A stretch of 64,000 nt of DNA from an uncultured Methylobacillus sp. GTDB taxonomy: Bacteria; Pseudomonadota; Gammaproteobacteria; Burkholderiales; Methylophilaceae. The position numbers and the translations under genes are program-made. Under the pieces are notes generated by a model. The model was not told the origin of the DNA. It did not search any database and worked only from the letters and a program-made list of their open reading frames with translations. The DNA is taken from NCBI GenBank assembly GCA_903824575.1, contig CAIJXJ010000170.1:1-64000 (forward strand), written 5' to 3'. Numbering within the stretch: the first letter of the stretch is position 1; each line of letters begins with the position of its first letter. This document shows, piece after piece, positions 1 through 64,000 of this stretch.

Positions 1-113
1 CATTGACTCCTAATCTATTTGCTGGAATCTGTCTCGAAACTGTCTTAAAAGCAAAAATTCAAAAAACTGAAGTTGTTCTAAGGTATCAATTCGGGTTTAC
101 TACCATCAATCAC

Positions 114-299
114 TCAATTCTTCTGGATCTCAGGACTTTTATTACTTAAGCATATAAAAAATTCTTCTATGCGGTAGAGTGTCGAAAACTCAGATTGCAG
201 ATGATCAGCCAAGTCCTTTGCTCGGCGCATGTCGGTAAAGGACGAGATCTCTTCATCATTTTTGTTTTTAACTATAAAGATCGTAATATTTTCTTCCAT
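114..299 (-). CDS. hypothetical small protein (61 aa)
   Basis: This is an open frame of 61 codons starting with MEENITIFIV. The predicted protein is soluble and charged, with no membrane segment and no motif I recognise. No convincing ribosome binding site lies in front of the ATG. It is on the same strand as the better supported small ORF at 407-541, with about 110 bases between them, so the two could share a transcript. The surrounding DNA is AT-rich. It may be a real accessory gene or a chance frame. Confidence 0.35.
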   Translation of the reverse strand: MEENITIFIVKNKNDEEISSFTDMRRAKDLADHLQSEFSTLYRIEEFFICLSNKSPEIQKN

Positions 300-406
300 T
301 TTTATAACTTACCCATGTTTTCCCAATTCAGCGAATTTATAGGCACTGAAAGTAGTTCAGGCATGAAACGGTGTTTATTAAGACTCTTGAACTGCCCATC
401 CATAAA

Positions 407-541
407 CTATGGCAGAAAATAGTTCGCGAAGAAACTTGCTATGAGAAGCAGGCACACAACAATCAATGCAGCTTGTCTGTGGCTTGCCATATCACGCTCA
501 AGATTTTCAAGCGGATTAAAAATTCCATCACCTCCAAACAT
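407..541 (-). CDS. small single-pass membrane protein (44 aa)
   Basis: A 44-codon frame starts MFGGDGIFNPLENLERDM and ends at a TAG at 407-409. A GGAGG lies six bases before the ATG, which is the best support that it is translated. Residues 24-42 form one hydrophobic helix (ALIVVCLLLIASFFANYFL), so the product should be a small inner-membrane protein with a charged N-terminal part of about 22 residues. I do not recognise the family. The rest of 300-727 holds no other gene I can support. Confidence 0.55.
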   Translation of the reverse strand: MFGGDGIFNPLENLERDMASHRQAALIVVCLLLIASFFANYFLP

Positions 542-727
542 GGTTGCCTCCAGTTCTAATTACTATGTGACCTCATGTAGTCTCAATATAAAAGAATATG
601 ATTACATTTTCATGAAGGCAGCAATTTGGCTCAGAAAACGCTGGCCGGTCGAATAATTACATGTGGTTCTGTCACAAATCTGCAATTCTATTTCTCTATT
701 ATCAAGGGTACACATTAGGGGGATTTT

Positions 728-1339
728 ATGTCTGAATTTTTCAAGCAACTGGCAATTCAACGCTGGGACGATCATCGTTACTATCATCACAGCCGTATCA
801 ATCAGACGCTGCATCTGATCAGCGCCTTGAGTTTCTTGTGTGCCTACGTTATGTTATTCAAAGACCCGGCTATTGCGGGCTTGATTGGTTGGCTGGTTTC
901 CATGACCACCCGTCAGTCAGGGCATTTTTTCTTTGAGCCGCTGGGCTACGACGAAGTTAACCAGGCAACAAACGAGTATAAGGAAGCAATCAAGGTCGGC
1001 TACAATTTGCGCCGCAAGGTGATATTAATCACCATCTGGGCCGCCTCTCCTTTGCTCCTCATCCTTGATCCAACACTTTTTGGTCTGTTCACGCCAGATG
1101 CCAATCTCTACGAATTTATTCGTCATACCGGCCTGATCTGGCTAGCCATTGGAATTGGTGGATTAATCTTTAGAACCATCCACCTGTTTTACCTGAAAGG
1201 CGTCATGTCCGGCCTGGTGTGGATGACCAAGATTCTGACGGATCCTTTTCACGACGTTCTGCTCTATCACAAGGCCCCCCTCGCATTGCTGCGAGGCGAA
1301 CTGATCGAGAACAGGTTGGCGCATCACAAAGCTGAATAA
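728..1339 (+). CDS. Mpo1-like (DUF962/YGL010w) membrane protein
   Basis: The 203-residue protein has several hydrophobic segments. It carries two features of the Mpo1/DUF962 family: near residue 18 the pattern Y-H-H-x3-N-x3-H (YYHHSRINQTLH), and near residue 63 Q-S-G-H-F-F-F-E, close to the Q-x2-GH-x2-FE of yeast Mpo1. Mpo1 is an iron-dependent dioxygenase that shortens 2-hydroxy fatty acids in sphingoid base breakdown. Whether this homologue does the same is inference. The C-terminal 100 residues, with further membrane helices, extend beyond the part I can compare. A strong GGGGG purine run lies before the ATG. The gene converges on the aminotransferase gene with a 3-base gap. Confidence 0.65.
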   Translation: MSEFFKQLAIQRWDDHRYYHHSRINQTLHLISALSFLCAYVMLFKDPAIAGLIGWLVSMTTRQSGHFFFEPLGYDEVNQATNEYKEAIKVGYNLRRKVILITIWAASPLLLILDPTLFGLFTPDANLYEFIRHTGLIWLAIGIGGLIFRTIHLFYLKGVMSGLVWMTKILTDPFHDVLLYHKAPLALLRGELIENRLAHHKAE

Positions 1340-1364
1340 TTTTCAGCGGCTCTGCCGCTGAAAA
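1340..1364. terminator. hairpin between convergent genes
   Basis: The 11-bp perfect stem TTTTCAGCGGC/GCCGCTGAAAA has a TCT loop. It overlaps the stop codon of the minus-strand aminotransferase gene and directly follows the stop of the plus-strand gene at 1339. On the minus strand it is followed by an AT-rich stretch, so it may terminate both transcripts. Confidence 0.55.
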
Positions 1365-3007
1365 CGATGCGCCAGCATTTCCCGCAACACGCGACGCTTG
1401 ATGGCTTTATTAGTCAAGGCGGGATTGCTCCACCACCAACCGCTTTGTGACATCGCTGTTGCGGCCGTCACAAAGCGTTCCATAACCTGCTCAAAGTCCT
1501 GTTCACTGTAATTAAGACTGAAGATGAAACGGCCGCTGCCCACCCAACTCAGCGCCAAGCCTTCAAGCCGCAGATAATACTGAAACAGCCAGTTGTAGCA
1601 GCCGGGCTGGGTGTAAATCACCGTCCATATTGAAGACAGGTTTACAACTTGGACAGGCAGACCGGCGACGGACAATCTTTGGTTGAGCGATTGGGCTCTT
1701 CGGTTCCAAGTCTCATCAAGATTTTGGTAGAAGGCCTTGATCTCGGGAGTTTCCAGACTATGCAGAAAAACGTTCATCGCACCCATGACGTAGGGATGGG
1801 CATTAAAAGTGCCTCGGGCGAAACAGATGTCAGCCGGAGCCTCATCGCGGAAACGCTTCATCCAGGCCTTTTTTCCGCAAAGCGCACCTACCGGAAACCC
1901 GCCTCCCAGGGTTTTGCCATAAGTCACCATGTCGGCTTTTACGCCAAAATACTCCTGTGCGCCGCCAGGGGCCAAGCGGAATCCAACAAATACTTCATCG
2001 AAGATCAGCGCGATGTTTTTTTCATCGCAAACCTGCCGCAACTGCCGCAGCCAGGCGGTATAAACTTCACGCGAATATCCGGCAGAGCGGGAACTGTCCA
2101 GCAGCGAAGAATCTCCCGGCGCGCTTGCGTTAGGATGCAATGCCTGCAGCGGATTAACCAAAATACATGCAATATCGCGCCGGGACCGCAGCACATGCAG
2201 CGCGGCTTCGTCCATTTCCTTCAGGTTATAGGTGTCTCTTGCCGCAACGGGATTGCCGATACCTGGCTGAACGTCACCCCACCAACCGTGATAAGAACCA
2301 CAAAATCTAACCAGATGGGTCTTCCGAGTGTGGTATCTTGCCAAGCGTACTGCCTGCATTACCGCTTCGGTTCCCGACATGTGAAAAGATACCTCGTCGA
2401 GTCCGGACAAGAGCTTCAGGCGGCGTACATTGTCGGCTACTACCGGATGATAGGCTCCAAGCACCGGTCCGAGTTCACTGACCATGGCGCTCCCCCTGGC
2501 GATGCAATCCTTGTAGAAATCATAGCCAAAAAGATTTACCCCATAAGAGCCTGCAAGGTCATAGCAAACATTGCCATCAAGATCAGTCACCGTGACTCCG
2601 GAGGATGTCTCTACAAAGGAGCCGATCTTGAGCGAACCGCTCACCAGTTGCCTGAATTGGAATGGCACCCGGTAGGCGCTGATGAATTGCATGTCAGAGA
2701 TGCTGTCCTCGGCTTCACGCGTCAACTGCAGCGTTTTCGGATAGTTGGTACGGAAATTTTCCGCAAGCACTGCGAAGGCAAGCTTGCGAACAGACACAAT
2801 ATCCTCCGGGGCACCATCCACGCCAAAAGCTTGCCGTTCATCATAGCTGTAAAAGGGAATCATGGCTGCAAAGCGGCGCGCCATGCGCGGATGCCCGGTC
2901 AGCGAACGGTGCTTGGCGACGGACAGTTCCAGCCGTTGTTTCAATCGGACCGAAGCATAAGCCAGGATCGCAGCGAAAAACACATAAAGAACCACTGATT
3001 CACTCAC
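1343..3007 (-). CDS. class III aminotransferase, HemL-like, membrane-anchored
   Basis: The protein is a 554-residue PLP-dependent aminotransferase related to glutamate-1-semialdehyde aminomutase. Its core shows FHMSGTEAVMQAVRLAR (PLP phosphate contact), a LIFDEVFVGFR aspartate motif and the Schiff-base lysine in TYGKTLGGGFPVGA. It is about 120 residues longer than HemL. The extra part is N-terminal and begins with a hydrophobic segment (residues 5-20), suggesting membrane attachment. The start is GTG, preceded by AAAAAAGGAG at good spacing. It is transcribed divergently from the psd-like gene only 44 bases away. Length, anchor and context argue against a housekeeping role in tetrapyrrole synthesis; amination of a lipid or envelope precursor is my inference. 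Confidence 0.75.
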   Translation of the reverse strand: MSESVVLYVFFAAILAYASVRLKQRLELSVAKHRSLTGHPRMARRFAAMIPFYSYDERQAFGVDGAPEDIVSVRKLAFAVLAENFRTNYPKTLQLTREAEDSISDMQFISAYRVPFQFRQLVSGSLKIGSFVETSSGVTVTDLDGNVCYDLAGSYGVNLFGYDFYKDCIARGSAMVSELGPVLGAYHPVVADNVRRLKLLSGLDEVSFHMSGTEAVMQAVRLARYHTRKTHLVRFCGSYHGWWGDVQPGIGNPVAARDTYNLKEMDEAALHVLRSRRDIACILVNPLQALHPNASAPGDSSLLDSSRSAGYSREVYTAWLRQLRQVCDEKNIALIFDEVFVGFRLAPGGAQEYFGVKADMVTYGKTLGGGFPVGALCGKKAWMKRFRDEAPADICFARGTFNAHPYVMGAMNVFLHSLETPEIKAFYQNLDETWNRRAQSLNQRLSVAGLPVQVVNLSSIWTVIYTQPGCYNWLFQYYLRLEGLALSWVGSGRFIFSLNYSEQDFEQVMERFVTAATAMSQSGWWWSNPALTNKAIKRRVLREMLAHRFQRQSR

Positions 3008-3051
3008 GAAAAAACTCCTTTTTTGACAACGAATATACGGAATATAAAGTT

Positions 3052-3933
3052 ATGGGCCTGCGCCAACTGATACAACAAATTTTGACGCAAGAGGATCTGA
3101 ACTTCCTGCTCACCAACCGTTTGCCCCGCAGAGGACTGACGCAATTCATGGGGTGGTTCAGCAAGATCGAACAACCGCTGGTACGCGATCTGTCGATCTC
3201 TTTTTGGAAGTTCTTCTCTGACTTGGATTTGACCGAGGCGAAGAATACCCAATTCAAAAGCATGCATGACTGCTTCATTCGCGAACTGAAAGATGGATTG
3301 AGGCCGGTTGATGCAGATCCCGCCGTTCTTTCCAGCCCGTCTGACGCTATTATCGGCGCCAACGGCCCGATTGAGGGCACGCGTGTTTTTCAAGCGAAAG
3401 GCTTTCCCTATACGCTTGATGATCTGATAGGAGATGATGCCAGTACGGGTGAATGGCAAGATGGCCACTTTGTGACCTTGCGACTTACTGCCAGTATGTA
3501 CCATCGGTTCCATGCGCCTCACGACTGCGAAGTCACGCAAGTGACCTACTTCTCCGGGGATACATGGAACGTGAACCCTATAGCCCTCTCCCGCGTTGAA
3601 AAGTTGTTTTGTAAAAATGAAAGGGCCTTCATTCGCACGCGCATTACGAATAACGGCCCCTGCCACGGACAGTCTATCGCTCTGGTACCGGTAGCTGCAA
3701 TTCTGGTGGCCAGCATACGACTTCATTTTCTCAACGTCTTGTTGCATCTCAAATATGGGGGACCAAGTGTCATCCCTTGCCAGGCTTCTTTTGCCAAGGG
3801 ACAGGAAATGGGGTGGTTTCAGCACGGCTCTACCATCATCGTTCTTGCGCCAAAGGGATTCACGTTGTGTGAAGGCCTTGAGACTGGATCACGCATTCTT
3901 ATGGGACAGGCCCTCATGCGCCGGGTTGAATGA
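3052..3933 (+). CDS. psd: phosphatidylserine decarboxylase family protein
   Basis: This 293-residue protein matches full-length bacterial phosphatidylserine decarboxylases, which form ethanolamine phospholipid by a pyruvoyl-dependent reaction. It shows the SPSDA motif with the catalytic aspartate (about residue 102), YHRFHAPHD with the catalytic histidines (about 150) and, near 262, HGST, the self-cleavage site that becomes the pyruvoyl group. Most family members have LGST, so the first residue differs. The 3' end overlaps the convergent glycosyltransferase gene by 20 bases. With the aminotransferase and glycosyltransferases around it, this copy may serve a dedicated lipid pathway; from this window alone I cannot tell whether it is the only psd. 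Confidence 0.85.
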   Translation: MGLRQLIQQILTQEDLNFLLTNRLPRRGLTQFMGWFSKIEQPLVRDLSISFWKFFSDLDLTEAKNTQFKSMHDCFIRELKDGLRPVDADPAVLSSPSDAIIGANGPIEGTRVFQAKGFPYTLDDLIGDDASTGEWQDGHFVTLRLTASMYHRFHAPHDCEVTQVTYFSGDTWNVNPIALSRVEKLFCKNERAFIRTRITNNGPCHGQSIALVPVAAILVASIRLHFLNVLLHLKYGGPSVIPCQASFAKGQEMGWFQHGSTIIVLAPKGFTLCEGLETGSRILMGQALMRRVE

Positions 3934-5110
3934 CGGTATCCTTTTGTGATTCGCTGCTTGTTGTGCCCCTTTGCTGTTCATGGCCCTTCACCACTTGGGC
4001 AAGTGCACCAGCAAACCGTTCGCATACTGACCCCCAATCCAGATGGGAGACGCTTGGCGCAGCCTGTTGGCGTATTGCCTTTAACTTGTGTGGTGCTGAT
4101 GCGAGGGTCCAACCACTATTGATAAAGCCAGCCTCATCGGCAAAGGGCACCAACAGGCCGTTGACCTCGTTAGTGATCATGGTTGCGGCGGCCGCATAGT
4201 CGTAAGCAATGACGGCGAGTCCGCTGGCAAGTGCCTCAGGCACAACGTTGCCAAATGTTTCGGTCACGCTTGGAAATAAGAACAGATCACCGGATGCGTA
4301 ATGGACGGCTAATTCATGACCGGTTTTCATCCCGGCAAAAATCGCATCAGGACATTCCTCTTGTAGTGATTTAGCCAAGGGGCCATCGCCCACAAATACA
4401 AGCCTGGCGTTTGGGAGGCGAGATTTAATGGCTGAAAAGGATCTTAAAACCAGATTGACGTTCTTTTCTTTGGCGAGTCGACCTACATGGAGCACCACGA
4501 CATCCTGATCATTAACCCCCCAGCTTTTACGCAGCTCAGATGATCTGTGGACAGGGGAAAAAAGGTCAATCGCCACGCCACGCGAAAACAAGGCTACATT
4601 CCGGTAACCACGCGCCTGCAATGTCTGAATCATCGCAAGAGTTGGTACCAGTGTTACCATGGTGCGGTTATGCAACCAGCGCATATAAGCTTCAATCGCC
4701 CCCCTGAGCAGGCCAATGCCATAGTGGCTGGAATAATTTTGAAAGTTTGTGTGAAATGAGCTGGTCACTGGTATTAGCAGTTTACGAGCTGCATTGATAG
4801 CCGATAAACCCAGCGGTCCTTCTGTCGCAACGTGTACGACATCCGGGCGATTTTGCTCCCAAAGCTTGACGAGACGACTCTCGGACGGTATTCCAAACCG
4901 CAATTCACTATAAAAAGGAATCGGAAATCCAGTCACCAAAACATCTTCCTGACCAATCCGTGTGTTTGGAATGTCAGAACTGAATTGGCTTGGTCTTATG
5001 ACTTGCAATGAGTGGCCCAGTTTTATTAAGCCTTCCGTTATTCGCCCCAGCGTCATTGCAACGCCATTCACTTCGGGGATGAACGTTTCCGTGACCAGAG
5101 CAATACGCAT
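3914..5110 (-). CDS. GT4-family glycosyltransferase
   Basis: This is a GT-B fold group 1 glycosyltransferase of about 398 residues. The N-terminal half starts MRIALVTETFIPEVNGV, the donor-site glycine-rich loop of the MgtA/SqdX-like subgroup. The C-terminal half has VVLHVGRLAKEKNV and the E-x7-E type motif in PSVTETFGNVVPEALASG that binds the nucleotide sugar. Proteins of this subgroup glycosylate diacylglycerol or phosphatidylinositol-type lipids, but the substrate here is unknown. I chose the ATG at 5110 because homologues begin there; the frame stays open to an ATG at 5194, and neither start has a clear ribosome binding site. It converges on psd with a 20-base overlap. Confidence 0.8.
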   Translation of the reverse strand: MRIALVTETFIPEVNGVAMTLGRITEGLIKLGHSLQVIRPSQFSSDIPNTRIGQEDVLVTGFPIPFYSELRFGIPSESRLVKLWEQNRPDVVHVATEGPLGLSAINAARKLLIPVTSSFHTNFQNYSSHYGIGLLRGAIEAYMRWLHNRTMVTLVPTLAMIQTLQARGYRNVALFSRGVAIDLFSPVHRSSELRKSWGVNDQDVVVLHVGRLAKEKNVNLVLRSFSAIKSRLPNARLVFVGDGPLAKSLQEECPDAIFAGMKTGHELAVHYASGDLFLFPSVTETFGNVVPEALASGLAVIAYDYAAAATMITNEVNGLLVPFADEAGFINSGWTLASAPHKLKAIRQQAAPSVSHLDWGSVCERFAGALAQVVKGHEQQRGTTSSESQKDTVIQPGA

Positions 5111-5276
5111 GCTGGATAAGTGCCTTGATTGATGGTCCACAGGTGGCTCATTCATTAATTTGATGGATGCCAGACTAAATTCCGTAAGATACAAAATGAT
5201 GAAGAATAGGTTACATTTTCATGACAAATAAATAACTGATGCTTCGGACATTTGATTTTACTTACGGGAATAAGCG

Positions 5277-5389
5277 GATCTCTTACGTTAATTGGCCCCC
5301 AGCCTGATCCAGCGCACGAATAACGATTTGATCCCGAAGCGAGGCAATCCATGAATTTCAGTCAGTATTCACTCAAGAGTTCCTTTTTG
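5277..5389 (-). pseudogene. remnant of the GT2 glycosyltransferase 3' end
   Basis: Two blocks of the intact glycosyltransferase gene at 6169-6999 recur here side by side. 5277-5329 equals 6158-6210 (53 identical bases, including the stop codon), and 5330-5367 equals 6454-6491. The 243 bases (81 codons) between these blocks in the intact gene are absent. The junction keeps frame, but a missing base just upstream, at about 5367, shifts it. Beyond 5367 the match continues to about 5389 with mismatches. It is a non-functional duplicate tail that borders the toxin-antitoxin module. Confidence 0.85.
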
Positions 5390-5515
5390 GCCCGCCTCCC
5401 GAGCCTTTATCATTGAGAATCAGATGCGCAAAGTCTCACTAGCAAATGGCAAAGGGCTATTCGTTATCGCCACTTCATCCATCGTCAGATTCTTACCGTG
5501 GCAGGATCCAGCCTA

Positions 5516-5543
5516 TTGCCATTAAAATAAATAGCTCTATAAT
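5516..5543 (+). promoter_or_regulatory. sigma-70 promoter of the toxin-antitoxin operon
   Basis: A TTGCCA -35 box (5516-5521), a 16-base spacer and a perfect TATAAT -10 box (5538-5543) lie 33 bases before the antitoxin ATG. Confidence 0.65.
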
Positions 5544-5563
5544 TAGGTCTATATTAAGGTCTA
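5543..5563 (+). promoter_or_regulatory. probable autoregulatory operator, AGGTCTA direct repeats
   Basis: AGGTCTA occurs at 5545-5551 and 5557-5563, 12 bases apart, just after the -10 box and before the ribosome binding site. Phd/YefM antitoxins normally repress their own promoter, so paired repeats in this position are a likely binding site. The function is inferred. Confidence 0.4.
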
Positions 5564-5575
5564 AAGGAGTGAGCC

Positions 5576-5827
5576 ATGGAACAAATCCACGCCAGCCTCA
5601 GCGTCAGCATGTCGGAGTTCAAGAAAAATCCGTCCCGCATCAAGCAGGATGCAGGGTTGCAGCCTGTCGCCGTGCTCAACCACAACAGGCCTGCATTCTA
5701 TCTGCTCGATCCTGAAGTCTATGAGTCGATACTGGACAGGCTGGAAGACATCTCACTCTCCAGCCTGATTCATGAACGGCTTGCCATGAAGGCCCAGGCT
5801 ATCGAAGTCGATATCGAAACAATCTAA
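5576..5827 (+). CDS. Phd/YefM-family antitoxin
   Basis: The 83-residue protein resembles the prevent-host-death antitoxin family: an N-terminal DNA-binding half with SVSMSEFKKNPS, then PVAVLNHNRPAFYLLDPEVYE, the typical central strand-helix, and a charged C-terminal tail that should bind the toxin. An AAAGGAG ribosome binding site lies seven bases before the ATG. The stop is one base before the toxin GTG, so the pair is co-translated. It should neutralise the toxin encoded next and repress the shared promoter. Confidence 0.85.
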   Translation: MEQIHASLSVSMSEFKKNPSRIKQDAGLQPVAVLNHNRPAFYLLDPEVYESILDRLEDISLSSLIHERLAMKAQAIEVDIETI

Positions 5828-5828
5828 C

Positions 5829-6119
5829 GTGACCTATCGTCTGAAATTCGTTCCGCCCGCACTGGAGGAATGGAACCGACTAGATGGCTCGGTCAAGGAG
5901 CCGCTACGGAAACTTCTCAAAAAGCGACTCGCGTCTCCGCACGTCCCAGGAGCCAGATTGCACGGCGACCTGGCGAACTGCTACAAGATCAAACTGCTGA
6001 AGCAAGGCTATCGGCTGGTCTACACCGTCATTGATGAAGAAGTCGTCGTCCTCGTGCTCTCGGTCGACAAGCGGGAAGATTCCTTGGCCTATGAGGCAGC
6101 CAGGAAACGGATAAAGTAG
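5829..6119 (+). CDS. RelE/ParE-superfamily toxin
   Basis: The 96-residue protein has the RelE-type plan: MTYRLKFVPPALEEWNRLD, a helical hairpin, then GDLANCYKIKLLKQGYRLVYTV and the C-terminal strand VVVLVLSVDKREDSLAYE. The basic and aromatic residues K-I-K and Y-R-L-V-Y are those expected in ribosome-dependent mRNA interferases of the RelE branch. The start is GTG, directly after the antitoxin stop. Target and activity are inferred from family. The module is flanked by duplicated pieces of a glycosyltransferase gene, which suggests it arrived by recombination. Confidence 0.85.
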   Translation: MTYRLKFVPPALEEWNRLDGSVKEPLRKLLKKRLASPHVPGARLHGDLANCYKIKLLKQGYRLVYTVIDEEVVVLVLSVDKREDSLAYEAARKRIK

Positions 6120-6157
6120 TGCTATTGAAGGGGCTTTAAAGGAGATTGGAATCATCC

Positions 6158-6210
6158 GATCTCTTACGTTAATTGGCCCCCAGCCTGATCCAGCGCACGA
6201 ATAACGATTT
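6158..6210. repeat. 53-bp direct repeat, right copy
   Basis: This is identical to 5277-5329. It contains the last 14 codons and stop of the GT2 gene plus 11 bases beyond. The two copies bracket about 830 bases holding the toxin-antitoxin module. Confidence 0.9.
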
Positions 6211-6999
6211 CATACTCACCAATGGCGCGGATGCAGCCGGAGTATTTATTCGCAATGAGAGCAGATGAATAGTTTGCAAAACCAGCACGAGTGGATAATC
6301 AAGCTGCAACAAATCAGCAAGCATTCGCCATTCAGCTCTGATCCCTTTCCAGTATCCAATTTTTTCTGTTTTTCTGGATTGCGTAACGTGAGGCCAATAC
6401 GAAATTGCGATTGGAAGTTGACGGGCAATAATCTGCTTGTTCATGAACAATTCGATCCCGAAGCGAGGCAATCCATGAATTTCAGTCAGTACTTCGCTCA
6501 GGAGTTCCCTTTTGATCACTCTTTCCCCTGAAACAAAATCCAGACCGATGGCACGAAATAACAAAAGACTGTTTTTACGCAGACTCAAACTAGCCCCAGC
6601 AACTCCGGATAAAACAGGCGCTGCGAGAGCCGCAATGTTATTTGCAACAAGTCCTTTGAGGTCAGCATCAAGCAGCATGATGAATTCACCTTGAGCATGG
6701 GCCAAGCCTGTCGCCATCGCATGGCTTTTACCTTGATTGATCGGGTAACTAATGAGTTTGACTGTCGGATACGATTTTACGATCTCGGCAGTGTTGTCAG
6801 TCGATCCGTCATCTACCACAATAAGCTCGTGCACCAAAGGGTGCGCCGATGCCACATCTAGTACCGCAGCAATTCGTGGCGCCTCATTAAAAGCGCAGAT
6901 GATGCAAGTCAAGCCAACGCCTCCAGCGGGAGTCTGGGTGCTGGCCAAGCATTTTTCGCGCGGTGTTAAATGGTATAAATCTATTTCAGTTGATCTCAT
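6169..6999 (-). CDS. GT2-family glycosyltransferase
   Basis: This is a GT-A fold family 2 glycosyltransferase resembling dolichol-phosphate-mannose synthase-like and glucosyl-phosphoglycerate synthase-like enzymes. Motifs include LTCIICAFNEAPRI at the nucleotide site, ELIVVDDGSTDNT, and MLLDADLKG with the metal-binding DxD. There are no strong C-terminal membrane helices. I chose the ATG at 6999, preceded by AAAGAAAGAAAT. The frame is open to 7047, which would overlap the upstream HAD gene by 23 bases but lacks a ribosome binding site. It probably forms an operon with the HAD gene. Its last part was copied to 5277-5389. The acceptor is unknown. Confidence 0.8.
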   Translation of the reverse strand: MRSTEIDLYHLTPREKCLASTQTPAGGVGLTCIICAFNEAPRIAAVLDVASAHPLVHELIVVDDGSTDNTAEIVKSYPTVKLISYPINQGKSHAMATGLAHAQGEFIMLLDADLKGLVANNIAALAAPVLSGVAGASLSLRKNSLLLFRAIGLDFVSGERVIKRELLSEVLTEIHGLPRFGIELFMNKQIIARQLPIAISYWPHVTQSRKTEKIGYWKGIRAEWRMLADLLQLDYPLVLVLQTIHLLSLRINTPAASAPLVSMKSLFVRWIRLGAN

Positions 7000-7024
7000 A
7001 TTTCTTTCTTTGCAGCGAGACTCA

Positions 7025-7732
7025 TCAGGATGTGACTGCATCGACATTCAAGTCAAGAGCATGCAGCAGGCGGTCGGAAAATTCAGCGGGTGACGTAGAG
7101 AGAAGATCCCCTGGAACGCCAAAGTCCCGGGTCAAGCGAACGCTGTCTTCGAAGCCATAGGCCACGACAAACGGATGCATTCCGGCCCCGACCGACGCGA
7201 GATAATCACTGTATTCATCCCCGCACGCATAGGCACGCGCTGGATTAATAGCAAAGGACTCTCTGGCAAGCCTCAAGTGAACCGTTTTATCCTCGCGAAG
7301 GGGAATACATGCAACAAAATCAAACTCGCCAAGATCAATGCCGTAGCGATTAAACAGGCATTTCAGTGTTGCTTCAGGTTCTATCGTGATATTTCGTGTC
7401 ACAAGTCCCACACGGACATCAGGGGCATCTAGCAGCGTACGCAACAGCGACTCAATCCCGGAATACAAACAGGCTTCTTGTCGATAGACTTCGGTTAACG
7501 TTGCCAACAGTTTCATGCGATTCTGCTTGCCAAACTGGCGGCGCAAGTTTGTTGGAAACTCTCTAAGTCCCCCTAGATACTTCAGCAACTTGCGTCGTTT
7601 CTGAAAGCGATCAAGATCGCCAATAGCCATTCCGTGATTTAAAAATGTTTTTTCGATCGCATGAAATGCATCAACGGTTGTGCCATCCGCATCAAAAATA
7701 ACTAGTCGTTCCCGGTTTGTGTATAAGGCCAT
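7025..7732 (-). CDS. HAD-superfamily hydrolase (phosphoglycolate phosphatase-like)
   Basis: A haloacid dehalogenase-type phosphatase of about 235 residues. Motif I is VIFDADGTTVDAF, with the nucleophile and acid aspartates. Motif II is LVTRN, a lysine-type position follows in REDKT, and motif IV is ACGDEYSDYLASVGAG. The helical cap between motifs I and II is of the Gph type. The ATG at 7732 fits the family N-terminus best; the frame stays open to 7795. It lies upstream of, and probably in an operon with, the GT2 gene. It could remove phosphate from a glycosylated intermediate, but the substrate is not deducible. Confidence 0.75.
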   Translation of the reverse strand: MALYTNRERLVIFDADGTTVDAFHAIEKTFLNHGMAIGDLDRFQKRRKLLKYLGGLREFPTNLRRQFGKQNRMKLLATLTEVYRQEACLYSGIESLLRTLLDAPDVRVGLVTRNITIEPEATLKCLFNRYGIDLGEFDFVACIPLREDKTVHLRLARESFAINPARAYACGDEYSDYLASVGAGMHPFVVAYGFEDSVRLTRDFGVPGDLLSTSPAEFSDRLLHALDLNVDAVTS

Positions 7733-7919
7733 GACCCTAAACATAAACATTCCATGTGACAATCTTATGAAAATAAATTCATAATTGCTCAGCAACAGGC
7801 AATTAAATACGTAATCTGAAGTTCAATAAGACTCGGCTTGGCATCCGCATCACCCTCTGGCCATTTTTAACATTATCGTAACAGTTAAAAATCCGATTTT
7901 CTTATAGAATCACAGGCTC

Positions 7920-8234
7920 ATGTCAAAACCAGAGCAACTATTTTTCCAGCTGATTAACACCAATACCGATTACATTGAATTTGTGGTCTCCTACTTTATT
8001 GGGGAGGATCAGTGGCTGGTTGATGGCATAGGATGGTTGAAAAAAGATAAACCAAGCTACTATCTTCGTCTCATCAGGCTAAACGGCTTCCCGGCCAGAG
8101 GAAAATCATTCAAAGACGCCTTAATCGTCGAGAAAAAATCCAGCCTTATTTTCGAAAATAAATTACTGGCCGAATTTACCCTGACAAACATTGATCAAAT
8201 GATGACACCTGCAAAAAGACAGCGGAAAAGGTAA
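7920..8234 (+). CDS. hypothetical protein (104 aa)
   Basis: The frame encodes a soluble 104-residue protein with mixed alpha/beta character, many aromatic residues in the first half and a basic C-terminus (AKRQRKR). I do not recognise a family. The ATG lies just after a TATAGAAT-like box, with no clear ribosome binding site. The region is AT-rich, like the neighbouring small genes, and may be accessory DNA. Confidence 0.5.
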   Translation: MSKPEQLFFQLINTNTDYIEFVVSYFIGEDQWLVDGIGWLKKDKPSYYLRLIRLNGFPARGKSFKDALIVEKKSSLIFENKLLAEFTLTNIDQMMTPAKRQRKR

Positions 8235-8364
8235 TTCACCCGCCGTGAACCCGGCTGTTATTTAAGTCCCCATTATGCAAGTTCATATTTTCTTAATCCA
8301 AACGACACGAAAATTCAATATATTCAACCTAAGATAATCACGCTAACTATATGAGGTGATTGAT

Positions 8365-8583
8365 ATGTTGAAAATTAAGTCCGGGGAACTAAGCTCTGTT
8401 TTTCTCGATCGAAAAACATGGAAAAACTGCATGAGTGAGGATGTTATGCCATCTCCCCAATATTGTAAGCAATGCGGAGAATTTTTCATTGAAGCTATCG
8501 GTGAAATGCGTCACTGCCCCTCCTGTATCACATTCGATGCAGTAGGTATGAAGTTGCCCTATCTGGAAAGCATGCCGAAATAA
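8365..8583 (+). CDS. small zinc-ribbon-like protein (72 aa)
   Basis: The protein has two Cys pairs, YCKQCGEF and HCPSCITF, separated by 15 residues, a layout expected to bind one zinc ion as in rubredoxin-like or FmdB-type ribbons. I use the ATG at 8365, eight bases after a GAGG, rather than the GTG at 8356 inside that site. No family is recognised; a small regulator or assembly factor is possible. It stands alone between AT-rich spacers. Confidence 0.55.
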   Translation: MLKIKSGELSSVFLDRKTWKNCMSEDVMPSPQYCKQCGEFFIEAIGEMRHCPSCITFDAVGMKLPYLESMPK

Positions 8584-8765
8584 ATTGTATGCCATTAGCC
8601 ATTGGGCCAGAGCATTCCTAAAAAAGTGACTCAGGATCTCACCCTGAAATTGAAGAGGACTTACTGGTTTGCGCAATGACATTTTTGTTGGTCACAGCCA
8701 TTGCGCAGACCCTGTAAACAGATTTATTAGCCTCAATTCTAAGGACGACAGCACCAGAAAAATAT

Positions 8766-9170
8766 TCAAACCTTGGCTGGCCTGCCTGTTTTGATAATAT
8801 CCAGATCGGTGATTGCCTTGGTCAGCTCTACATCAGAAAGACCAGCCAAGCACTTCAGGGCGGCACGCAGTACTTCACTTTTTTTGACCCCTACACTTGA
8901 TTTAAGGCATCGCTCTTTAATCGCGGCAAGTTGTGCATAATCGCTCTCCGGCATCGAAAAACTGTCACGCACCATTTTCTCTTTTTTGTGCTTATCCACC
9001 TTCACTTCTTTAACGACTACGGCAACAGGAGCAGCCTTGGGTGCCCTCACCACTTTCGCCTTCACGACTTTAGCCTTAACAGCCTTCACGGCCGGAACAA
9101 CAGCGGCTACAGGTGCTGGATTGGCAACATTTTTTGTTGTTTTTGCAGGTGGTTTTTTTATTTCAGTCAT
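8766..9170 (-). CDS. Lys/Ala-rich tailed protein with a ribbon-helix-helix-like domain
   Basis: The 134-residue protein has two halves. Residues 1-65 are an unstructured tail made almost only of Ala, Val, Lys and Pro, with repeated KAVKAKVVKAK units like histone H1 tails. Residues 68-134 contain DSFSMPESDYAQLAAIKERC and KKSEVLRAALKCLAGL, a strand followed by two helices, compatible with a ribbon-helix-helix DNA-binding fold, and the protein ends TGRPAKV. A GGAG lies in front of the ATG. A nucleoid-associated role is inferred. Similar proteins are commonly left as hypothetical in Betaproteobacteria. Confidence 0.6.
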   Translation of the reverse strand: MTEIKKPPAKTTKNVANPAPVAAVVPAVKAVKAKVVKAKVVRAPKAAPVAVVVKEVKVDKHKKEKMVRDSFSMPESDYAQLAAIKERCLKSSVGVKKSEVLRAALKCLAGLSDVELTKAITDLDIIKTGRPAKV

Positions 9171-9364
9171 GTCATTTACTCCTCAAAAATCATTATAAAT
9201 ATCTAGCTGGGTTAAACAGTATAAACATTTTATATAATATTTCAAGTTAAAAGTGATGTGATGTAACCTGTTCCAAGCAGGTACCGCACTGCCCCACGGA
9301 AATATCCCGGTTTGTCACTCAATGCTGAAGACTAAAAAAATTTCGATGATAGAACTTTTTCTGA

Positions 9365-9391
9365 CTAGCACTCTCAAACGACGAGTGCTAG
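9365..9391 (+). promoter_or_regulatory. CIRCE operator upstream of rpoH
   Basis: CTAGCACTC, nine spacer bases, then GAGTGCTAG form a perfect 9-bp inverted repeat. It differs from the CIRCE consensus (TTAGCACTC-N9-GAGTGCTAA) only in the outermost pair. CIRCE is bound by the HrcA repressor. It sits 35 bases before the rpoH ATG. Confidence 0.9.
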
Positions 9392-9425
9392 AATTATACA
9401 AACTTGAAGGAGGCCTTATTTCACC

Positions 9426-10286
9426 ATGAGCTATTCCCTGTCACTTCCGATTCCATCTGCAGCAGACAGCGTCGATCATTACCTGCGCGCAATCAAGGCG
9501 TTCCCGTTACTCACGGCTGAAGAAGAACATGACTTCGCCACCCGTTTGCAGCGCGACGGGGATCTGGAAGCAGCCAAACATCTGATCTTGTCGCACTTGC
9601 GCCTAGTTGCCAGCATCGCGCGTGGCTACGCCGGCTATGGGCTGCCGCAGGCTGACCTGATTCAGGAAGGCAATATCGGCTTGATGAAAGCGGTACGGCG
9701 TTTCGATCCTGAACGAGGCGTGCGCCTGGTATCCTTCGCCGTGCATTGGATCAAGGCCGAAATCAACGAATTTGTGTTGCGCAACTGGCGCCTGGTCAAG
9801 GTCGCGACCACCAAGGCCCAACGCAAACTATTCTTTAATCTGCGAAGCATGAAGCAAAACATTAGCGGTAGTCTGCACCCGGATGAGATTGCAGAAATCG
9901 CGCGTAAACTTGAAGTCAAACCGGCAGATGTGATCGAAATGGAATCCCGCATGGGCGGCCGTGACATCGCACTGGAGTCAAACGGCGATGATGACTCTGA
10001 TGACAACTGGAGTCCTATTGCCTATCTGGAGGATCAGCGACCGGAACCTTCACTGTTCCTGGCAGATCAACAAATCGAGATCATGGAAACCAAGGGTTTG
10101 CAGCACGCTCTGGACAGCCTCGACGACAGGAGTCGCCATATTGTCGAGTCGCGCTGGTTGCGGGATGACGGGGGTGCCACGCTGCATGACCTGGCAGCGG
10201 AGTATGGCGTCTCTGCAGAACGCATCCGCCAGATCGAGCAAAAAGCACTACAGAAAATGAAGACTATCTTCGCCAGTCAGTTTTAA
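9426..10286 (+). CDS. rpoH: RNA polymerase sigma-32 (heat shock) factor
   Basis: The 286-residue protein is a group 3 heat-shock sigma factor. Region 2 includes HLRLVASIARGYAGYGL, DLIQEGNIGLMKAVRRFDP and VSFAVHWIKAEINEF. The RpoH box QRKLFFNLR follows at about residues 137-145. Region 4 ends with the helix-turn-helix AEYGVSAERIRQIEQKAL. A strong GAAGGAGG lies before the ATG. The CIRCE element upstream indicates repression by HrcA, which would link the two heat-shock regulons. The gene ends at a bidirectional terminator facing the ccoS operon. Confidence 0.97.
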   Translation: MSYSLSLPIPSAADSVDHYLRAIKAFPLLTAEEEHDFATRLQRDGDLEAAKHLILSHLRLVASIARGYAGYGLPQADLIQEGNIGLMKAVRRFDPERGVRLVSFAVHWIKAEINEFVLRNWRLVKVATTKAQRKLFFNLRSMKQNISGSLHPDEIAEIARKLEVKPADVIEMESRMGGRDIALESNGDDDSDDNWSPIAYLEDQRPEPSLFLADQQIEIMETKGLQHALDSLDDRSRHIVESRWLRDDGGATLHDLAAEYGVSAERIRQIEQKALQKMKTIFASQF

Positions 10287-10305
10287 AACGCCTATTGCCT
10301 GATCG

Positions 10306-10334
10306 AAAAACGGCTGCCAATGGCAGCCGTTTTT
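10306..10334. terminator. bidirectional rho-independent terminator
   Basis: The stem ACGGCTGCC/GGCAGCCGT with an AAT loop is flanked by five A before and at least four T after. It lies between rpoH and the oppositely oriented ccoS operon and suits both. Confidence 0.85.
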
Positions 10335-10349
10335 GTCTTCATTTTCAGC

Positions 10350-10445
10350 TCACGCCAGTATGACGGAAAAGAAGCTAGCCCACGCCCAGGCGACCAAGGC
10401 AATGATCATCGTCATCGGCAAATTATCCCAACTGAATATATGCAT
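10350..10445 (-). CDS. 31-residue single-pass membrane peptide after ccoS
   Basis: The frame starts MHIFSWDNLPMTMIIALVAW and runs to a TGA at 10350-10352. Residues 11-31 form one hydrophobic helix rich in Trp, Ala and Val, reaching the C-terminus. The ATG lies three bases after the ccoS stop, with GGGAGAATGAGAA in front as ribosome binding site, so it should be co-translated with ccoS. It resembles in size and build the tiny subunits of terminal oxidases (CydX, CcoQ, CcoM), but I cannot assign it to any. A role in cbb3 oxidase assembly or stability is inferred from linkage. Confidence 0.65.
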   Translation of the reverse strand: MHIFSWDNLPMTMIIALVAWAWASFFSVILA

Positions 10446-10448
10446 TTC

Positions 10449-10673
10449 TCATTCTCCCTTAATTAAGATTGATCCGTCCATTTTAGAGCGAACAGTTGTA
10501 TTTTTCAAGCCATGAAATGGAATGAGCGGATCATCGTCATCCATCAGGATACGCTGCGCCGGACCTTCCATATCATCGAATTGCCCACTCCTGATCGCCC
10601 ACAACACGCCTACCGCCGCAAACACTACAAAGACCAGCGTCAGGGCAAACAAAAAAAGCAGTACCGGGCTCAT
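10449..10673 (-). CDS. ccoS: cbb3-type cytochrome oxidase assembly protein CcoS
   Basis: The 74-residue protein has an N-terminal membrane helix (residues 4-26) followed by the family signature LWAIRSGQFDDMEGPA and an acidic run, as in CcoS. CcoS is needed for heme and copper insertion into cbb3-type oxidase subunit CcoN in the inner membrane. The tail after the acidic run is somewhat longer than in the shortest family members. The gene overlaps the upstream dynamin-like gene by four bases (ATGA) and is followed by a 31-codon membrane peptide. The ccoNOP genes are not in this window. Confidence 0.93.
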   Translation of the reverse strand: MSPVLLFLFALTLVFVVFAAVGVLWAIRSGQFDDMEGPAQRILMDDDDPLIPFHGLKNTTVRSKMDGSILIKGE

Positions 10674-12634
10674 GCTGCTTGCTCTGAAAGTCCGGCTTGA
10701 TCGGCGATCATCAGCGCTTGTGAGATCGCCGCGCGAATCACTTCAAGATCGCCAAGTTGACCACGGATGCCTTGCTCGATACTTTCCAACTCCCCGATGC
10801 GCTCTTCCAGCGTGCCGGTTGCCTTATAGATGCGCTTGATGCTTTCCAAGCGGCGGCGCAACTGCAACTGGTGCTCCCGCACTTGGGATTCCATCGGCGC
10901 AATGACTGCATTCAACCAATTATCCACGTCCAGATTGATCGCTTCGAATACATTAATCACCCGACTGGCCAGGGTTTCAAAAAACTTCGTCGTCAAAGTC
11001 ATCTTTTCATTGGTCAGCATATTCAATGGCGTATTGAAATGTTCATAATAGGAACGCTCAAGTTTGGACAACTCCTTAAGATACCGCAGAGTAGAAAATC
11101 CTGGGGGTGTCACCGGCCTCAACCCGTGCTCCTGCGAGAACTTATCATACATCGCATCCATCATGCTCTTGATTTCGGCAATCTGAACGTCTGACTTATC
11201 CAACTGACCCTTAAGGTCCCGGAAAAACCCCTGCATCGCCTGCTGGATGCCTCGGGTAAAACGACTCGCCATCATGGCCTCGCGTGTTCTGATGACCTCC
11301 CCCTTGAGCGATTCCATGCCCAGGTGAGTAAACAAGGCAGTAGATTGTTGCGAAAAAACGCTACGCAACGCCTGGAAACGCTGCAAACCACGCTCGAAAT
11401 TTTCCTTGTCCTGTTTGACTTTAGTCATCATGTGCTCGATGACATCTTCATTCTTGCCGCGCAGGCCCTTCAGTTCATCAATTTGCTCAAGCATGCCGGC
11501 CAGGCGGGCCTCGAGCACCAGCTTGGAATTATTGATCAGGTCATCAATTTCACCTTGGGTGTTGTCACGCACAATTTCTTTTTTAGAAGGGATCAGTCCG
11601 TTGGACAAAGCCTGTTCCAACGCACGCAAACCGCTCTTGACCAGCAATGTTTCATCCCCGCTGACTTTGGCCAGCAAGGCCTTCTGCGCCGAAACCGGGA
11701 AGATCTGGTCAGCCCGGAGGCCAAGCATCTCAGCGCTGCTGGTCAGTTGCTTGGCAATCTCGGTTTCGATTTCATGCGGCTGCTTGAGCTCATCCCACAA
11801 CCCATCGATCTTATTCAAAACCGCCAAACGCCCCTTCTGTTTCCAGCGGGTGCCGCTAATATACTGGCGCCAGACGTCAATTTCAGACTTGGTCACGCCG
11901 GTATCAGCCGCCAGGATGAACAACACGGCATGAGCATTAGGCAACATGTTGAGGGTCAGTTCAGGCTCAGTGCCGATGGCGTTCAATCCAGGCGTGTCGA
12001 GGATCACCAGTCCCTGCTCCAGCAAAGGATGTGGAAAATTGATCATGGCATAGCGCCACAAGGGGATATCGACCGTGCCGTCTTCATTGAGATTCATGGT
12101 GTCATCGATATCCTGCGGATCAAACAGACCTAAACGCGTCGCCTCCTCCACCGTCACGCAGCGGGTGCGGCCAACCTCGCGGAAGGCCTCCACCATGCTG
12201 TCAGAGGAATCCACATCAAACTCGATAAGCTTCCATTCCTCCGGATAGCGCTTGTATTCGGTGGTAGTCGCGTTCAGGGCACGTGTCTCGATCGGCAGCA
12301 ACTGCAGAGACGTCGGCTTGCTCGGATCGTACAGCAACTCGGTCGGGCACATGGTAGTACGTCCGGCACCGGAGGGAAGCAGGCGCTGACCGTAATCGGC
12401 AAAGAAAATGGCATTGATCAGTTCAGATTTGCCACGGGAAAATTCCGCGACAAAGGCGACATTGAGTTTGTCTTCACGCAGCAGGTCCAGCAAATGCCTG
12501 ATGCGCAAATCAATCTGGGCATCCCCCAGTTCCTCTACGCTGAGCCATGACTGGTAATCGCAGATGGCCTTCACCAGCCCACTACGCCACTGGCTGTAAG
12601 CGGTAAACTCCTCGGCTAGCCGATTTCCGGTCAT
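10670..12634 (-). CDS. dynamin-family GTPase
   Basis: This is a bacterial dynamin-like protein of about 654 residues. The GTPase motifs are AEFSRGKSELINA (G1, with Ala replacing the usual first Gly), TTMCPTE (G2), VILDTPGLNAIG (G3) and VLNKIDGL (G4). Long helical, coiled-coil-prone stretches follow, the stalk region of this family. Such proteins remodel or tether membranes. I use the ATG at 12634 because GAGGTG lies seven bases before it; the frame is open to 12688. It is coupled by an ATGA overlap to ccoS, an unusual partner. Confidence 0.85.
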   Translation of the reverse strand: MTGNRLAEEFTAYSQWRSGLVKAICDYQSWLSVEELGDAQIDLRIRHLLDLLREDKLNVAFVAEFSRGKSELINAIFFADYGQRLLPSGAGRTTMCPTELLYDPSKPTSLQLLPIETRALNATTTEYKRYPEEWKLIEFDVDSSDSMVEAFREVGRTRCVTVEEATRLGLFDPQDIDDTMNLNEDGTVDIPLWRYAMINFPHPLLEQGLVILDTPGLNAIGTEPELTLNMLPNAHAVLFILAADTGVTKSEIDVWRQYISGTRWKQKGRLAVLNKIDGLWDELKQPHEIETEIAKQLTSSAEMLGLRADQIFPVSAQKALLAKVSGDETLLVKSGLRALEQALSNGLIPSKKEIVRDNTQGEIDDLINNSKLVLEARLAGMLEQIDELKGLRGKNEDVIEHMMTKVKQDKENFERGLQRFQALRSVFSQQSTALFTHLGMESLKGEVIRTREAMMASRFTRGIQQAMQGFFRDLKGQLDKSDVQIAEIKSMMDAMYDKFSQEHGLRPVTPPGFSTLRYLKELSKLERSYYEHFNTPLNMLTNEKMTLTTKFFETLASRVINVFEAINLDVDNWLNAVIAPMESQVREHQLQLRRRLESIKRIYKATGTLEERIGELESIEQGIRGQLGDLEVIRAAISQALMIADQAGLSEQAA

Positions 12635-12791
12635 CAGACACCTCAAAATAATCAAATTGCTCCCGGCCACTCTAGCATGAATCGACAAATAGTTAAATTA
12701 ATCAGGCGACTACTCGTTAAAAGCGGGTTCAGTCAGGAGTCCTGTCGGGATTCTGCTATTATTTCGTTTTAAATCACCATCGAAATATGCC

Positions 12792-13172
12792 ATGAGCGGC
12801 CTGACCCCCAGCACCCCACGCCCTACCGATATTCGACTACATCAACTGACGCGCAAACTGGAAATCAGCTTCGACGACGGACTCAGTTTCATCCTGCCGT
12901 GCGAGTTCCTGCGCGTCTATTCCCCCTCAGCCGAAGTACGTGGTCATGGCGCGGGGCAAGAGATTCTGCAAATCGGTAAGGAATCGGTAAACATCATCAG
13001 CATCGAGGCGGTCGGCCTCTACGCGGTCAAGCTAATTTTCTCGGATGACCATGATACCGGCCTCTACTCCTGGGATTACCTGTATGAACTGGGCCTGCAG
13101 CAGGAGGCCTTATGGCAGACCTACCTAGATCGCCTGACCGCTGCAGGCATGACGCGCAAGGAGGTGGCATGA
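12792..13172 (+). CDS. DUF971 domain protein
   Basis: The 126-residue protein is a stand-alone DUF971 domain, related to the N-terminal domain of gamma-butyrobetaine hydroxylase. Signs are [39 protein letters not shown] and the C-terminal [12 protein letters not shown]. Its biochemical role is not known; homologues often sit in front of ubiE in Betaproteobacteria or near iron-sulfur genes. Its stop overlaps the ubiE ATG by ATGA, so the two are translationally coupled. Confidence 0.88.
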
Positions 13173-13906
13173 AGGACAGCACCACGCACTTCGGCTTCGA
13201 AACTGTCGCCGAACAGGACAAGGCAAAGAAAGTCGGGGCAGTGTTCCATTCCGTGGCACGCCGTTATGACCTGATGAACGATGTCATGTCGGCAGGCCTG
13301 CACCGGGTGTGGAAGCATTACACCGTGAATACATCCGGCGTGCGCCCCGGTCAGCGCGTGCTGGACATTGCCGGCGGTAGCGGCGACCTGTCACGCTTGT
13401 TTGCCCGCAAGGTGGGCGCCAGCGGGCAGGTGATCCTGACCGACATCAATGCCTCCATGCTGGGCGTCGGGCGCGACCGCATGCTGGACCAGGGTCTGCC
13501 GGTACCGGCCTTGCAATGCGATGCCGAGAAGCTTCCCTTCCCGGCAAATCATTTCGATTGTGTAAGCGTCGCCTTTGGCCTCAGGAACATGACACACAAG
13601 GACCTCGCCCTCAAGGAAATGCTACGCGTGTTAAAACCCGGCGGAAAATTGCTGATACTAGAATTCTCCCGCGTCTGGCGCCCTCTACAAGCCGCCTATG
13701 ACGCCTACTCGTTCAAACTGCTGCCGGTGATGGGAAAACTGCTGGCGCAGGACGCCGACAGTTATCGTTACCTGGCCGAGTCCATCCGCATGCACCCGGA
13801 TCAGGAAACCCTGAAACAGATGATGCAGGATGCTGGTTTTGGCCGTGTGGATTTCACCAACCTGTCGGCCGGCGTGGTCGCCTTGCATCGTGGCTACAAA
13901 TTTTGA
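13169..13906 (+). CDS. ubiE: ubiquinone/menaquinone biosynthesis C-methyltransferase
   Basis: The 245-residue SAM-dependent methyltransferase starts [13 protein letters not shown], typical of UbiE. It has the family signatures [18 protein letters not shown] and, near residue 70, [14 protein letters not shown] for SAM binding, plus [15 protein letters not shown] and [15 protein letters not shown]. It methylates the quinone ring in ubiquinone (and menaquinone) synthesis. It overlaps DUF971 upstream by four bases and ubiJ downstream by four, forming one operon with ubiB. Confidence 0.97.
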
Positions 13907-14475
13907 AACTGACTGTTGACGCTCTCAATCACCTGTTGCGCCAGAATTCCTGGGCCAGCGAGTTGCTGCGCCCGCATCAAGGCCGCGTTGTCCGTATCGC
14001 CCTACCGCCGCTCGCCCAATCCTTGGCAATCGATGCCGGCGGCGGGTTTACTGCCGCGCCGGTCGACGCGCTGGCGGACGCCACCATCAGCCTGAGTCCA
14101 GGCGCTGCAATCCGCCATCTATTACAGCCGGGATCTGGTGCCGGGCAAGCCAGACTCGATGGTGACATGGACTTGGCTGTAACCGTTGGCAAGGTACTGC
14201 AGGGTCTGGTTTGGGATGTGGAGGAAGACCTGAGCCACATCGTGGGAGACATTCCTGCGTATCAAATCACGCAAGCCGGACAACGCATCAGACGGGAACT
14301 GGGACACAAGTTCGAATCTAGCGCCAGCATGCTCGCCGAATACTGGCTGGAAGAAGCGCCGCTAATCGCCAAGGGACGTCATCTGGAGCAGTTCGCGACG
14401 GAGGTGGACCGCTTGCGCGACGACGCCGCACGCCTGCAACAGCGCCTGGAATTGCTGGAACAGAAACATCGATGA
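13903..14475 (+). CDS. ubiJ: ubiquinone biosynthesis accessory factor UbiJ
   Basis: The 190-residue protein has an SCP2-like lipid-binding domain in the first 110 residues ([30 protein letters not shown]) and a C-terminal coiled coil (residues about 160-190), the UbiJ build. UbiJ organises the Ubi complex and holds polyprenylated intermediates. The start is TTG overlapping the ubiE stop. The 3' end overlaps the ubiB ATG by four bases. Confidence 0.92.
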
Positions 14476-16007
14476 GAGTGTTTCGTCTGGCTCACATCAT
14501 CTCCGTTACCCTGGCCTATGGGCTGGACGAATTCATTCTTGGTCATGCCCGTCTGCGACTGCTCAACACCCTGGTACGTGGCTTGCTGTTCTGGCGGAAA
14601 TTCCCCGAGCCACGCAGTGTACGCCTGCGACTGGCTCTGGAAAACCTGGGACCGATCTTCGTCAAGTTCGGCCAGATGCTGTCCACTCGCCGTGATCAGC
14701 TACCGTTCGATATTGCCAATGAACTGGCCAGACTGCAAGACCAGGTCCCGTCCGTTCCAGCCGAACAAGTGCTTGAAGTCGTGTTTCAGAGCTACGGCCA
14801 GGCTGCCCATCAGGTATTCGCCGAATTCAATTCCACCCCTGTCGCCAGCGCCTCGGTGGCACAAGTGCATTTTGCGACTCTGCATGACGGCACACCGGTT
14901 GCAGTCAAGATCCTGCGACCGGGCATCGGTGATGTGATCGAAAAAGACCTGGCGCTGCTTGACGCCGCAGCCTGGCTGCTGGAAAAACTGACCACCGACG
15001 GGCCACGCCTGAAACCGCGAGAGGTGGTAGCGGAATTCGCGCGCCACATACACAATGAACTCGACCTCATGCTTGAGGCCGCCAACTGTTCACAACTGCG
15101 TCGAAATTTTGCCGACGGAAAATTGCTATCGGTGCCTGAGGTCCACTGGGACTGGTGCCGAGAACAGGTCATGGTGATGGAACGCATGCACGGCACGCCG
15201 ATCAGTCAGGTGGGAAAATTACGTGAAATGAATGTGGATATTCCCAAACTCGCGCGTGACGGCGTCGAAATCTTCTTCACTCAGGTGTTCCGTGACGGCT
15301 TCTTTCACGCCGACATGCACCCTGGTAATATTCTGGTGGCCGACAACGGCCGCTACATTGCGCTGGATTTCGGCATCATGGGAAGCTTGGGTGACAGCGA
15401 CAAGCTCTATCTTGCGAAGAATTTCCTCGGCTTCTTTCAACGCGACTACCGGGCGGTCGCCCGCGCCCACATCGAGTCCGGTTGGGTCCCTGCCGATACT
15501 CCACTGTCTGAATTCGAGAACGCCATCCGCGCCGTGTGCGAACCGGTATTCGACCGGCCGCTCAAGGACATCTCGTTTGGACGCACGCTGTTACGCCTGT
15601 TCCAGACTTCGCGCAGATTCGGCGTGGAGATTCAGCCGCAACTGGTAATGCTGCAAAAGACGTTGCTCAACATTGAAGGCCTGGGACGCGATCTCGACCC
15701 GGAACTCGATCTATGGCAAACCGCCAAACCGTTCCTTGAACGCTGGATGAGTGAACAGCTGGGATGGCGCAACCTGCTGAAGAATATTCGCAGCGAGGCG
15801 CCGCAGTGGGGAACGCTATTGCCGCAGTTGCCTCGGTTATTAAATACCTACCTGCAGCGCGATGCTGCCGCACCGGTGACATCAGAGTTGCAGCGTCTGG
15901 TGCAAGAACAACGGCGCCAGACCCGTTTGTTATGGGCAGTCACTGTCCTGCTTGGGTTACTGGGACTGCTCCAGTGTTTGAGCTTCATGACGTGGTTGCT
16001 GGGCTGA
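14472..16007 (+). CDS. ubiB: ubiquinone biosynthesis kinase-like regulatory protein UbiB
   Basis: The 511-residue protein is a member of the ABC1/ADCK/UbiB atypical kinase family. It shows the family KxGQ motif in [13 protein letters not shown], the Ala-rich loop [12 protein letters not shown], the lysine in [19 protein letters not shown] and the DFG-like LDFGIMG. Two hydrophobic segments close the C-terminus (about 480-510), placing it in the inner membrane. It is needed for ubiquinone synthesis as an ATPase acting on early lipid intermediates. The 3' end overlaps the convergent HDOD gene by 23 bases. Confidence 0.97.
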
Positions 16008-16803
16008 CCATCTCGCGAACCTTGTCCGGGTCAAGCCGCAACAAGGCGCCGATATCCCGATAATCATCTGGTAGCGCGGCATCATCCCAACCATTAGCGG
16101 AATGCCGTGCCAGATTAACGGCCAGCACCACGTTCTCGACCCGCTCCGTCTTTTCCAACGCCGGATCCGACAAGTCCAGCAGCAGTGCCGGCAGATGCCA
16201 TTCTGTCGCCAGCGCGCGCTGCAACTCGATCCCCCTGAAACCCAGCACCTGCTCCTGTACCACAGTGCTACGCAGGGTGTGATCAAGCTCCTGCCGGTGC
16301 CGGATGTCCTGCATCGGTATGGGGTTGAAACACCACATCAGCATTTCGGCCAAATAAGTCAGCAACGAGGTAACACGCACCTCTTCGGCGTGCAGATCGT
16401 GCAGCAGCAGAGCCCAGTCGAAAGCATACTGGGCGGAACGTTGCGCCCGGTGCACGGTGTGCAACAAGTTCACCAAGGCGCCGAGATGCTCATGCAACAA
16501 ATCTTCGACTACAGGTGTCGCCGGCACTTCCCGAAAGAAGGTGCTGAGCCCCATCATCATGATTGCCTGCTCGACCTGCACCAGTTCATGCGACTGGCTG
16601 TGATGCTTATGCGCCTGCAGGTAACGCAGTATCTTGGCCGTCATCAGAGGGTCATTGCTCACCACATGCGCAATGCTGCGTGCGTTGAGGTTATCTTCGT
16701 CGGCATGCAGGCGCTCAAGTTCGCGCGCCGTGTGCCGGAGTACAGGAATCTCGGCGCCACTCAGAAAAGACACCCAGCCAGCCATATCCTGCGGATTCTG
16801 CAT
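15985..16803 (-). CDS. HDOD domain protein
   Basis: The protein of about 272 residues is built around an HDOD domain, a degenerate HD-type fold found in bacterial signalling proteins. Evidence includes [34 protein letters not shown], a [12 protein letters not shown] helix and a middle [11 protein letters not shown]. The metal-binding HD pair of true phosphohydrolases is not clear. I use the ATG at 16803, with GGGAG in front; the frame is open to 16878. It overlaps ubiB at the 3' end. Function cannot be specified beyond signalling. Confidence 0.78.
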
Positions 16804-17012
16804 CAAAATCTCCCGATCAAGACCACCATGCCTCCGATTGTACCCAAGGCCGGGGGTGCTTGCTAGAATAGCTTTCATTTCAACCTGAACAGGACTCCGT
16901 CGTGCTGCTCTGGTTTGTCAAAAAACCCTTATTTCATGCCCTGCAGCCTGACACACCAAGTTCATTCTACTACCACCCTATAAGCAATTAACTTTATATT
17001 TATAACCAGCAG

Positions 17013-17267
17013 CTAGTGATCGGAACTAAGCAACAACTTGATGAAAGGAAGAATATCGTTAGCCACAAACGGGTAAATTATTCTTGCAAGAACGAGAACA
17101 GATATAAATATAATTGCCCAATTAAAACTCAGGCTCGTGGCTTTGATTCTCATGGAGGGCGGGATAGAGTACTTCTTGAGTTTGCCTTTTTTAAAAACAA
17201 AACCACAATCACAAACAATCGTATTTTCAGGACTTAACAACTCACATTCAGGACATTCTTTAGGCAT
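17013..17267 (-). CDS. small zinc-ribbon membrane protein (84 aa)
   Basis: The N-terminus carries CPECELLSPENTIVCDCGFVF, a Cys4 zinc-ribbon layout, followed by a basic linker and one hydrophobic helix at about residues 50-75. It therefore looks like a cytoplasmic ribbon tethered to the inner membrane. I recognise no named family, although ribbon-plus-helix proteins are common. The flanking DNA (16880-17012 and 17268-17496) shows nothing else I can support. Confidence 0.6.
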   Translation of the reverse strand: MPKECPECELLSPENTIVCDCGFVFKKGKLKKYSIPPSMRIKATSLSFNWAIIFISVLVLARIIYPFVANDILPFIKLLLSSDH

Positions 17268-17496
17268 AAATTACCCCTCACTCAACTTCACTGAATCTAA
17301 CTAAACGCATTTTTACGGGATAATTGTGATGCGTTGATGAAAACTCCAAGGGTTGGCTGAATAGGGCGATAATGTCAGTTCATCCTTATAGGCGGCTGAT
17401 TTGGGTGTAGTCCATTCTGGCAGACGACTGCCGACCTGCATCTGAGAAAGATAGAATTTAACGTATTGACATCAATTTTAGGATAATAAGCGACCT

Positions 17497-18654
17497 ATGG
17501 AACACCTGTTCGAGTTTAGCTTCCACAACCCGACCAAGATTCATTTTGGCCCGAATAGCTTTTCAAAACTAGGGATGGAAATACCCAAAGACGCTCGTAT
17601 TTTGATGCTCTACGGAGGTGGCTCAATAAAGGGTAACGGGGTTTATGATCAAGTGATCAAAGTGCTCACAGGTCGCCGGCTCATCGAGTTTGGAGGAATC
17701 GAGCCAAATCCAACGATTGAAACGCTAAGCTCTGCGGTAGAACTAGTCAGGTCTGAAAAATTAGATTTTATACTCGCTGTAGGCGGTGGGTCAGTGATTG
17801 ATGGCGCAAAGTTTGTTGCAGCTGCTGCCCTTTATGATGGGGATGGATGGGATATCGTTAGTGGCAAACACATCGTACAAGAGGCCTTGCCTGTTGGCGC
17901 CATATTAACCTTAGCTGCAACAGGTTCAGAATCTAATGCAGCAGCAGTCATTACCAATGCAACGAGACATGAAAAGAAAGTGTATTACGCCGAACCTGCC
18001 CGTCCTCGTTTTGCCATCCTTAATCCGGAGGTCTTGACGAGCTTGCCTGACCGGCAGTTGGAGAATGGTCTGGTCGATGCATTTGTTCATGTCTGTGAGC
18101 AATACTTAACCTATCCAGTTGGTGCTTTGGTACAGGATGGCCATGCCGAATCCATCATGCGTGCACTGAAAACCCTTGCTGACACCTATGCACACCGCCG
18201 TGAACACTCCTGGTGCCAAAACCTCATGTGGGCGGCTAATCAGGCGCTTTGTGGACTGGTCGGCGCCGGAGTTCCCCAAGACTGGGCAACGCATCGCCTG
18301 GCAATGGAGTTGACCGTGCTCTATGGAATTGACCATGGCCGCACGTTGTCGATTTTACAACCCTGGCTTTTACGCGAAACCATAGAGGCAAAACGTATCA
18401 AACTGGTGCAAATGGGTAAAAGAGTATTTGATCTAAGCAAACCAGAAGCAGAAGACACCATTGCCGCTATTGAATCAATGTACCGTAGTGTCAATATGCC
18501 GGTGCATTTGCGCGATACTGAGGTAAATGATCCGCAGGCAGCAACACGCATCATGCAGGCCTTGCGTGAACATGGGAATGCCGCTTTGGGTGGTCATGCA
18601 AATCTGGATGAAGCGAAAACGCTAAGCATCCTGCAGGCAGCCTGTTCCGTCTAA
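17497..18654 (+). CDS. iron-containing alcohol dehydrogenase, YqhD-like
   Basis: The 385-residue protein belongs to the group III metal-dependent alcohol dehydrogenases and is closest in pattern to YqhD-type NADPH-dependent aldehyde reductases. It shows NPTKIHFGPNSFSKLG, the glycine-rich LMLYGGGSIKGNGVYD, AVGGGSVIDGAKFVA and TLAATGSESNAAAVITN. Metal ligands include the His of GIDHGRTLSI and likely the His near DWATHRLAMEL. It probably reduces short or reactive aldehydes. It stands alone, with no operon partner. Confidence 0.9.
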   Translation: MEHLFEFSFHNPTKIHFGPNSFSKLGMEIPKDARILMLYGGGSIKGNGVYDQVIKVLTGRRLIEFGGIEPNPTIETLSSAVELVRSEKLDFILAVGGGSVIDGAKFVAAAALYDGDGWDIVSGKHIVQEALPVGAILTLAATGSESNAAAVITNATRHEKKVYYAEPARPRFAILNPEVLTSLPDRQLENGLVDAFVHVCEQYLTYPVGALVQDGHAESIMRALKTLADTYAHRREHSWCQNLMWAANQALCGLVGAGVPQDWATHRLAMELTVLYGIDHGRTLSILQPWLLRETIEAKRIKLVQMGKRVFDLSKPEAEDTIAAIESMYRSVNMPVHLRDTEVNDPQAATRIMQALREHGNAALGGHANLDEAKTLSILQAACSV

Positions 18655-18854
18655 ATCAAGTAATCCTAAGAAAACTTAATACGCAGCCAACATGCCACAG
18701 GCAGTAATTACGTTATGTTAATCCCTATCTCACCCAGAGCGAGAATCTTGATTTTATGTAATTCCTTGTTTTTATTGGCGCTCATGGCGTCTTGGCGATT
18801 CAATTTAGTTTTTAGGCTAAACGATCGGGCGGCAGCAGATTGATACGTGCGTAG

Positions 18855-19673
18855 CTATCTCTGCTGACACTTCGAACAGTAAAACGTTGAGCGCTGCCCC
18901 TGCCGGATGGTCTTGATCGGCGTCGCACACACGCGACATGGTTCACCGGTGCGGCCATAGACAAAATACTGCTGCTGGAAATAACCCGGGGTGCCGTCTG
19001 CGCCAAAGAAATCACGCAGGCTGCTGCCACCGGCATTGATGGCATCCCGCAGGGTGGCCTGAATTTCCGCAACCAGGCGCTCGCAACGCATCTGGCTCAA
19101 CTTGTTGGCGGAAGTTTTCGGGTTGATGCGGGCACGAAACAGCGATTCGCTGGCGTAGATGTTGCCAACCCCCACCACCAGATGGGCATCCATCAGTGCA
19201 CTCTTGATAGGGGCGCTGCGGCGCCGGACTTCATGGTACAGATAGGCGCCATCGAACAGCCGCTCCAGAGGTTCCGGCCCCAACTTGCTTAGCAGGGGGT
19301 GCTGCAAGGGGTCACCCGTCGCCCACAACACCGCACCGAACCTGCGCGGGTCACGCAAGCGCACCACGGCACCGTTATCGAGCACCAGATCGACATGATC
19401 ATGGGGACCGAAAGGCTGGTCCTCGGGCAGATGGCAAAGCCGACCTGACATGCCCAGATGCAGGATTAGCGTGCCGTGATCGAAGGCGAACAACAGATAT
19501 TTGGCGCGACGCGTGATGCCGCGTATCGCGGCGCCTGCGAGCAGAGCATCGAGATCGCGTGGCACCGGCCAGCGTAGCCCGTGATGTCGCACCACGACCC
19601 GGCTGACATGGCGCCCTGCCAAGGGGCGCTCGAGTCCGCGCAACGTAGTCTCGACTTCGGGCAATTCAGGCAC
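18855..19673 (-). CDS. mutM: formamidopyrimidine-DNA glycosylase
   Basis: The 272-residue base-excision repair enzyme begins P-E-L-P-E-V-E after the initiator, where Pro1 is the catalytic nucleophile and Glu2 the acid. The lesion-binding region has LHLGMSGRL and LRDPRRFGAV. The H2TH part includes VVGVGNIYASESLF. The C-terminus has a zinc finger CRVCATP...YCSKC. It removes 8-oxoguanine and formamidopyrimidines. The start is GTG. It is divergent from the mla operon, with about 250 bases between. Confidence 0.97.
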   Translation of the reverse strand: MPELPEVETTLRGLERPLAGRHVSRVVVRHHGLRWPVPRDLDALLAGAAIRGITRRAKYLLFAFDHGTLILHLGMSGRLCHLPEDQPFGPHDHVDLVLDNGAVVRLRDPRRFGAVLWATGDPLQHPLLSKLGPEPLERLFDGAYLYHEVRRRSAPIKSALMDAHLVVGVGNIYASESLFRARINPKTSANKLSQMRCERLVAEIQATLRDAINAGGSSLRDFFGADGTPGYFQQQYFVYGRTGEPCRVCATPIKTIRQGQRSTFYCSKCQQR

Positions 19674-19923
19674 AGGGAACTTTCATCTTGCGTTCATCAA
19701 TTGAAAACACTTCATTCGCTGAAATACTCGGCGTTACGGGCAAGTGTAGTCGGCCATGCATCCTGTTGCCAGAAAAATGTACTTCAATGGTGTGTCAGGC
19801 AGGTTGCAGGAGCCCTGAATATGCGCTCATAATTGCTGCAGCCATGATTAACCCTGAACACGACACAGTAAAAGACAAATCACGCACCACGGACATCGTG
19901 ACGGTGACTCAGACGGCCAATCC

Positions 19924-21078
19924 ATGCCTGAATTGACTCCCCCCAGTCTGGAAATCGAAGACCACGACGGGATAATCTCCATCAAGGCAGGCGGGATATG
20001 GTTAGTGCAGACACTGGCTGCGCGCGGCTGTATCAACGGCCTGCTGTCACAACTGACCACCGTGTCGCCAAAAGCCGTGTCACCAAGCGCAGTGCCAGCA
20101 AGAGAGGTGCACTGGGACCTGTCCGCGATTACCAGAATGGATCATCTGGGCGCCCAGTTTTTCTGGAATTTCTGGGGCAAGCGGCGACCACAACACCTGC
20201 TGCTGGGTGCAGGAGAGGATGCCTTGTTCGACCGCCTGCACCACTTAGGCGATGTCCATCTGCCGCAACCCGCCAAGTCTCGCTTGGCATTCTTCTACGC
20301 ATTCGGTAAAGGCATGTTCCGCTTTCTTGAGCATGTGCTCGGCTTCATCAGGCTGATCGGGCAACTGTCACTGGACATGATCCGCTTGCTGCAAAATCCA
20401 CTACAAGGGCCATGGCGCGAAGTCTCGGCCCATGTCTTTCACGCCGGGGCGCAGGCCCTGGGCATCACGGCGCTGGTAGGATTTCTGATCGGCGTAGTGC
20501 TATCCTATCTTTCATCGCAGCAACTGCGTCTGTTCGGCGCCGACATCTACATCGTCAACATCCTGGGCATGTCCATCATCCGCGAACTGGGGCCATTGCT
20601 GGCGGCAATCCTGGTAGCGGGGCGTTCCGGCTCGGCCATTACCGCCCAACTGGGCGTGATGCGGGTAACAGAAGAGCTCGATGCCATGCTGGTAATGGGA
20701 ATACCGCATGGCTTCCGTCTGATCTTGCCACGCGTGCTGGCGCTGGCCGTTGCCATGCCACTGATCGTAGTATGGACCGACATGATGGCGCTAACCGGTG
20801 GCATGCTCTCCGCTATGAACACACTGGGATTGTCCCCTGGATTTTTCATCGACACCCTGCCGCAAGTGGTAAAACTGCCAAATCTCTGGCTGGGTGAGGC
20901 AAAAGGCGTCGTCTTCGGCATGCTGATCGCACTCACCGCCTGCCACTTCGGCCTGCGCATTGAGCCGAACACAACCAGTCTGGGCCAAGGCACAACAGCA
21001 TCCGTTGTGGCTTCCATCACCATCGTGATCATAGCCGATGCGATCTTCGCTATCCTGTTCAAGGGCGTGGGGATCTGA
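19924..21078 (+). CDS. mlaE: MlaE-type lipid ABC permease with N-terminal STAS-like domain
   Basis: The 384-residue protein is longer than classical MlaE (about 260). Residues 1-120 look like a STAS/MlaB-type domain (VHWDLSAITRMDHLGAQFFW), and the rest is the permease with GVVLSYLSSQQLRLFGADIY, the MlaE signature RELGPLLAAILVAGRSGSA and about five membrane helices. The fusion may replace a separate MlaB. It would form the inner-membrane core of an MCE lipid transporter with the ATPase and MCE protein encoded downstream. Its stop overlaps the ATPase ATG by one base. Confidence 0.9.
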   Translation: MPELTPPSLEIEDHDGIISIKAGGIWLVQTLAARGCINGLLSQLTTVSPKAVSPSAVPAREVHWDLSAITRMDHLGAQFFWNFWGKRRPQHLLLGAGEDALFDRLHHLGDVHLPQPAKSRLAFFYAFGKGMFRFLEHVLGFIRLIGQLSLDMIRLLQNPLQGPWREVSAHVFHAGAQALGITALVGFLIGVVLSYLSSQQLRLFGADIYIVNILGMSIIRELGPLLAAILVAGRSGSAITAQLGVMRVTEELDAMLVMGIPHGFRLILPRVLALAVAMPLIVVWTDMMALTGGMLSAMNTLGLSPGFFIDTLPQVVKLPNLWLGEAKGVVFGMLIALTACHFGLRIEPNTTSLGQGTTASVVASITIVIIADAIFAILFKGVGI

Positions 21079-21872
21079 TGCAGAAGCCCCCTGAAAATAT
21101 CATCGAAATCCGCGGGCTGTGGACGGTGTTCGGTGACTTTGTGGTGCACCGCGATCTCGATCTCGATGTAGAGAGCGGTGAAATAATTTCCATCGTCGGC
21201 GGCTCCGGCAGTGGCAAGACCACACTGTTGCGGCAAATGATCGGCTTGGAACAACCGACACGCGGCAGCGTCCGCATCTTTGGTGAACCCATGGAAAATG
21301 CCGACCACCGCCAGCGGCTGGAAGCAAGGAAGCGTTGGGGCATGCTGTTCCAGCAGGGTGCGCTATTCTCGGCACTGACCGTATTCGAGAATATCGCGCT
21401 GCCGCTACGCGAATTGCGCACCCTGCCGGAAGACTTGATCTCCGATCTGGTGATGCTCAAGCTGGACATGGTCAGACTGAAACCATCCGACGCCAACAAA
21501 CTGCCATCGGACCTGTCCGGCGGCATGATCAAGCGCGTCGCCCTGGCACGGGCGCTGGCACTGGAACCGGAACTGCTGTTCCTGGATGAGCCGACGGCCG
21601 GCCTCGACCCTGAAAGTTGCGAGAGTTTCGTCTTGCTGATTCGCGCGCTGCATCGCGCTCTGGGACTCACCATCGTGATGGTGACGCATGATCTCGATAC
21701 CCTATTTGAACTGACCACGCGCGTCGCCGTGCTGGCCGACCAGCACGTCATTGCCAATGCGCCGGTGAAGGAAGTGATCGCACTACCGCACCAGTTCGTC
21801 AAACAATTTTTCCTAGGCGAACGCGGACAACGCGCCATGGAAGTGTTACGGGAGTATCCTTTTATCGTTTAG
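21078..21872 (+). CDS. mlaF: MlaF-type ABC transporter ATPase
   Basis: The 264-residue ABC ATPase has Walker A GGSGSGKTTLL, a Q-loop LFQQGALF, the signature DLSGGMIKR, Walker B LLFLDEPTAGLDP and the H-loop VTHD. The order and the LFQQGALFSALTVFENIALPL stretch are characteristic of Mla/Mkl ATPases that energise MCE lipid transport. It is encoded between the permease and MCE genes. Confidence 0.94.
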   Translation: MQKPPENIIEIRGLWTVFGDFVVHRDLDLDVESGEIISIVGGSGSGKTTLLRQMIGLEQPTRGSVRIFGEPMENADHRQRLEARKRWGMLFQQGALFSALTVFENIALPLRELRTLPEDLISDLVMLKLDMVRLKPSDANKLPSDLSGGMIKRVALARALALEPELLFLDEPTAGLDPESCESFVLLIRALHRALGLTIVMVTHDLDTLFELTTRVAVLADQHVIANAPVKEVIALPHQFVKQFFLGERGQRAMEVLREYPFIV

Positions 21873-21920
21873 TCTGTCAATAAATTAGGAAACTGCCAGG
21901 ACCCCCTGTAAGGAATAAGC

Positions 21921-22883
21921 ATGGAAAATAAATCACATGCATTGATTGCTGGACTTTTCATCCTCGCGCTCGGCGTCGGGTTGGCACTGCTCGCCCTGTG
22001 GTTCGACCGCGATACACGGGAGCGCAAGCCCTACGAACTGGTCACACAGGCGTCCGTCGCAGGGCTGTCGCCGGAGTCTGCGGTGCGCTATCGGGGCTTG
22101 AGCGTGGGCCGGGTCGAGGATATCCGTTTCGACCCTGCAGTACCCGGCCAGATCTTGGTGCGGATCGCGGTCGAGACTGGCACCCCGATCACGCATTCCA
22201 CCTTCGCCACCCTGGGCTATCAAGGCGTTACCGGACTGGCTTATGTCCAGTTCGACGACAATGGCACTGCCCCCACGCCACTGCAAACATCACCGTCCAG
22301 GGTCGCACGCATCAACATCCGCCCCGGACTGATAGACAAACTGGCAGGCAGCAGCGAAGGACTGATGTTGCAAGTCAATGAAATCAGCGTGCGCCTCAAC
22401 AAGTTGCTGGCGCCTGAAAACCAGAACATCCTGATGCATACCGTAGCCAGCATGGATGAAACCATCACACGCTTGGGCCGCCTGCCCGGAATACTGGAAC
22501 CGACCCTGGCCAGCTTGCCGCCCTTCATCGCCGACACGCGCAAGACCTTGGGGTCAGTCAACGGCATGGCGCAAAATTTCGATGCTCTAGCCACAAGATT
22601 GCAGGGGTCAGGGGGCGCGCTGGAGAGAATAAACAGCAGCCTAGACCATCTGGACGTCACGGCGGGCGTCATCGCCACCAGTGCATCAGGGCTCGACGCC
22701 ATGACCTCCAGCATGAACAACGATACCCTGCCACGCATGTCTCATTTGGCGGATGAGTTGGGCCATACCGCCCGTGGGATAGACCTGGCCATCGAGAATC
22801 TTGGCGAAAACCCTCAGAGCCTGATCGCAGGAGAAACAAAAATCCAACCAGGCCCGGGCGAACAGGGTTACAGGAGAGAATGA
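21921..22883 (+). CDS. mlaD: MlaD-type MCE family protein
   Basis: The 320-residue protein has one N-terminal membrane anchor (residues about 8-27) and one MCE domain (SVAGLSPESAVRYRGLSVGRVEDIRFD, then TFATLGYQGVTGLAYVQ). A long helical C-terminal region follows. MCE proteins form periplasmic hexameric rings carrying phospholipids between membranes. The C-terminal part (residues 130-320) is longer than in E. coli MlaD and closer to the helical extensions of other MCE systems. The 3' end overlaps the lipoprotein gene. Confidence 0.92.
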   Translation: MENKSHALIAGLFILALGVGLALLALWFDRDTRERKPYELVTQASVAGLSPESAVRYRGLSVGRVEDIRFDPAVPGQILVRIAVETGTPITHSTFATLGYQGVTGLAYVQFDDNGTAPTPLQTSPSRVARINIRPGLIDKLAGSSEGLMLQVNEISVRLNKLLAPENQNILMHTVASMDETITRLGRLPGILEPTLASLPPFIADTRKTLGSVNGMAQNFDALATRLQGSGGALERINSSLDHLDVTAGVIATSASGLDAMTSSMNNDTLPRMSHLADELGHTARGIDLAIENLGENPQSLIAGETKIQPGPGEQGYRRE

Positions 22884-23470
22884 TGAGAAAAACATGCACC
22901 ATGGTGCTGAGCATGTTGCTGGCTGGATGCATCGTACCGGAGCCAGGCATCCGGCCGAATGCTTACGATTTTGGCCAGCTTCCGGCCTTCGCGCCTGATG
23001 CCAGCGTCGTTAGCCTGCCAGTATTGGCGGTAGCTGACATCTTGGCACCGCGCCGCCTGGACTCAACCCTGATTTATTACCGACTCGCTTTTAGCGACAA
23101 CCAACTGGCCAAACCCTATGCCGACAGCCGCTGGAGCATGCCACCACCGCAACTACTGACACAGCGCCTGAAGAACCGTTTAGCGGGTAGCGCCAGGGTG
23201 CTCGGAACGACCGACGCACGCACTGATCTGCGCCTGCTAGTGGAACTGGAAGAATTCGACCAGATATTCGACACGCCCGACAGCAGTCACGCCTTGGTGC
23301 GCCTGCGCGCCAGCCTGATCCGGGGCCAATCACTGCTGGTGCAACAGACTTTTGCCGTGGAAAGTCCAGCGGTCACCAACGATAGCCCAGGCGGCGTGCA
23401 TGCGCTAACCCGGGCCACGGATGCCGCGCTGGATCAGCTGGCCATCTGGCTGGAAGGCCATCTCCACTGA
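22880..23470 (+). CDS. ABC-type transport auxiliary lipoprotein (PqiC-like)
   Basis: The 196-residue protein has a lipoprotein signal with the lipobox LLAGC at about residue 16. The mature part fits the ABC-type transport auxiliary component family: LPVLAVADILAPRRLDSTLIYYRL, PPPQLLTQRLKNRL and a conserved C-terminal helix. PqiC-like lipoproteins sit in the outer membrane as partners of MCE proteins. It replaces the MlaC/MlaA components, which are absent here. The ATG at 22880 overlaps the MCE stop; 22883 is an alternative. Confidence 0.85.
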   Translation: MMRKTCTMVLSMLLAGCIVPEPGIRPNAYDFGQLPAFAPDASVVSLPVLAVADILAPRRLDSTLIYYRLAFSDNQLAKPYADSRWSMPPPQLLTQRLKNRLAGSARVLGTTDARTDLRLLVELEEFDQIFDTPDSSHALVRLRASLIRGQSLLVQQTFAVESPAVTNDSPGGVHALTRATDAALDQLAIWLEGHLH

Positions 23471-23991
23471 TGGATGACACTTATTTCACCGCACGTGGCA
23501 TGCGGCCGCTAGGCCTGGCGTCAAGCTTTGCCGATGAGATTCACCGGTTGATCGCCAAGGTCGTTCTGCTGGAAGATTTCACGCTGGCCGAAATTACACT
23601 GCTCGGCCAGTTCATGCCGGTGTTCGAGGCGGACATCGGCACCACCATCATCAGCGAGGGAGATCCCGGCGACTTCATGGTGATATTGATCCGGGGACTG
23701 GTTGACGTATCCAAACTCGATCGTAGTGGGCAGGCATCTCGCATCGCCGTGGTACAGGAAGGCTATGCGCTCGGCGAGATGTCCATGCTGGATGGGGAGC
23801 CACGCTTTTGTTCCTGCACCGCGCTGGAACCCACATTCTTTGCGGTACTGGCCCGCTCTGAATTGACCGAGTTGATCCGCAGGCAACCAGGCATCGGGGC
23901 AAAAATACTGATCAAACTGGTCCACGTGCTGTCCCAGCGCTTGCGCAACACCAGCATGAAACTGCTGGCCAGCAACGAAAAACTGACCTGA
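23470..23991 (+). CDS. stand-alone cyclic nucleotide-binding domain protein
   Basis: The 173-residue protein is a single Crp-like nucleotide-binding domain with no DNA-binding helix-turn-helix. It shows ISEGDPGDFMVILIRGLVDV, ALGEMSMLDGEPRFCSC (phosphate-binding cassette with the Arg) and a C-terminal helix VLSQRLRNTSMKLL. The ATG overlaps the preceding lipoprotein stop by one base, so it belongs to the mla operon. It could tie lipid transport to a second messenger; this is inference. A clear relative lies at 25178-25648. Confidence 0.85.
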   Translation: MDDTYFTARGMRPLGLASSFADEIHRLIAKVVLLEDFTLAEITLLGQFMPVFEADIGTTIISEGDPGDFMVILIRGLVDVSKLDRSGQASRIAVVQEGYALGEMSMLDGEPRFCSCTALEPTFFAVLARSELTELIRRQPGIGAKILIKLVHVLSQRLRNTSMKLLASNEKLT

Positions 23992-24095
23992 AACACTGAC
24001 AACCGGCGTTGCAAGCACGACCGCCACGATCAATGTAGTACAATTGACAGCAGACTTCCCTTGGCGTTTTCTTTCATTAAGATAGGACTTGAATC

Positions 24096-24425
24096 ATGTA
24101 TACGGAATTATCAGATCTGGACGGCGAAGTCAGCCGGGAAAAACTGATGCGGGATTTGCGCATCGTGGTATCAGATGCAGAGGAGTTGTTGCGGGCAACA
24201 GCCAACCAGGCCGGCGAAAATGTGGCCGCCGCGCGTGAACGCATCCAGGAAAACCTGGACACGGCCAAGGAGCATCTCGTTGCGGCACAGCAACACATCG
24301 CCCTGAAGACGCGAGAGGCGGCAAGGGCCACTGACGAATATGTGCATGAGAATCCGTGGAAGGCCGTCGGCATCGCGGCCGGATTTGGCCTGATCGTGGG
24401 CATGCTGATTTCGCGCGGCCGTTAA
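24096..24425 (+). CDS. DUF883 (ElaB/YqjD) membrane-anchored protein
   Basis: The 109-residue protein has a long amphipathic helical N-terminus rich in Ala, Glu and Arg and a single C-terminal anchor with PWKAVGIAAGFGLIVGMLIS. This is the plan of ElaB/YgaM/YqjD proteins, C-tail-anchored inner-membrane proteins that bind ribosomes in stationary phase in E. coli. An AGGA precedes the ATG. It is followed four bases later by a YqjE-like gene, the usual order. Confidence 0.93.
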   Translation: MYTELSDLDGEVSREKLMRDLRIVVSDAEELLRATANQAGENVAAARERIQENLDTAKEHLVAAQQHIALKTREAARATDEYVHENPWKAVGIAAGFGLIVGMLISRGR

Positions 24426-24428
24426 GCC

Positions 24429-24812
24429 ATGTCGGCATCGGGCCCTGGCCTGATGGGGTCAGTACGGCGTTTGAGCGCAACCCTGACCCTGATCGTTTCA
24501 ACGCGACTGGAACTGCTGGCGAATGAGTTGCAAAGCGAGCGCCTGCGCTTGACGCGCATGGTGCTCTACGCCTCATTTGCATTGTTCTGCTGCGGCATGG
24601 GCCTGTTGTTGCTGACCATTTTCATCGTCGTGCTATTTTGGGACACGCACCGCCTTGCCGTACTCGGCAGCCTGAGCCTGCTATTCTTTGCAGCAACCGG
24701 CGTTGCACTATCGCTACTACGCAAGCTGACGCAAGAAAAATCCACCCTGTTTGCCGCAAGCCTGGCTGAACTGGCGAAAGACCGGCAGCAACTGCATGGT
24801 CACCATGAATAG
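24429..24812 (+). CDS. YqjE-like phage-holin-family membrane protein
   Basis: The 127-residue protein has two hydrophobic helices (residues about 38-62 and 73-97) between charged ends, matching the YqjE/holin superfamily VI profile. It begins with a helical LSATLTLIVSTRLELLANEL segment typical of the family. It follows the DUF883 gene in the conserved yqjD-yqjE-yqjK order. Its function is not established. Confidence 0.85.
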   Translation: MSASGPGLMGSVRRLSATLTLIVSTRLELLANELQSERLRLTRMVLYASFALFCCGMGLLLLTIFIVVLFWDTHRLAVLGSLSLLFFAATGVALSLLRKLTQEKSTLFAASLAELAKDRQQLHGHHE

Positions 24813-25125
24813 TCAGGAACTCGCGCTGATGCAAAAGCGTGACGAACTGCTGGCGCGTATCGGCAGCCAGCGCACTCAGGTGGCTGCCATTGGCCGGCAA
24901 TGGCGAGCCCCGCTAGAGGTGGCTGACAAGGGCATCGCCGTCATCCGGTTCTTGCGTGCAAACCCGGTGTGGCTGGTAGCGGGCTCGGCGGCGGTATTTC
25001 TTGTCCGGCGTCGCAGCTTGATTGGCATGGCCCAAGCCGGATGGCGTCTATGGAAAATTTACCGCTCGGCAGGTTCTTGGGCAGCAACCATCACCCGGCC
25101 CGGCAACCATCCTCCGGCAGCGTAA
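24796..25125 (+). CDS. YqjK-like protein
   Basis: The protein of about 109 residues has an N-terminal coiled-coil-like helix (ALMQKRDELLARIGSQRTQV) and the segment FLRANPVWLVAGSAAVFLVRRR, a short hydrophobic helix as in YqjK family members. It overlaps the YqjE gene. The ATG at 24796 or 24805 is possible, and neither has a clear ribosome binding site. It completes the yqjD-yqjE-yqjK-type trio. Confidence 0.75.
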   Translation: MVTMNSQELALMQKRDELLARIGSQRTQVAAIGRQWRAPLEVADKGIAVIRFLRANPVWLVAGSAAVFLVRRRSLIGMAQAGWRLWKIYRSAGSWAATITRPGNHPPAA

Positions 25126-25177
25126 TCCGGGGGAAAAAGACTGCCGAACAATACTACCAAGAACCCGGATTACTGCC

Positions 25178-25648
25178 ATGTTGCGAAGATTTCTCAAAGC
25201 CCGATCTGAGCCCGCAAATTTCGCGGCGCTGCGCAGAATCGACCTGTTCCACGCCTTGAACCGCAGGGAGTTGCGCACGCTGGATAGTCTGCTACATCAT
25301 CGCAGTTACTGTCAGGATGAAATCATCTTTGATGAAGGTGAAGATGGACAGGCGGTTTACTTCATCCTCTCCGGTCATGTCCTCATCAGCCGTCAGAGCA
25401 GGCCTGTGGACGGTGCCATCGCCGAACTGGGTCCGGACCAGAGCTTTGGCGAAATGGCCATGCTGGACGATGCCCCACGCATGGCACAAGCACGGGCGCG
25501 CGACGACTGCAGGCTTGCCGTCCTGTTTCGTGATGACTTCCTTGGCCTGTTGCAAAGCCATGCCCTGATTGCTTCCAAACTGTCGCTGGCACTGGCCCAC
25601 ATGCTGGCCAGGCGACTGCGCGACACCATCAGCCGGGACGTGGTCTGA
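25178..25648 (+). CDS. second stand-alone cyclic nucleotide-binding domain protein
   Basis: The protein has about 156 residues from the ATG at 25178 (MLRRFLKARSEPANF). It is again one Crp-like domain with no helix-turn-helix: FDEGEDGQAVYFILSGHVLI, SFGEMAMLDDAPRMAQ and AHMLARRLRDTISRD. It shares GEMxMLDxxPR and the C-terminal LxxRLRxT pattern with 23470-23991, so the two are probably duplicates. Its stop overlaps the ATG of the permease gene by one base. Confidence 0.82.
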   Translation: MLRRFLKARSEPANFAALRRIDLFHALNRRELRTLDSLLHHRSYCQDEIIFDEGEDGQAVYFILSGHVLISRQSRPVDGAIAELGPDQSFGEMAMLDDAPRMAQARARDDCRLAVLFRDDFLGLLQSHALIASKLSLALAHMLARRLRDTISRDVV

Positions 25649-26772
25649 TGGCAAAACATCAGGATGGCAGCGGGCCCCTGACCTGGATCGCCGTCATCTT
25701 CACCACCTGCATCCTGCTGTTTCTGTTTCAGAAGATTCTGTGGCTGGTCGTGCCATTCATGCTGGCCTTCGTGCTGTACTACCTGATTTCACCCTTCACG
25801 CACAAACTGATCATGGCAGGCCTCAGCCCCGAACTGGCAGCAATCGGATTAAGCGGTATATTTCTGCTGCTGGCTGGCGCCTGGCTACTGGTACTGTACC
25901 CACTCGCCATTGCTCACGCCGGACTGTGGCAAGATGACCTGCAGCGCTATCTGCTGGGCGGTACTGCGGCGCTGGAAGCTGCCGTCACGACGTTAAAATT
26001 CAAGTTCGCCTTCTTACGCAACATGGACATGGGTGGGGATTACCGCCAGAATCTGCTGGACCTGTCCAGCCATTTTTCCGAAAAATACCTGGGGCAGATG
26101 ATTACCACCATCGCCGCCTGGCTGCCATCACTCCTGCTGGCACCCATCATCACTTTCTTTCTGCTGCGAGACGGTGTCCGCCTGCGCAAATTCATCATCA
26201 GCGCCGTACCCAATGCCTATTTTGAGAAGACCCTCTACTTGATGCGTGCCATCGACCGTACCGCACGCATGTATTTTCTCGGCCTGCTAAGCCTGGTCGC
26301 CATAGATGGCAGCATGCTTTGCGGTGGCCTGTGGGCTCTGGGCATCCCTGCAGCGCTTACGCTGGGTCTGCTGGCCGCCCTGCTGGGCGTAATCCCCTAC
26401 CTCGGCCCCCTCCTCGGTTGCGCCATTGCCCTGATGGTCACGGCAACGGACTTGCCGGGCAATCCTGCCATGCTGTACTGGGTGATTGGACTGTTTGCAC
26501 TGGTGCGCGTGATGGATGACTTCGTGTTCCTGCCATACGTCATGGGCCGTAGCATGCATATCCACCCGCTACTGACCTTGCTGATGTTTTTCATTGGGGA
26601 AGCGATTGCCGGGGTGTCCGGCCTGATACTGGTCATTCCGGTGCTGGGAATCATGATGGTGATTGGGGAAACGGTGGAAGCCATCCTGTCCGATGACCGA
26701 TTACGCGTACGCCACACCCATGCAAGGCGACTGGAACGCGTAATCGCAACGGGCGACCTGACCCTGGATTAA
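25648..26772 (+). CDS. AI-2E/PerM-family transporter
   Basis: The 374-residue integral membrane protein has about seven to eight helices. The family signature region LLAALLGVIPYLGPLLGCAIAL and the C-terminal part FVFLPYVMGRSMHIHPLLTLL, followed by GEAIAGVSGLILVIPVLGI, identify the AI-2E/PerM family. Members export or take up varied small molecules, so the substrate is open. It is coupled to the preceding nucleotide-binding-domain gene. Confidence 0.9.
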   Translation: MAKHQDGSGPLTWIAVIFTTCILLFLFQKILWLVVPFMLAFVLYYLISPFTHKLIMAGLSPELAAIGLSGIFLLLAGAWLLVLYPLAIAHAGLWQDDLQRYLLGGTAALEAAVTTLKFKFAFLRNMDMGGDYRQNLLDLSSHFSEKYLGQMITTIAAWLPSLLLAPIITFFLLRDGVRLRKFIISAVPNAYFEKTLYLMRAIDRTARMYFLGLLSLVAIDGSMLCGGLWALGIPAALTLGLLAALLGVIPYLGPLLGCAIALMVTATDLPGNPAMLYWVIGLFALVRVMDDFVFLPYVMGRSMHIHPLLTLLMFFIGEAIAGVSGLILVIPVLGIMMVIGETVEAILSDDRLRVRHTHARRLERVIATGDLTLD

Positions 26773-26825
26773 GTTGTAAAAAGCAACAAGGTGCAGCTTC
26801 AGGGGAATGCCCTGATCCCTGGTCT

Positions 26826-27704
26826 TTACTTGGCTGCGCCCACGGGCGGGTTGAGAATCTGGAATCCGACATCCTGCGGAAAGTGGTAACGCAAGCCTTC
26901 GTCCGGGCGCGCCAGGATCAATTCAGGTGATTCGCCCTGTTTGTCAAGGTGCAGGGTCTTGCCATTTTTTAAATGAATCTCAAACGACGGTGACTTAGCC
27001 CGGAGATCTGGCGTGTAAGGCTCGACCGAGAGGGCGATCAAGGTTCCCCAACTGTCGGTGAACCAGGCGTTAATCTCCTCCTGTTTCGGTTTGGTGTCAG
27101 GCCGGATCACCTGCCATTGGCCCTTATCCTGGTCGAGACGCAGACCGTGATCTTCCCACTGTTCGAGTCTGGAGAAGTCGAAACCGGCGATCTTTTCGGT
27201 GGCGCCCAGCAAGTTCTTATCAATCAGCTCGACAGGTCGAATCGATGCCGCCTCCGAATAACGGCTCTCCACCAGAAACACGGAATTGCGGTTGCCGACA
27301 TACTGCATGCCGCTGACCGGATTATAGGTGCCGAAAGTGAATACTTCCTCGCCCAAACGGAGCACCAGCGCCGGGTGATCAAGACCATATCGCGCGGGGT
27401 CACTAGCATCGAACTTGTCGACACTGGTCGCCGTCAGAATGGACAGCACCCCATCCACCGCCGCCTGACCGGCGCGAGCGGCAAACGGCTGCAGCAGGAA
27501 CCACTGGCCAGCACGCCGTTCAAAGCTGACTGCCTTCTTGGCCGGAAACTCGATGCTGATCTTGGCCACAGCCGCAGGCGCCAAGGTCGATACCGGAATC
27601 GCCAGCGCCTGTTTTTCCTGTGGATGGGGCGCAAAATAAAGCGCCAGCGCTACGCCCACCACCACCACCAGCAGGCCCAGGTTGATCAACCAACCGGACT
27701 TCAT
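26826..27704 (-). CDS. DUF4340 protein of a Gld-like ABC operon
   Basis: The 292-residue protein has one N-terminal membrane helix (residues 4-24) and a large periplasmic region made of repeated beta-rich units (VSFERRAGQWFLLQPF and later similar blocks), the DUF4340 pattern. It overlaps the GldG-like gene by four bases. DUF4340 proteins commonly follow GldF/GldG-type ABC genes; their role is unknown. It is the last gene of the operon. Confidence 0.85.
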   Translation of the reverse strand: MKSGWLINLGLLVVVVGVALALYFAPHPQEKQALAIPVSTLAPAAVAKISIEFPAKKAVSFERRAGQWFLLQPFAARAGQAAVDGVLSILTATSVDKFDASDPARYGLDHPALVLRLGEEVFTFGTYNPVSGMQYVGNRNSVFLVESRYSEAASIRPVELIDKNLLGATEKIAGFDFSRLEQWEDHGLRLDQDKGQWQVIRPDTKPKQEEINAWFTDSWGTLIALSVEPYTPDLRAKSPSFEIHLKNGKTLHLDKQGESPELILARPDEGLRYHFPQDVGFQILNPPVGAAK

Positions 27705-29050
27705 CGCGTGCGTCTCCTGCGCCAGATCATGACCCCGGAGATGACGAAGGCCAGCGGCAACAACACGATGAAACCGCCGAAGATAAGCGCGCCTTGCAAC
27801 TTGCTGTAGGTAACCGTTGTATCCTTCATCAAGTTGGGCTGGATGCTGATCAGGTTGTCATCCCCCGCCAACCAATTCACCATGTTAACGCCGATCCCCA
27901 GATTGCCGCCGTTGGCGACGAAACTGTTGGCCAGGAAGCTGCCATTACCGACTACTACCACGCGCTGTGTGATGTGTTCGGCACGGCGTTGCATCGCCAC
28001 GGCGATATTGACCGGACCCGCCACATCGCGCTTGTTGTCAAACTCAATCTTGCCATCGAGTTTGCCGTTTTCTATCCAGCCATTCTGCGCAACGGAAATC
28101 AAGCGGGTGACTTCCCAGTCGCCGTTGGTGTCATGCACATCGATCTGACGTGCCTCGGGGAACACAGTCAGCAGGCTGAAATCCTTGGTGATCGCATGCT
28201 CAGCGTACTGACGACCGATCACGGTCTTGGGGTCGATACCATTCTGGGTGGAGGTCGGATCGACTGCAATGCCCGGAGTCAGCGTCAAGCCCAGAAAATC
28301 GGCGAGCGGTTGCAAGCCATGCAGAGAACCCGGATCGATCAGCCACAGCAAATTGCCGCCACTGGCGACATATTTCATGATCTTCTTGACCTCCGCCTCC
28401 GACACATCCACCTGAGGTCCAGCGATCACCAGCATGGCACCATTACGCGGTACCTCCTGCGCGATGGTGAGGTCAGGATTGGCCAGCTTGAAACCCTTGG
28501 TGCCCAGTTGATGGCCAAATTCACCCAGATCGAAATTCTTTTCACCGATCAGGCTGCGTTCGCCATGACCATCGAGATACATCACGGCGCGGGAACGCGA
28601 GCGTGCCAGGCGCACCAGCAAATTGGTCAGATCGCGTTCGGTATAGGCCGGCACCAGGTTCTCGGAACGCTGCTCGAACGCCACCACCAGTTCTCCATCC
28701 TTGCGGATGCCGGCTTCCTGGGCGCGCTTTGGTTCTTTGGTGGTATTGACAAAGGTGAGCCGAATATCAGGCTTGGCACGTTGATAACGCGCCACAAAGT
28801 CATTAATCTGTTTCTTGCGCTCGGCATCATCATTTTCCACATAAGCCGTGATCGTGACCGGCCCCTTGAGTTTCTTGACAACGTTGGCACTGCCATCGGT
28901 CAACTGGTTGCGCGCACTCTGCGTCACATCCCGTTCAACATGAAAACGCTTGGTGGCGAAGCCCAACAAGGCTATCAGAGTCAGAAACAGCACCAGGAAC
29001 AGCCAGTTTTGTACGAATAACTGGAAACGGATTTTCGAATGGTTTTTCAT
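27701..29050 (-). CDS. GldG-family ABC transporter auxiliary protein
   Basis: The 449-residue protein has a membrane helix near each end (about 12-32 and 420-442). Between them is a GldG/IFT52-like periplasmic domain: GPVTITAYVENDDAERKKQI, RAVMYLDGHGERSL, then MLVIAGPQVDVSEAEVKKI and LLWLIDPGSL. In Bacteroidetes GldG is part of a gliding motility ABC complex, but this family is widespread in non-gliding bacteria. It lies between the permease and DUF4340 genes. Confidence 0.88.
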   Translation of the reverse strand: MKNHSKIRFQLFVQNWLFLVLFLTLIALLGFATKRFHVERDVTQSARNQLTDGSANVVKKLKGPVTITAYVENDDAERKKQINDFVARYQRAKPDIRLTFVNTTKEPKRAQEAGIRKDGELVVAFEQRSENLVPAYTERDLTNLLVRLARSRSRAVMYLDGHGERSLIGEKNFDLGEFGHQLGTKGFKLANPDLTIAQEVPRNGAMLVIAGPQVDVSEAEVKKIMKYVASGGNLLWLIDPGSLHGLQPLADFLGLTLTPGIAVDPTSTQNGIDPKTVIGRQYAEHAITKDFSLLTVFPEARQIDVHDTNGDWEVTRLISVAQNGWIENGKLDGKIEFDNKRDVAGPVNIAVAMQRRAEHITQRVVVVGNGSFLANSFVANGGNLGIGVNMVNWLAGDDNLISIQPNLMKDTTVTYSKLQGALIFGGFIVLLPLAFVISGVMIWRRRRTR

Positions 29051-29055
29051 GATCT

Positions 29056-29805
29056 TTATCCGCGCAACCTGTCAGCATCCAACCGGCGCACCGTCAGCAC
29101 CAGAAAAGTCGCAATGAACAGAACGAAATAACTGATGTCGGCGCTGCTCAGCATGCCATTGGACAAGGGCTCGAAATGCCGCATCAGCGACAGATAATTG
29201 AGCGGGCTCTCCGGGTCGGCGGCAAAACTGTCGATAATGATCAGGCCCAACAGGGCGATGAAACTGATGATGGCCGCAATGATCGGTTGCTGCGTCAGGC
29301 TGGACATGAAGATGCCCAGCGCCGAGAACGCTGCAGCCATCAGCCACAAACCCAAAGCATTGGTCAGCACATGGGCGGTATCGAGGTCAGTGGCCACATG
29401 CATGGACAGGGCCATCGCCACCAAGAGCATAACCACCACCGTGATGAAGGTCATCAGGCCGACGAACTTGCCCAGCACAATCTCAAACAAGGATACCGGT
29501 GCGGAAAACAGAAACACCAGGGTCTGGCTCTTGCGCTCCTCCGCGATCAGTCGCATGGTCAACAGAGGCACCGCAGTAAGCAATACCAGCACCGCAATAC
29601 CGAATACCTGTGGCACTACGAAAGCGGTAAAGCCCATTCGCTGCTCCGGCGCCATGGCGCCCTGCATGGAGACAAAATAACGATCCACGCCATTGGCGAA
29701 GAATAGGCCCAGAAGTAGTTGCAACATGGCCAGTATCACCCATGCCATGGGGGATGCGAACAGACTGCGCAGTTCCTTGCCTGCGATCACGAAAATCATT
29801 TTCAT
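29056..29805 (-). CDS. ABC-2 type permease (GldF-like)
   Basis: The protein of about 249 residues has six hydrophobic helices and begins MKMIFVIAGKELRSLFASP, typical of ABC-2 permeases. The LRLIAEERKSQTLVFLFSAPVS-like segment near residue 85 is the coupling region of the NosY/GldF group. I place the start at 29805, where ATG overlaps the ATPase stop as ATGA; the frame is open to 29886. Confidence 0.88.
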   Translation of the reverse strand: MKMIFVIAGKELRSLFASPMAWVILAMLQLLLGLFFANGVDRYFVSMQGAMAPEQRMGFTAFVVPQVFGIAVLVLLTAVPLLTMRLIAEERKSQTLVFLFSAPVSLFEIVLGKFVGLMTFITVVVMLLVAMALSMHVATDLDTAHVLTNALGLWLMAAAFSALGIFMSSLTQQPIIAAIISFIALLGLIIIDSFAADPESPLNYLSLMRHFEPLSNGMLSSADISYFVLFIATFLVLTVRRLDADRLRG

Positions 29806-30740
29806 GCGGTTTCTTCCAATTGGGTCAAATGCAGGAACACGTCCTCCAGCGAGGTGGCGTCCGGAGCGACATGGTACAGCCCCCAATCATTCGCCACCGC
29901 AGCACGCACCACGCCCTCGGCTACACTGTCGGTCGCGCCGGATTCCAACAGGCGAAGCCGTATCCTGTCAGCAGTAATCTCGGCTGCGGCCACCCCGTCC
30001 AAGGCCTGCAGGACATCCACCCCAGGCGGACGACGCAGGGCGACGATAAGGCTGCTGCTCTTACGACTGGCTCGCAAATCATCGATCGCGCCGCTGAACA
30101 CCAGTTGGCCCTGATGAATGATCTGCACGTGGTCGCACACCATCTCGACCTCTGGCAGGATGTGGGTAGACAAGATCACGCTGTGCTCGCCACCCAACTC
30201 CTTGATCAGGGCACGAATGTCGCGGATCTGGATTGGATCCAGGCCGCGCGTCGGCTCGTCCAGCACCACCACCATCGGGTTGTGGATGATGGCCTGGGCA
30301 ATGCCCACGCGCTGCTGGTAGCCGGTCGACAGGTTTTCGCACAGGCGACCGCCCATTTCAAGCAGTCCGGTGCGCTCCTTGGTCTGCGCCACGGCACGTG
30401 CCACGTGGCCTCTTGACACGCCGTGCATGCGGGCGGCCAGCGCCAGCATCTCGTCCACGGTCAATTCCTTGTATAGCGGTGGCGTCTCCGGCAGATAGCC
30501 GATCAGCGCCTTAGCATCGCGAGGATTTTCCAGAATATCGATGCCACAGATCCTGACCGTACCGGCGGTCGGTGCCAGGTTGCCGGTCAGCATCTTCATG
30601 GTGGTGGACTTGCCGGCGCCATTAGGGCCAAGGAAGCCCAGCACTTCTCCCTTATTCAGGTTAAAGTTTACGTCCCGCACCACGGCATTGTTGCCGTAAG
30701 TACGCGTCAGATCGCGCACCTCGACGGTTACTGTATCCAT
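29802..30740 (-). CDS. ABC transporter ATPase (GldA-like)
   Basis: The 312-residue ATPase has Walker A GPNGAGKSTTMKML, the Q-loop GYLPETPPLYKEL, the signature LSTGYQQRVGIAQAI (with T in place of the usual second Gly), Walker B VVVLDEPTRGLDP and the H-loop LSTH. A C-terminal extension of about 90 residues is common in the GldA/NatA group. It is the first gene of a four-gene operon with permease, GldG-like and DUF4340 genes. Confidence 0.92.
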   Translation of the reverse strand: MDTVTVEVRDLTRTYGNNAVVRDVNFNLNKGEVLGFLGPNGAGKSTTMKMLTGNLAPTAGTVRICGIDILENPRDAKALIGYLPETPPLYKELTVDEMLALAARMHGVSRGHVARAVAQTKERTGLLEMGGRLCENLSTGYQQRVGIAQAIIHNPMVVVLDEPTRGLDPIQIRDIRALIKELGGEHSVILSTHILPEVEMVCDHVQIIHQGQLVFSGAIDDLRASRKSSSLIVALRRPPGVDVLQALDGVAAAEITADRIRLRLLESGATDSVAEGVVRAAVANDWGLYHVAPDATSLEDVFLHLTQLEETA

Positions 30741-30932
30741 AATTTTTTCCGGCTTTTTCGAGGGCTGCTAAATTAAAAAAACGCCTGACAATTGTCAAGC
30801 GTCTGCAAAAATTGGAAATTTGAACCAAACAGGCTATATTCGCGTTCATTATGGGTGAACTTGTTGCCCGTGTCACGGACTAACGAATCCTGACCCTCCT
30901 CTTCAATTGACTGCCAGAGCCTCTCCAACACC

Positions 30933-32624
30933 ATGCCAAAAAAGATCCATCTGATGCGCGTTTCTGCGACTCTCATTGCGCTCCTCATCACCAGCGTCAG
31001 TCCCTTCGCACACGCGGCATCCGCTGGCAAAACGCCGGTCACCGGGCTGTCCAGTGAATTCATCTACAAATACCTGATCGGCGAGATTGCCGGCCAGCGC
31101 GGCGACATCGGCCTCGCCGCCAACCTGTTTTACGACCTGGCAAAATCCAGTCGCGATCCGCGACTAGCCGCGCGTGCCGCACATGCCGCCGCGTTCAGTC
31201 AACAGCCACAACTGGCCTTGCGTGCGGCCAGCCTGTGGGAAGAACTGGATCCAACCTCAGCCGAAGCGGCACAGGCAAGCACCCAGATTCTGCTGGGGAC
31301 CGGCAATCTCACCGACGCACAATCGCATTTGAAGAAAATGCTGGAGACGGATGCCACGCGTGCCAATCTGTTTTTGTCTCTGAATGGCCTGCTAGCGCGC
31401 AATAGCGACAAGTCCGCAGTGTTGAAGCTGCTGCAATCCCTGGCCAAGCCCTATCCCGAACTGGCCGAGGCCCGCTTTGCCGTCGCCCACGGCGCTTGGG
31501 CCGCTGGCAAACCTGAGCTTGCCCTGCCCGAACTGAAAGCCGCCGAACAACTGCGCCCGGAGTGGGAGTTACCAGCCCTGCTACAGGGCGAAATACTGAC
31601 GCGACAATCCATAGCGGACGCTTTAAGCTTTTATCATGATTACCTGGCCCAGCACCCCCTGGCCAACGATATACGTCTTTCCTACGCCAAACTTCTGGTC
31701 AATCAGAAGCAGTTCGATCAGGCCCGAGAACAGTTCGCCCCGCTGGTTGAAACCGCAGCCAGCAATCCGGAGCTGGCCGTAGCTGCAGGCTTGCTATCGG
31801 TGCAACTGAGCGATTATGCGCAAGCCGACCACTACTTCGAACAGGCGCTGATGCATGGATTCAAGCATCCGGACCAGATCTACCTCTATCTCGGACAATC
31901 AGCTGAACAGCAAAAAAACGATGACCAGGCACTTGCCTGGTATCAACACGTGGACGAGGGCGAGCAATACTTCGATGCCCGGTTGCATGTCGCTAACATT
32001 CTGGCACGCCAGGGCAAGCTGGATGACGCCCGTAAACTGCTGCATGAACTGCCAGAACTCACCAACGAGCAACAGGTCGTGGCAACGCAACTTGAAGCTA
32101 ACATTCTAACCCAAGCCAAGAATGAAAAAGAGGCCTATGCGTTGCTGGAGCACGCGATCACCACTCTGCCCAATACGCCAGAGCTGATCTATGACTACGC
32201 CATGCTGGCGGAAAAGATGCAACACTTCGACGTCATGGAAAAACAGCTACGCACCCTGATTGTCCTCAAGCCCGACTTCGCACAAGCCTACAACGCCCTC
32301 GGTTATACCCTGGCCGATCGCAACGAGCGGCTCACTGAAGCGACCAAACTGATCGAAAAGGCGCTAACCCTTAGCCCCGATGACTACTACATCCTCGACA
32401 GCATGGGCTGGCTTCAATACCGCCTGGGGCAACTGGATCAGGCCGCAGACTACCTGCGGCGTGCCTATACGGTGCAGACCGATCCGGAAATCGCCGCCCA
32501 TCTGGGTGAGGTGCTATGGCAGCAGGGCAAGCACGATGAAGCTCAGCAGACCTGGTCGGATGCACTACGCGAGTATCCAGACAACGAGTTGCTGGTAAAC
32601 ACCACGAAGAAGTTCGGGCAGTGA
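30933..32624 (+). CDS. exported TPR-repeat protein
   Basis: The 563-residue protein starts with a signal peptide ending near FAHAASAG and is otherwise almost all helical tetratricopeptide repeats, clearest in the C-terminal third (FAQAYNALGYTLADRNERL, YYILDSMGWLQYRLGQLDQA). Such a periplasmic TPR protein stands upstream of lolB in many Betaproteobacteria, where it may help envelope assembly; no function is established. Its stop overlaps the lolB GTG. Confidence 0.85.
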   Translation: MPKKIHLMRVSATLIALLITSVSPFAHAASAGKTPVTGLSSEFIYKYLIGEIAGQRGDIGLAANLFYDLAKSSRDPRLAARAAHAAAFSQQPQLALRAASLWEELDPTSAEAAQASTQILLGTGNLTDAQSHLKKMLETDATRANLFLSLNGLLARNSDKSAVLKLLQSLAKPYPELAEARFAVAHGAWAAGKPELALPELKAAEQLRPEWELPALLQGEILTRQSIADALSFYHDYLAQHPLANDIRLSYAKLLVNQKQFDQAREQFAPLVETAASNPELAVAAGLLSVQLSDYAQADHYFEQALMHGFKHPDQIYLYLGQSAEQQKNDDQALAWYQHVDEGEQYFDARLHVANILARQGKLDDARKLLHELPELTNEQQVVATQLEANILTQAKNEKEAYALLEHAITTLPNTPELIYDYAMLAEKMQHFDVMEKQLRTLIVLKPDFAQAYNALGYTLADRNERLTEATKLIEKALTLSPDDYYILDSMGWLQYRLGQLDQAADYLRRAYTVQTDPEIAAHLGEVLWQQGKHDEAQQTWSDALREYPDNELLVNTTKKFGQ

Positions 32625-33217
32625 GACTAGGGACTTACCTGCTGCCAGCGTTGCTGCTGGCCGCCTGTGCTCCGCTACAAACACTGCCGCCGGCCTCACC
32701 CCCGGCAAGCTATCAACAGCATGTAGCGCAGACCGCCAGCATAAGAAGTTTCGCGATGAACGGGCGCATCGCCGTCCTGACCGAAAAGAAAGGCTTTTCA
32801 GGCAGCCTACGCTGGCATCACCATGAGGACGGGGACGATATCGGATTCTACTCGCCGATCGGCACCCAACTGGGTCAATTGAGCGTGGGAGCAGACGGCG
32901 TAACCCTGACCACCAGCGACAAGCAAACCTATTCCGCACAGGATGCCGAAACACTGACCCAGAAAACACTGGGCTGGAGCCTACCGATGTCCGGCCTGTC
33001 GGACTGGGTACTCGGTCGTCCCGGGCCTGGTGCCGCCGAAATCCTGGCCTGGGACGCTGAGGGCCGCATTCAGCACCTGCGCCAGAGTGGCTGGGATATC
33101 GAATATCCACATTACCAGACTCTGGACGGCCGACAATTGCCAGGCAAAATCGTGATGAAAAGCCAGAAACTGGACCTCAAACTAGTGGTTGAGGAATGGG
33201 TTGGCGTCGGTGAATGA
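32621..33217 (+). CDS. lolB: outer membrane lipoprotein receptor LolB
   Basis: The 198-residue lipoprotein has the lipobox LLAAC at about residue 14. The mature part fits LolB: SFAMNGRIAVLTEKKGFSGSLRWHH, FYSPIGTQLGQL and LSDWVLGRPGP. LolB accepts lipoproteins from LolA and inserts them into the outer membrane. The start is GTG, overlapping the TPR gene stop. The stop overlaps the ispE ATG by four bases. Confidence 0.93.
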   Translation: MRLGTYLLPALLLAACAPLQTLPPASPPASYQQHVAQTASIRSFAMNGRIAVLTEKKGFSGSLRWHHHEDGDDIGFYSPIGTQLGQLSVGADGVTLTTSDKQTYSAQDAETLTQKTLGWSLPMSGLSDWVLGRPGPGAAEILAWDAEGRIQHLRQSGWDIEYPHYQTLDGRQLPGKIVMKSQKLDLKLVVEEWVGVGE

Positions 33218-34059
33218 CTTTGAAAAAAATTGAATCCTTTCCGGCGCCAGCCAAGCTTAATCTATTTTTGCATGTATTAGGACGACGTGCGGACGGCTAT
33301 CATCTGCTGCAATCGGTATTTCGTCTGATAGACCGGCAAGATACGCTGCATCTTCGCGTCACGGATGACGGTCAGATTCGCCGCCTGGCAGATGTCCCTG
33401 GCGTGCCGGCGACGCAGGACTTGTGCGTGCGCGCGGCCCGCTTGCTGCAGCAGCACACCCACTGCCGCATGGGGGTCGATATTCGTCTGGAGAAAATCCT
33501 GCCCATGGGCGGCGGTCTTGGCGGCGGCAGTTCCGACGCTGCCACCATGCTGCTCGCGCTCAACCGCCTGTGGCATCTTGATCTACCACGCGCTGAACTG
33601 CAGGTACTTGCGCTCCAACTGGGGGCTGACGTGCCGATCTTCGTGTTCGGCCGCAACGCCTGGGCCGAGGGTATAGGCGAACAACTACAGCCCATGACAC
33701 TACTCCCGGCCTGGTATGTGGTACTGGCGCCAGACGTTCACGTGGTCACGGCTCAAGTATTTGCCAGTGAGCAATTGACAAGAGACACGATTCCCGCGAA
33801 AATGGCGGCCTTTTTCAAGGGCTACGGTCATAATGATCTTGAACCCGTGGTGTACCGGCAGTATCCCGCTGTAGCGAGTGCGTTGGACTGGCTGAAGCAA
33901 TTCGGCGACGCGCGCATGAGCGGTTCCGGGTGCTGCGTTTTTCTGGAATGTGACAACGAAGTCGAAGCGAACCGTATTTTCGCGCTTAAACCAGCGCAAG
34001 TATCCGGGTTTGTAGCGCAGGGGTTAAACCAACATCCCCTGCTCGATTTTGCTGATTAG
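33214..34059 (+). CDS. ispE: 4-diphosphocytidyl-2-C-methyl-D-erythritol kinase
   Basis: The 281-residue GHMP kinase starts FPAPAKLNLFLHVLGRRADGYH. Its ATP loop is LPMGGGLGGGSSDAATML, and the third motif is RMSGSGCCVFLE. It phosphorylates CDP-methylerythritol in the MEP isoprenoid pathway. It overlaps lolB and is followed 20 bases later by tRNA-Gln, the classical arrangement. Confidence 0.97.
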   Translation: MTLKKIESFPAPAKLNLFLHVLGRRADGYHLLQSVFRLIDRQDTLHLRVTDDGQIRRLADVPGVPATQDLCVRAARLLQQHTHCRMGVDIRLEKILPMGGGLGGGSSDAATMLLALNRLWHLDLPRAELQVLALQLGADVPIFVFGRNAWAEGIGEQLQPMTLLPAWYVVLAPDVHVVTAQVFASEQLTRDTIPAKMAAFFKGYGHNDLEPVVYRQYPAVASALDWLKQFGDARMSGSGCCVFLECDNEVEANRIFALKPAQVSGFVAQGLNQHPLLDFAD

Positions 34060-34079
34060 AATAGCCCTGCAAAGTTTAT

Positions 34080-34156
34080 TGGGGAGTCGCCAAGCTGGTT
34101 AAGGCACCGGATTTTGATTCCGGCATTCGAAGGTTCGACTCCTTCCTCCCCAGCCA
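34080..34156 (+). tRNA. tRNA-Gln (TTG anticodon)
   Basis: The sequence folds into a full cloverleaf: acceptor TGGGGAG/CTCCCCA, the anticodon arm CCGGA-TTTTGAT-TCCGG with anticodon TTG, and the T arm AAGG-TTCGACT-CCTT. The 3' CCA is encoded. Confidence 0.95.
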
Positions 34157-34162
34157 ATAATA

Positions 34163-34195
34163 AAAAAGCGTGTAACTAACCCCTACACGCTTTTT
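34163..34195 (+). terminator. terminator after tRNA-Gln
   Basis: The stem AAAAAGCGTGTA/TACACGCTTTTT has a 9-base loop and is followed by GTTTTT. It lies just before the prs start. Confidence 0.8.
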
Positions 34196-34225
34196 GTTTT
34201 TCACCAACAACATGAGGATTTCACC

Positions 34226-35176
34226 GTGGTCAACGGCGACATGATGGTATTTACCGGCAACGCCAATCCACGGCTGGCCGAAGAGGTGGTCAACCATCTC
34301 AATATCGATCTGGGCAAGGCCACAGTGGGGCGCTTCAGCGATGGTGAAGTCATGGTCGAACTGCTGGACAACGTGCGTGGCAAGGATGTTTTCGTCCTGC
34401 AGTCCACCTGCATGCCGACCAATGACAGCCTGATGGAAGTCATGGTCATGGTCGATGCCCTGCGCCGCTCCTCCGCCGCCCGCATCACCGCCGCCATCCC
34501 CTATTTCGGTTATTCACGCCAGGACCGGCGCCCGCGTTCCGCCCGTGTCGCCATCACTGCCAAGGTTGTCGCCAACATGCTGACCAGTGTCGGCGTCAAC
34601 CGCCTGTTGACCATGGACCTGCACTCCGATCAGATTCAGGGCTTCTTCGACATTCCGGTAGACAACATCTATGCCACCCCGGTTCTGCTTGGCGACCTGT
34701 GGAAGCACAGCCATCCCAACCTGGTCGTGGTGTCTCCCGACGTCGGCGGCGTAGTGCGTGCACGGGCGCTTGCCAAACAACTCAATGCGGACCTCGCCAT
34801 CATCGATAAGCGCCGTCCCAAACCCAATGTAGCCAAGGTGATGAACATCATTGGTGAGGTCGAGGGGCGCACCTGCGTCATCATGGATGACATGGTCGAT
34901 ACCGCCAACACCCTGTGTGAGGCCGCCAACGCGCTTAAGGAGCATGGCGCCATCAAGGTGGTGGCCTATTGCACCCACCCGGTGCTGTCGGGTACCGCCG
35001 TCGAGCGCATAGCCAATTCGCGATTGGATGAATTGGTCGTCACCAACACCATTCCGCTACGCGCGGATGCCGTTGCCTGCGCCAAGATCCGGCAGTTAAG
35101 CGCAGCCGAGTTGCTGGCAGAGACCATACGCCGCATCAGTCGCGAGGACTCGGTCAGCTCGTTATTCATGGATTAA
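34226..35176 (+). CDS. prs: ribose-phosphate pyrophosphokinase
   Basis: The 316-residue enzyme makes PRPP from ribose-5-phosphate and ATP. It shows [16 protein letters not shown], the flexible-loop region [26 protein letters not shown] and the PRPP-binding loop [17 protein letters not shown]. The start is GTG, eight bases after GAGG. It follows tRNA-Gln and precedes rplY. Confidence 0.97.
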
Positions 35177-35299
35177 CAAAAAAGTTGTCAGCGCTCAGCT
35201 TTCAGCTTGAAACAAAATTCAGCGGTCGGCGTAAGGCTTGCTGCGAATAATTGGTTGCCTGGTCGCGGGCAACCTTAATCAACCAGAAGGAGTAGTAAA

Positions 35300-35905
35300 A
35301 TGGCAATCGAAATCAACGCAAAGAAGCGCACAGCGCAAGGAACGGGTGCGAGCCGCCGTCTGCGCCGTGCCGGCAACGTCCCGGGCATCATCTATGGTGC
35401 TGGCAAGGACGCTGTCAATATCGAGCTCAACCACAAGGAACTGTTCCTGCAATTCCGTCACGAGACTTTCCACGCCTCCGTGCTGAATCTGAACGTGGAT
35501 GGCAAGGCAGAGCAAGTGCTGCTGCGCGACTTCCAACTGCATCCGGTCAGGAATGACATCGCTCACATTGACTTCCAGCGCGTCAGCGCCACCGAAAAGA
35601 TTCACGTCAAGGTGCCGTTGCATTTCATCAATAACGACATCGCTCCTGGCGTTAAGCTAGCACACGGCATCGTTACCCACATCCAGACCGAAGTTGATGT
35701 CACCTGCCTGGCGAAGAATCTGCCGGAATTCATCGAAGTCGACCTGGCCAACTTGCAAGCCGGCCATTCCATCCACCTATCCGAACTCAAACTGCCCAAG
35801 GGCGTGGAGTTCGTCAAGCTGACCCACGGTGATGACGCAGCAGTTGCGACCATCCCGGTGCCACGCGGTGGTGTAGTCGTTGACGAGGAAGCCGCAGCAG
35901 AATAA
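35300..35905 (+). CDS. rplY: 50S ribosomal protein L25 (CTC form)
   Basis: The 201-residue protein is the long CTC/TL5-type L25: an N-terminal 5S rRNA-binding domain ([35 protein letters not shown]) and a C-terminal beta domain ending in an acidic tail. An AGAAGGAG precedes the ATG. It is followed by a strong terminator and then pth. Confidence 0.97.
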
Positions 35906-35921
35906 GGTGGCATCGGCATGA

Positions 35922-35961
35922 AAAAAACGCGCGTTGCGGCAAGCCGGGACGCGCGTTTTTT
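35922..35961 (+). terminator. terminator after rplY
   Basis: The stem AAAAACGCGCGT/ACGCGCGTTTTT has a 14-base loop and a T tract continuing past the stem. Confidence 0.85.
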
Positions 35962-36017
35962 ATTTAGAACCCCGTGGTTAAGTTTCAGCCCTGGACCTTG
36001 GAGCAACAGACTTCAGC

Positions 36018-36605
36018 ATGAATGGAATCAGACTCTTCGTCGGCCTCGGTAACCCTGGGGCAGAATATGAAACCACCCGTCATAATGCCGGGTTCTGGTG
36101 GGTAGATGAAGTCGCCCACGACACCCATTCCCGCCTCAATGCGGAAGCTAAATTTTTTGGCCGTACGGCACGTTCCAAGGTCGGCCCGACCGACGTCTGG
36201 CTATTGCAACCAACCACCTTCATGAACGCGAGTGGTCGCTCGGTGGCAGCACTGGCACGCTTTTACCGAATCGAACCGGAACAGATTCTGGTCATTCATG
36301 ACGAACTTGATCTGGCTCCCGGTACCGTCAAGCTCAAGCAAGGTGGGGGCAACGGCGGGCATAATGGCTTGAAGGACATCGCGGCCCAACTGGGCACGCC
36401 AAATTTCTGGCGCTTGCGCCTCGGCATCGGCCATCCGGGTGAACGTAACGCAGTCGTTGATTACGTGCTAAATGCCCCATCACGGACCGATGCCGGATTG
36501 ATCGAGGACAACATCCATCTCAGCGCCCAACTCCTGCCCATGCTGGTGGCAGGCCAATTTGAGGCCGCCATGCTGAAACTCCACACCAAACCAAAACCTG
36601 CATAA
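36018..36605 (+). CDS. pth: peptidyl-tRNA hydrolase
   Basis: The 195-residue enzyme starts [23 protein letters not shown], including the catalytic histidine, and later has [24 protein letters not shown] and [13 protein letters not shown]. It releases peptides from stalled peptidyl-tRNA. It lies downstream of rplY, as is usual in Proteobacteria. Confidence 0.97.
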
Positions 36606-36652
36606 AACTCAGGCGACCTTACCCTATCCACCGAAAACAGCAAACCCCGATG

Positions 36653-37537
36653 TTATCGCCGCAAGCGGCAGGCTGTCGCTCCGGGTGGATTGAAGCTCCA
36701 TTCTGAGATAAAAAGAAATCCATCCTTGACGGCCACCAACATCATCAAGTCGCTGGCGTGGACCAATTTGCCGGGAACTGCTGTATGCGCCTCGGTCCAG
36801 GCTCTGGCGCGGTGAATGAAGATGACAGTGTCATTGATGGTCGCCATACATTCCAGATCACCGAAGGCACGGATTTTCCGCATGATCATCTCGACCGGCT
36901 GCGTGAGGTCGAGGCTGCGATCCGCTTCGGTCCATCTCGGCCAATAACTGCCACCCACCTGCGGCCTGGCTGCCTGCCACAACGCAGCACAATCCCCGGC
37001 AATGCGTTCGGCCAGCCGACCGGCCGCCATCTGTGACTTGACGAACAGAGACTCGTGACATTCATCGGTGTCGATACAAAAAACCTCTGCATCGAGAATA
37101 TCGCCGTGATCGAATTTTTCGCTAATCTTGTGACAGCTCACCGACCAGCTGCTGCGATCTTCAAGGATGGCCCTGATCAAGGGATATGGCCCGCGCGCCT
37201 CAGGTAGCGGAGACGGATGGAAATTCACGGCGTACTTCAGGAACGGGCTCCATTGCGGTATTTTCCAGCTGTAACTGGCCACCACCAGCGCTTCACAACC
37301 CTGAGCACCCAGCGTGACCAGATCGTCATGCGTAATCGGAGACTGCTGCACTGACGCTCCCAATTGCAGTGCACGCTCGACCACCTGCTTGTTGTCATGC
37401 ATCCAGTTTCCCGGGCAGATAAAAAGCTTGCTCAACTTCCATCCGGCACGTAGAAATGCTTCGAGGACACACTGATATCCATCACTGGTCGCCAGGGCGA
37501 ATTGCATCGGAACAGGTTGCCCGGCTGGCATCATCAC
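36653..37537 (-). CDS. formyltransferase-family protein (possible sugar N-formyltransferase)
   Basis: The 294-residue protein has the N10-formyltetrahydrofolate formyltransferase core: VNFHPSPLPEARGPYPL, with the catalytic Asn-His pair at about residues 110-112, and DHGDILDAE with the catalytic Asp. It is shorter than and different from methionyl-tRNA formyltransferase. It overlaps the upstream sugar nucleotidyltransferase gene by ATGA and sits in a sugar-nucleotide cluster, so formylation of an amino sugar (as by ArnA-N or VioF) is the best guess. The acceptor is unproven. Confidence 0.75.
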   Translation of the reverse strand: MMMPAGQPVPMQFALATSDGYQCVLEAFLRAGWKLSKLFICPGNWMHDNKQVVERALQLGASVQQSPITHDDLVTLGAQGCEALVVASYSWKIPQWSPFLKYAVNFHPSPLPEARGPYPLIRAILEDRSSWSVSCHKISEKFDHGDILDAEVFCIDTDECHESLFVKSQMAAGRLAERIAGDCAALWQAARPQVGGSYWPRWTEADRSLDLTQPVEMIMRKIRAFGDLECMATINDTVIFIHRARAWTEAHTAVPGKLVHASDLMMLVAVKDGFLFISEWSFNPPGATACRLRR

Positions 37538-38649
37538 CCCGCGCGTGCATCACCCCAGCGATGGGTGCAGCGATCATCTCCAATATAGTAGGTTTCGCCG
37601 TTGTGATCGACACAGTAATCAGGCGACACAATCATCTCCGAGAAAGTCATGCCGGCACTGATGCGCGTGTACTCGAACAAGATGGAACGGACCACCTTTG
37701 CATTCTTGTAGATGTGCGAACCGTGCGAAATCCAGCAAGGACCGATGATCTCTGCCCCCGCATCAATCTGCGTTCCGGAATCGATATACACCGGCCCCTC
37801 GATCCTGACATTGTCCCAATCGATGCGCGTATTGAGTCCCACCCACACCCCCGGTTTGACTTCCTTGCCCGGCATTTCCATGTGACTGATCTCGCCGCGC
37901 AACACGCGCTGCAACACCTGCCAGTAATCCGAGATGCGGCCGATGTCGATCCAGTTGTAGAAACGATTCTGTGCATAAAAAGGCAAGCCACGCTCTACCA
38001 GCAGGGGAAAAAGCTCACTGCCGATGTCAAAATTCACACCAGGCGGAATCAGGTCTATGGCCTCCGGCTCAAAGAAATAAATACCGGTGCTGGCCAGGTT
38101 GGAACGCGCCTCCTTGGGTGTCGGTTTCTCCTGGAACGACACCACACGGCCGTCCTGATCGGTCTCAACCACCCCGTAACTACCCACTTCGCTGTTGGGC
38201 ACCTGCATGGTGACAACGCTCACAATCGCATTCTTCTGCTTGTGCTCATAAAGGGCGGCACCGATGTCGAGATCGATCAGAGCGTCGCCGCACATGACAA
38301 GGGTAGTGGTGTCAAAGAAACCGCCGAAATCCTGGATGTGCCGCATACCACCGGCCGAACCGAGCGGCTGCGGCTTGACCTCGCCGTGGTCATACACGCC
38401 TTCGTAGGAATAGCCAATCTCGACCCCCAGCCTCTGGCCGTTGCCGAAATACTGCTCAATCTTGCGGTGCAGGTGTGCCACGTTGATCATGATTTCCCGC
38501 ACCCCATGGCGTGCCAGATGCTCGATCAGATACTCCATCACCGGCTTGCCCAGAATCGGAATCATGGGCTTGGGCAGGTCCCGTGTCAGCGGTCGTACGC
38601 GTGTGCCCTGGCCGGCGGCGAGAATCATGCCCTTGAGTGGTGTCGTCAT
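37534..38649 (-). CDS. sugar-1-phosphate nucleotidyltransferase (ManC/GlmU-like)
   Basis: The 371-residue protein has an N-terminal nucleotidyltransferase domain (MILAAGQGTRVRPLTRDLPKP, VMCGDALIDLDIG, FYNWIDIGRISDYW) and a C-terminal left-handed beta-helix-like part from about residue 265 (GPVYIDSGTQIDAGAEIIG). This is the form of mannose-1-phosphate guanylyltransferase or glucose-1-phosphate nucleotidyltransferase relatives. The exact nucleotide and sugar cannot be fixed from sequence. An AGGGAAAG lies before the ATG, and it is coupled to the formyltransferase gene. Confidence 0.85.
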   Translation of the reverse strand: MTTPLKGMILAAGQGTRVRPLTRDLPKPMIPILGKPVMEYLIEHLARHGVREIMINVAHLHRKIEQYFGNGQRLGVEIGYSYEGVYDHGEVKPQPLGSAGGMRHIQDFGGFFDTTTLVMCGDALIDLDIGAALYEHKQKNAIVSVVTMQVPNSEVGSYGVVETDQDGRVVSFQEKPTPKEARSNLASTGIYFFEPEAIDLIPPGVNFDIGSELFPLLVERGLPFYAQNRFYNWIDIGRISDYWQVLQRVLRGEISHMEMPGKEVKPGVWVGLNTRIDWDNVRIEGPVYIDSGTQIDAGAEIIGPCWISHGSHIYKNAKVVRSILFEYTRISAGMTFSEMIVSPDYCVDHNGETYYIGDDRCTHRWGDARAG

Positions 38650-38708
38650 CTTAACTTTCCCTTTCTTCTAAACTGTAGTGTGCGTCTTGTAAAGGCAGGT
38701 TGATTCGA

Positions 38709-40154
38709 TCATGCCCGGCCGTAAGTGTCATCGAAGCGCTCGATATCATCTTCGCCCAGATAGCTGCCGGACTGAACCTCGATGATCTCCAATGGAATCT
38801 TGCCGGCGTTCTCCAACCGGTGTTTGGTACCGAGCGGAATATAAGTCGATTCGTTTTCCGTCACCAGATAACTGGTTTCGCCACACGTAACGCGGGCCGT
38901 GCCCTTGACCACGATCCAGTGCTCTGCCCGATGATGGTGCAGTTGCAGCGACAACTTTGCACCTGGCTTGACCATGATGCGCTTCACCTGAAAACGGTCT
39001 GCCATATCTACGCTGTCATACCAGCCCCATGGACGATAGACCTTGCGGTGCAACTGCCCCTCGACGCGCCCCTGACGCTTGAGCGCATCAACGATCTTCT
39101 TGACGTCCTGAGTCCGGCTCTTGTGCGCCACCAGCACGGCATCCGGCGTTTCCACTACCACCAGATCATTGACACCGACGCAGGCAATCAAGCGGCCATC
39201 GGCAAACGCCAGGGTATCGGCGCAATCAGTGAGCAGCACGTCACCACGGGTCGCGTTGCCCTCATTATCCTTGGGCAACACCTGCCACAACGAGTCCCAG
39301 GCCCCGACATCAGACCAGCCGGCGGCAAGCGGCAACACCGCACCGGCCGGCAGATTCTTGTCCCCTGCCGCGATGCGCTCCATCACGGCATAATCGATGG
39401 AATCGCTGGGACATGCCGCAAACTCGGCCTTGCCGGCACGCACGAAACTGCCGTCCAACTGCTCCACTTGCCAGGCGGCGCGACACGCCGCGAGAATATC
39501 GGGGCGACAGATTTCTATCGCAGCCAGCCAGACTGAGGCACGCATCATGAACAGTCCGCTGTTCCATAAGTAATCACCACTATCGACATAGCCCTGTGCC
39601 GTTTCGCGATCCGGCTTCTCAACAAAGCGGGCAATGCTATAGGCGTCTGCCGTCGATCCGCCTACAGGCGTGCCGGTCTGAATGTAGCCATAACCCGTTT
39701 CCGGACAATCCGGCGTAATACCGAAGGTCACCACCCGGCCGCCATCTGCCAGCGCCGCCCCCTGACGCACGATTGACTGAAACGAGAGGGTGTCGAGAAT
39801 GACATGATCCGCCGGCATCACCAGCAACACCGGGTCCTCTCCCGCACGCCCCGCTTCCAGTGCCGCCAGAGTCAAAGCCGGAGCGGTATTGCGCCCAACC
39901 GGCTCCAGCACAATCACGCCTTCCTTTCCCATCTGCCGCAACTGCTCGGCGATGACGAAACGATATTCCTCATTGCACACCACCATCGGCGCATCCAGTT
40001 CGATACCCTCGATGCCATCCACGCGGCGCAACGTGCCCTGCAGCAGAGACTCTTCTCCGATCAGGGGCAATAACTGCTTTGGATACTTTTCGCGGGAAAG
40101 CGGCCACAAACGGGTTCCGGATCCTCCAGATAGCACAACCGGCAAGATTTTCAT
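38709..40154 (-). CDS. manC: mannose-1-phosphate guanylyltransferase/mannose-6-phosphate isomerase
   Basis: The 481-residue bifunctional enzyme is of the ManC/AlgA/CpsB type. The N-terminal domain has VVLSGGSGTRLWPLSREKYPKQ and PADHVI. The C-terminal cupin (about residues 360-475) has YRPWGWYDSVD, PGAKLSLQLHHHRAEHW and IPLGTKHRLEN, the type II phosphomannose isomerase. It makes GDP-mannose from fructose-6-phosphate together with the mutase encoded upstream, for envelope polysaccharide synthesis. Confidence 0.95.
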   Translation of the reverse strand: MKILPVVLSGGSGTRLWPLSREKYPKQLLPLIGEESLLQGTLRRVDGIEGIELDAPMVVCNEEYRFVIAEQLRQMGKEGVIVLEPVGRNTAPALTLAALEAGRAGEDPVLLVMPADHVILDTLSFQSIVRQGAALADGGRVVTFGITPDCPETGYGYIQTGTPVGGSTADAYSIARFVEKPDRETAQGYVDSGDYLWNSGLFMMRASVWLAAIEICRPDILAACRAAWQVEQLDGSFVRAGKAEFAACPSDSIDYAVMERIAAGDKNLPAGAVLPLAAGWSDVGAWDSLWQVLPKDNEGNATRGDVLLTDCADTLAFADGRLIACVGVNDLVVVETPDAVLVAHKSRTQDVKKIVDALKRQGRVEGQLHRKVYRPWGWYDSVDMADRFQVKRIMVKPGAKLSLQLHHHRAEHWIVVKGTARVTCGETSYLVTENESTYIPLGTKHRLENAGKIPLEIIEVQSGSYLGEDDIERFDDTYGRA

Positions 40155-40266
40155 GTATTTTCCAAAGATGATTAAATGAGCTAGTGCGTGAAGTTAAAAG
40201 AATCAGAGTTTGCGGTCAATAGTCCGAACAGACCATATGCGCGAGGCCGTTGAACGGCTCTTGTTT

Positions 40267-41715
40267 TTACAACCCTCGAATCAGCCGCAGGCACTCCGCC
40301 GCCAAATGGTTGGCACGCAGCTGTGTATCCGCCTCGGCGTAACAACGCAATTCAGGCGCGTTGCCGGAGGGGCGAAAATGCACGATTTCGCCATTGGCCA
40401 AGTATATTCTCAGGCCATCGACCTGATCCAGTCTGCGAGCCTCACTGCCGACGGGACCCAATAGCCTGTCAATAGCTGCCATGTCAGTTGAAAGTTCCAG
40501 CAGAATGCGACGGCTGGACTCGAGCGGGAAAGATTGCAAGCGGTCGCTTCCGGTGAAGCGCGCCGGCAAATCCCGTGTCAATTGCGACAAGGCAACACCG
40601 TTACCCTTGGCCATCGCCAGGAGGGCCAAGACGGGTAGCACAGCATCCCGCGTCATCAAAGGCGACAAGGTGTGGCCCTGCCGCGTGATGCTCGAACCCA
40701 GCAAAAATCCGCCATTCGCCTCAAACCCAACCACCCGTTGACGGCCTGCGGCCAACATCTGTTCCATCTGTGCAATCACGTAGGGCGAGCCGATGCGGGT
40801 ACGTGCCACCTCAAGAAAAGCGCCGCACGACTCGATGGCCGTATTACAGCTCACCGGCGTAGCAACGGCCTCGGCCTCGAGATAACGGGCGCACAGCAAG
40901 CCAACGATATCGCCGCGCAACCATTGCCCCCGCTCATCCCCGATCAGGGGCCGGTCAGCGTCACCATCAGTTGAGATAATGGCGTCAAACGTGTGCTCCA
41001 CTGCCCACTTCTTTGCACGCTCGACGTCAACTTCCGCCACGGCTTCGGTATCGATGGGTACGAATTCGTCGGTCCGCCCGAGCGAAATCACCTGGGCACC
41101 AAGCGCTTCGAGTAACGCGGTCAACAAGTCACGTGCGACGCTCGAATGCTCATAGAAACCAAGGCGCATACCGGCGAGGCCGCCCACTGGAAAATAACCG
41201 AGATAGCGGTTAATGTAAGCCTCGCGTGCTGCAGAATCGAGCGGCGGCAGCACCATGCTGTAGCCCTCCATCGGCAAGCAGACGACGGCGTGGTTGATAT
41301 CGTGCTCATCCTGCTTGGTGATCTCACCCGCCAGGCCATAAAATTTGATGCCATTGCGGTCGAAAGGGATATGACTGCCCGTCACCATGATCCCCGGCAA
41401 GCCCTGTTCCTGGGCATGAAACGCCAGCGCCGGGGTCGGGATGGCACCACAGAACACCGGATGCATGCCGGCATGCCGAATCGCGCTGGCACAGGCGGCC
41501 GCAATGTGCGGACTACTAGGGCGCAGATCCATCGCCACCAGCACCCGACTCCCCGAGGGGATGGCCGCCACGCGCAGGAAGGCCAGAGTGTAGGCAAAGC
41601 AGATCTCGTCCGTCATTGCGCTGACCAGACCACGCACGCCACTGGTGCCGAAACGGACGCCACTTGTCTCCATCAGGTCGCGAATGGAAAGCGTCTTTTC
41701 CAGCGTAGTCATCAT
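40267..41715 (-). CDS. phosphomannomutase-like enzyme with variant active-site motif
   Basis: The 482-residue alpha-D-phosphohexomutase has VRFGTSGVRGLV at the start, the catalytic serine loop VTGSHIPFDRNGIKFY, the metal-binding ISTDGDADRPL and the C-terminal phosphate-binding FRPSGNAPELR. Most relatives have TASHNP in the serine loop; here it is TGSHIP, though the phosphoserine is kept. It lies between manC and pgm and most likely supplies mannose-1-phosphate. Confidence 0.85.
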   Translation of the reverse strand: MMTTLEKTLSIRDLMETSGVRFGTSGVRGLVSAMTDEICFAYTLAFLRVAAIPSGSRVLVAMDLRPSSPHIAAACASAIRHAGMHPVFCGAIPTPALAFHAQEQGLPGIMVTGSHIPFDRNGIKFYGLAGEITKQDEHDINHAVVCLPMEGYSMVLPPLDSAAREAYINRYLGYFPVGGLAGMRLGFYEHSSVARDLLTALLEALGAQVISLGRTDEFVPIDTEAVAEVDVERAKKWAVEHTFDAIISTDGDADRPLIGDERGQWLRGDIVGLLCARYLEAEAVATPVSCNTAIESCGAFLEVARTRIGSPYVIAQMEQMLAAGRQRVVGFEANGGFLLGSSITRQGHTLSPLMTRDAVLPVLALLAMAKGNGVALSQLTRDLPARFTGSDRLQSFPLESSRRILLELSTDMAAIDRLLGPVGSEARRLDQVDGLRIYLANGEIVHFRPSGNAPELRCYAEADTQLRANHLAAECLRLIRGL

Positions 41716-41772
41716 GCGTTTTCCTTCAACAAATCTAAGGCTGTTTCAACAAAATTATGTGGATTAAATTTC

Positions 41773-43428
<1,656 letters not shown>

Positions 43429-43538
43429 CTACATTTATACGCTTATCTTACCACCGCCCCAGCGCCCCGGCACGTGCATTTAAGGGGCCAATTTGGTTGA
43501 CAGGTGACCGAATAATCGTAATAATGCGCGACCTCAAA

Positions 43539-43614
43539 GGGAGATTAGCTCAGTTGGTAGAGCAGCGGACTCTTAATCCGTTTGTCCGGGGTTCGACCCC
43601 CCGATCTCCCACCA
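43539..43614 (+). tRNA. tRNA-Lys (CTT anticodon)
   Basis: The acceptor GGGAGAT/ATCTCCC, anticodon arm GCGGA-CTCTTAA-TCCGT with anticodon CTT, and T arm CCGGG-GTTCGAC-CCCCG form a standard cloverleaf, with CCA encoded. Confidence 0.94.
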
Positions 43615-43623
43615 GTACTCAAG

Positions 43624-43649
43624 CGGCCTGCAGCGATGCGGGCCGTTTT
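43624..43649 (+). terminator. terminator after tRNA-Lys
   Basis: The 9-bp stem CGGCCTGCA/TGCGGGCCG has a GCGA tetraloop and is followed by TTTT. Confidence 0.8.
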
Positions 43650-43664
43650 CATTTGTGGTCTGGT

Positions 43665-43707
43665 TGTCACCATGTCACCAATATGTCACCATGCATTATC
43701 AATGCAT
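43665..43707. repeat. TGTCACCA triple direct repeat plus inverted repeat
   Basis: TGTCACCA occurs at 43665-43672, 43673-43680 and 43684-43691. Directly after is the inverted repeat ATGCATT-ATC-AATGCAT (43691-43707). Short clustered repeats next to a tRNA and near an integrase gene could be integrase or IHF binding sites at one end of the island; this is inference. Confidence 0.5.
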
Positions 43708-43786
43708 ACTAATTCCACCAGAAACCCGCCGGGCAATCTCTAGTGACAGCAACAATTATAAATATCAAATAGTTATCCCTTTTCTC

Positions 43787-44074
43787 ATGACCCGATCTGA
43801 GCTAAGCCAACTCCTCGCCCGCAAATTTCCGCAACTGACGCTTGCTGATGCCAACATGAGCGTAAAGACTATTATTGACGCTATTGCAAATAGACTTACT
43901 GAAGGTGGCCGGGTGGAGTTACGTGGGTTTGGCAGTTTCAGCTTAAATTACAGACCACCACACAAGGGTCGCAACCCCAAAACAGGCGAAAGAGTTGATG
44001 TTCCTGCCAAATACGTTCCACATTTCAAGCCTGGCCTGATTCTCAAGAACAATGTGAACATACCAGACAAATAG
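43787..44074 (+). CDS. ihfB: integration host factor beta subunit homologue
   Basis: The 95-residue protein is a full HU/IHF-family member that matches IhfB rather than HU: MTRSELSQLLA, GGRVELRGFGSFSLNYR, the Pro-tipped arm GRNPKTGERVDVPAKYVPHFKPG and a short tail. It would bend DNA, with a partner alpha subunit or as a homodimer. Chromosomal ihfB normally follows rpsA. Here it stands in a small island beside an integrase, in lower-GC DNA, so it may be a second, mobile copy. There is no clear ribosome binding site before the ATG. Confidence 0.88.
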   Translation: MTRSELSQLLARKFPQLTLADANMSVKTIIDAIANRLTEGGRVELRGFGSFSLNYRPPHKGRNPKTGERVDVPAKYVPHFKPGLILKNNVNIPDK

Positions 44075-44149
44075 ACCAGCACAAGCTCACTTGGCGAGCC
44101 TGATAGTGCCTAAACTGCTACTCAGTCAGTTCAAATTAGGCAAATATCA

Positions 44150-44441
44150 TGACAAGGCCTCCATCACCGTACCCTCTTGAGCCTGAGAAAATTGTATTGG
44201 GCACCTTTATACAAAATGAATCCGCCTATGGGGTATTCAATCTGCTGGAGTACGCCTAATGATAATTGGGGCTGTACATGCTTCACGTAGCCACCATAAG
44301 GCAAGCGGAGTTGAAAACGCTCCAGCAGTTGCAGAGTACTTCTCTGTTGAGAAGAACGCCTTAGTCCACGCATTAGATTTGCTAGAAACTGATGACAAGC
44401 CTCACTTGCTCATATTGCAACACTTAGGGCGGATTTATTGA
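44150..44441 (+). CDS. two adjacent small open frames, possibly a broken gene
   Basis: A frame of 36 codons (MTRPPSPYPLEPEKIVLG...) ends at TAA just before a second ATG, which opens a 60-codon frame (MIIGAVHASRSHHKASG...) to 44441. The end overlaps the opposite gene at 44410-44943. I recognise neither product. They may be genes of the island, remnants of one gene, or chance frames. An imperfect inverted repeat (TGCCTAA/TTAGGCA, 44107-44142) precedes them. Confidence 0.25.
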
Positions 44442-44943
44442 AAATTTCAGCATCTCGTAAAGTTGGGGCCGATAAGTTTGGGTGAATAAACTCGCATAAT
44501 TCGATTTCGTCCATCATGAACACGGCATCTCTCACAATGCTATATTCGTTTATTGACGTAGGCCACATCCCGTTGCGTTCGTTATATTCCGCCAGGCCAT
44601 ACCAGTGCGTAGAAAATTCATCAGTTCCATCGCGGGCCCCTTTAGTGGCAAGGCCAAACTTGTACGTGTAGGCTCCCGTCACTTTTGGTCGCCTTAAATA
44701 CACCCACCCTGAAAGGCGTTCAGTTGAACCGTCGTCCCATTCGTCTTTGGGTTCGGGATATTTGTAGTCAACTAAAATGCTGCCCCCGTCGGGGTTTGGT
44801 TGCCATTCCTTTACATAAACTGCGCCGTTCCATGCTATTGCTGGCTCAAGGTCGCCATCTGAGATTAGGTAATGAATGTCCTTTTCCTCGCATCCCCATC
44901 GAGCCAGCAACTCACCAAAAGTAAGATATTTTTTCTCAATCAC
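44410..44943 (-). CDS. hypothetical island protein (177 aa)
   Basis: The protein starts MIEKKYLTFGELLARWGCEE, a helical segment like the start of small DNA-binding or excisionase-type domains (LLARW-x7-I-x-YLISDGDL), followed by a beta-rich aromatic region with no recognised domain. The start is GTG behind AAAGGGGG, seven bases away. It belongs to the integrase island. The role is unknown, and the helix-turn-helix suggestion is weak. Confidence 0.6.
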   Translation of the reverse strand: MIEKKYLTFGELLARWGCEEKDIHYLISDGDLEPAIAWNGAVYVKEWQPNPDGGSILVDYKYPEPKDEWDDGSTERLSGWVYLRRPKVTGAYTYKFGLATKGARDGTDEFSTHWYGLAEYNERNGMWPTSINEYSIVRDAVFMMDEIELCEFIHPNLSAPTLRDAEIFNKSALSVAI

Positions 44944-45072
44944 AAGCGCCCCCTTTCACGCCCCTAAATAGAACCCACGCCGCAGGGTAAGGGAACCCTG
45001 TTTTTGCCCTTGAGGATCAATCGCGGGCTAGGCGTAGGTAATCGGTCTGGCTATAACTCAGCCAATGTTCGG

Positions 45073-45273
45073 TTAATGCTCAATTTCAATGCCGAGTTTC
45101 TCAGCATCGTCGGCGCTCAAAATAATCCCCTTGGGGTGCTCATACCGCGTTGATAATTCGCTGCCGACTGGATAGATATTTTCATCCAGGCTGGTAACGT
45201 CCGCGCCGTCCTCACGGTGAAATAGAGCAACATCACCAGAATCTGTAATCCGGCCAAAAATATCATTGTTCAT
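45073..45273 (-). CDS. hypothetical small protein (66 aa)
   Basis: The soluble acidic protein starts MNNDIFGRITDSGDVALFHR and ends EKLGIEIEH, with a pattern of short strands. The ribosome binding site is AAGGGGG, similar to that of the next upstream-strand gene at 44410-44943. It lies 49 bases after the integrase gene in the same direction. The family is unknown. Confidence 0.55.
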   Translation of the reverse strand: MNNDIFGRITDSGDVALFHREDGADVTSLDENIYPVGSELSTRYEHPKGIILSADDAEKLGIEIEH

Positions 45274-45322
45274 TTTATCCCCCTTATTCTTACCTGATAC
45301 CGTCAGGCTGCGGTTTTGCTCT

Positions 45323-46537
45323 TTACGCCGCCTTACCGTTAATCGGGATCACATCCGCACCAGCTTTTAGCTTGTCCAGATAGTCCGCCCATTGCTGCAT
45401 CATGGCCGTGCGCTGGTCGAGAAACTTTGTCCGGTTGTAGGCATTGCCCAGATTGTCCGGCACTTTATGCGCCAACTGGTGCTCGATCACATGGGGGTCA
45501 TTACCAAGCCGCTCATGAAGGATTGTCCGCGCCATTGCTCGAAAGCCATGCCCGGTAATCTCGGTCTTGGTGTCGTAACCCATCCGCCGTAGTGCCGCAT
45601 TGATTGCCGCCTCGCTCATGGACTTCTTGGGATCGCGTCCGGGGAACACATAGCGGCCATGCCCAGACAACTCATGCAACTCACGCAAAATGCTGACAGC
45701 TTGAGAGGACAGCGGAACCATGTGTTCCGTCTTGGTCTTGGTCACAAAGTAGCGCCAGACAGCCGCATCCAGATCAAAGCCTTCCCATTCAGCCTTCCGC
45801 AACTCGCCGGGCCTGACAAACAACATGGGGGCCAGCAACAGGGCGCAGCGCACAACGAATGTTCCCTTGAACCCGTCGATAGCTCGCAGCAACTCGGCCA
45901 CCTGTGCCGGTTCAGTGATCGAAGCAAAATTGTTCTTAGTCGTCGGCGGGATCGCGCCACGCAAGTCCTGTGATGGATCACGCTCGGCCCTGCCGGTTGC
46001 AATGGCGTAGCGGAACACTTGCCCGCAGTTTTGTTTAACCCTGTGCGCCGTATCGAGTGCGCCCCTGCTTTCAGTCCGGCGAATAACCGCCAGTAAGTCC
46101 GGCGCTTTAATCTCGGATATAGCCTTCTTGCCAATCCACGGGAACACATCGTTTTCCAGCCGGTTGATGATCTTGCTTGAATGCGACTCGGCCCATGCGT
46201 GCTTATGGGTTTCAAACCATTCACGGGCTATCACCTCAAAGCTATCCGCCGCACTGCCATCACGCGCCGCCTTCGTAGCCTTTTTGATTTCACCGGGATC
46301 AACGCCGTTCGCCAATAACTTGCGGGCATCTTCACGGCGTTGTCTGGCATCAGTTAGGGAAATGTCAGGATATACCCCCAAGGCAAGAATCTTTTCTGTA
46401 CCCCCAAAACGGTACTTGAGCCGCCAGTATTTCGAGCCGTTTGGATGTAATAGTAAGAACAGCCCTTTCTCGTCTGCCAGCTTGCGCGGCTTCGCTTCGG
46501 GCTTTGCGTTGCGTATTGATGTGACTGTAAGGGCCAT
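45323..46537 (-). CDS. int: tyrosine recombinase, P4-type prophage integrase
   Basis: The protein of about 404 residues is a tyrosine integrase. The N-terminal arm-binding DUF4102 domain is seen in LTVTSIRNAKPEAKPRKLAD and YRFGGTEKILALGVYP. The core domain spans about 120-220. The catalytic part has the Arg in RPGELRKAEW, HGFRAMARTILHE (H-x-x-R) and the nucleophile Tyr in LGNAYNRTKFL. I start at 46537, where homologues start with MAL; the frame is open to 46612. It lies just beyond the 3' end of tRNA-Ala, the usual attachment geometry for this family. Confidence 0.92.
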   Translation of the reverse strand: MALTVTSIRNAKPEAKPRKLADEKGLFLLLHPNGSKYWRLKYRFGGTEKILALGVYPDISLTDARQRREDARKLLANGVDPGEIKKATKAARDGSAADSFEVIAREWFETHKHAWAESHSSKIINRLENDVFPWIGKKAISEIKAPDLLAVIRRTESRGALDTAHRVKQNCGQVFRYAIATGRAERDPSQDLRGAIPPTTKNNFASITEPAQVAELLRAIDGFKGTFVVRCALLLAPMLFVRPGELRKAEWEGFDLDAAVWRYFVTKTKTEHMVPLSSQAVSILRELHELSGHGRYVFPGRDPKKSMSEAAINAALRRMGYDTKTEITGHGFRAMARTILHERLGNDPHVIEHQLAHKVPDNLGNAYNRTKFLDQRTAMMQQWADYLDKLKAGADVIPINGKAA

Positions 46538-46635
46538 TTGGGGGTACATGGTTTCACAAAAAAGATTTGTATCCCCAGTTATACCCCCATGCGCCCCCGA
46601 ATGCAATAGCATAATGTTGCACGTTATTAAACAAA

Positions 46636-46668
46636 AAACCCGCTATAGACTAGTGCTGGAGCGGGTTT
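46636..46668 (-). terminator. terminator after tRNA-Ala
   Basis: The stem AAACCCGCT/AGCGGGTTT has a 15-base loop. On the minus strand it is followed by a TTTTTT tract, so it fits termination of the tRNA-Ala transcript ahead of the integrase gene. Confidence 0.75.
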
Positions 46669-46705
46669 CGTGTACTTCGTTGCATGGTAAAAAACTGGTA
46701 CTTTG

Positions 46706-46778
<73 letters not shown>

Positions 46779-46842
46779 GTTGTCCGTTGCGGACCGAGGT
46801 GAATTATACTGCAATTAAATTTCCATCGACTGCCTCAAAAAC

Positions 46843-48909
46843 ATGAATGCTCTGCTGAAAAAAATTATCTGGTTGCTGATCGTCGTGACGGGCGCTGCAG
46901 CCGTGGGCGGCATCGCCCTGAACCGGGGCGAGGAGATTAGCGCCTTGTGGTTTGTGGCAGCCGCGCTGTGCGTATATGCCCTTGCCTATCGCTTCTACGG
47001 CGCCTGGATAGCGGCGACGGTACTGGTGCTGGACGAAACCCGGGCGACCCCAGCAGAGCGCTTCGACAACGGCCGCGACTTCATGCCGACCAATCGCTGG
47101 ATCGTTTTTGGCCACCACTTCGCGGCGATCGCGGGGCCAGGGCCTCTGGTCGGCCCCACACTCGCGGCGCAGTTCGGCTATCTACCGGGGACGCTATGGA
47201 TTCTGGTCGGCGCGGTACTGGGCGGTTGTGTGCAGGACATGGTCACACTGTTCTTTTCCATGCGGCGCGACGGCCGCAGTCTGGGGCAAATGGCCAGGGA
47301 CGAACTGGGACCCGTCGGTGGTGCGGCGTCCCTGATTGGGACGTTGGCCATCATGATCATATTGATTGCGGTGTTGGGACTGGTCGTGGTCAACGCCATG
47401 AAGCACAGTCCGTGGGCGACTTCCACCGTGGCGTCAACGATACCGATTGCCATGCTGGTTGGCCTTTACATGCGAAATTTCCGCCCGGGGCGCGTACTGG
47501 AGGCCTCGGCCTTGGGTGTTGCGCTGCTGCTATTGGCGGTGGTGATGGGCGGCTGGATCGATCACAGTGCCTGGCGTGGGCTGTTTGACCAAGAAGGCCT
47601 GACACTGGCCTGGATGGTGATCGCCTATGGCTTTGCTGCCGCCATCCTGCCGGTATGGCTGCTGCTCGCTCCTCGCGATTATCTGTCCACCTATATAAAG
47701 CTCGGCACCATCCTCCTCCTGGCCATCGCAATTCTATTCTTGCAACCCACCATCAAGATGCCGGCGCTGACGCAATTCATCGATGGCAGCGGACCAATCT
47801 TCGGTGGCAAGCTGTTTCCGTTCGTTTTCATTACCATTGCCTGTGGTGCCATTTCCGGCTTCCACGCGCTGATCGCATCCGGCACCACCCCGAAGCTGCT
47901 GGCCAATGAACGTGACATCCGTCTGATCGGTTACGGTGGCATGGTACTGGAATCCTTCGTCGCCATCATGGCGCTGATCGCGGCCACAGTACTCGAACCC
48001 GGGGTCTATTTCGCTATCAACAGCCCGGCCGGTGTTGTGGGCAAGGAGGCCGTTGATGCGGTAGCCCGGATAAGCGCGTGGGGCTTTCCGGTCACGGTGG
48101 AACAGATGCAATTGCTCGCCAGCCAAATGGGCGAATCCAGTCTGTTCGCCCGCACCGGAGGAGCGCCATCGCTGGCTGTCGGCATGGCCAGCATCTTTGG
48201 TAGCGCATTTGGTGCGGGCATGCTGGCGTTGTGGTACCACTTTGCCATCATGTTCGAGGCCATCTTCATCCTGACCACCCTGGATGCCGGCACCCGGGTC
48301 GGGCGCTTCATGCTGCAGGACATGCTAGGCAATCTCTGGCCCAAGATGGGCGAGACTTCCTGGATGCCATCGGTGATGCTGACCAGCGCATTGGTAGTCG
48401 GCGCCTGGGGTTATTTCCTGTATATCGGTGTCATCGACCCCAACGGCGGCGTGAACCTGCTATGGCCGCTGTTCGGCATTGCCAACCAGATGCTGGCGGC
48501 AATTGCACTCTGTGTCGGCACTGGCATCCTGATCAAGTCCGGTCGCTTGAAGCACGCCTGGATCACCGGCGTGCCCCTGACTTGGCTCGTCATCGTCACC
48601 ACTACCGCCGCATGGGAGAAGATCACCAGCGCAGATATCCGCATCGGCTTCTTCGCCGCTGCGCGCGATCTGGACGTCAAACTGGCGAGCGGTCAACTAC
48701 CTGCGGCGAAGGCCGCCGTTGCGCCACAGCTGATTTTCAACCAGCAACTGGATGCCTGGCTGACGATATTCTTTGTCATCACGCTGTGGGTGATCGTGCT
48801 CGACATGCTGCGTATCGCTTCCCGCCACCTGTCTGGAAAACCGGTGCCGCCGGTGTCCGAATCGGCGCACATTCCCAGCAGGCTGGTAGAAGACTTTGCA
48901 CGCGACTGA
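46843..48909 (+). CDS. cstA: carbon starvation protein CstA family pyruvate/peptide transporter
   Basis: The 688-residue membrane protein with 16-18 helices matches CstA: FGHHFAAIAGPGPLVGPTLAAQ, LGGCVQDMVTLFFSMRRDGRS, CGAISGFHALIASGTTPKLL and TLDAGTRVGRFMLQD. CstA relatives import pyruvate or peptides in E. coli. It is divergent from tRNA-Ala. A methyltransferase gene and a YbdD-type gene follow closely, and CstA/BtsT proteins usually work with YbdD/YjiX small proteins. Confidence 0.94.
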   Translation: MNALLKKIIWLLIVVTGAAAVGGIALNRGEEISALWFVAAALCVYALAYRFYGAWIAATVLVLDETRATPAERFDNGRDFMPTNRWIVFGHHFAAIAGPGPLVGPTLAAQFGYLPGTLWILVGAVLGGCVQDMVTLFFSMRRDGRSLGQMARDELGPVGGAASLIGTLAIMIILIAVLGLVVVNAMKHSPWATSTVASTIPIAMLVGLYMRNFRPGRVLEASALGVALLLLAVVMGGWIDHSAWRGLFDQEGLTLAWMVIAYGFAAAILPVWLLLAPRDYLSTYIKLGTILLLAIAILFLQPTIKMPALTQFIDGSGPIFGGKLFPFVFITIACGAISGFHALIASGTTPKLLANERDIRLIGYGGMVLESFVAIMALIAATVLEPGVYFAINSPAGVVGKEAVDAVARISAWGFPVTVEQMQLLASQMGESSLFARTGGAPSLAVGMASIFGSAFGAGMLALWYHFAIMFEAIFILTTLDAGTRVGRFMLQDMLGNLWPKMGETSWMPSVMLTSALVVGAWGYFLYIGVIDPNGGVNLLWPLFGIANQMLAAIALCVGTGILIKSGRLKHAWITGVPLTWLVIVTTTAAWEKITSADIRIGFFAAARDLDVKLASGQLPAAKAAVAPQLIFNQQLDAWLTIFFVITLWVIVLDMLRIASRHLSGKPVPPVSESAHIPSRLVEDFARD

Positions 48910-48921
48910 GGCCTGCCACTG

Positions 48922-49659
48922 ATGCAATCATCCAAGGCTCTAACCGCACAACTGCTGGGAATGTTGCTGATCGCAATCCTGGCCGGGGCAATCCCCACGG
49001 TGCTGCACGGCGCCTGGCGCCTGGCCCTGCTCCAGGGGCTTGCTGCCGCCCTATTTTCCAGACCCCTTAAGCAACCGGCGTGGTGGATCCCCATTCACCT
49101 GCTTTTTCTGCCCGCAGCCCTCGCCCTCTTGACTCTGGAGTTGCCGGCCTGGCTCTATCTGCTGACGGCGCTATTGCTGTCACTGGTATTCTGGGGCACG
49201 ATCAAGGGCGACGTGCCGCTATTCCTGTCGTCCCCGGCCGTCACCGATGCATTGCATCAAATTCTTCAGCAGGAACACGCCAGCAGTTTGATCGATCTCG
49301 GCGCCGGCATCGGTTCGGTCGCCGTGCCGCTGGCACGACAGCAACCGAACCTGCAAGTCGAAGCCTGGGAATACGCTCCCATCCCCTGGCTGATCACTGC
49401 CTGGCGCAGTCGCAAGCTCTCCAATCTGCGTGTCGTACGGATGAGCCTGTGGCAATGCGAGTTATCCCATTGCGATGTGGTGTTCGCCTTCCTCTCCCCC
49501 GTTGTCATGCCACGACTGGGGGAAAAAGTACGGCGAGAGATGCATTCCGGCAGCCTGTTCGTTTCGTCCTCCTTCCCGCTGCCGGATTGGCAAGCTGAAA
49601 CGGTGATCGCTCTGACTGACCCCATGGCCACCAGACTCTATTGTTATCGGGTGCCATGA
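48922..49659 (+). CDS. membrane-anchored class I methyltransferase
   Basis: The 245-residue protein has three to four hydrophobic helices in residues 8-90, then a Rossmann methyltransferase-like domain with SSLIDLGAGIGSVAVPLARQQ as the SAM-binding motif, AWEYAPIPWLITAW and CDVVFAFLSPVVMPRL. It lies 13 bases after cstA and overlaps the YbdD-type gene. The substrate is unknown. The insertion between cstA and its small partner gene is notable. Confidence 0.8.
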   Translation: MQSSKALTAQLLGMLLIAILAGAIPTVLHGAWRLALLQGLAAALFSRPLKQPAWWIPIHLLFLPAALALLTLELPAWLYLLTALLLSLVFWGTIKGDVPLFLSSPAVTDALHQILQQEHASSLIDLGAGIGSVAVPLARQQPNLQVEAWEYAPIPWLITAWRSRKLSNLRVVRMSLWQCELSHCDVVFAFLSPVVMPRLGEKVRREMHSGSLFVSSSFPLPDWQAETVIALTDPMATRLYCYRVP

Positions 49660-49847
49660 TGAAATCCATCAGGCTCAAATTGCAACAACTGTGGCATGGC
49701 CTGCGCCGTCTGAGTGGCGATGATGCCTATGAACGCTACCTGGCGCACTGTTTGGCACATCATGGTGAATCAACGCCGCTGACGCGTGATGCATTCTTCA
49801 AACAGTGGCAAGATGAAAAATGGAAAGGCGTGAAACGCTGCTGCTGA
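49659..49847 (+). CDS. YbdD/YjiX-family small protein (DUF466)
   Basis: The 62-residue protein has the family pattern LQQLWHGLRRLSGDDAYERYLAHCLAHH followed by LTRDAFFKQWQDEKWKGVKRCC, ending in two Cys. YbdD and YjiX are small partners of CstA and BtsT pyruvate transporters. The ATG at 49659 overlaps the methyltransferase stop by one base; 49656 is an in-frame alternative. Confidence 0.88.
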   Translation: MKSIRLKLQQLWHGLRRLSGDDAYERYLAHCLAHHGESTPLTRDAFFKQWQDEKWKGVKRCC

Positions 49848-49862
49848 TATTTTTCTGCGACC

Positions 49863-49888
49863 AAATTTGTCATTCGCTGACAAATTTT
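49863..49888. terminator. AT-rich perfect hairpin after the cstA operon
   Basis: AAATTTGTCA-TTCGC-TGACAAATTT is a perfect 10-bp stem 16 bases after the YbdD stop, followed only by TGCGG. It may be a weak terminator or an operator. Confidence 0.45.
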
Positions 49889-50228
49889 GCGGGGTTCCTG
49901 CAAATATTGTTGGAATTCAGGTAAGGAAGCAACATCCGCAAGAGGTCGGCAATCCAGCACCGGATAAATTAAAGACTATCTCATCCGTCCAAACCACCAA
50001 CACGACCATTCAAGGATCATGACCTGGAGGCCAATGTTGATGCGGTTTTGGTCCTGATTTTTCCAACAATTTGGTAGATGCCTTAAGAGGCCGGTAAAGC
50101 GATTAAGGTCTGACTGGCACGGTTCATGCTGAAGCATCACGGTCTCCGCCTTACAAACGACACCGTATATTTATGAGTGCCTGACGAATTGTATCGCTGA
50201 TGAAGCACTTCAACCCTTAACAAACTAT
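49889..50228. other. non-coding stretch before the Slam cargo gene
   Basis: About 340 bases separate the cstA operon from the exported protein gene. I find no gene, RNA or clear sigma-70 promoter that I can defend; the promoter of the cargo gene must lie here. Confidence 0.4.
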
Positions 50229-50241
50229 AAGGATGATCATG

Positions 50242-50904
50242 ATGAACAAGACTGCTCTTACCATTGCCATACTCGGTTCCATTTTCTCAGTTTCCGCCAT
50301 CGCTGATGGCCATGGTTCCTGGGGCAACTGGGTTGCAACTGCCGGCACCACTGTACACAACGAAGCCAATGAGGTGAACGAGGTTCATACACCAAAAGCC
50401 CCGACGGCTTACGTTCCCGCAGGCACTTCCAACTATGCTGGCAGCACACTTGCCCTGATCAGCGACAGCGGCACCGGCACCACGGTCAAGTCCGTAGCCA
50501 CCGGCGCCGTGGCTCTGGCTGTTACCTTCAGCGGCACCGGCGCCACCACTGAAACCGGCTCCATCACCGGCCTGACAGGTACCGCCGGCGCCAAGCTGGG
50601 TGACCTGGCCTTCACCGCTACTGGCCTGAATGGCGATTTCAAGGGCACCGTGACGTCTGTGAATTACGCAGTGGCAGCCGTGATTCCAGCAACAGCAACC
50701 ACGCGCGCCATCGCACCAGGCACCGGCACCATCAGCGGCGAGCTGTCGAAGGCTGTCGTAGTGACTCCGGCTATCGCTGCCACGACAACCACTGCAGCGG
50801 TTCCGGCCGTGGTATCGGCACCATTGTCCGTCAACGGTTCGTGGAACTTTACTGCCCTACCAACGCTGAAGGCTAGCGGCACTTTTGCCGGCGTGAAACA
50901 ATAA
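50242..50904 (+). CDS. exported beta-rich protein, probable Slam/T11SS cargo
   Basis: The protein of about 220 residues starts with a signal peptide (MNKTALTIAILGSIFSVSAI, cleavage near SAIADG), with no lipobox. After a short His/Trp/Asn-rich start, the mature chain is a run of strand-like segments with Gly/Thr turns: SNYAGSTLAL, GAVALAVTFSGTG, TGSITGLTG, LAFTATGLNGDFKGTVTS, TGTISGEL, VNGSWNFTALP and the end KASGTFAGVKQ. That order resembles the C-terminal eight-stranded barrel of TbpB-like proteins that Slam exports. A low-complexity Ala/Thr/Val/Pro insert lies at about residues 145-190. AAGGA lies eight bases before this ATG. The ligand is unknown. Confidence 0.65.
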   Translation: MNKTALTIAILGSIFSVSAIADGHGSWGNWVATAGTTVHNEANEVNEVHTPKAPTAYVPAGTSNYAGSTLALISDSGTGTTVKSVATGAVALAVTFSGTGATTETGSITGLTGTAGAKLGDLAFTATGLNGDFKGTVTSVNYAVAAVIPATATTRAIAPGTGTISGELSKAVVVTPAIAATTTTAAVPAVVSAPLSVNGSWNFTALPTLKASGTFAGVKQ

Positions 50905-50924
50905 TCGCTTAATGCTGGAGACTC

Positions 50925-50946
50925 AAGGGCGCTTAACGGCGCCCTT
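50925..50946 (+). promoter_or_regulatory. intergenic hairpin between cargo and Slam genes
   Basis: The perfect 8-bp stem AAGGGCGC/GCGCCCTT has a TTAACG loop and lacks a T tract. It lies 20 bases after the cargo stop. It could protect the cargo mRNA 3' end or attenuate transcription into the downstream gene. Confidence 0.5.
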
Positions 50947-50975
50947 AGTCTTGTCTGCTAGACATTGAGAATCTC

Positions 50976-52238
50976 TTGTCACCAAAAATATTAATCTTAG
51001 CGCTTTTATTCGGCCTTTGTTCTAGCCACGTTACCATGGCCGCCGAGGCAAATTCAGTTCGATCCTATTGCAGCGAGGCAGCCAGCTTGCCCGTTGACGC
51101 CAGCAAATCCGACAGCCTTTATGTCTCAGGCGAGTGTGCTCTCGAGCACAAACAATACCAGGCTGCCATCCAATTATTCTCCGAACTGCTCGGCCTCGAA
51201 TTCAACCCCGTTTACCAGGCAGAGCTTGGACGGGCCTACCTGGGCGCGCAACAGTACGAACGGGCAAGGGAGCAGTTCCTGCTGGCACTACAAAGCAATC
51301 CGCCAGACGATGCACGCAAACTGCTACTCATTTTCATCCAAATGGCGGAGCAGCAAAGAACGCAGGCCAGGGACTGGTTCGCGTCGGTCTCGATCAGCGC
51401 CATACACGACACCAACGCCAACAACGGCCCAAAAAATGCCAACGTCACACTCTTCAACCTGCCCTTCATCATGAACGAGGTCAGCATGCCAAAGAGCGAC
51501 TGGGCCACGCACGCCCAAGCCTCAGCGGTTCAGAACAAGGCCCTGAACAACACCGTCTCTTGGCAGACGGACGCCTCCGTTGACCTATTGGACTATACGA
51601 CTTACCACAGTTCCAATACCCGCCAGATCGCCGTCGATAGCGGCCCCCACCTGGCCATCAAGAGCGGCGTGATGGATCTCTATCTGCCGGCAGGCATGAC
51701 CAGGATGACGCTAGGAGGGATGGGCTACACCACGCAGGCCTCTTTCTTGCCCCAGATCAGCCATCTGGTCACCAAGTCTGACTTGCTAGTTTATTCCGCC
51801 GGGCTCACCCGCACCCTGTACGACACCAATACGCCAAGAGATGTGACCAGCAGCAGCCTGGGGTTATCCTGGCAGCACGTCCTGGGCAATCTCTGGACAG
51901 TCGCGCCCTTGGTCAGGATCACGTCCGAGCACGCCAGGTCAAATTCATTTGATAATTTCGCCACGACCGCAGGGCTCAGCCTGAGTGGCAATCTGCCCTG
52001 GGGCCTGCGCTTCAGCGCTTCCAGCCTCTATACCTGGGCAAACTACAAGGCTCCAGAGGCGTGGGCCAGCATGCCGAGACGGGACATCAGGAGGAATAAT
52101 AGCCTGTCCCTCACCAAGGACCTTGGTGGTGGATACTACGCCAGCCTGTCATTTGCCGATCTGGATACCAGTTCGAATCTGGAGCTTTACGCGACCGCCA
52201 AACAGCAATTCCAGCTTCAGATCAGCAAGGCATTCTGA
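50976..52238 (+). CDS. Slam-like outer membrane translocator (TPR + DUF560 barrel)
   Basis: The 420-residue protein starts with a signal peptide ending near TMAAEA. Residues 35-125 form TPR-like helices (SGECALEHKQYQAAIQLF, LGRAYLGAQQYERAREQFLLAL). From ARDWFASVSISAIHDTNANN (about residue 135) onward it is an alternating beta-barrel pattern of about 14 strands ending in Phe (LQISKAF), the outer membrane barrel signature. This is the plan of Slam proteins, which move TbpB-type cargo across the outer membrane (type XI secretion). The start is TTG with a weak site; upstream non-ATG starts are possible. It follows the cargo gene by 71 bases. Confidence 0.8.
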   Translation: MSPKILILALLFGLCSSHVTMAAEANSVRSYCSEAASLPVDASKSDSLYVSGECALEHKQYQAAIQLFSELLGLEFNPVYQAELGRAYLGAQQYERAREQFLLALQSNPPDDARKLLLIFIQMAEQQRTQARDWFASVSISAIHDTNANNGPKNANVTLFNLPFIMNEVSMPKSDWATHAQASAVQNKALNNTVSWQTDASVDLLDYTTYHSSNTRQIAVDSGPHLAIKSGVMDLYLPAGMTRMTLGGMGYTTQASFLPQISHLVTKSDLLVYSAGLTRTLYDTNTPRDVTSSSLGLSWQHVLGNLWTVAPLVRITSEHARSNSFDNFATTAGLSLSGNLPWGLRFSASSLYTWANYKAPEAWASMPRRDIRRNNSLSLTKDLGGGYYASLSFADLDTSSNLELYATAKQQFQLQISKAF

Positions 52239-52294
52239 GCTGCAAAGACAAAACACCTCCTGCACTTGATGCCCTCTCAGTTCTTGCAAACAAA

Positions 52295-52331
52295 AAAATG
52301 CCCCGAGACATTACCAGCCACGAGGCATTTT
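52295..52331. terminator. bidirectional terminator between slam-like gene and eda
   Basis: The stem AAAATGCC/GGCATTTT has a 21-base loop and A/T tracts on both sides. It lies downstream of both convergent transcription units. Confidence 0.75.
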
Positions 52332-52353
52332 CAATCAGACACTCAGATTCAGA

Positions 52354-52998
52354 TCAGCGTGGCAATGCAGCCGCTTCGCGCGCCAGTTGCGTGATCAGCG
52401 CCCAATCACCTCTGGCCATCGCATCGCCCGGGGTCAACCAGGAACCGCCCACTACCACCACGTTGGACAGCGCCAGAAGTTGAGGGGCATTTTCCAGCGA
52501 TACACCACCGGTAGGACAGAACTTGATGTCGGCAAAAGGACCAGACCAGGCCTTGAGCAGATTCGGCCCACCCGCTTGCATGGCGGGGAAGAACTTGAGT
52601 TCGGTATAGCCGTCTTCCATCGCCAACATGATTTCGCTGCCTGTTGCAACGCCTGGCAGCAAAGGCAAATCAAGCTCACGACAGGCGAGCCCTACCGCAC
52701 TGGTATAGCCGGGGCTGACGCCAAAACGGGCTCCGGCCGCCTTGGCCGCCTTAGCGTCGCTCGCCGAACGGATAGTACCGGCACCGACAATGGCTTCCGG
52801 TACCTCAGCGACAATAGCACGCATGCAGTCCAGCGCCACCTTGGTTCGCAACGTGATTTCCAGCATGCGGATACCACCGGCGACCAAGGCGCGGGCCATG
52901 GGTACGGCGTGTGCCACGTCGTTCAACACGATCACCGGGATTACAGAGGCGTCCAGCATGACCTGCAAGGAGGTCAGTTTGTCGATTACGGCTGCCAT
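52354..52998 (-). CDS. eda: 2-keto-3-deoxy-6-phosphogluconate aldolase
   Basis: The 214-residue class I aldolase shows VIPVIVLNDVAHAVPMARAL, IVGAGTIRSASDAKAA, and the Schiff-base lysine in ELKFFPAMQAGG followed by FCPTGGVSLEN. It splits KDPG into pyruvate and glyceraldehyde-3-phosphate. The ATG lies 13 bases inside the end of edd, so the two are coupled. Confidence 0.97.
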   Translation of the reverse strand: MAAVIDKLTSLQVMLDASVIPVIVLNDVAHAVPMARALVAGGIRMLEITLRTKVALDCMRAIVAEVPEAIVGAGTIRSASDAKAAKAAGARFGVSPGYTSAVGLACRELDLPLLPGVATGSEIMLAMEDGYTELKFFPAMQAGGPNLLKAWSGPFADIKFCPTGGVSLENAPQLLALSNVVVVGGSWLTPGDAMARGDWALITQLAREAAALPR

Positions 52999-54809
52999 GT
53001 AAAGCCTCCTTCTTCTGCAGTCGACGCGTTATGGCGCATCGCATCAAATAATTCACGGCCAAAACCGGTTGCATTCGCTGCACGCAATTCAGGCGGCATG
53101 CGGGAGGGTTCACGCGCACTCCACTCGGCGGGATCGACCAACACATTCAATTCGCCGCTGATGGCATCGAGCCGAATGATGTCGCCATCCCTGACCTTAG
53201 CCAACGGACCACCGGCAGCAGCCTCGGGCGAGACGTGGATGGCGGCCGGCACTTTGCCGGAGGCACCGCTCATACGGCCATCGGTCACCAGCGCCACGTC
53301 GAAGCCCTTGTTCTGCATGGCTTTGAGCGGCGGCGTCATCTTGTGCAATTCGGGCATGCCATTGGCCTTGGGACCTTGCCAGCGCACCACACAGATCAGG
53401 TCGCGATCCAGTTCGCCTGCGGCAAAAGCCTCCAGCAGGCCTTCTTGCGACTCGAATACACGGGCCGGGGCCTCGATCACATGCAGATCTTCCGGCACGG
53501 CCGAGGTCTTGATCACGCTACGACCGAGGTTGCCACGCAACACCTTGATGCCACCATTAGAACTGAAAGGATCCTCCACCGGACGCACCACGGTGTCATC
53601 CAGTGAGTGACCGACCGTATGCCAGTGGATACCACCACGCCCATCAGTCTCGGGAATGCCGGTATATTCGCGGATGCCTTGCGGACGCACGGTCAGCACT
53701 TCCTCGTTCATGAGTCCCGCATCCAGCAACTCGCGGATCACGTAACCGGGGCCACCTGCGGCCTGGAACGCGTTCACATCGGCCTCGCCATTCGGATAAA
53801 CACGGGCGATCAGCGGCACCACATTGGACAGTTCACAGAAGTCATCCCAGTTGATCGAGATGCCGGCGGCGCGCGCTACCGCCACCCAGTGGATCAAATG
53901 ATTGGTCGAGCCGCCGGTCGCCAGCAACGCGACCATGGCGTTGACGATGCAACGCTCATCGACGATACGCCCGATCGGCGAGAACTTCTTGCCATTGACG
54001 ATGCCCAGCACACTGCGCAAGGCTTCACGCGTCAATTCATTGCGGAACTCGGATCCGGGCGCCACGAAGGCGGTGCCGGGCACGTGCAGGCCCATGGCTT
54101 CCAGCATCATCTGGTTGCTGTTGGCGGTGCCGTAGAAAGTACAGGTGCCTTGGCCATGATAGGCCTTGGATTCGGCTTCCAACAATTCCGTACGGCCAAC
54201 CTTGCCTTCGGCCGCCAGCACGCGCATGTGAGACTTTGCACTGTTGGACAAGCCCGTCGTCATCGGACCGGCCGGTACGAAAATGGTCGGCAAATGACCG
54301 TATTGCAGGGCGCCGATGAGGAGGCCCGGCACGATCTTGTCACACACGCCTAGCATCATGGCGGCGTCGAAAACGTCGTGGCTGAGCGAGATGGCGGTGG
54401 ACATGGCAATCACGTCACGGCTGAACAAGGACAACTCCATACCAGGCATGCCCTGGGTAATGCCATCGCACATGGCAGGCACGCCACCGGCCACTTGGGC
54501 GGTCGCACCAAGTTTGCGCGCCTCCGCCTTGATGAGGTCAGGATAATGCTGGAATGGTGCATGGGCAGACAGCATGTCGTTATAGGCGGTCACGATGCCC
54601 ACATTAGGGGCATGCTCGGCAACCACCCTGAACTTGTCGTTATCCGGCATGGCGGCGAAGGCGTGCGCCACATTGGCACAGCCCATGCGCTTGGTACCAG
54701 GCTTCCTCTGTGCCATCGCATCCACGTGTTGCAAGTAGATTTGGCGAGTCTCGGTGCTCCGATCGAGGATGCGAGCGGTGACTTTTTCAACAGTTGGATT
54801 GAGTTTCAT
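52986..54809 (-). CDS. edd: 6-phosphogluconate dehydratase
   Basis: The 607-residue iron-sulfur dehydratase of the IlvD/Edd family has AYNDMLSAHAPFQHYPD, the cluster cysteines in VCDKIVPGLL and CTFYGTANSNQMM, and GGRMSGASGKVPAA near the C-terminus. It makes KDPG in the Entner-Doudoroff pathway. It forms an operon with eda. A paralogue of the same family, ilvD, lies 1 kb away on the opposite strand. Confidence 0.96.
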   Translation of the reverse strand: MKLNPTVEKVTARILDRSTETRQIYLQHVDAMAQRKPGTKRMGCANVAHAFAAMPDNDKFRVVAEHAPNVGIVTAYNDMLSAHAPFQHYPDLIKAEARKLGATAQVAGGVPAMCDGITQGMPGMELSLFSRDVIAMSTAISLSHDVFDAAMMLGVCDKIVPGLLIGALQYGHLPTIFVPAGPMTTGLSNSAKSHMRVLAAEGKVGRTELLEAESKAYHGQGTCTFYGTANSNQMMLEAMGLHVPGTAFVAPGSEFRNELTREALRSVLGIVNGKKFSPIGRIVDERCIVNAMVALLATGGSTNHLIHWVAVARAAGISINWDDFCELSNVVPLIARVYPNGEADVNAFQAAGGPGYVIRELLDAGLMNEEVLTVRPQGIREYTGIPETDGRGGIHWHTVGHSLDDTVVRPVEDPFSSNGGIKVLRGNLGRSVIKTSAVPEDLHVIEAPARVFESQEGLLEAFAAGELDRDLICVVRWQGPKANGMPELHKMTPPLKAMQNKGFDVALVTDGRMSGASGKVPAAIHVSPEAAAGGPLAKVRDGDIIRLDAISGELNVLVDPAEWSAREPSRMPPELRAANATGFGRELFDAMRHNASTAEEGGFTWQP

Positions 54810-54973
54810 TTTTTAAGGTAACGCCACTAAATTTTAATAGACCTGCAATCCTACCCCAAAATGGTGCAGGCTCCCAGCCTTATGTTGGGAAAAAGCCCTG
54901 CTCTGTTGACAGGTAATCAAGCATTGGTGCAGCCTGTCCTCAATTTTCAAGGATCCAGCCCAAAACGTCTGAA

Positions 54974-55756
54974 TCAGGTATTTTTCGCCAAACTCCAACG
55001 CAACATCCAGATCCCGACAATCAGCATTGGCAGACTGAGCCACTGCCCCATACTCATGCCCAGCGCGAGAGCCCCTAAAAAACTGTCCGGCTCACGGGCA
55101 AATTCAACCAGGAATCGACTACCGCCATAGCCGATCAGAAATAATGCGGAAATCGCCCCAACCGGGCGCGGTCGGCTGGAATACCACCACAACAGACCAA
55201 ACAGCATGATGCCCTCCAGCCCGCATTCGTATAATTGCGACGGATGACGCGGCAGGGCATCCACCTGCGGGAACACCACGCCCCAGGGCAGATCGGTGGT
55301 TCGTCCCCATAACTCGCCATTGATGAAGTTGCCCAAACGCCCGGCACCCAAACCGATTGGCACCAAGGGCGCAACAAAATCCATCAAGGCCAGCCAGCGT
55401 CGCCCGGTCTTTTTTGCGAACAGCACCATGGCTAGAAGCACGCCAAGAAAACCGCCGTGAAAACTCATGCCGCCGGCCCAGAGCTTGAAGATTTCCAGTG
55501 GATGCTGGCTGAAATAAGCCGGCTGATAGAACAGCACGTAACCGAGACGCCCGCCCAGAATCACCCCCAGCGCGCCATAGAACAGGATGTCGTCCAGATC
55601 CCGTTCGCTCCAACCAATGTCCGGATGACGGCGAATGCGCCATTTGCCAAGCCACAGCAAGCTCATGAAACCGACCAGATACATCAGTCCATACCAATGG
55701 ATGCCAAACGGGCCGAGATGAATAGCGACAGGGTCGAACTGCGGATGAACCAGCAT
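54974..55756 (-). CDS. lgt: prolipoprotein diacylglyceryl transferase
   Basis: The 260-residue inner-membrane enzyme has about seven helices and the Lgt signatures [34 protein letters not shown] and [16 protein letters not shown]. It transfers diacylglycerol to the lipobox Cys of prelipoproteins, such as LolB and the PqiC-like lipoprotein in this window. It is divergent from ilvD, with 66 bases between. Confidence 0.97.
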
Positions 55757-55822
55757 GAGAATCAGTCATTAGAATTGAGTTAGAATTGAGCGATTATACG
55801 TCATGTTTTTTAGAGGTTTGCC

Positions 55823-57673
55823 ATGCCAAAGTACCGCTCCCATACCACTACCCAGGGCCGCAACATGGCCGGCGCCCGTGCCCTGTGGCGCGCTACCGGC
55901 ATGAAAGACGAAGATTTTTCCAAGCCCATCATCGCCGTCGCCAATTCCTTCACTCAATTCGTGCCCGGTCACGTGCACCTGAAGGACATGGGCCAGCTGG
56001 TCGCTCGCGAGATCGAAAAGGCCGGCGGCGTAGCCAAGGAATTCAACACCATCGCCATCGATGACGGCATCGCCATGGGTCATGGCGGCATGCTGTACAG
56101 CCTGCCCAGCCGCGACCTGATTGCCGACAGCGTGGAATACATGGTCAACGCACACTGCGCCGACGCCCTGGTGTGCATCTCCAACTGCGACAAGATCACA
56201 CCCGGCATGCTGATGGCTGCATTACGCCTCAACATCCCGGTGATCTTCGTCTCCGGCGGCCCGATGGAAGCAGGCAAGGTCAACTGGCAGGGCAATGCAC
56301 TGAAGCTGGACCTGGTCGATGCCATGGTGGCCGCCGCCGACAGCGCCGTGTCGGACGAAAAATCGGAAGCCATCGAACGCTCCGCCTGCCCCACCTGCGG
56401 TTCCTGCTCCGGCATGTTCACCGCGAATTCCATGAATTGCTTGACGGAAGCGCTAGGCCTGTCACTGCCCGGCAACGGTTCGCTGGTCGCCACCCATGCC
56501 GACCGCAAGCAGCTATTTTTGCGTGCCGGCCGTACCATCGTCGAACTGGCGAAGCGCCATTACGAACAGGATGACTACAGCGTGCTGCCTCGCTCCATCG
56601 CCACCTTCGACGCCTTCCAGAACGCGATGAGCCTGGATGTGGCCATGGGCGGCTCGACCAACACCGTGCTGCACCTCTTGGCGGCGGCGTTCGAGGCCGG
56701 CGTGGACTTCAGCATGGCCGATATCGATGCCATTTCGCGCCGTGTGCCCTGCCTATCCAAGGTCGCCCCGGCGACGCAGAAATATCACATGGAGGACGTC
56801 CACCGCGCCGGTGGCGTGATGCGCATTTTGGGTGAACTCGATCGCTGCGGCCTGATCCAGCGCGAAGTCCCGACCGTCCATGCAGCCACCATGGGCGCCG
56901 CAATCAACCAATGGGACATCCGGCGAAGTGGCGACGACAGTGTCAAGGAATTCTACCGCGCAGCCCCAGGCGGCGTTGCCACCACCATCGCATTCAGCCA
57001 GTCCATGCGCTACCCGTCGCTCGATGATGACTACGCGGACGGTTGCATCCGCGACCGGGCCAATGCCTATTCAGAGGATGGCGGCCTCGCGGTACTACAC
57101 GGCAACATCGCGCTAGACGGCTGTATCGTCAAGACCGCAGGGGTCGATGACAGCATCCTGAAGTTCACTGGCCGCGCCCGCATCTTCGAGAGCCAAGACG
57201 ATGCCGTGGCCAGCATCCTGAATGACGAAATTGTCGCCGGCGACGTAGTGGTCATTCGTTACGAAGGCCCCAGGGGCGGCCCAGGCATGCAGGAAATGCT
57301 GTACCCGACCAGCTATCTCAAATCCAAGGGTCTGGGCCGTGTCTGCGCCTTGCTCACCGACGGCCGCTTCTCCGGCGGCACCTCGGGACTCTCCATCGGC
57401 CATGCCTCGCCGGAAGCGGCCGAGGGCGGCCTCATCGGCCTGGCTGAAGAAGGGGACACGATAGAAATCGACATTCCAAATCGACGCATCCATCTGGCAC
57501 TAAGCCCGGAAATACTGGAGCAGCGCCGCACCGCCATGGAGGCCCGTGGAGCGCTGGCCTGGAAACCGGTGCAGCGTGAGCGACAAGTCTCGGTAGCTCT
57601 GCGCGCCTACGCCGCCATGACCACCAGCGCCGCGAAAGGCGCGGTACGCGATATTTCGCAAGTCGAAAAATAA
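55823..57673 (+). CDS. ilvD: dihydroxy-acid dehydratase
   Basis: The 616-residue iron-sulfur enzyme of branched-chain amino acid synthesis has RAtG-type start motifs ([14 protein letters not shown]), cluster residues in [11 protein letters not shown] and [18 protein letters not shown], and [17 protein letters not shown] near the end. Length and motifs match the E. coli-type 4Fe-4S enzyme. It is followed nine bases later by an NAD(P)-binding reductase gene. Confidence 0.97.
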
Positions 57674-57682
57674 GGCTTTCAA

Positions 57683-58783
57683 TTGCATACGGTTCTGGTA
57701 CTCGGCGGCTATGGGCATTTTGGCGCCAAAATCTGTCGCGCGCTGGCGGACGAACCGGAGATTCGGCTGCTCATTGCCGGACGCAGACTGATCAAAGCGC
57801 AGCGGTTTGCAGTAGAACTCGGACTCTCGGCGCGGCGCGGCCTCTATCTAGATGCCGGATCCCCCAGCCTCTCGGGCGAACTGCAAAGCCTGGGGGTCGA
57901 TACCCTGATCCATGCTGCGGGGCCATTCCAGGGACAAGACCATCCTGTGGCACGTGCCTGCATTGAAGCCGGCTGCAACTACATCGACCTCGCCGACAAT
58001 CGTGACTTCGTCGCCAGCATCTCGCAACTCAATATCAGCGCACGCGTGGCTGACATCCTGGTGACGAGCGGCGCCAGTTCGTCACCAGCCCTGTCGGCGG
58101 CGGTTGTGGGCCATTTTCTGCCCGAATTCTCACGCCTCGAGAGCATTCACCACACCAGCGTCGCCAGCGCCAGGACCCCAGGACTTGCATCCTTGCAAAC
58201 CGCGCTGAGTTATTGCGGCAAGGCCTTTAAGCGACCGCAAGAGGGCCGCCTGCAGACCGTATTCGGCTGGCAGAGTCTACATTCACGCATCTATCCGCAA
58301 TCCGTTGGCAAACGCTGGCTGGCAAATTGCGATTCCCCGGACCTGGTCCTGTTTCCGCAACACTATGCAGACGTCAAGACTGTGACTTGCCAGGCTGGAC
58401 TGAGTAACCCGGTGCTTCAACTGGCAATCTGGGCGTTATCCTGGCCGGGACGCTGGGGGTGGCTGAAGAATCCCGCAGTTTTTGCAAAACCGCTGCGCTG
58501 GCTCGGCCTTTGGCTTGAGTCTCTCGGCAGCACCGATTCCGCCATGCACATGACGCTGATCGGCCTCGACCTAAACGGGCAACCTCTGACGCGAACCTGG
58601 CACCTCTTGGTCTCCAACCATCAAGGCCCTCAAATCCCCTGCGGCGCAGTCATTGCCTTGACCCGCAGGCTGATACGAGGCGATGCCGTTCCCAAGGGCG
58701 CCATGCCCTGTATCGGGCTGCTAACGCTGGAAGAATACCTGTCCGCCTTGTCGGAACTGGAAATCATCCAGTTGCTCAATTAA
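57683..58783 (+). CDS. saccharopine dehydrogenase-like NAD(P)-binding protein
   Basis: The 366-residue protein begins with a Rossmann motif VLVLGGYGHFGAKICRALAD and continues with IHAAGPFQGQDHPVARACIEAGCNYIDLAD, both typical of the saccharopine dehydrogenase NADP-binding family. The C-terminal half has no specific motif. The start is TTG. It lies nine bases after ilvD and is probably cotranscribed. The substrate is unknown. Confidence 0.8.
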   Translation: MHTVLVLGGYGHFGAKICRALADEPEIRLLIAGRRLIKAQRFAVELGLSARRGLYLDAGSPSLSGELQSLGVDTLIHAAGPFQGQDHPVARACIEAGCNYIDLADNRDFVASISQLNISARVADILVTSGASSSPALSAAVVGHFLPEFSRLESIHHTSVASARTPGLASLQTALSYCGKAFKRPQEGRLQTVFGWQSLHSRIYPQSVGKRWLANCDSPDLVLFPQHYADVKTVTCQAGLSNPVLQLAIWALSWPGRWGWLKNPAVFAKPLRWLGLWLESLGSTDSAMHMTLIGLDLNGQPLTRTWHLLVSNHQGPQIPCGAVIALTRRLIRGDAVPKGAMPCIGLLTLEEYLSALSELEIIQLLN

Positions 58784-58824
58784 ATTGCATCTCAACTCAC
58801 GCTCCAAACTATAAGAGGTCTCAC

Positions 58825-59730
58825 ATGGACATCACCGTGCTCAATCAACAATTTGGCCTCGGCCCGGCCTTGCGTTTCAGCGAGGACGCGAGTGGCTTGC
58901 GACTGGCCGAGATCGAGAATCCGCTCGCCTGCGCTCGGCTCTGCCTGCAAGGGGCGCAACTGCTGACCTGGCGCCCACGCACCTCCTCCATTCCGGTCGT
59001 CTGGCTATCGGACGCGGTCAAACTCAGTCCGGGGAAATCCGGCCATAGCGGCGTGCCCATATGCTGGCCTTGGTTCGGCAACCACGCATCAGAATCCGCC
59101 TATCCGGCACACGGCTTTGCCCGCACCAGTGACTGGGAAATCATCGAAAGCAGTCTGGATTCAACAGGTGCCACGCACATCACTTTGCGCCTTCTAGCCT
59201 CCAACCAGTGGCAGGAAAATTGGCCGCACAGCGCCACGCTGGAATTATCCCTGATCATCGGCGAGACCCTGAAAATGGCACTTACCACCAGCAACACCGG
59301 GAATGAGGCTTTCGTCATTACCGAGGCCCTGCACACTTACTTCCAGGTCGGCGACATAGAGCGCGCACGCGTCACGGGACTCGCCGCCGTCACCTTTGCA
59401 GACAAGGTGCAGAACTACGCCCGAGGCGTGCAACAAGCGGACCTGAGCTTTACTGGCGAATTCGACCGCGTCTATCTCGACACCGAATCCGTCTGCGTAA
59501 TCGAGGACCCAGTGCTGCGTCGTCGCATCCATGTCAACAAATCCGGCAGTCGCTCCACCGTAGTCTGGACACCCTGGCAGGAAAAGGGCGACAAAATGGG
59601 CGATTTAGGCGTCGAGGGCTGGCGCCACCTGCTGTGCGTTGAATCGGCCAACGCCATGGAAAATGACGTAACTGTTCCCGCCGGTGGCACACACACGCTG
59701 GCGGTAGAATATCGCTCGGAGGCGATGTAA
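58825..59730 (+). CDS. D-hexose-6-phosphate mutarotase (YeaD family)
   Basis: The 301-residue aldose 1-epimerase-type protein shows LQGAQLLTWRP, GVPICWPWFG, PAHGFARTSDWEI with the catalytic His, EALHTYFQVGDIERARVTGL with the second His and a Glu region, and VVWTPWQEKGDKMGDLG. It interconverts anomers of glucose-6-phosphate, consistent with the sugar phosphate enzymes in the window. A terminator follows. Confidence 0.92.
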   Translation: MDITVLNQQFGLGPALRFSEDASGLRLAEIENPLACARLCLQGAQLLTWRPRTSSIPVVWLSDAVKLSPGKSGHSGVPICWPWFGNHASESAYPAHGFARTSDWEIIESSLDSTGATHITLRLLASNQWQENWPHSATLELSLIIGETLKMALTTSNTGNEAFVITEALHTYFQVGDIERARVTGLAAVTFADKVQNYARGVQQADLSFTGEFDRVYLDTESVCVIEDPVLRRRIHVNKSGSRSTVVWTPWQEKGDKMGDLGVEGWRHLLCVESANAMENDVTVPAGGTHTLAVEYRSEAM

Positions 59731-59757
59731 TCTCTCTTAAACCGCTACTCCAGACGC

Positions 59758-59783
59758 AAAAAACGCGCCGAAGCGCGTTTTTT
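59758..59783. terminator. bidirectional terminator
   Basis: The stem ACGCGC/GCGCGT with a CGAA loop is flanked by A5 and T6. It lies between the mutarotase gene and the opposing HbpS-like gene. Confidence 0.8.
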
Positions 59784-59800
59784 GTCATGCGTTAAAATTA

Positions 59801-60742
59801 TTACTGAATTGCGATGTAGCTGCGATGAAGAACAACATTTGGGCATGCTGGTTGTGACCAACCGGCCCAATAAGCCTTTGCAGCTGCGCCGCCGGTACCA
59901 GCAGTCACGTTATTAACAACCGACGCGTTCCCCAAAATGGCCGTCAGCAAATTGCCAGTATTGGTCACATCAAAAATCAGCTCGTCACCCTTGGCTGCAG
60001 AACCAGTCGTAGTCTTCAATGCTGCGCCAACACTTGCTGATGCAAGAGGTTGAGCGTTGAAAGTGGTAATGCCGCCGGCAGCTGGGAAAGTATTCAAGCT
60101 AAGCGCATCACGCACTTCCCAGGCAAACGCATGGTCACGGCAAGAGGTGTCGCCGGAAACGCCAATGGCTCCAACCTTTTTTCCGCTGCTGCTGTACAAA
60201 GCGAGACCACCACCGAACACATTCACACCACCAATATTCTGTCCGACCAGTGGATCCGTAGCAGTGCCGAAGTTGGCAGCTGTGCCCTGATAGGCGCGAC
60301 TGGCATCAACCGGATTGCTGTGCTGCAGGCCAAACAAGCTGCCGGACGCCACAGCGGTATAAAGATTGGCGGTAGAAATTGCATAATCATCGACGCTGAA
60401 GGCATTGGCCGTGTTGGCCTTCTGGGCGGAAATCACGCGGCTACCCAACCACTGCGTATTACCGATTGGCTCGCCGGCCTTGTTTCTAAATACACCGGCA
60501 CCGCTGCCTGCGCCACCACCAGTTTCATACCCTGAAGTAACGATGTTGCAGATTGCGCCGGCTTCATCCACAAACGTCACCCACATGCCCAAACCATAAC
60601 CGCCAGTATTGGCAGCAGCAGCAGTAGCCGCTGCAGCAACCAATTGCGTGCGCGTCACATCGGAACACGCGGCCAAGGCTTGCTGTGATGCAATGCCACA
60701 AAAAACAGATGCCGTAATTAATGCGATTTTCTTGAATTTCAT
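59801..60742 (-). CDS. exported HbpS/GlcG-like (heme-binding family) protein
   Basis: The protein of about 313 residues has a signal peptide ending QQALAA. The mature part shows GlcG/HbpS-family features: a helix LVAAAATAAAA, GLGMWVTFVDEAGAICN, VISAQKANTANAFS, then VGGVNVFGGGLALYSSSGKKVGAIGVSGD-like strands and CRDHAFAWEVRDAL. Members bind heme or similar cofactors extracellularly. It is longer than usual, with about 100 extra C-terminal residues and several Cys. The ATG at 60742 is preceded by GGGAG; the frame is open to 60799. It lies just downstream of the pseudopilin operon. Confidence 0.75.
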   Translation of the reverse strand: MKFKKIALITASVFCGIASQQALAACSDVTRTQLVAAAATAAAANTGGYGLGMWVTFVDEAGAICNIVTSGYETGGGAGSGAGVFRNKAGEPIGNTQWLGSRVISAQKANTANAFSVDDYAISTANLYTAVASGSLFGLQHSNPVDASRAYQGTAANFGTATDPLVGQNIGGVNVFGGGLALYSSSGKKVGAIGVSGDTSCRDHAFAWEVRDALSLNTFPAAGGITTFNAQPLASASVGAALKTTTGSAAKGDELIFDVTNTGNLLTAILGNASVVNNVTAGTGGAAAKAYWAGWSQPACPNVVLHRSYIAIQ

Positions 60743-60910
60743 TCTAAGACTCCCATCGTTAAAGAAATGTCCGGATATGCAGGTCATCAAACACAGCACC
60801 CATTCTTGAGATTCTTAAACTCAATGACCTGATGAGTATTAGGCTAGCAATTAATTTCCAAAAATGCAAGCGTGAAACTGTTACATAGCGTTATAAGCTG
60901 AATCTGAAAT

Positions 60911-61402
60911 CTATGGTTTCTTGCCCATGGACTCGTTATAAATGAATACCCAATCCCGATAGCTTGATTTATCGGCGAGCGCGGCTTCCAGATTGCCAAA
61001 GCCTTTTTGTTTAATGGGTATGCCCATGGCCAGGCTGTGGACGCCCATGACACGACCTTGCGGATCCATGACCAGGCCCCAATTGGCGGTTCCGGTCATG
61101 GGATCACGCCAGGGTTTCCGCAAGTGACGCTTGACGTTGGGATACCGGCTGTCTCTCAGCAACTCTTCAAGATTAGGCGGGTAGAGCTTGTCGCCACCGG
61201 AGGCGGCGTTGTAATAGCTGCCAATGGCGGCGACATACTGTCTGCCGATAAAAACCAGTTCCCGTTCTTTTTCACGCCGTTGCTCGATTTCCCATAACGT
61301 ACTGGCACCCGTCAGGCTAAGTGCCATTAGTGCCATGAGAAACAATACACCCAGATAGGTATAACCATTGGCATGTCCGGAGGCTTTGTCCCTAGAGTCC
61401 AC
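60911..61402 (-). CDS. pseudopilin lacking Glu5
   Basis: The protein of about 163 residues has a type IV prepilin-like leader ending in Gly before YTYLGVLFLMALMALSL, then one hydrophobic helix and a GspG/H-like soluble domain (PPNLEELLRDSRYPNVKRHLR, KPWRDPMTGTANWGLV). Position +5 after the cleavage site is Gly instead of Glu, as in the tip-type minor pseudopilin GspK. The GTG start at 61402 overlaps the upstream gene stop; I chose it because no in-frame ATG fits the leader. Confidence 0.7.
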   Translation of the reverse strand: MDSRDKASGHANGYTYLGVLFLMALMALSLTGASTLWEIEQRREKERELVFIGRQYVAAIGSYYNAASGGDKLYPPNLEELLRDSRYPNVKRHLRKPWRDPMTGTANWGLVMDPQGRVMGVHSLAMGIPIKQKGFGNLEAALADKSSYRDWVFIYNESMGKKP

Positions 61403-61790
61403 CGTAGGGGATGCCCTCCGAGGTATTGCCTTCCGCGCCACTCCGGATGTCATAAAGCCCGCCGGTTGGAACATCCGGTGGAGAGGTGGCAAGCCAGGTT
61501 GCGCCAGATCCTGTCACAGGGTCAATCGGAATGGCTTTCAGATAGCGCTGCTGTACCAGTTCGTCGAGGCTTGCAGGGTAGCGTCCTTTATCGGCATGAA
61601 ACTGCGTGATGACTTCCCTCATGACGGACAGATCCTGTTTCAATGCTACCTCCTTCGAAATCTCCAGACTCCGAAAGTAGCGGGGCGAAACAAGGGCGAG
61701 CAGTGTGGCCATGATTGCCATCACGACCAGCAGTTCTATCATGGTGAATCCGGAATTTTTGCGTCGCGCCATCATGCTCTCACCATTCAC
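61392..61790 (-). CDS. GspG-like pseudopilin
   Basis: The 132-residue protein has the prepilin site SGFTMIELLVVMAIMATLL with Glu5, and a short GspG-type domain (DLSVMREVITQFHADKGRYPASLDELVQQRYLK; PIDPVTG). Several ATGs (61790, 61775, 61772) are possible starts. It overlaps the preceding pseudopilin gene by 11 bases and the next one at its end. Confidence 0.85.
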   Translation of the reverse strand: MNGESMMARRKNSGFTMIELLVVMAIMATLLALVSPRYFRSLEISKEVALKQDLSVMREVITQFHADKGRYPASLDELVQQRYLKAIPIDPVTGSGATWLATSPPDVPTGGLYDIRSGAEGNTSEGIPYGGL

Positions 61791-62268
61791 GATAAAGGCT
61801 GCCGTTTAGTGCTGTTTCGGGAGAAAGCGAATAAACATCGAACACATCTTTCCCCGCCTGAGGCTTGTCGTAATCACTGTCATAACTGCGCTTGCCCCAG
61901 GTTCCGCTGGCGTCCACGGTGGCATCGGGATAGAACGGGTCGCGCGGCATCCTGCGCAGGAACAAAATCTTCTTTTTCTTGTTCGGGTCTTTTGCATCGG
62001 GAACACCGAGATAGAGCACCGACAGGTTCGGCGGATAGCCGGACTCGTCCGCCATGCGCGTGACTTTTCCCTCATCCACGGCGCGCTTGTAGGCATCGAT
62101 CGCCTCCCGTATTTCACGCAACGCGGTGTGCAATTCCTGTTCCTTGTGACGCTTTACCGCCATTTCGAGTGGAGGCGCTGCCAAGCTTGCCAGCAGCCCG
62201 AGAATGGTCATCGTGATCAACAACTCGATCAGGGAAAATCCCCGATGCGCGCAATTGGCAAGCGTCAT
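61780..62268 (-). CDS. pseudopilin (GspG/GspH-like)
   Basis: The 162-residue protein has the leader RGFSLIELLITMTILGLLAS with Glu5 and a C-terminal domain with ALREIREAIDAYKRAVDEG, YPPNLSVLYLGVPD and a Lys-rich insert. It follows the secretin gene by eight bases and overlaps the next pseudopilin gene, so the set is one operon. Confidence 0.85.
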   Translation of the reverse strand: MTLANCAHRGFSLIELLITMTILGLLASLAAPPLEMAVKRHKEQELHTALREIREAIDAYKRAVDEGKVTRMADESGYPPNLSVLYLGVPDAKDPNKKKKILFLRRMPRDPFYPDATVDASGTWGKRSYDSDYDKPQAGKDVFDVYSLSPETALNGSLYREW

Positions 62269-62276
62269 GATACGAC

Positions 62277-64000
62277 TCAGTGCATCCCGAAGGGCAAGCC
62301 CAGTGGTTGCGGTTGCCCGGGCATGGGCGTTGCCGCAGCCGGCGCTGAAGCTGGCGCTGCTGCCGCTGGCGCTGCCGCCGGCTGCTGAGGCGGCAGACCG
62401 CCGAATTGCTGGAAAATGGCCATCGGATTGATGTTGATGGGGCCACCGGGGCGCCCGCCCCTGCCACCATAAAATTCCGCATTGGCGGCTTCCGGCCGCA
62501 ACAGGTTGCGTACCACATGCGGGGTGATGAGCAGCACGATCTCACTCTGCTCCTTATCACGTGAATGATTGCCAAACAACCGGCCGACCAAAGGGAGGTC
62601 TGACAGGCCTGGCACCTGAGCCGAGTTCTTTGATTCTGAATCGTTGATCAAGCCGGCCAGTATCTGGGTTTCATTATCGGCCAGCATCAGCATGGTAGAG
62701 GCGTTTCGAGTCCCCACCGTCGGATACTGCGCGGTTGCGGCGGAGGTCACGCTGCTGACTTCGAGATTGAGCCGGATCGAGACATTGTCATTGAGCATGA
62801 CGCGAGGCTCGACTTCCAGTTTCAAACCCACATCAAGATAATTTGCCGAAGTGCTGGCAAAATTGCTACCAGACGCCACAGTGGTGTTGATGATGGGAAT
62901 CTTGTCTCCGATCAGAATTCTGGCTTTCTCCCGACTGATGACCCGGATCTTCGGGTTCGCGAGCAAGGTGGTGTCGCCATCATTGCGCAACAAATTGATC
63001 ACAGGCGTCGGCGAGATGCCGACTCTATTGCTGTTAATGTTGGTCAGACTGTTCAGAGTCAGCCCTGCCCCCGTAGCAGAGCCAGTAGCGCCGGTAGCGC
63101 CTAGTAGAGTCAGGCTGTTAGGATAGGTGACCCCGATATTCGTCACGCGTGACTTGCTGACTTGCAGCACTTCCACATCAATAACGACCTCGGGATTGGG
63201 CACGTCGGTCTCGGCGATCAATTTCTCGACCATCTCCAGTTGCTCGAACGGCACCTTGAGGCTGATCATATTCAGCTTGTCATCGACATAGAGTTCCTTG
63301 GGTGTTGCCATGGCACGCACATAGTTAGCAACATCCTTGGCATCCGCATGGTTCAGGTAATAGGTACGCAGCGTCAGATCCTCATACAGGTTGGCGCGGC
63401 CTTGCGGGAAGATCAGGAGGGAATTGTCGGTCAGCGTTTTCCGACCCATCTGATGCATCATCAGAATGAAGTCGATCACCTCCTCGACAGAGGCATCTTT
63501 AACAAAAATGGTCGCCTTCAGGTCAGGCCGGATGGTAGGGTCCAGCACAAAATTGATTTTGCTGGTTTTGGAAATGATCTCGAAAATACTGACGATACTG
63601 GTATCCCGGAATTCAAGCGTGACGGTCTTGTTGCCGGCAAACTTCAATTTATGCGGCGTGATCTGGTCTTTGTAGGCCTTGGCCTCGATGGCCTGCATCA
63701 AGGTTCGCGCCTCACGGTTCATCGGGTCTTCAATCAATACCGGACGCACCTTGCTACGCGCACCTTCATCATTACCTGCATCAAATAATAATTGAGCCTC
63801 GGCGATGATACCCTGATGCCTGGATTGGCTTTCGATCAAGCCCAGCCCGTCCAGGGCGCGCTGATTGTTGGCTTGCAGCTTCAGGACTTCCTCATAAGCT
63901 TGTCGTGCCGCATCAAAACTGCCTGACTTCCGAGCCTCATCGGCCGCTGCCAGTAACTGGTTAAGTCTTGCGTAGCCCGCATCGAGTTGCTGCGCGCGCG
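62277..64000 (-). CDS. secretin (GspD/MshL/PilQ-like), 5' end outside the window
   Basis: The frame is open to the window edge; at least 574 residues are seen. The first part (to about 63800) is TPR-like helices. The STN/N0 region follows with VTLEFRDTSIVSIFEIIS, then an N1-type YYLNHADAKDVANYVRAM, and the secretin domain with DVGLKLEVEPRVML and the signature VPGLSDLPLVGRLF, ending IVLLITPHVVR. A Pro/Ala/Gly-rich tail of about 70 residues closes it. It forms the outer membrane pore of a type II secretion or type IV pilus-like machine; the TPR-plus-secretin plan is closest to MshL-like proteins. Confidence 0.9.
   Translation of the reverse strand, partial: RAQQLDAGYARLNQLLAAADEARKSGSFDAARQAYEEVLKLQANNQRALDGLGLIESQSRHQGIIAEAQLLFDAGNDEGARSKVRPVLIEDPMNREARTLMQAIEAKAYKDQITPHKLKFAGNKTVTLEFRDTSIVSIFEIISKTSKINFVLDPTIRPDLKATIFVKDASVEEVIDFILMMHQMGRKTLTDNSLLIFPQGRANLYEDLTLRTYYLNHADAKDVANYVRAMATPKELYVDDKLNMISLKVPFEQLEMVEKLIAETDVPNPEVVIDVEVLQVSKSRVTNIGVTYPNSLTLLGATGATGSATGAGLTLNSLTNINSNRVGISPTPVINLLRNDGDTTLLANPKIRVISREKARILIGDKIPIINTTVASGSNFASTSANYLDVGLKLEVEPRVMLNDNVSIRLNLEVSSVTSAATAQYPTVGTRNASTMLMLADNETQILAGLINDSESKNSAQVPGLSDLPLVGRLFGNHSRDKEQSEIVLLITPHVVRNLLRPEAANAEFYGGRGGRPGGPININPMAIFQQFGGLPPQQPAAAPAAAAPASAPAAATPMPGQPQPLGLPFGMH

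Follow-up and report, generated by a model that had tools for sequence, protein, structure and literature searches.

A candidate type 11 secretion pair with a cysteine-free putative cargo in an uncultured Methylobacillus species

We analyzed a window of 64,000 nucleotides from the draft genome of an uncultured Methylobacillus species (3.66 Mb in 315 contigs). The window carries two neighboring plus-strand genes, here called gene 1 and gene 2, that look like a putative cargo followed by the outer-membrane barrel of a type 11 secretion system. The downstream genes eda, edd and lgt are in opposed orientation. See Table 1 for the coordinates of all features.

Table 1. Features of the candidate secretion pair and its surroundings (window coordinates)
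Feature	Coordinates	Strand	Remarks
cstA	46843-48909		upstream of the pair
Methyltransferase-like gene	48922-49659		upstream of the pair; best Pfam match just under cut-off
68-aa ORF	49641-49847		upstream of the pair
Stretch absent from two congeners	49848..52355	.	holds the pair and about 394 bp upstream of it; between the 68-aa ORF and eda
Gene 1, candidate cargo	50242..50904	+	220 aa, exported-looking, Cys-free, ends SGTFAGVKQ
Terminator-like hairpin between cargo and barrel	50925..50946	+	9 pairs, 6 G-C, weak T-rich tail
Gene 2, type 11 secretion outer-membrane protein (Slam/DUF560, SlipAM)	50976..52238	+	420 aa
SlipAM (PF04575) barrel domain of gene 2	51375..52235	+	full profile, 1-288

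Gene 2 is almost certainly a type 11 outer-membrane protein. It matches the SlipAM profile (PF04575) at 26.7 bits against a cut-off of 22, over profile positions 1-288 of 288, and is the only SlipAM match in its own genome; 14 control genomes gave none. It also matches the TPR_2 (28.6 bits, cut-off 27) and TPR_19 (25.2 bits, cut-off 25) families. The start codon is TTG, and no strong ribosome site was seen there by eye. The N-terminus is signal-peptide-like by eye, C15 is preceded by leucine, so there is no lipobox, and the last residue is phenylalanine. An AlphaFold2 model built from a 26-row alignment reached a pLDDT of 89.3 and shows helices over residues 22-131, then 14 long strands (134-145, 175-189, 194-207, 215-228, 239-246, 249-257, 269-282, 290-303, 307-320, 327-340, 344-360, 367-384, 387-400 and 407-419), a count that excludes the shorter strands 156-159, 162-165, 233-236 and 260-264. 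Residues D145, N147 and S400 are invariant across the 26 aligned relatives. A VIA-align search with the model indicates that the best structural equivalents are CymA, with a Z score of 22.7 (R.M.S.D. 3.1, 269 residues aligned), and OmpG, with a Z score of 21.4; the other barrels scored at most 17.1. CymA and OmpG are 14-strand barrels. No Slam structure was among the VIA-align or Foldseek matches listed for gene 2, an absence to which we attach no weight. The initial annotation had proposed both open reading frames, with a signal peptide, TPR helices and a terminal phenylalanine in gene 2 and an exported, lipobox-free product ending SGTFAGVKQ in gene 1. These features are all present, the signal peptides as judged by eye. 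Its proposed DUF560/Slam match was likewise borne out by the SlipAM score, and the prediction of a 14-strand barrel, which could have failed, did not.

The gene 1 protein is rich in Gly, Ala, Ser, Thr, Val and Asn. Its N-terminus, MNKTALTIAILGSIFSVSAIA/DG with the slash at the apparent cleavage site, is type I signal peptide-like by eye, and further in-frame ATG codons lie at 50233 and 50239. The signal peptide, again by eye, has no lipobox and the whole protein has zero cysteines; without cysteine it cannot be lipidated. Gene 1 thus combines the features by which we recognize a soluble cargo, namely a lipobox-free signal peptide and an adjacent barrel gene on the same strand. Its codon adaptation index of 0.583 is like that of its neighbors and exceeds, by a modest margin, the 0.417-0.557 of its two other frames and the three opposite-strand frames. 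A strand test based on hydrophobic alternation gave a z of 0.94 for gene 1 and -0.21 to 2.38 for five TbpB-type cargos, and so has no discriminating value.

By sequence comparison, gene 1 is an orphan. No family was matched at E ≤ 1 in Pfam, including TbpB_B_D and FHBP_C, or in NCBIfam, and a search of PDB sequences gave no family, with OmpU (E 0.34) and OspA (E 0.88) as the only matches. Among 61 relatives, the sole homologue (1/61) was gene 1 itself, and none was found on plasmids. A two-row cargo profile matched 2 of 187 family genomes, both being the profile's own members. At E ≤ 0.01 a match occurred in 6 of 399 order genomes, one being gene 1 itself and the other five weak and partial (16.7-19.7 bits), two of them with internal stops. 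An HMM of five TbpB-type domains scored gene 1 at 18.6 bits, a value reached by 234 of 1000 shuffles of the same composition (mean 16.3, sd 3.4), and the reversed sequence scored 20.2. Aligned by hhalign to the TbpB-type domains, the two-row cargo profile had a probability of 0.2 per cent. An AlphaFold model from the two-row alignment had a pLDDT of 28 and is uninformative either way; the A9 alignment was passed over as input because the TbpB-type rows that it holds would have fed in the answer. With no Pfam match, a profile score within the range of shuffles and a model of such low confidence, the TbpB-like cargo fold suggested by the initial annotation gained no support.

Next, we compared the C-terminal end of gene 1 with those of other cargos. 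From six cargos of related pairs, including one on plasmid pLA3, we wrote a pattern, after gene 1 had been seen, that consists of G, an optional residue, F/L/V, any residue, G/A, an optional residue, K/R, an optional Q/R and the stop. It occurs at 11 of 1088 distinct ORF ends, which are the six source cargos, gene 1, L057 (which looks by eye like a further TbpB-type cargo) and three more, two of which resemble shadow frames. Any given ORF would therefore match by chance at a rate of a few per thousand. The gene 1 end is cargo-like by this pattern, which is weak evidence given that the pattern postdates sight of gene 1, and the Novimethylophilus cargo beside the related barrel L003 fails it. 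An earlier, narrower pattern, run over 189 ORFs of the window and 791 of the loci, picked out gene 1 only; that count omitted ORFs cut by locus ends and was replaced by the count over 1088 ends. In a full-length alignment of the cargos the C-termini failed to line up; they did line up when the C-terminal parts were aligned by themselves, a result not counted as evidence. We make no claim that gene 1 is a TbpB_B_D member; our claim, which we consider probable from its position and C-terminal end, is that it functions like a type 11 cargo.

The pair lies in a stretch of DNA that two congeners, G001 and G002, do not have. Both keep the flanks, with eda 88-91% and cstA 87-89% identical, and the pair is absent. 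The DNA alignment to G001 ends at 49847 and restarts at 52356, with ~60 nt at that place in G001, and the same site in G002 holds about 670 nt of different sequence. Neither congener has a gene 1 match at E ≤ 0.001 (G001 is 85% complete). GC content is 0.548 in the 2.5-kb stretch and 0.550 in the window, and the genome holds no second copy of 49848-52355. The simplest reading is gain, and the pair was probably acquired recently in the window lineage; loss from both congeners is a possible alternative. Among the three species compared at the site between the small ORF and eda (window, L080 and L082), three different contents were seen. Five neighboring genes were checked, and none is a TonB receptor or polysaccharide synthase. 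Both this missing stretch and the intergenic hairpin described below go beyond the initial annotation.

Barrel relatives were searched for at several taxonomic depths. A single-protein search of 84,980 species genomes confirmed 0 of 113 pattern matches, and a two-row barrel profile confirmed 1 of 137 in the species genomes, the Novimethylophilus locus. In whole-genome searches, with the own genome counted throughout, relatives were found in 14 of 61 relatives (E ≤ 0.001), 3 of 187 family genomes (1e-7), 21 of 399 order genomes (two-row profile, 1e-8) and 8 of 369 class genomes (1e-9). On plasmids, 1 of 72,556 records carried a relative of the barrel. The SlipAM profile itself matched in 30 of the 187 family genomes, 28 over the cut-off; one locus was taken per genome, and second matches in two genomes were left out.

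The genes beside these barrels are not uniform. Neighbor labels were assigned by eye, save for the cargo and FecR proteins scanned against Pfam and the tblastn counts. By tblastn, with flanks of up to 1.5 kb, lolA lies beside the barrel in 23 of the 30 family SlipAM loci, a FecR-domain protein in 12 and rarA in 11; the FecR query was taken from L010 and passes the Pfam FecR cut-off. The family loci concerned are L010, L023, L024, L026, L028-L031, L034-L036, L039 and L045, and a barrel-FecR pairing was also seen by eye in other families (L018, L054, L065, L085, L087-L089). The word FecR is absent from the main text of PMC12282271. It is possible that FecR-domain exported proteins beside barrels are an unrecognised cargo class.

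A cargo lies directly upstream of the barrel in L003, L020, L021, L022, L050, L055 and the plasmid pLA3 pair. The TbpB_B_D cut-off of 26 bits is passed by the upstream cargos of L021 (39.0), L022 (35.2) and L055 (77.5), and those of L020 (24.0) and L050 (20.9) fall below it. A tree of 39 barrels splits, with support of 100/99, into 22 rows that are mostly FecR-linked and 17 rows that include gene 2, all five of the barrels that have a TbpB-type cargo and a group with a downstream exported neighbor. Among these 17 rows, gene 2 joins L050, L049 and L051 with support of 92/93; its branch is long (2.05), which makes the precise placement uncertain. By eye, the upstream gene is a TbpB-type cargo in L050 and a FecR-like protein in L049, with nothing recognised in L051. 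The exported neighbor is downstream of the barrel in the related group L004, L016, L052, L086 and L071. Seen by eye, the downstream exported protein of L004, L016, L052, L070 and L086 has a Trp/Gly-rich start, and some of these loci have a transglutaminase-like cysteine peptidase gene nearby. A Pfam scan of the L052 exported protein gave no match.

The 71-nt gap that separates the two genes has a folding energy of -31.4 kcal/mol (z -4.8) and holds the terminator-like hairpin. A consensus terminator scan over 3 kb found 4 sites versus 3.1 in shuffles, which alone is not above chance. Gap hairpins recur among the cargo-barrel pairs. Five of the six pairs with a gap of at least 40 nt have one (the window, L003, L020, L021 and L022; L050 has none), or five of eight overall, as L055, with overlapping genes, and pLA3, with a 1-nt gap, leave no room. 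L021 and L022 are closely related, and the hairpin tail in the window is weaker than those of the other pairs. As controls, we used 74 co-directional gaps of 30-200 nt from approximate gene models, 13 of which had a hairpin. Six of these 13 were the cargo-barrel pairs themselves, one locus being present twice; removing these six, together with a single gap for L050 that is assumed to be in the set of 74, left 7 of 67, and four of the seven are lolA-barrel gaps. The enrichment has a one-sided Fisher p of 0.0003, which becomes 0.008 when the window pair is left out and the two closely related pairs are counted as one. The hairpin suggests either excess transcription of the cargo or a separate promoter for the barrel, and on this feature the two genes may be two transcription units. 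The terms terminator, operon and attenuat- are absent from the main text of PMC12282271. No Fur box was found in the window with up to 3 mismatches, and the only two RNA family matches near the pair scored far below the gathering scores.

In 2021, DUF560 proteins were shown to secrete cargo that is soluble and not lipidated, and the same network includes environmental members (PMC8406197). Soluble cargo and environmental type 11 systems were also published in PMC12282271. That study predicts 2,687 cargos, composed of an effector, a pedestal and an eight-strand barrel, and notes links to single-carbon metabolism and methylotrophy. Cargo secretion has been verified for seven type 11 outer-membrane proteins, all of the animal-associated cluster 1 (PMC12282271). 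Among the seven papers listed in a literature search on the family and type 11 secretion, none contains the word Methylophilaceae. The initial annotation had called gene 1 a novel non-lipidated cargo. The lack of cysteine stands and the sequence itself is new, but a cargo of this kind has been known since 2021 (PMC8406197). The novelty is the particular sequence, not the kind of system, and the cargo is unusually diverged.

Four systems are the closest points of comparison. In TXISS subcluster 1B, HrpB/HrpC of Xenorhabdus nematophila and the hemophilin system likewise pair a DUF560 barrel with a neighboring single-domain cargo that is soluble, processed by signal peptidase I and free of a lipid anchor (PMC8406197). 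However, HrpC has a TbpB_B_D domain and a locus with TonB and a heme receptor (PMC8406197), whereas gene 1 has no TbpB_B_D match and no TonB receptor is among the five neighbors checked. Slam1 and Slam2 of Neisseria share the N-terminal TPR domain and the predicted 14-strand DUF560 barrel (PMC5449769, PMC9090332), the layout given for Slams in general (PMC5449769), but their cargos are surface lipoproteins (PMC5449769, PMC9090332), unlike the Cys-free candidate here. The pLA3 pair of Novosphingobium pentaromativorans US6-1 (WP_007014583.1 / WP_039858116.1) is environmental (mud sediment) and has its cargo, which ends GKQ, directly upstream of a barrel 22.4% identical to gene 2 over 90%. Unlike gene 1, that cargo carries a transferrin-binding-protein-like annotation and contains a lipobox-like LSAC, and 1 nt separates the genes. 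Novimethylophilus kurashikiensis La2-4 (L003/L092), of the same family, has a 224-aa, exported-looking, Cys-free protein upstream and a hairpin in the gap; however, its barrel is 27-30% identical and not over the threshold in the SlipAM search, and its cargo ends SGTATRK. The initial annotation's environmental-type betaproteobacterial host agrees with this comparison, as we infer the same-family genome to be Novimethylophilus kurashikiensis, of the Methylophilaceae.

We consider it probable that the two genes form a self-contained type 11 secretion pair, with gene 1 as cargo and gene 2 as pore. A first, unlikely alternative is that gene 2 is a type 11 translocon and gene 1 an independent exported surface or filler protein, the true cargo being elsewhere or lost. 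The hairpin separates the genes, gene 1 is an orphan with no detectable homology to known cargo beyond composition, and the exported neighbors of related barrels differ in type and in the side on which they lie, all of which would fit independence. However, both genes lie inside one 2.5-kb indel, the same gene order occurs in pairs with TbpB-type cargo, and gap hairpins also occur in four of the five pairs used for comparison (L003, L020, L021 and L022; not L050). Furthermore, the C-terminal end fits the cargo pattern, and the genome has no SlipAM match other than gene 2. From these sequence features, gene 1 is probably the cargo of gene 2.

A second alternative, which we also rate as unlikely, keeps gene 1 as a genuine type 11 cargo and gives it a C-terminal domain unlike the TbpB eight-strand barrel, so that it would be a new cargo fold recognised by a short C-terminal signal. 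The resemblance to known cargos is limited to the C-terminal end, and profile similarity is not above shuffles, as that reading would have it. However, missing similarity is weak evidence, because the sequence is of low complexity and such domains diverge; the L020 and L050 cargos also fall short of the TbpB_B_D cut-off. More speculatively, and to our minds improbably, the terminator of environmental pairs could be a dosage switch giving many cargos per pore, and gene 1 could have kept only its C-terminal export signal, the rest having drifted to, or being, a non-TbpB fold. Finally, it is very improbable that gene 2 is a PelB/BcsC-like TPR-barrel pore for polysaccharide or other export: PelB and BcsC lead a plain Foldseek search at a TM of about 0.45, which fits their shared TPR-plus-barrel layout, but gene 2 is over the SlipAM cut-off, has 14 strands, is placed by VIA-align nearest CymA and OmpG, above all other barrels listed, and has no polysaccharide synthase among the five neighbors checked.

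Under the preferred reading of cargo and pore, the gene 1 product, with its putative Sec signal peptide, would cross the inner membrane and be cleaved. Periplasmic holding by the chaperone Skp has been shown for the lipoproteins TbpB and HpuA (PMC9090332), and by analogy the gene 1 product would remain unfolded in this compartment, probably bound to a chaperone for which we infer Skp as an example. The TPR/barrel protein would then recognise its C-terminal end and move it across the outer membrane. It would likely be released in soluble form, because lacking cysteine it has no lipid anchor. The hairpin would, we suggest, allow more transcription of cargo than of pore, and the cassette was probably gained as a unit.

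Metal or cofactor scavenging is a common theme of the type 11 family. In most respects, the pair is one more case of a widespread secretion system known from many bacteria. As a methylotroph pair whose cargo is far from all those compared, it could test how little of a cargo suffices for export.
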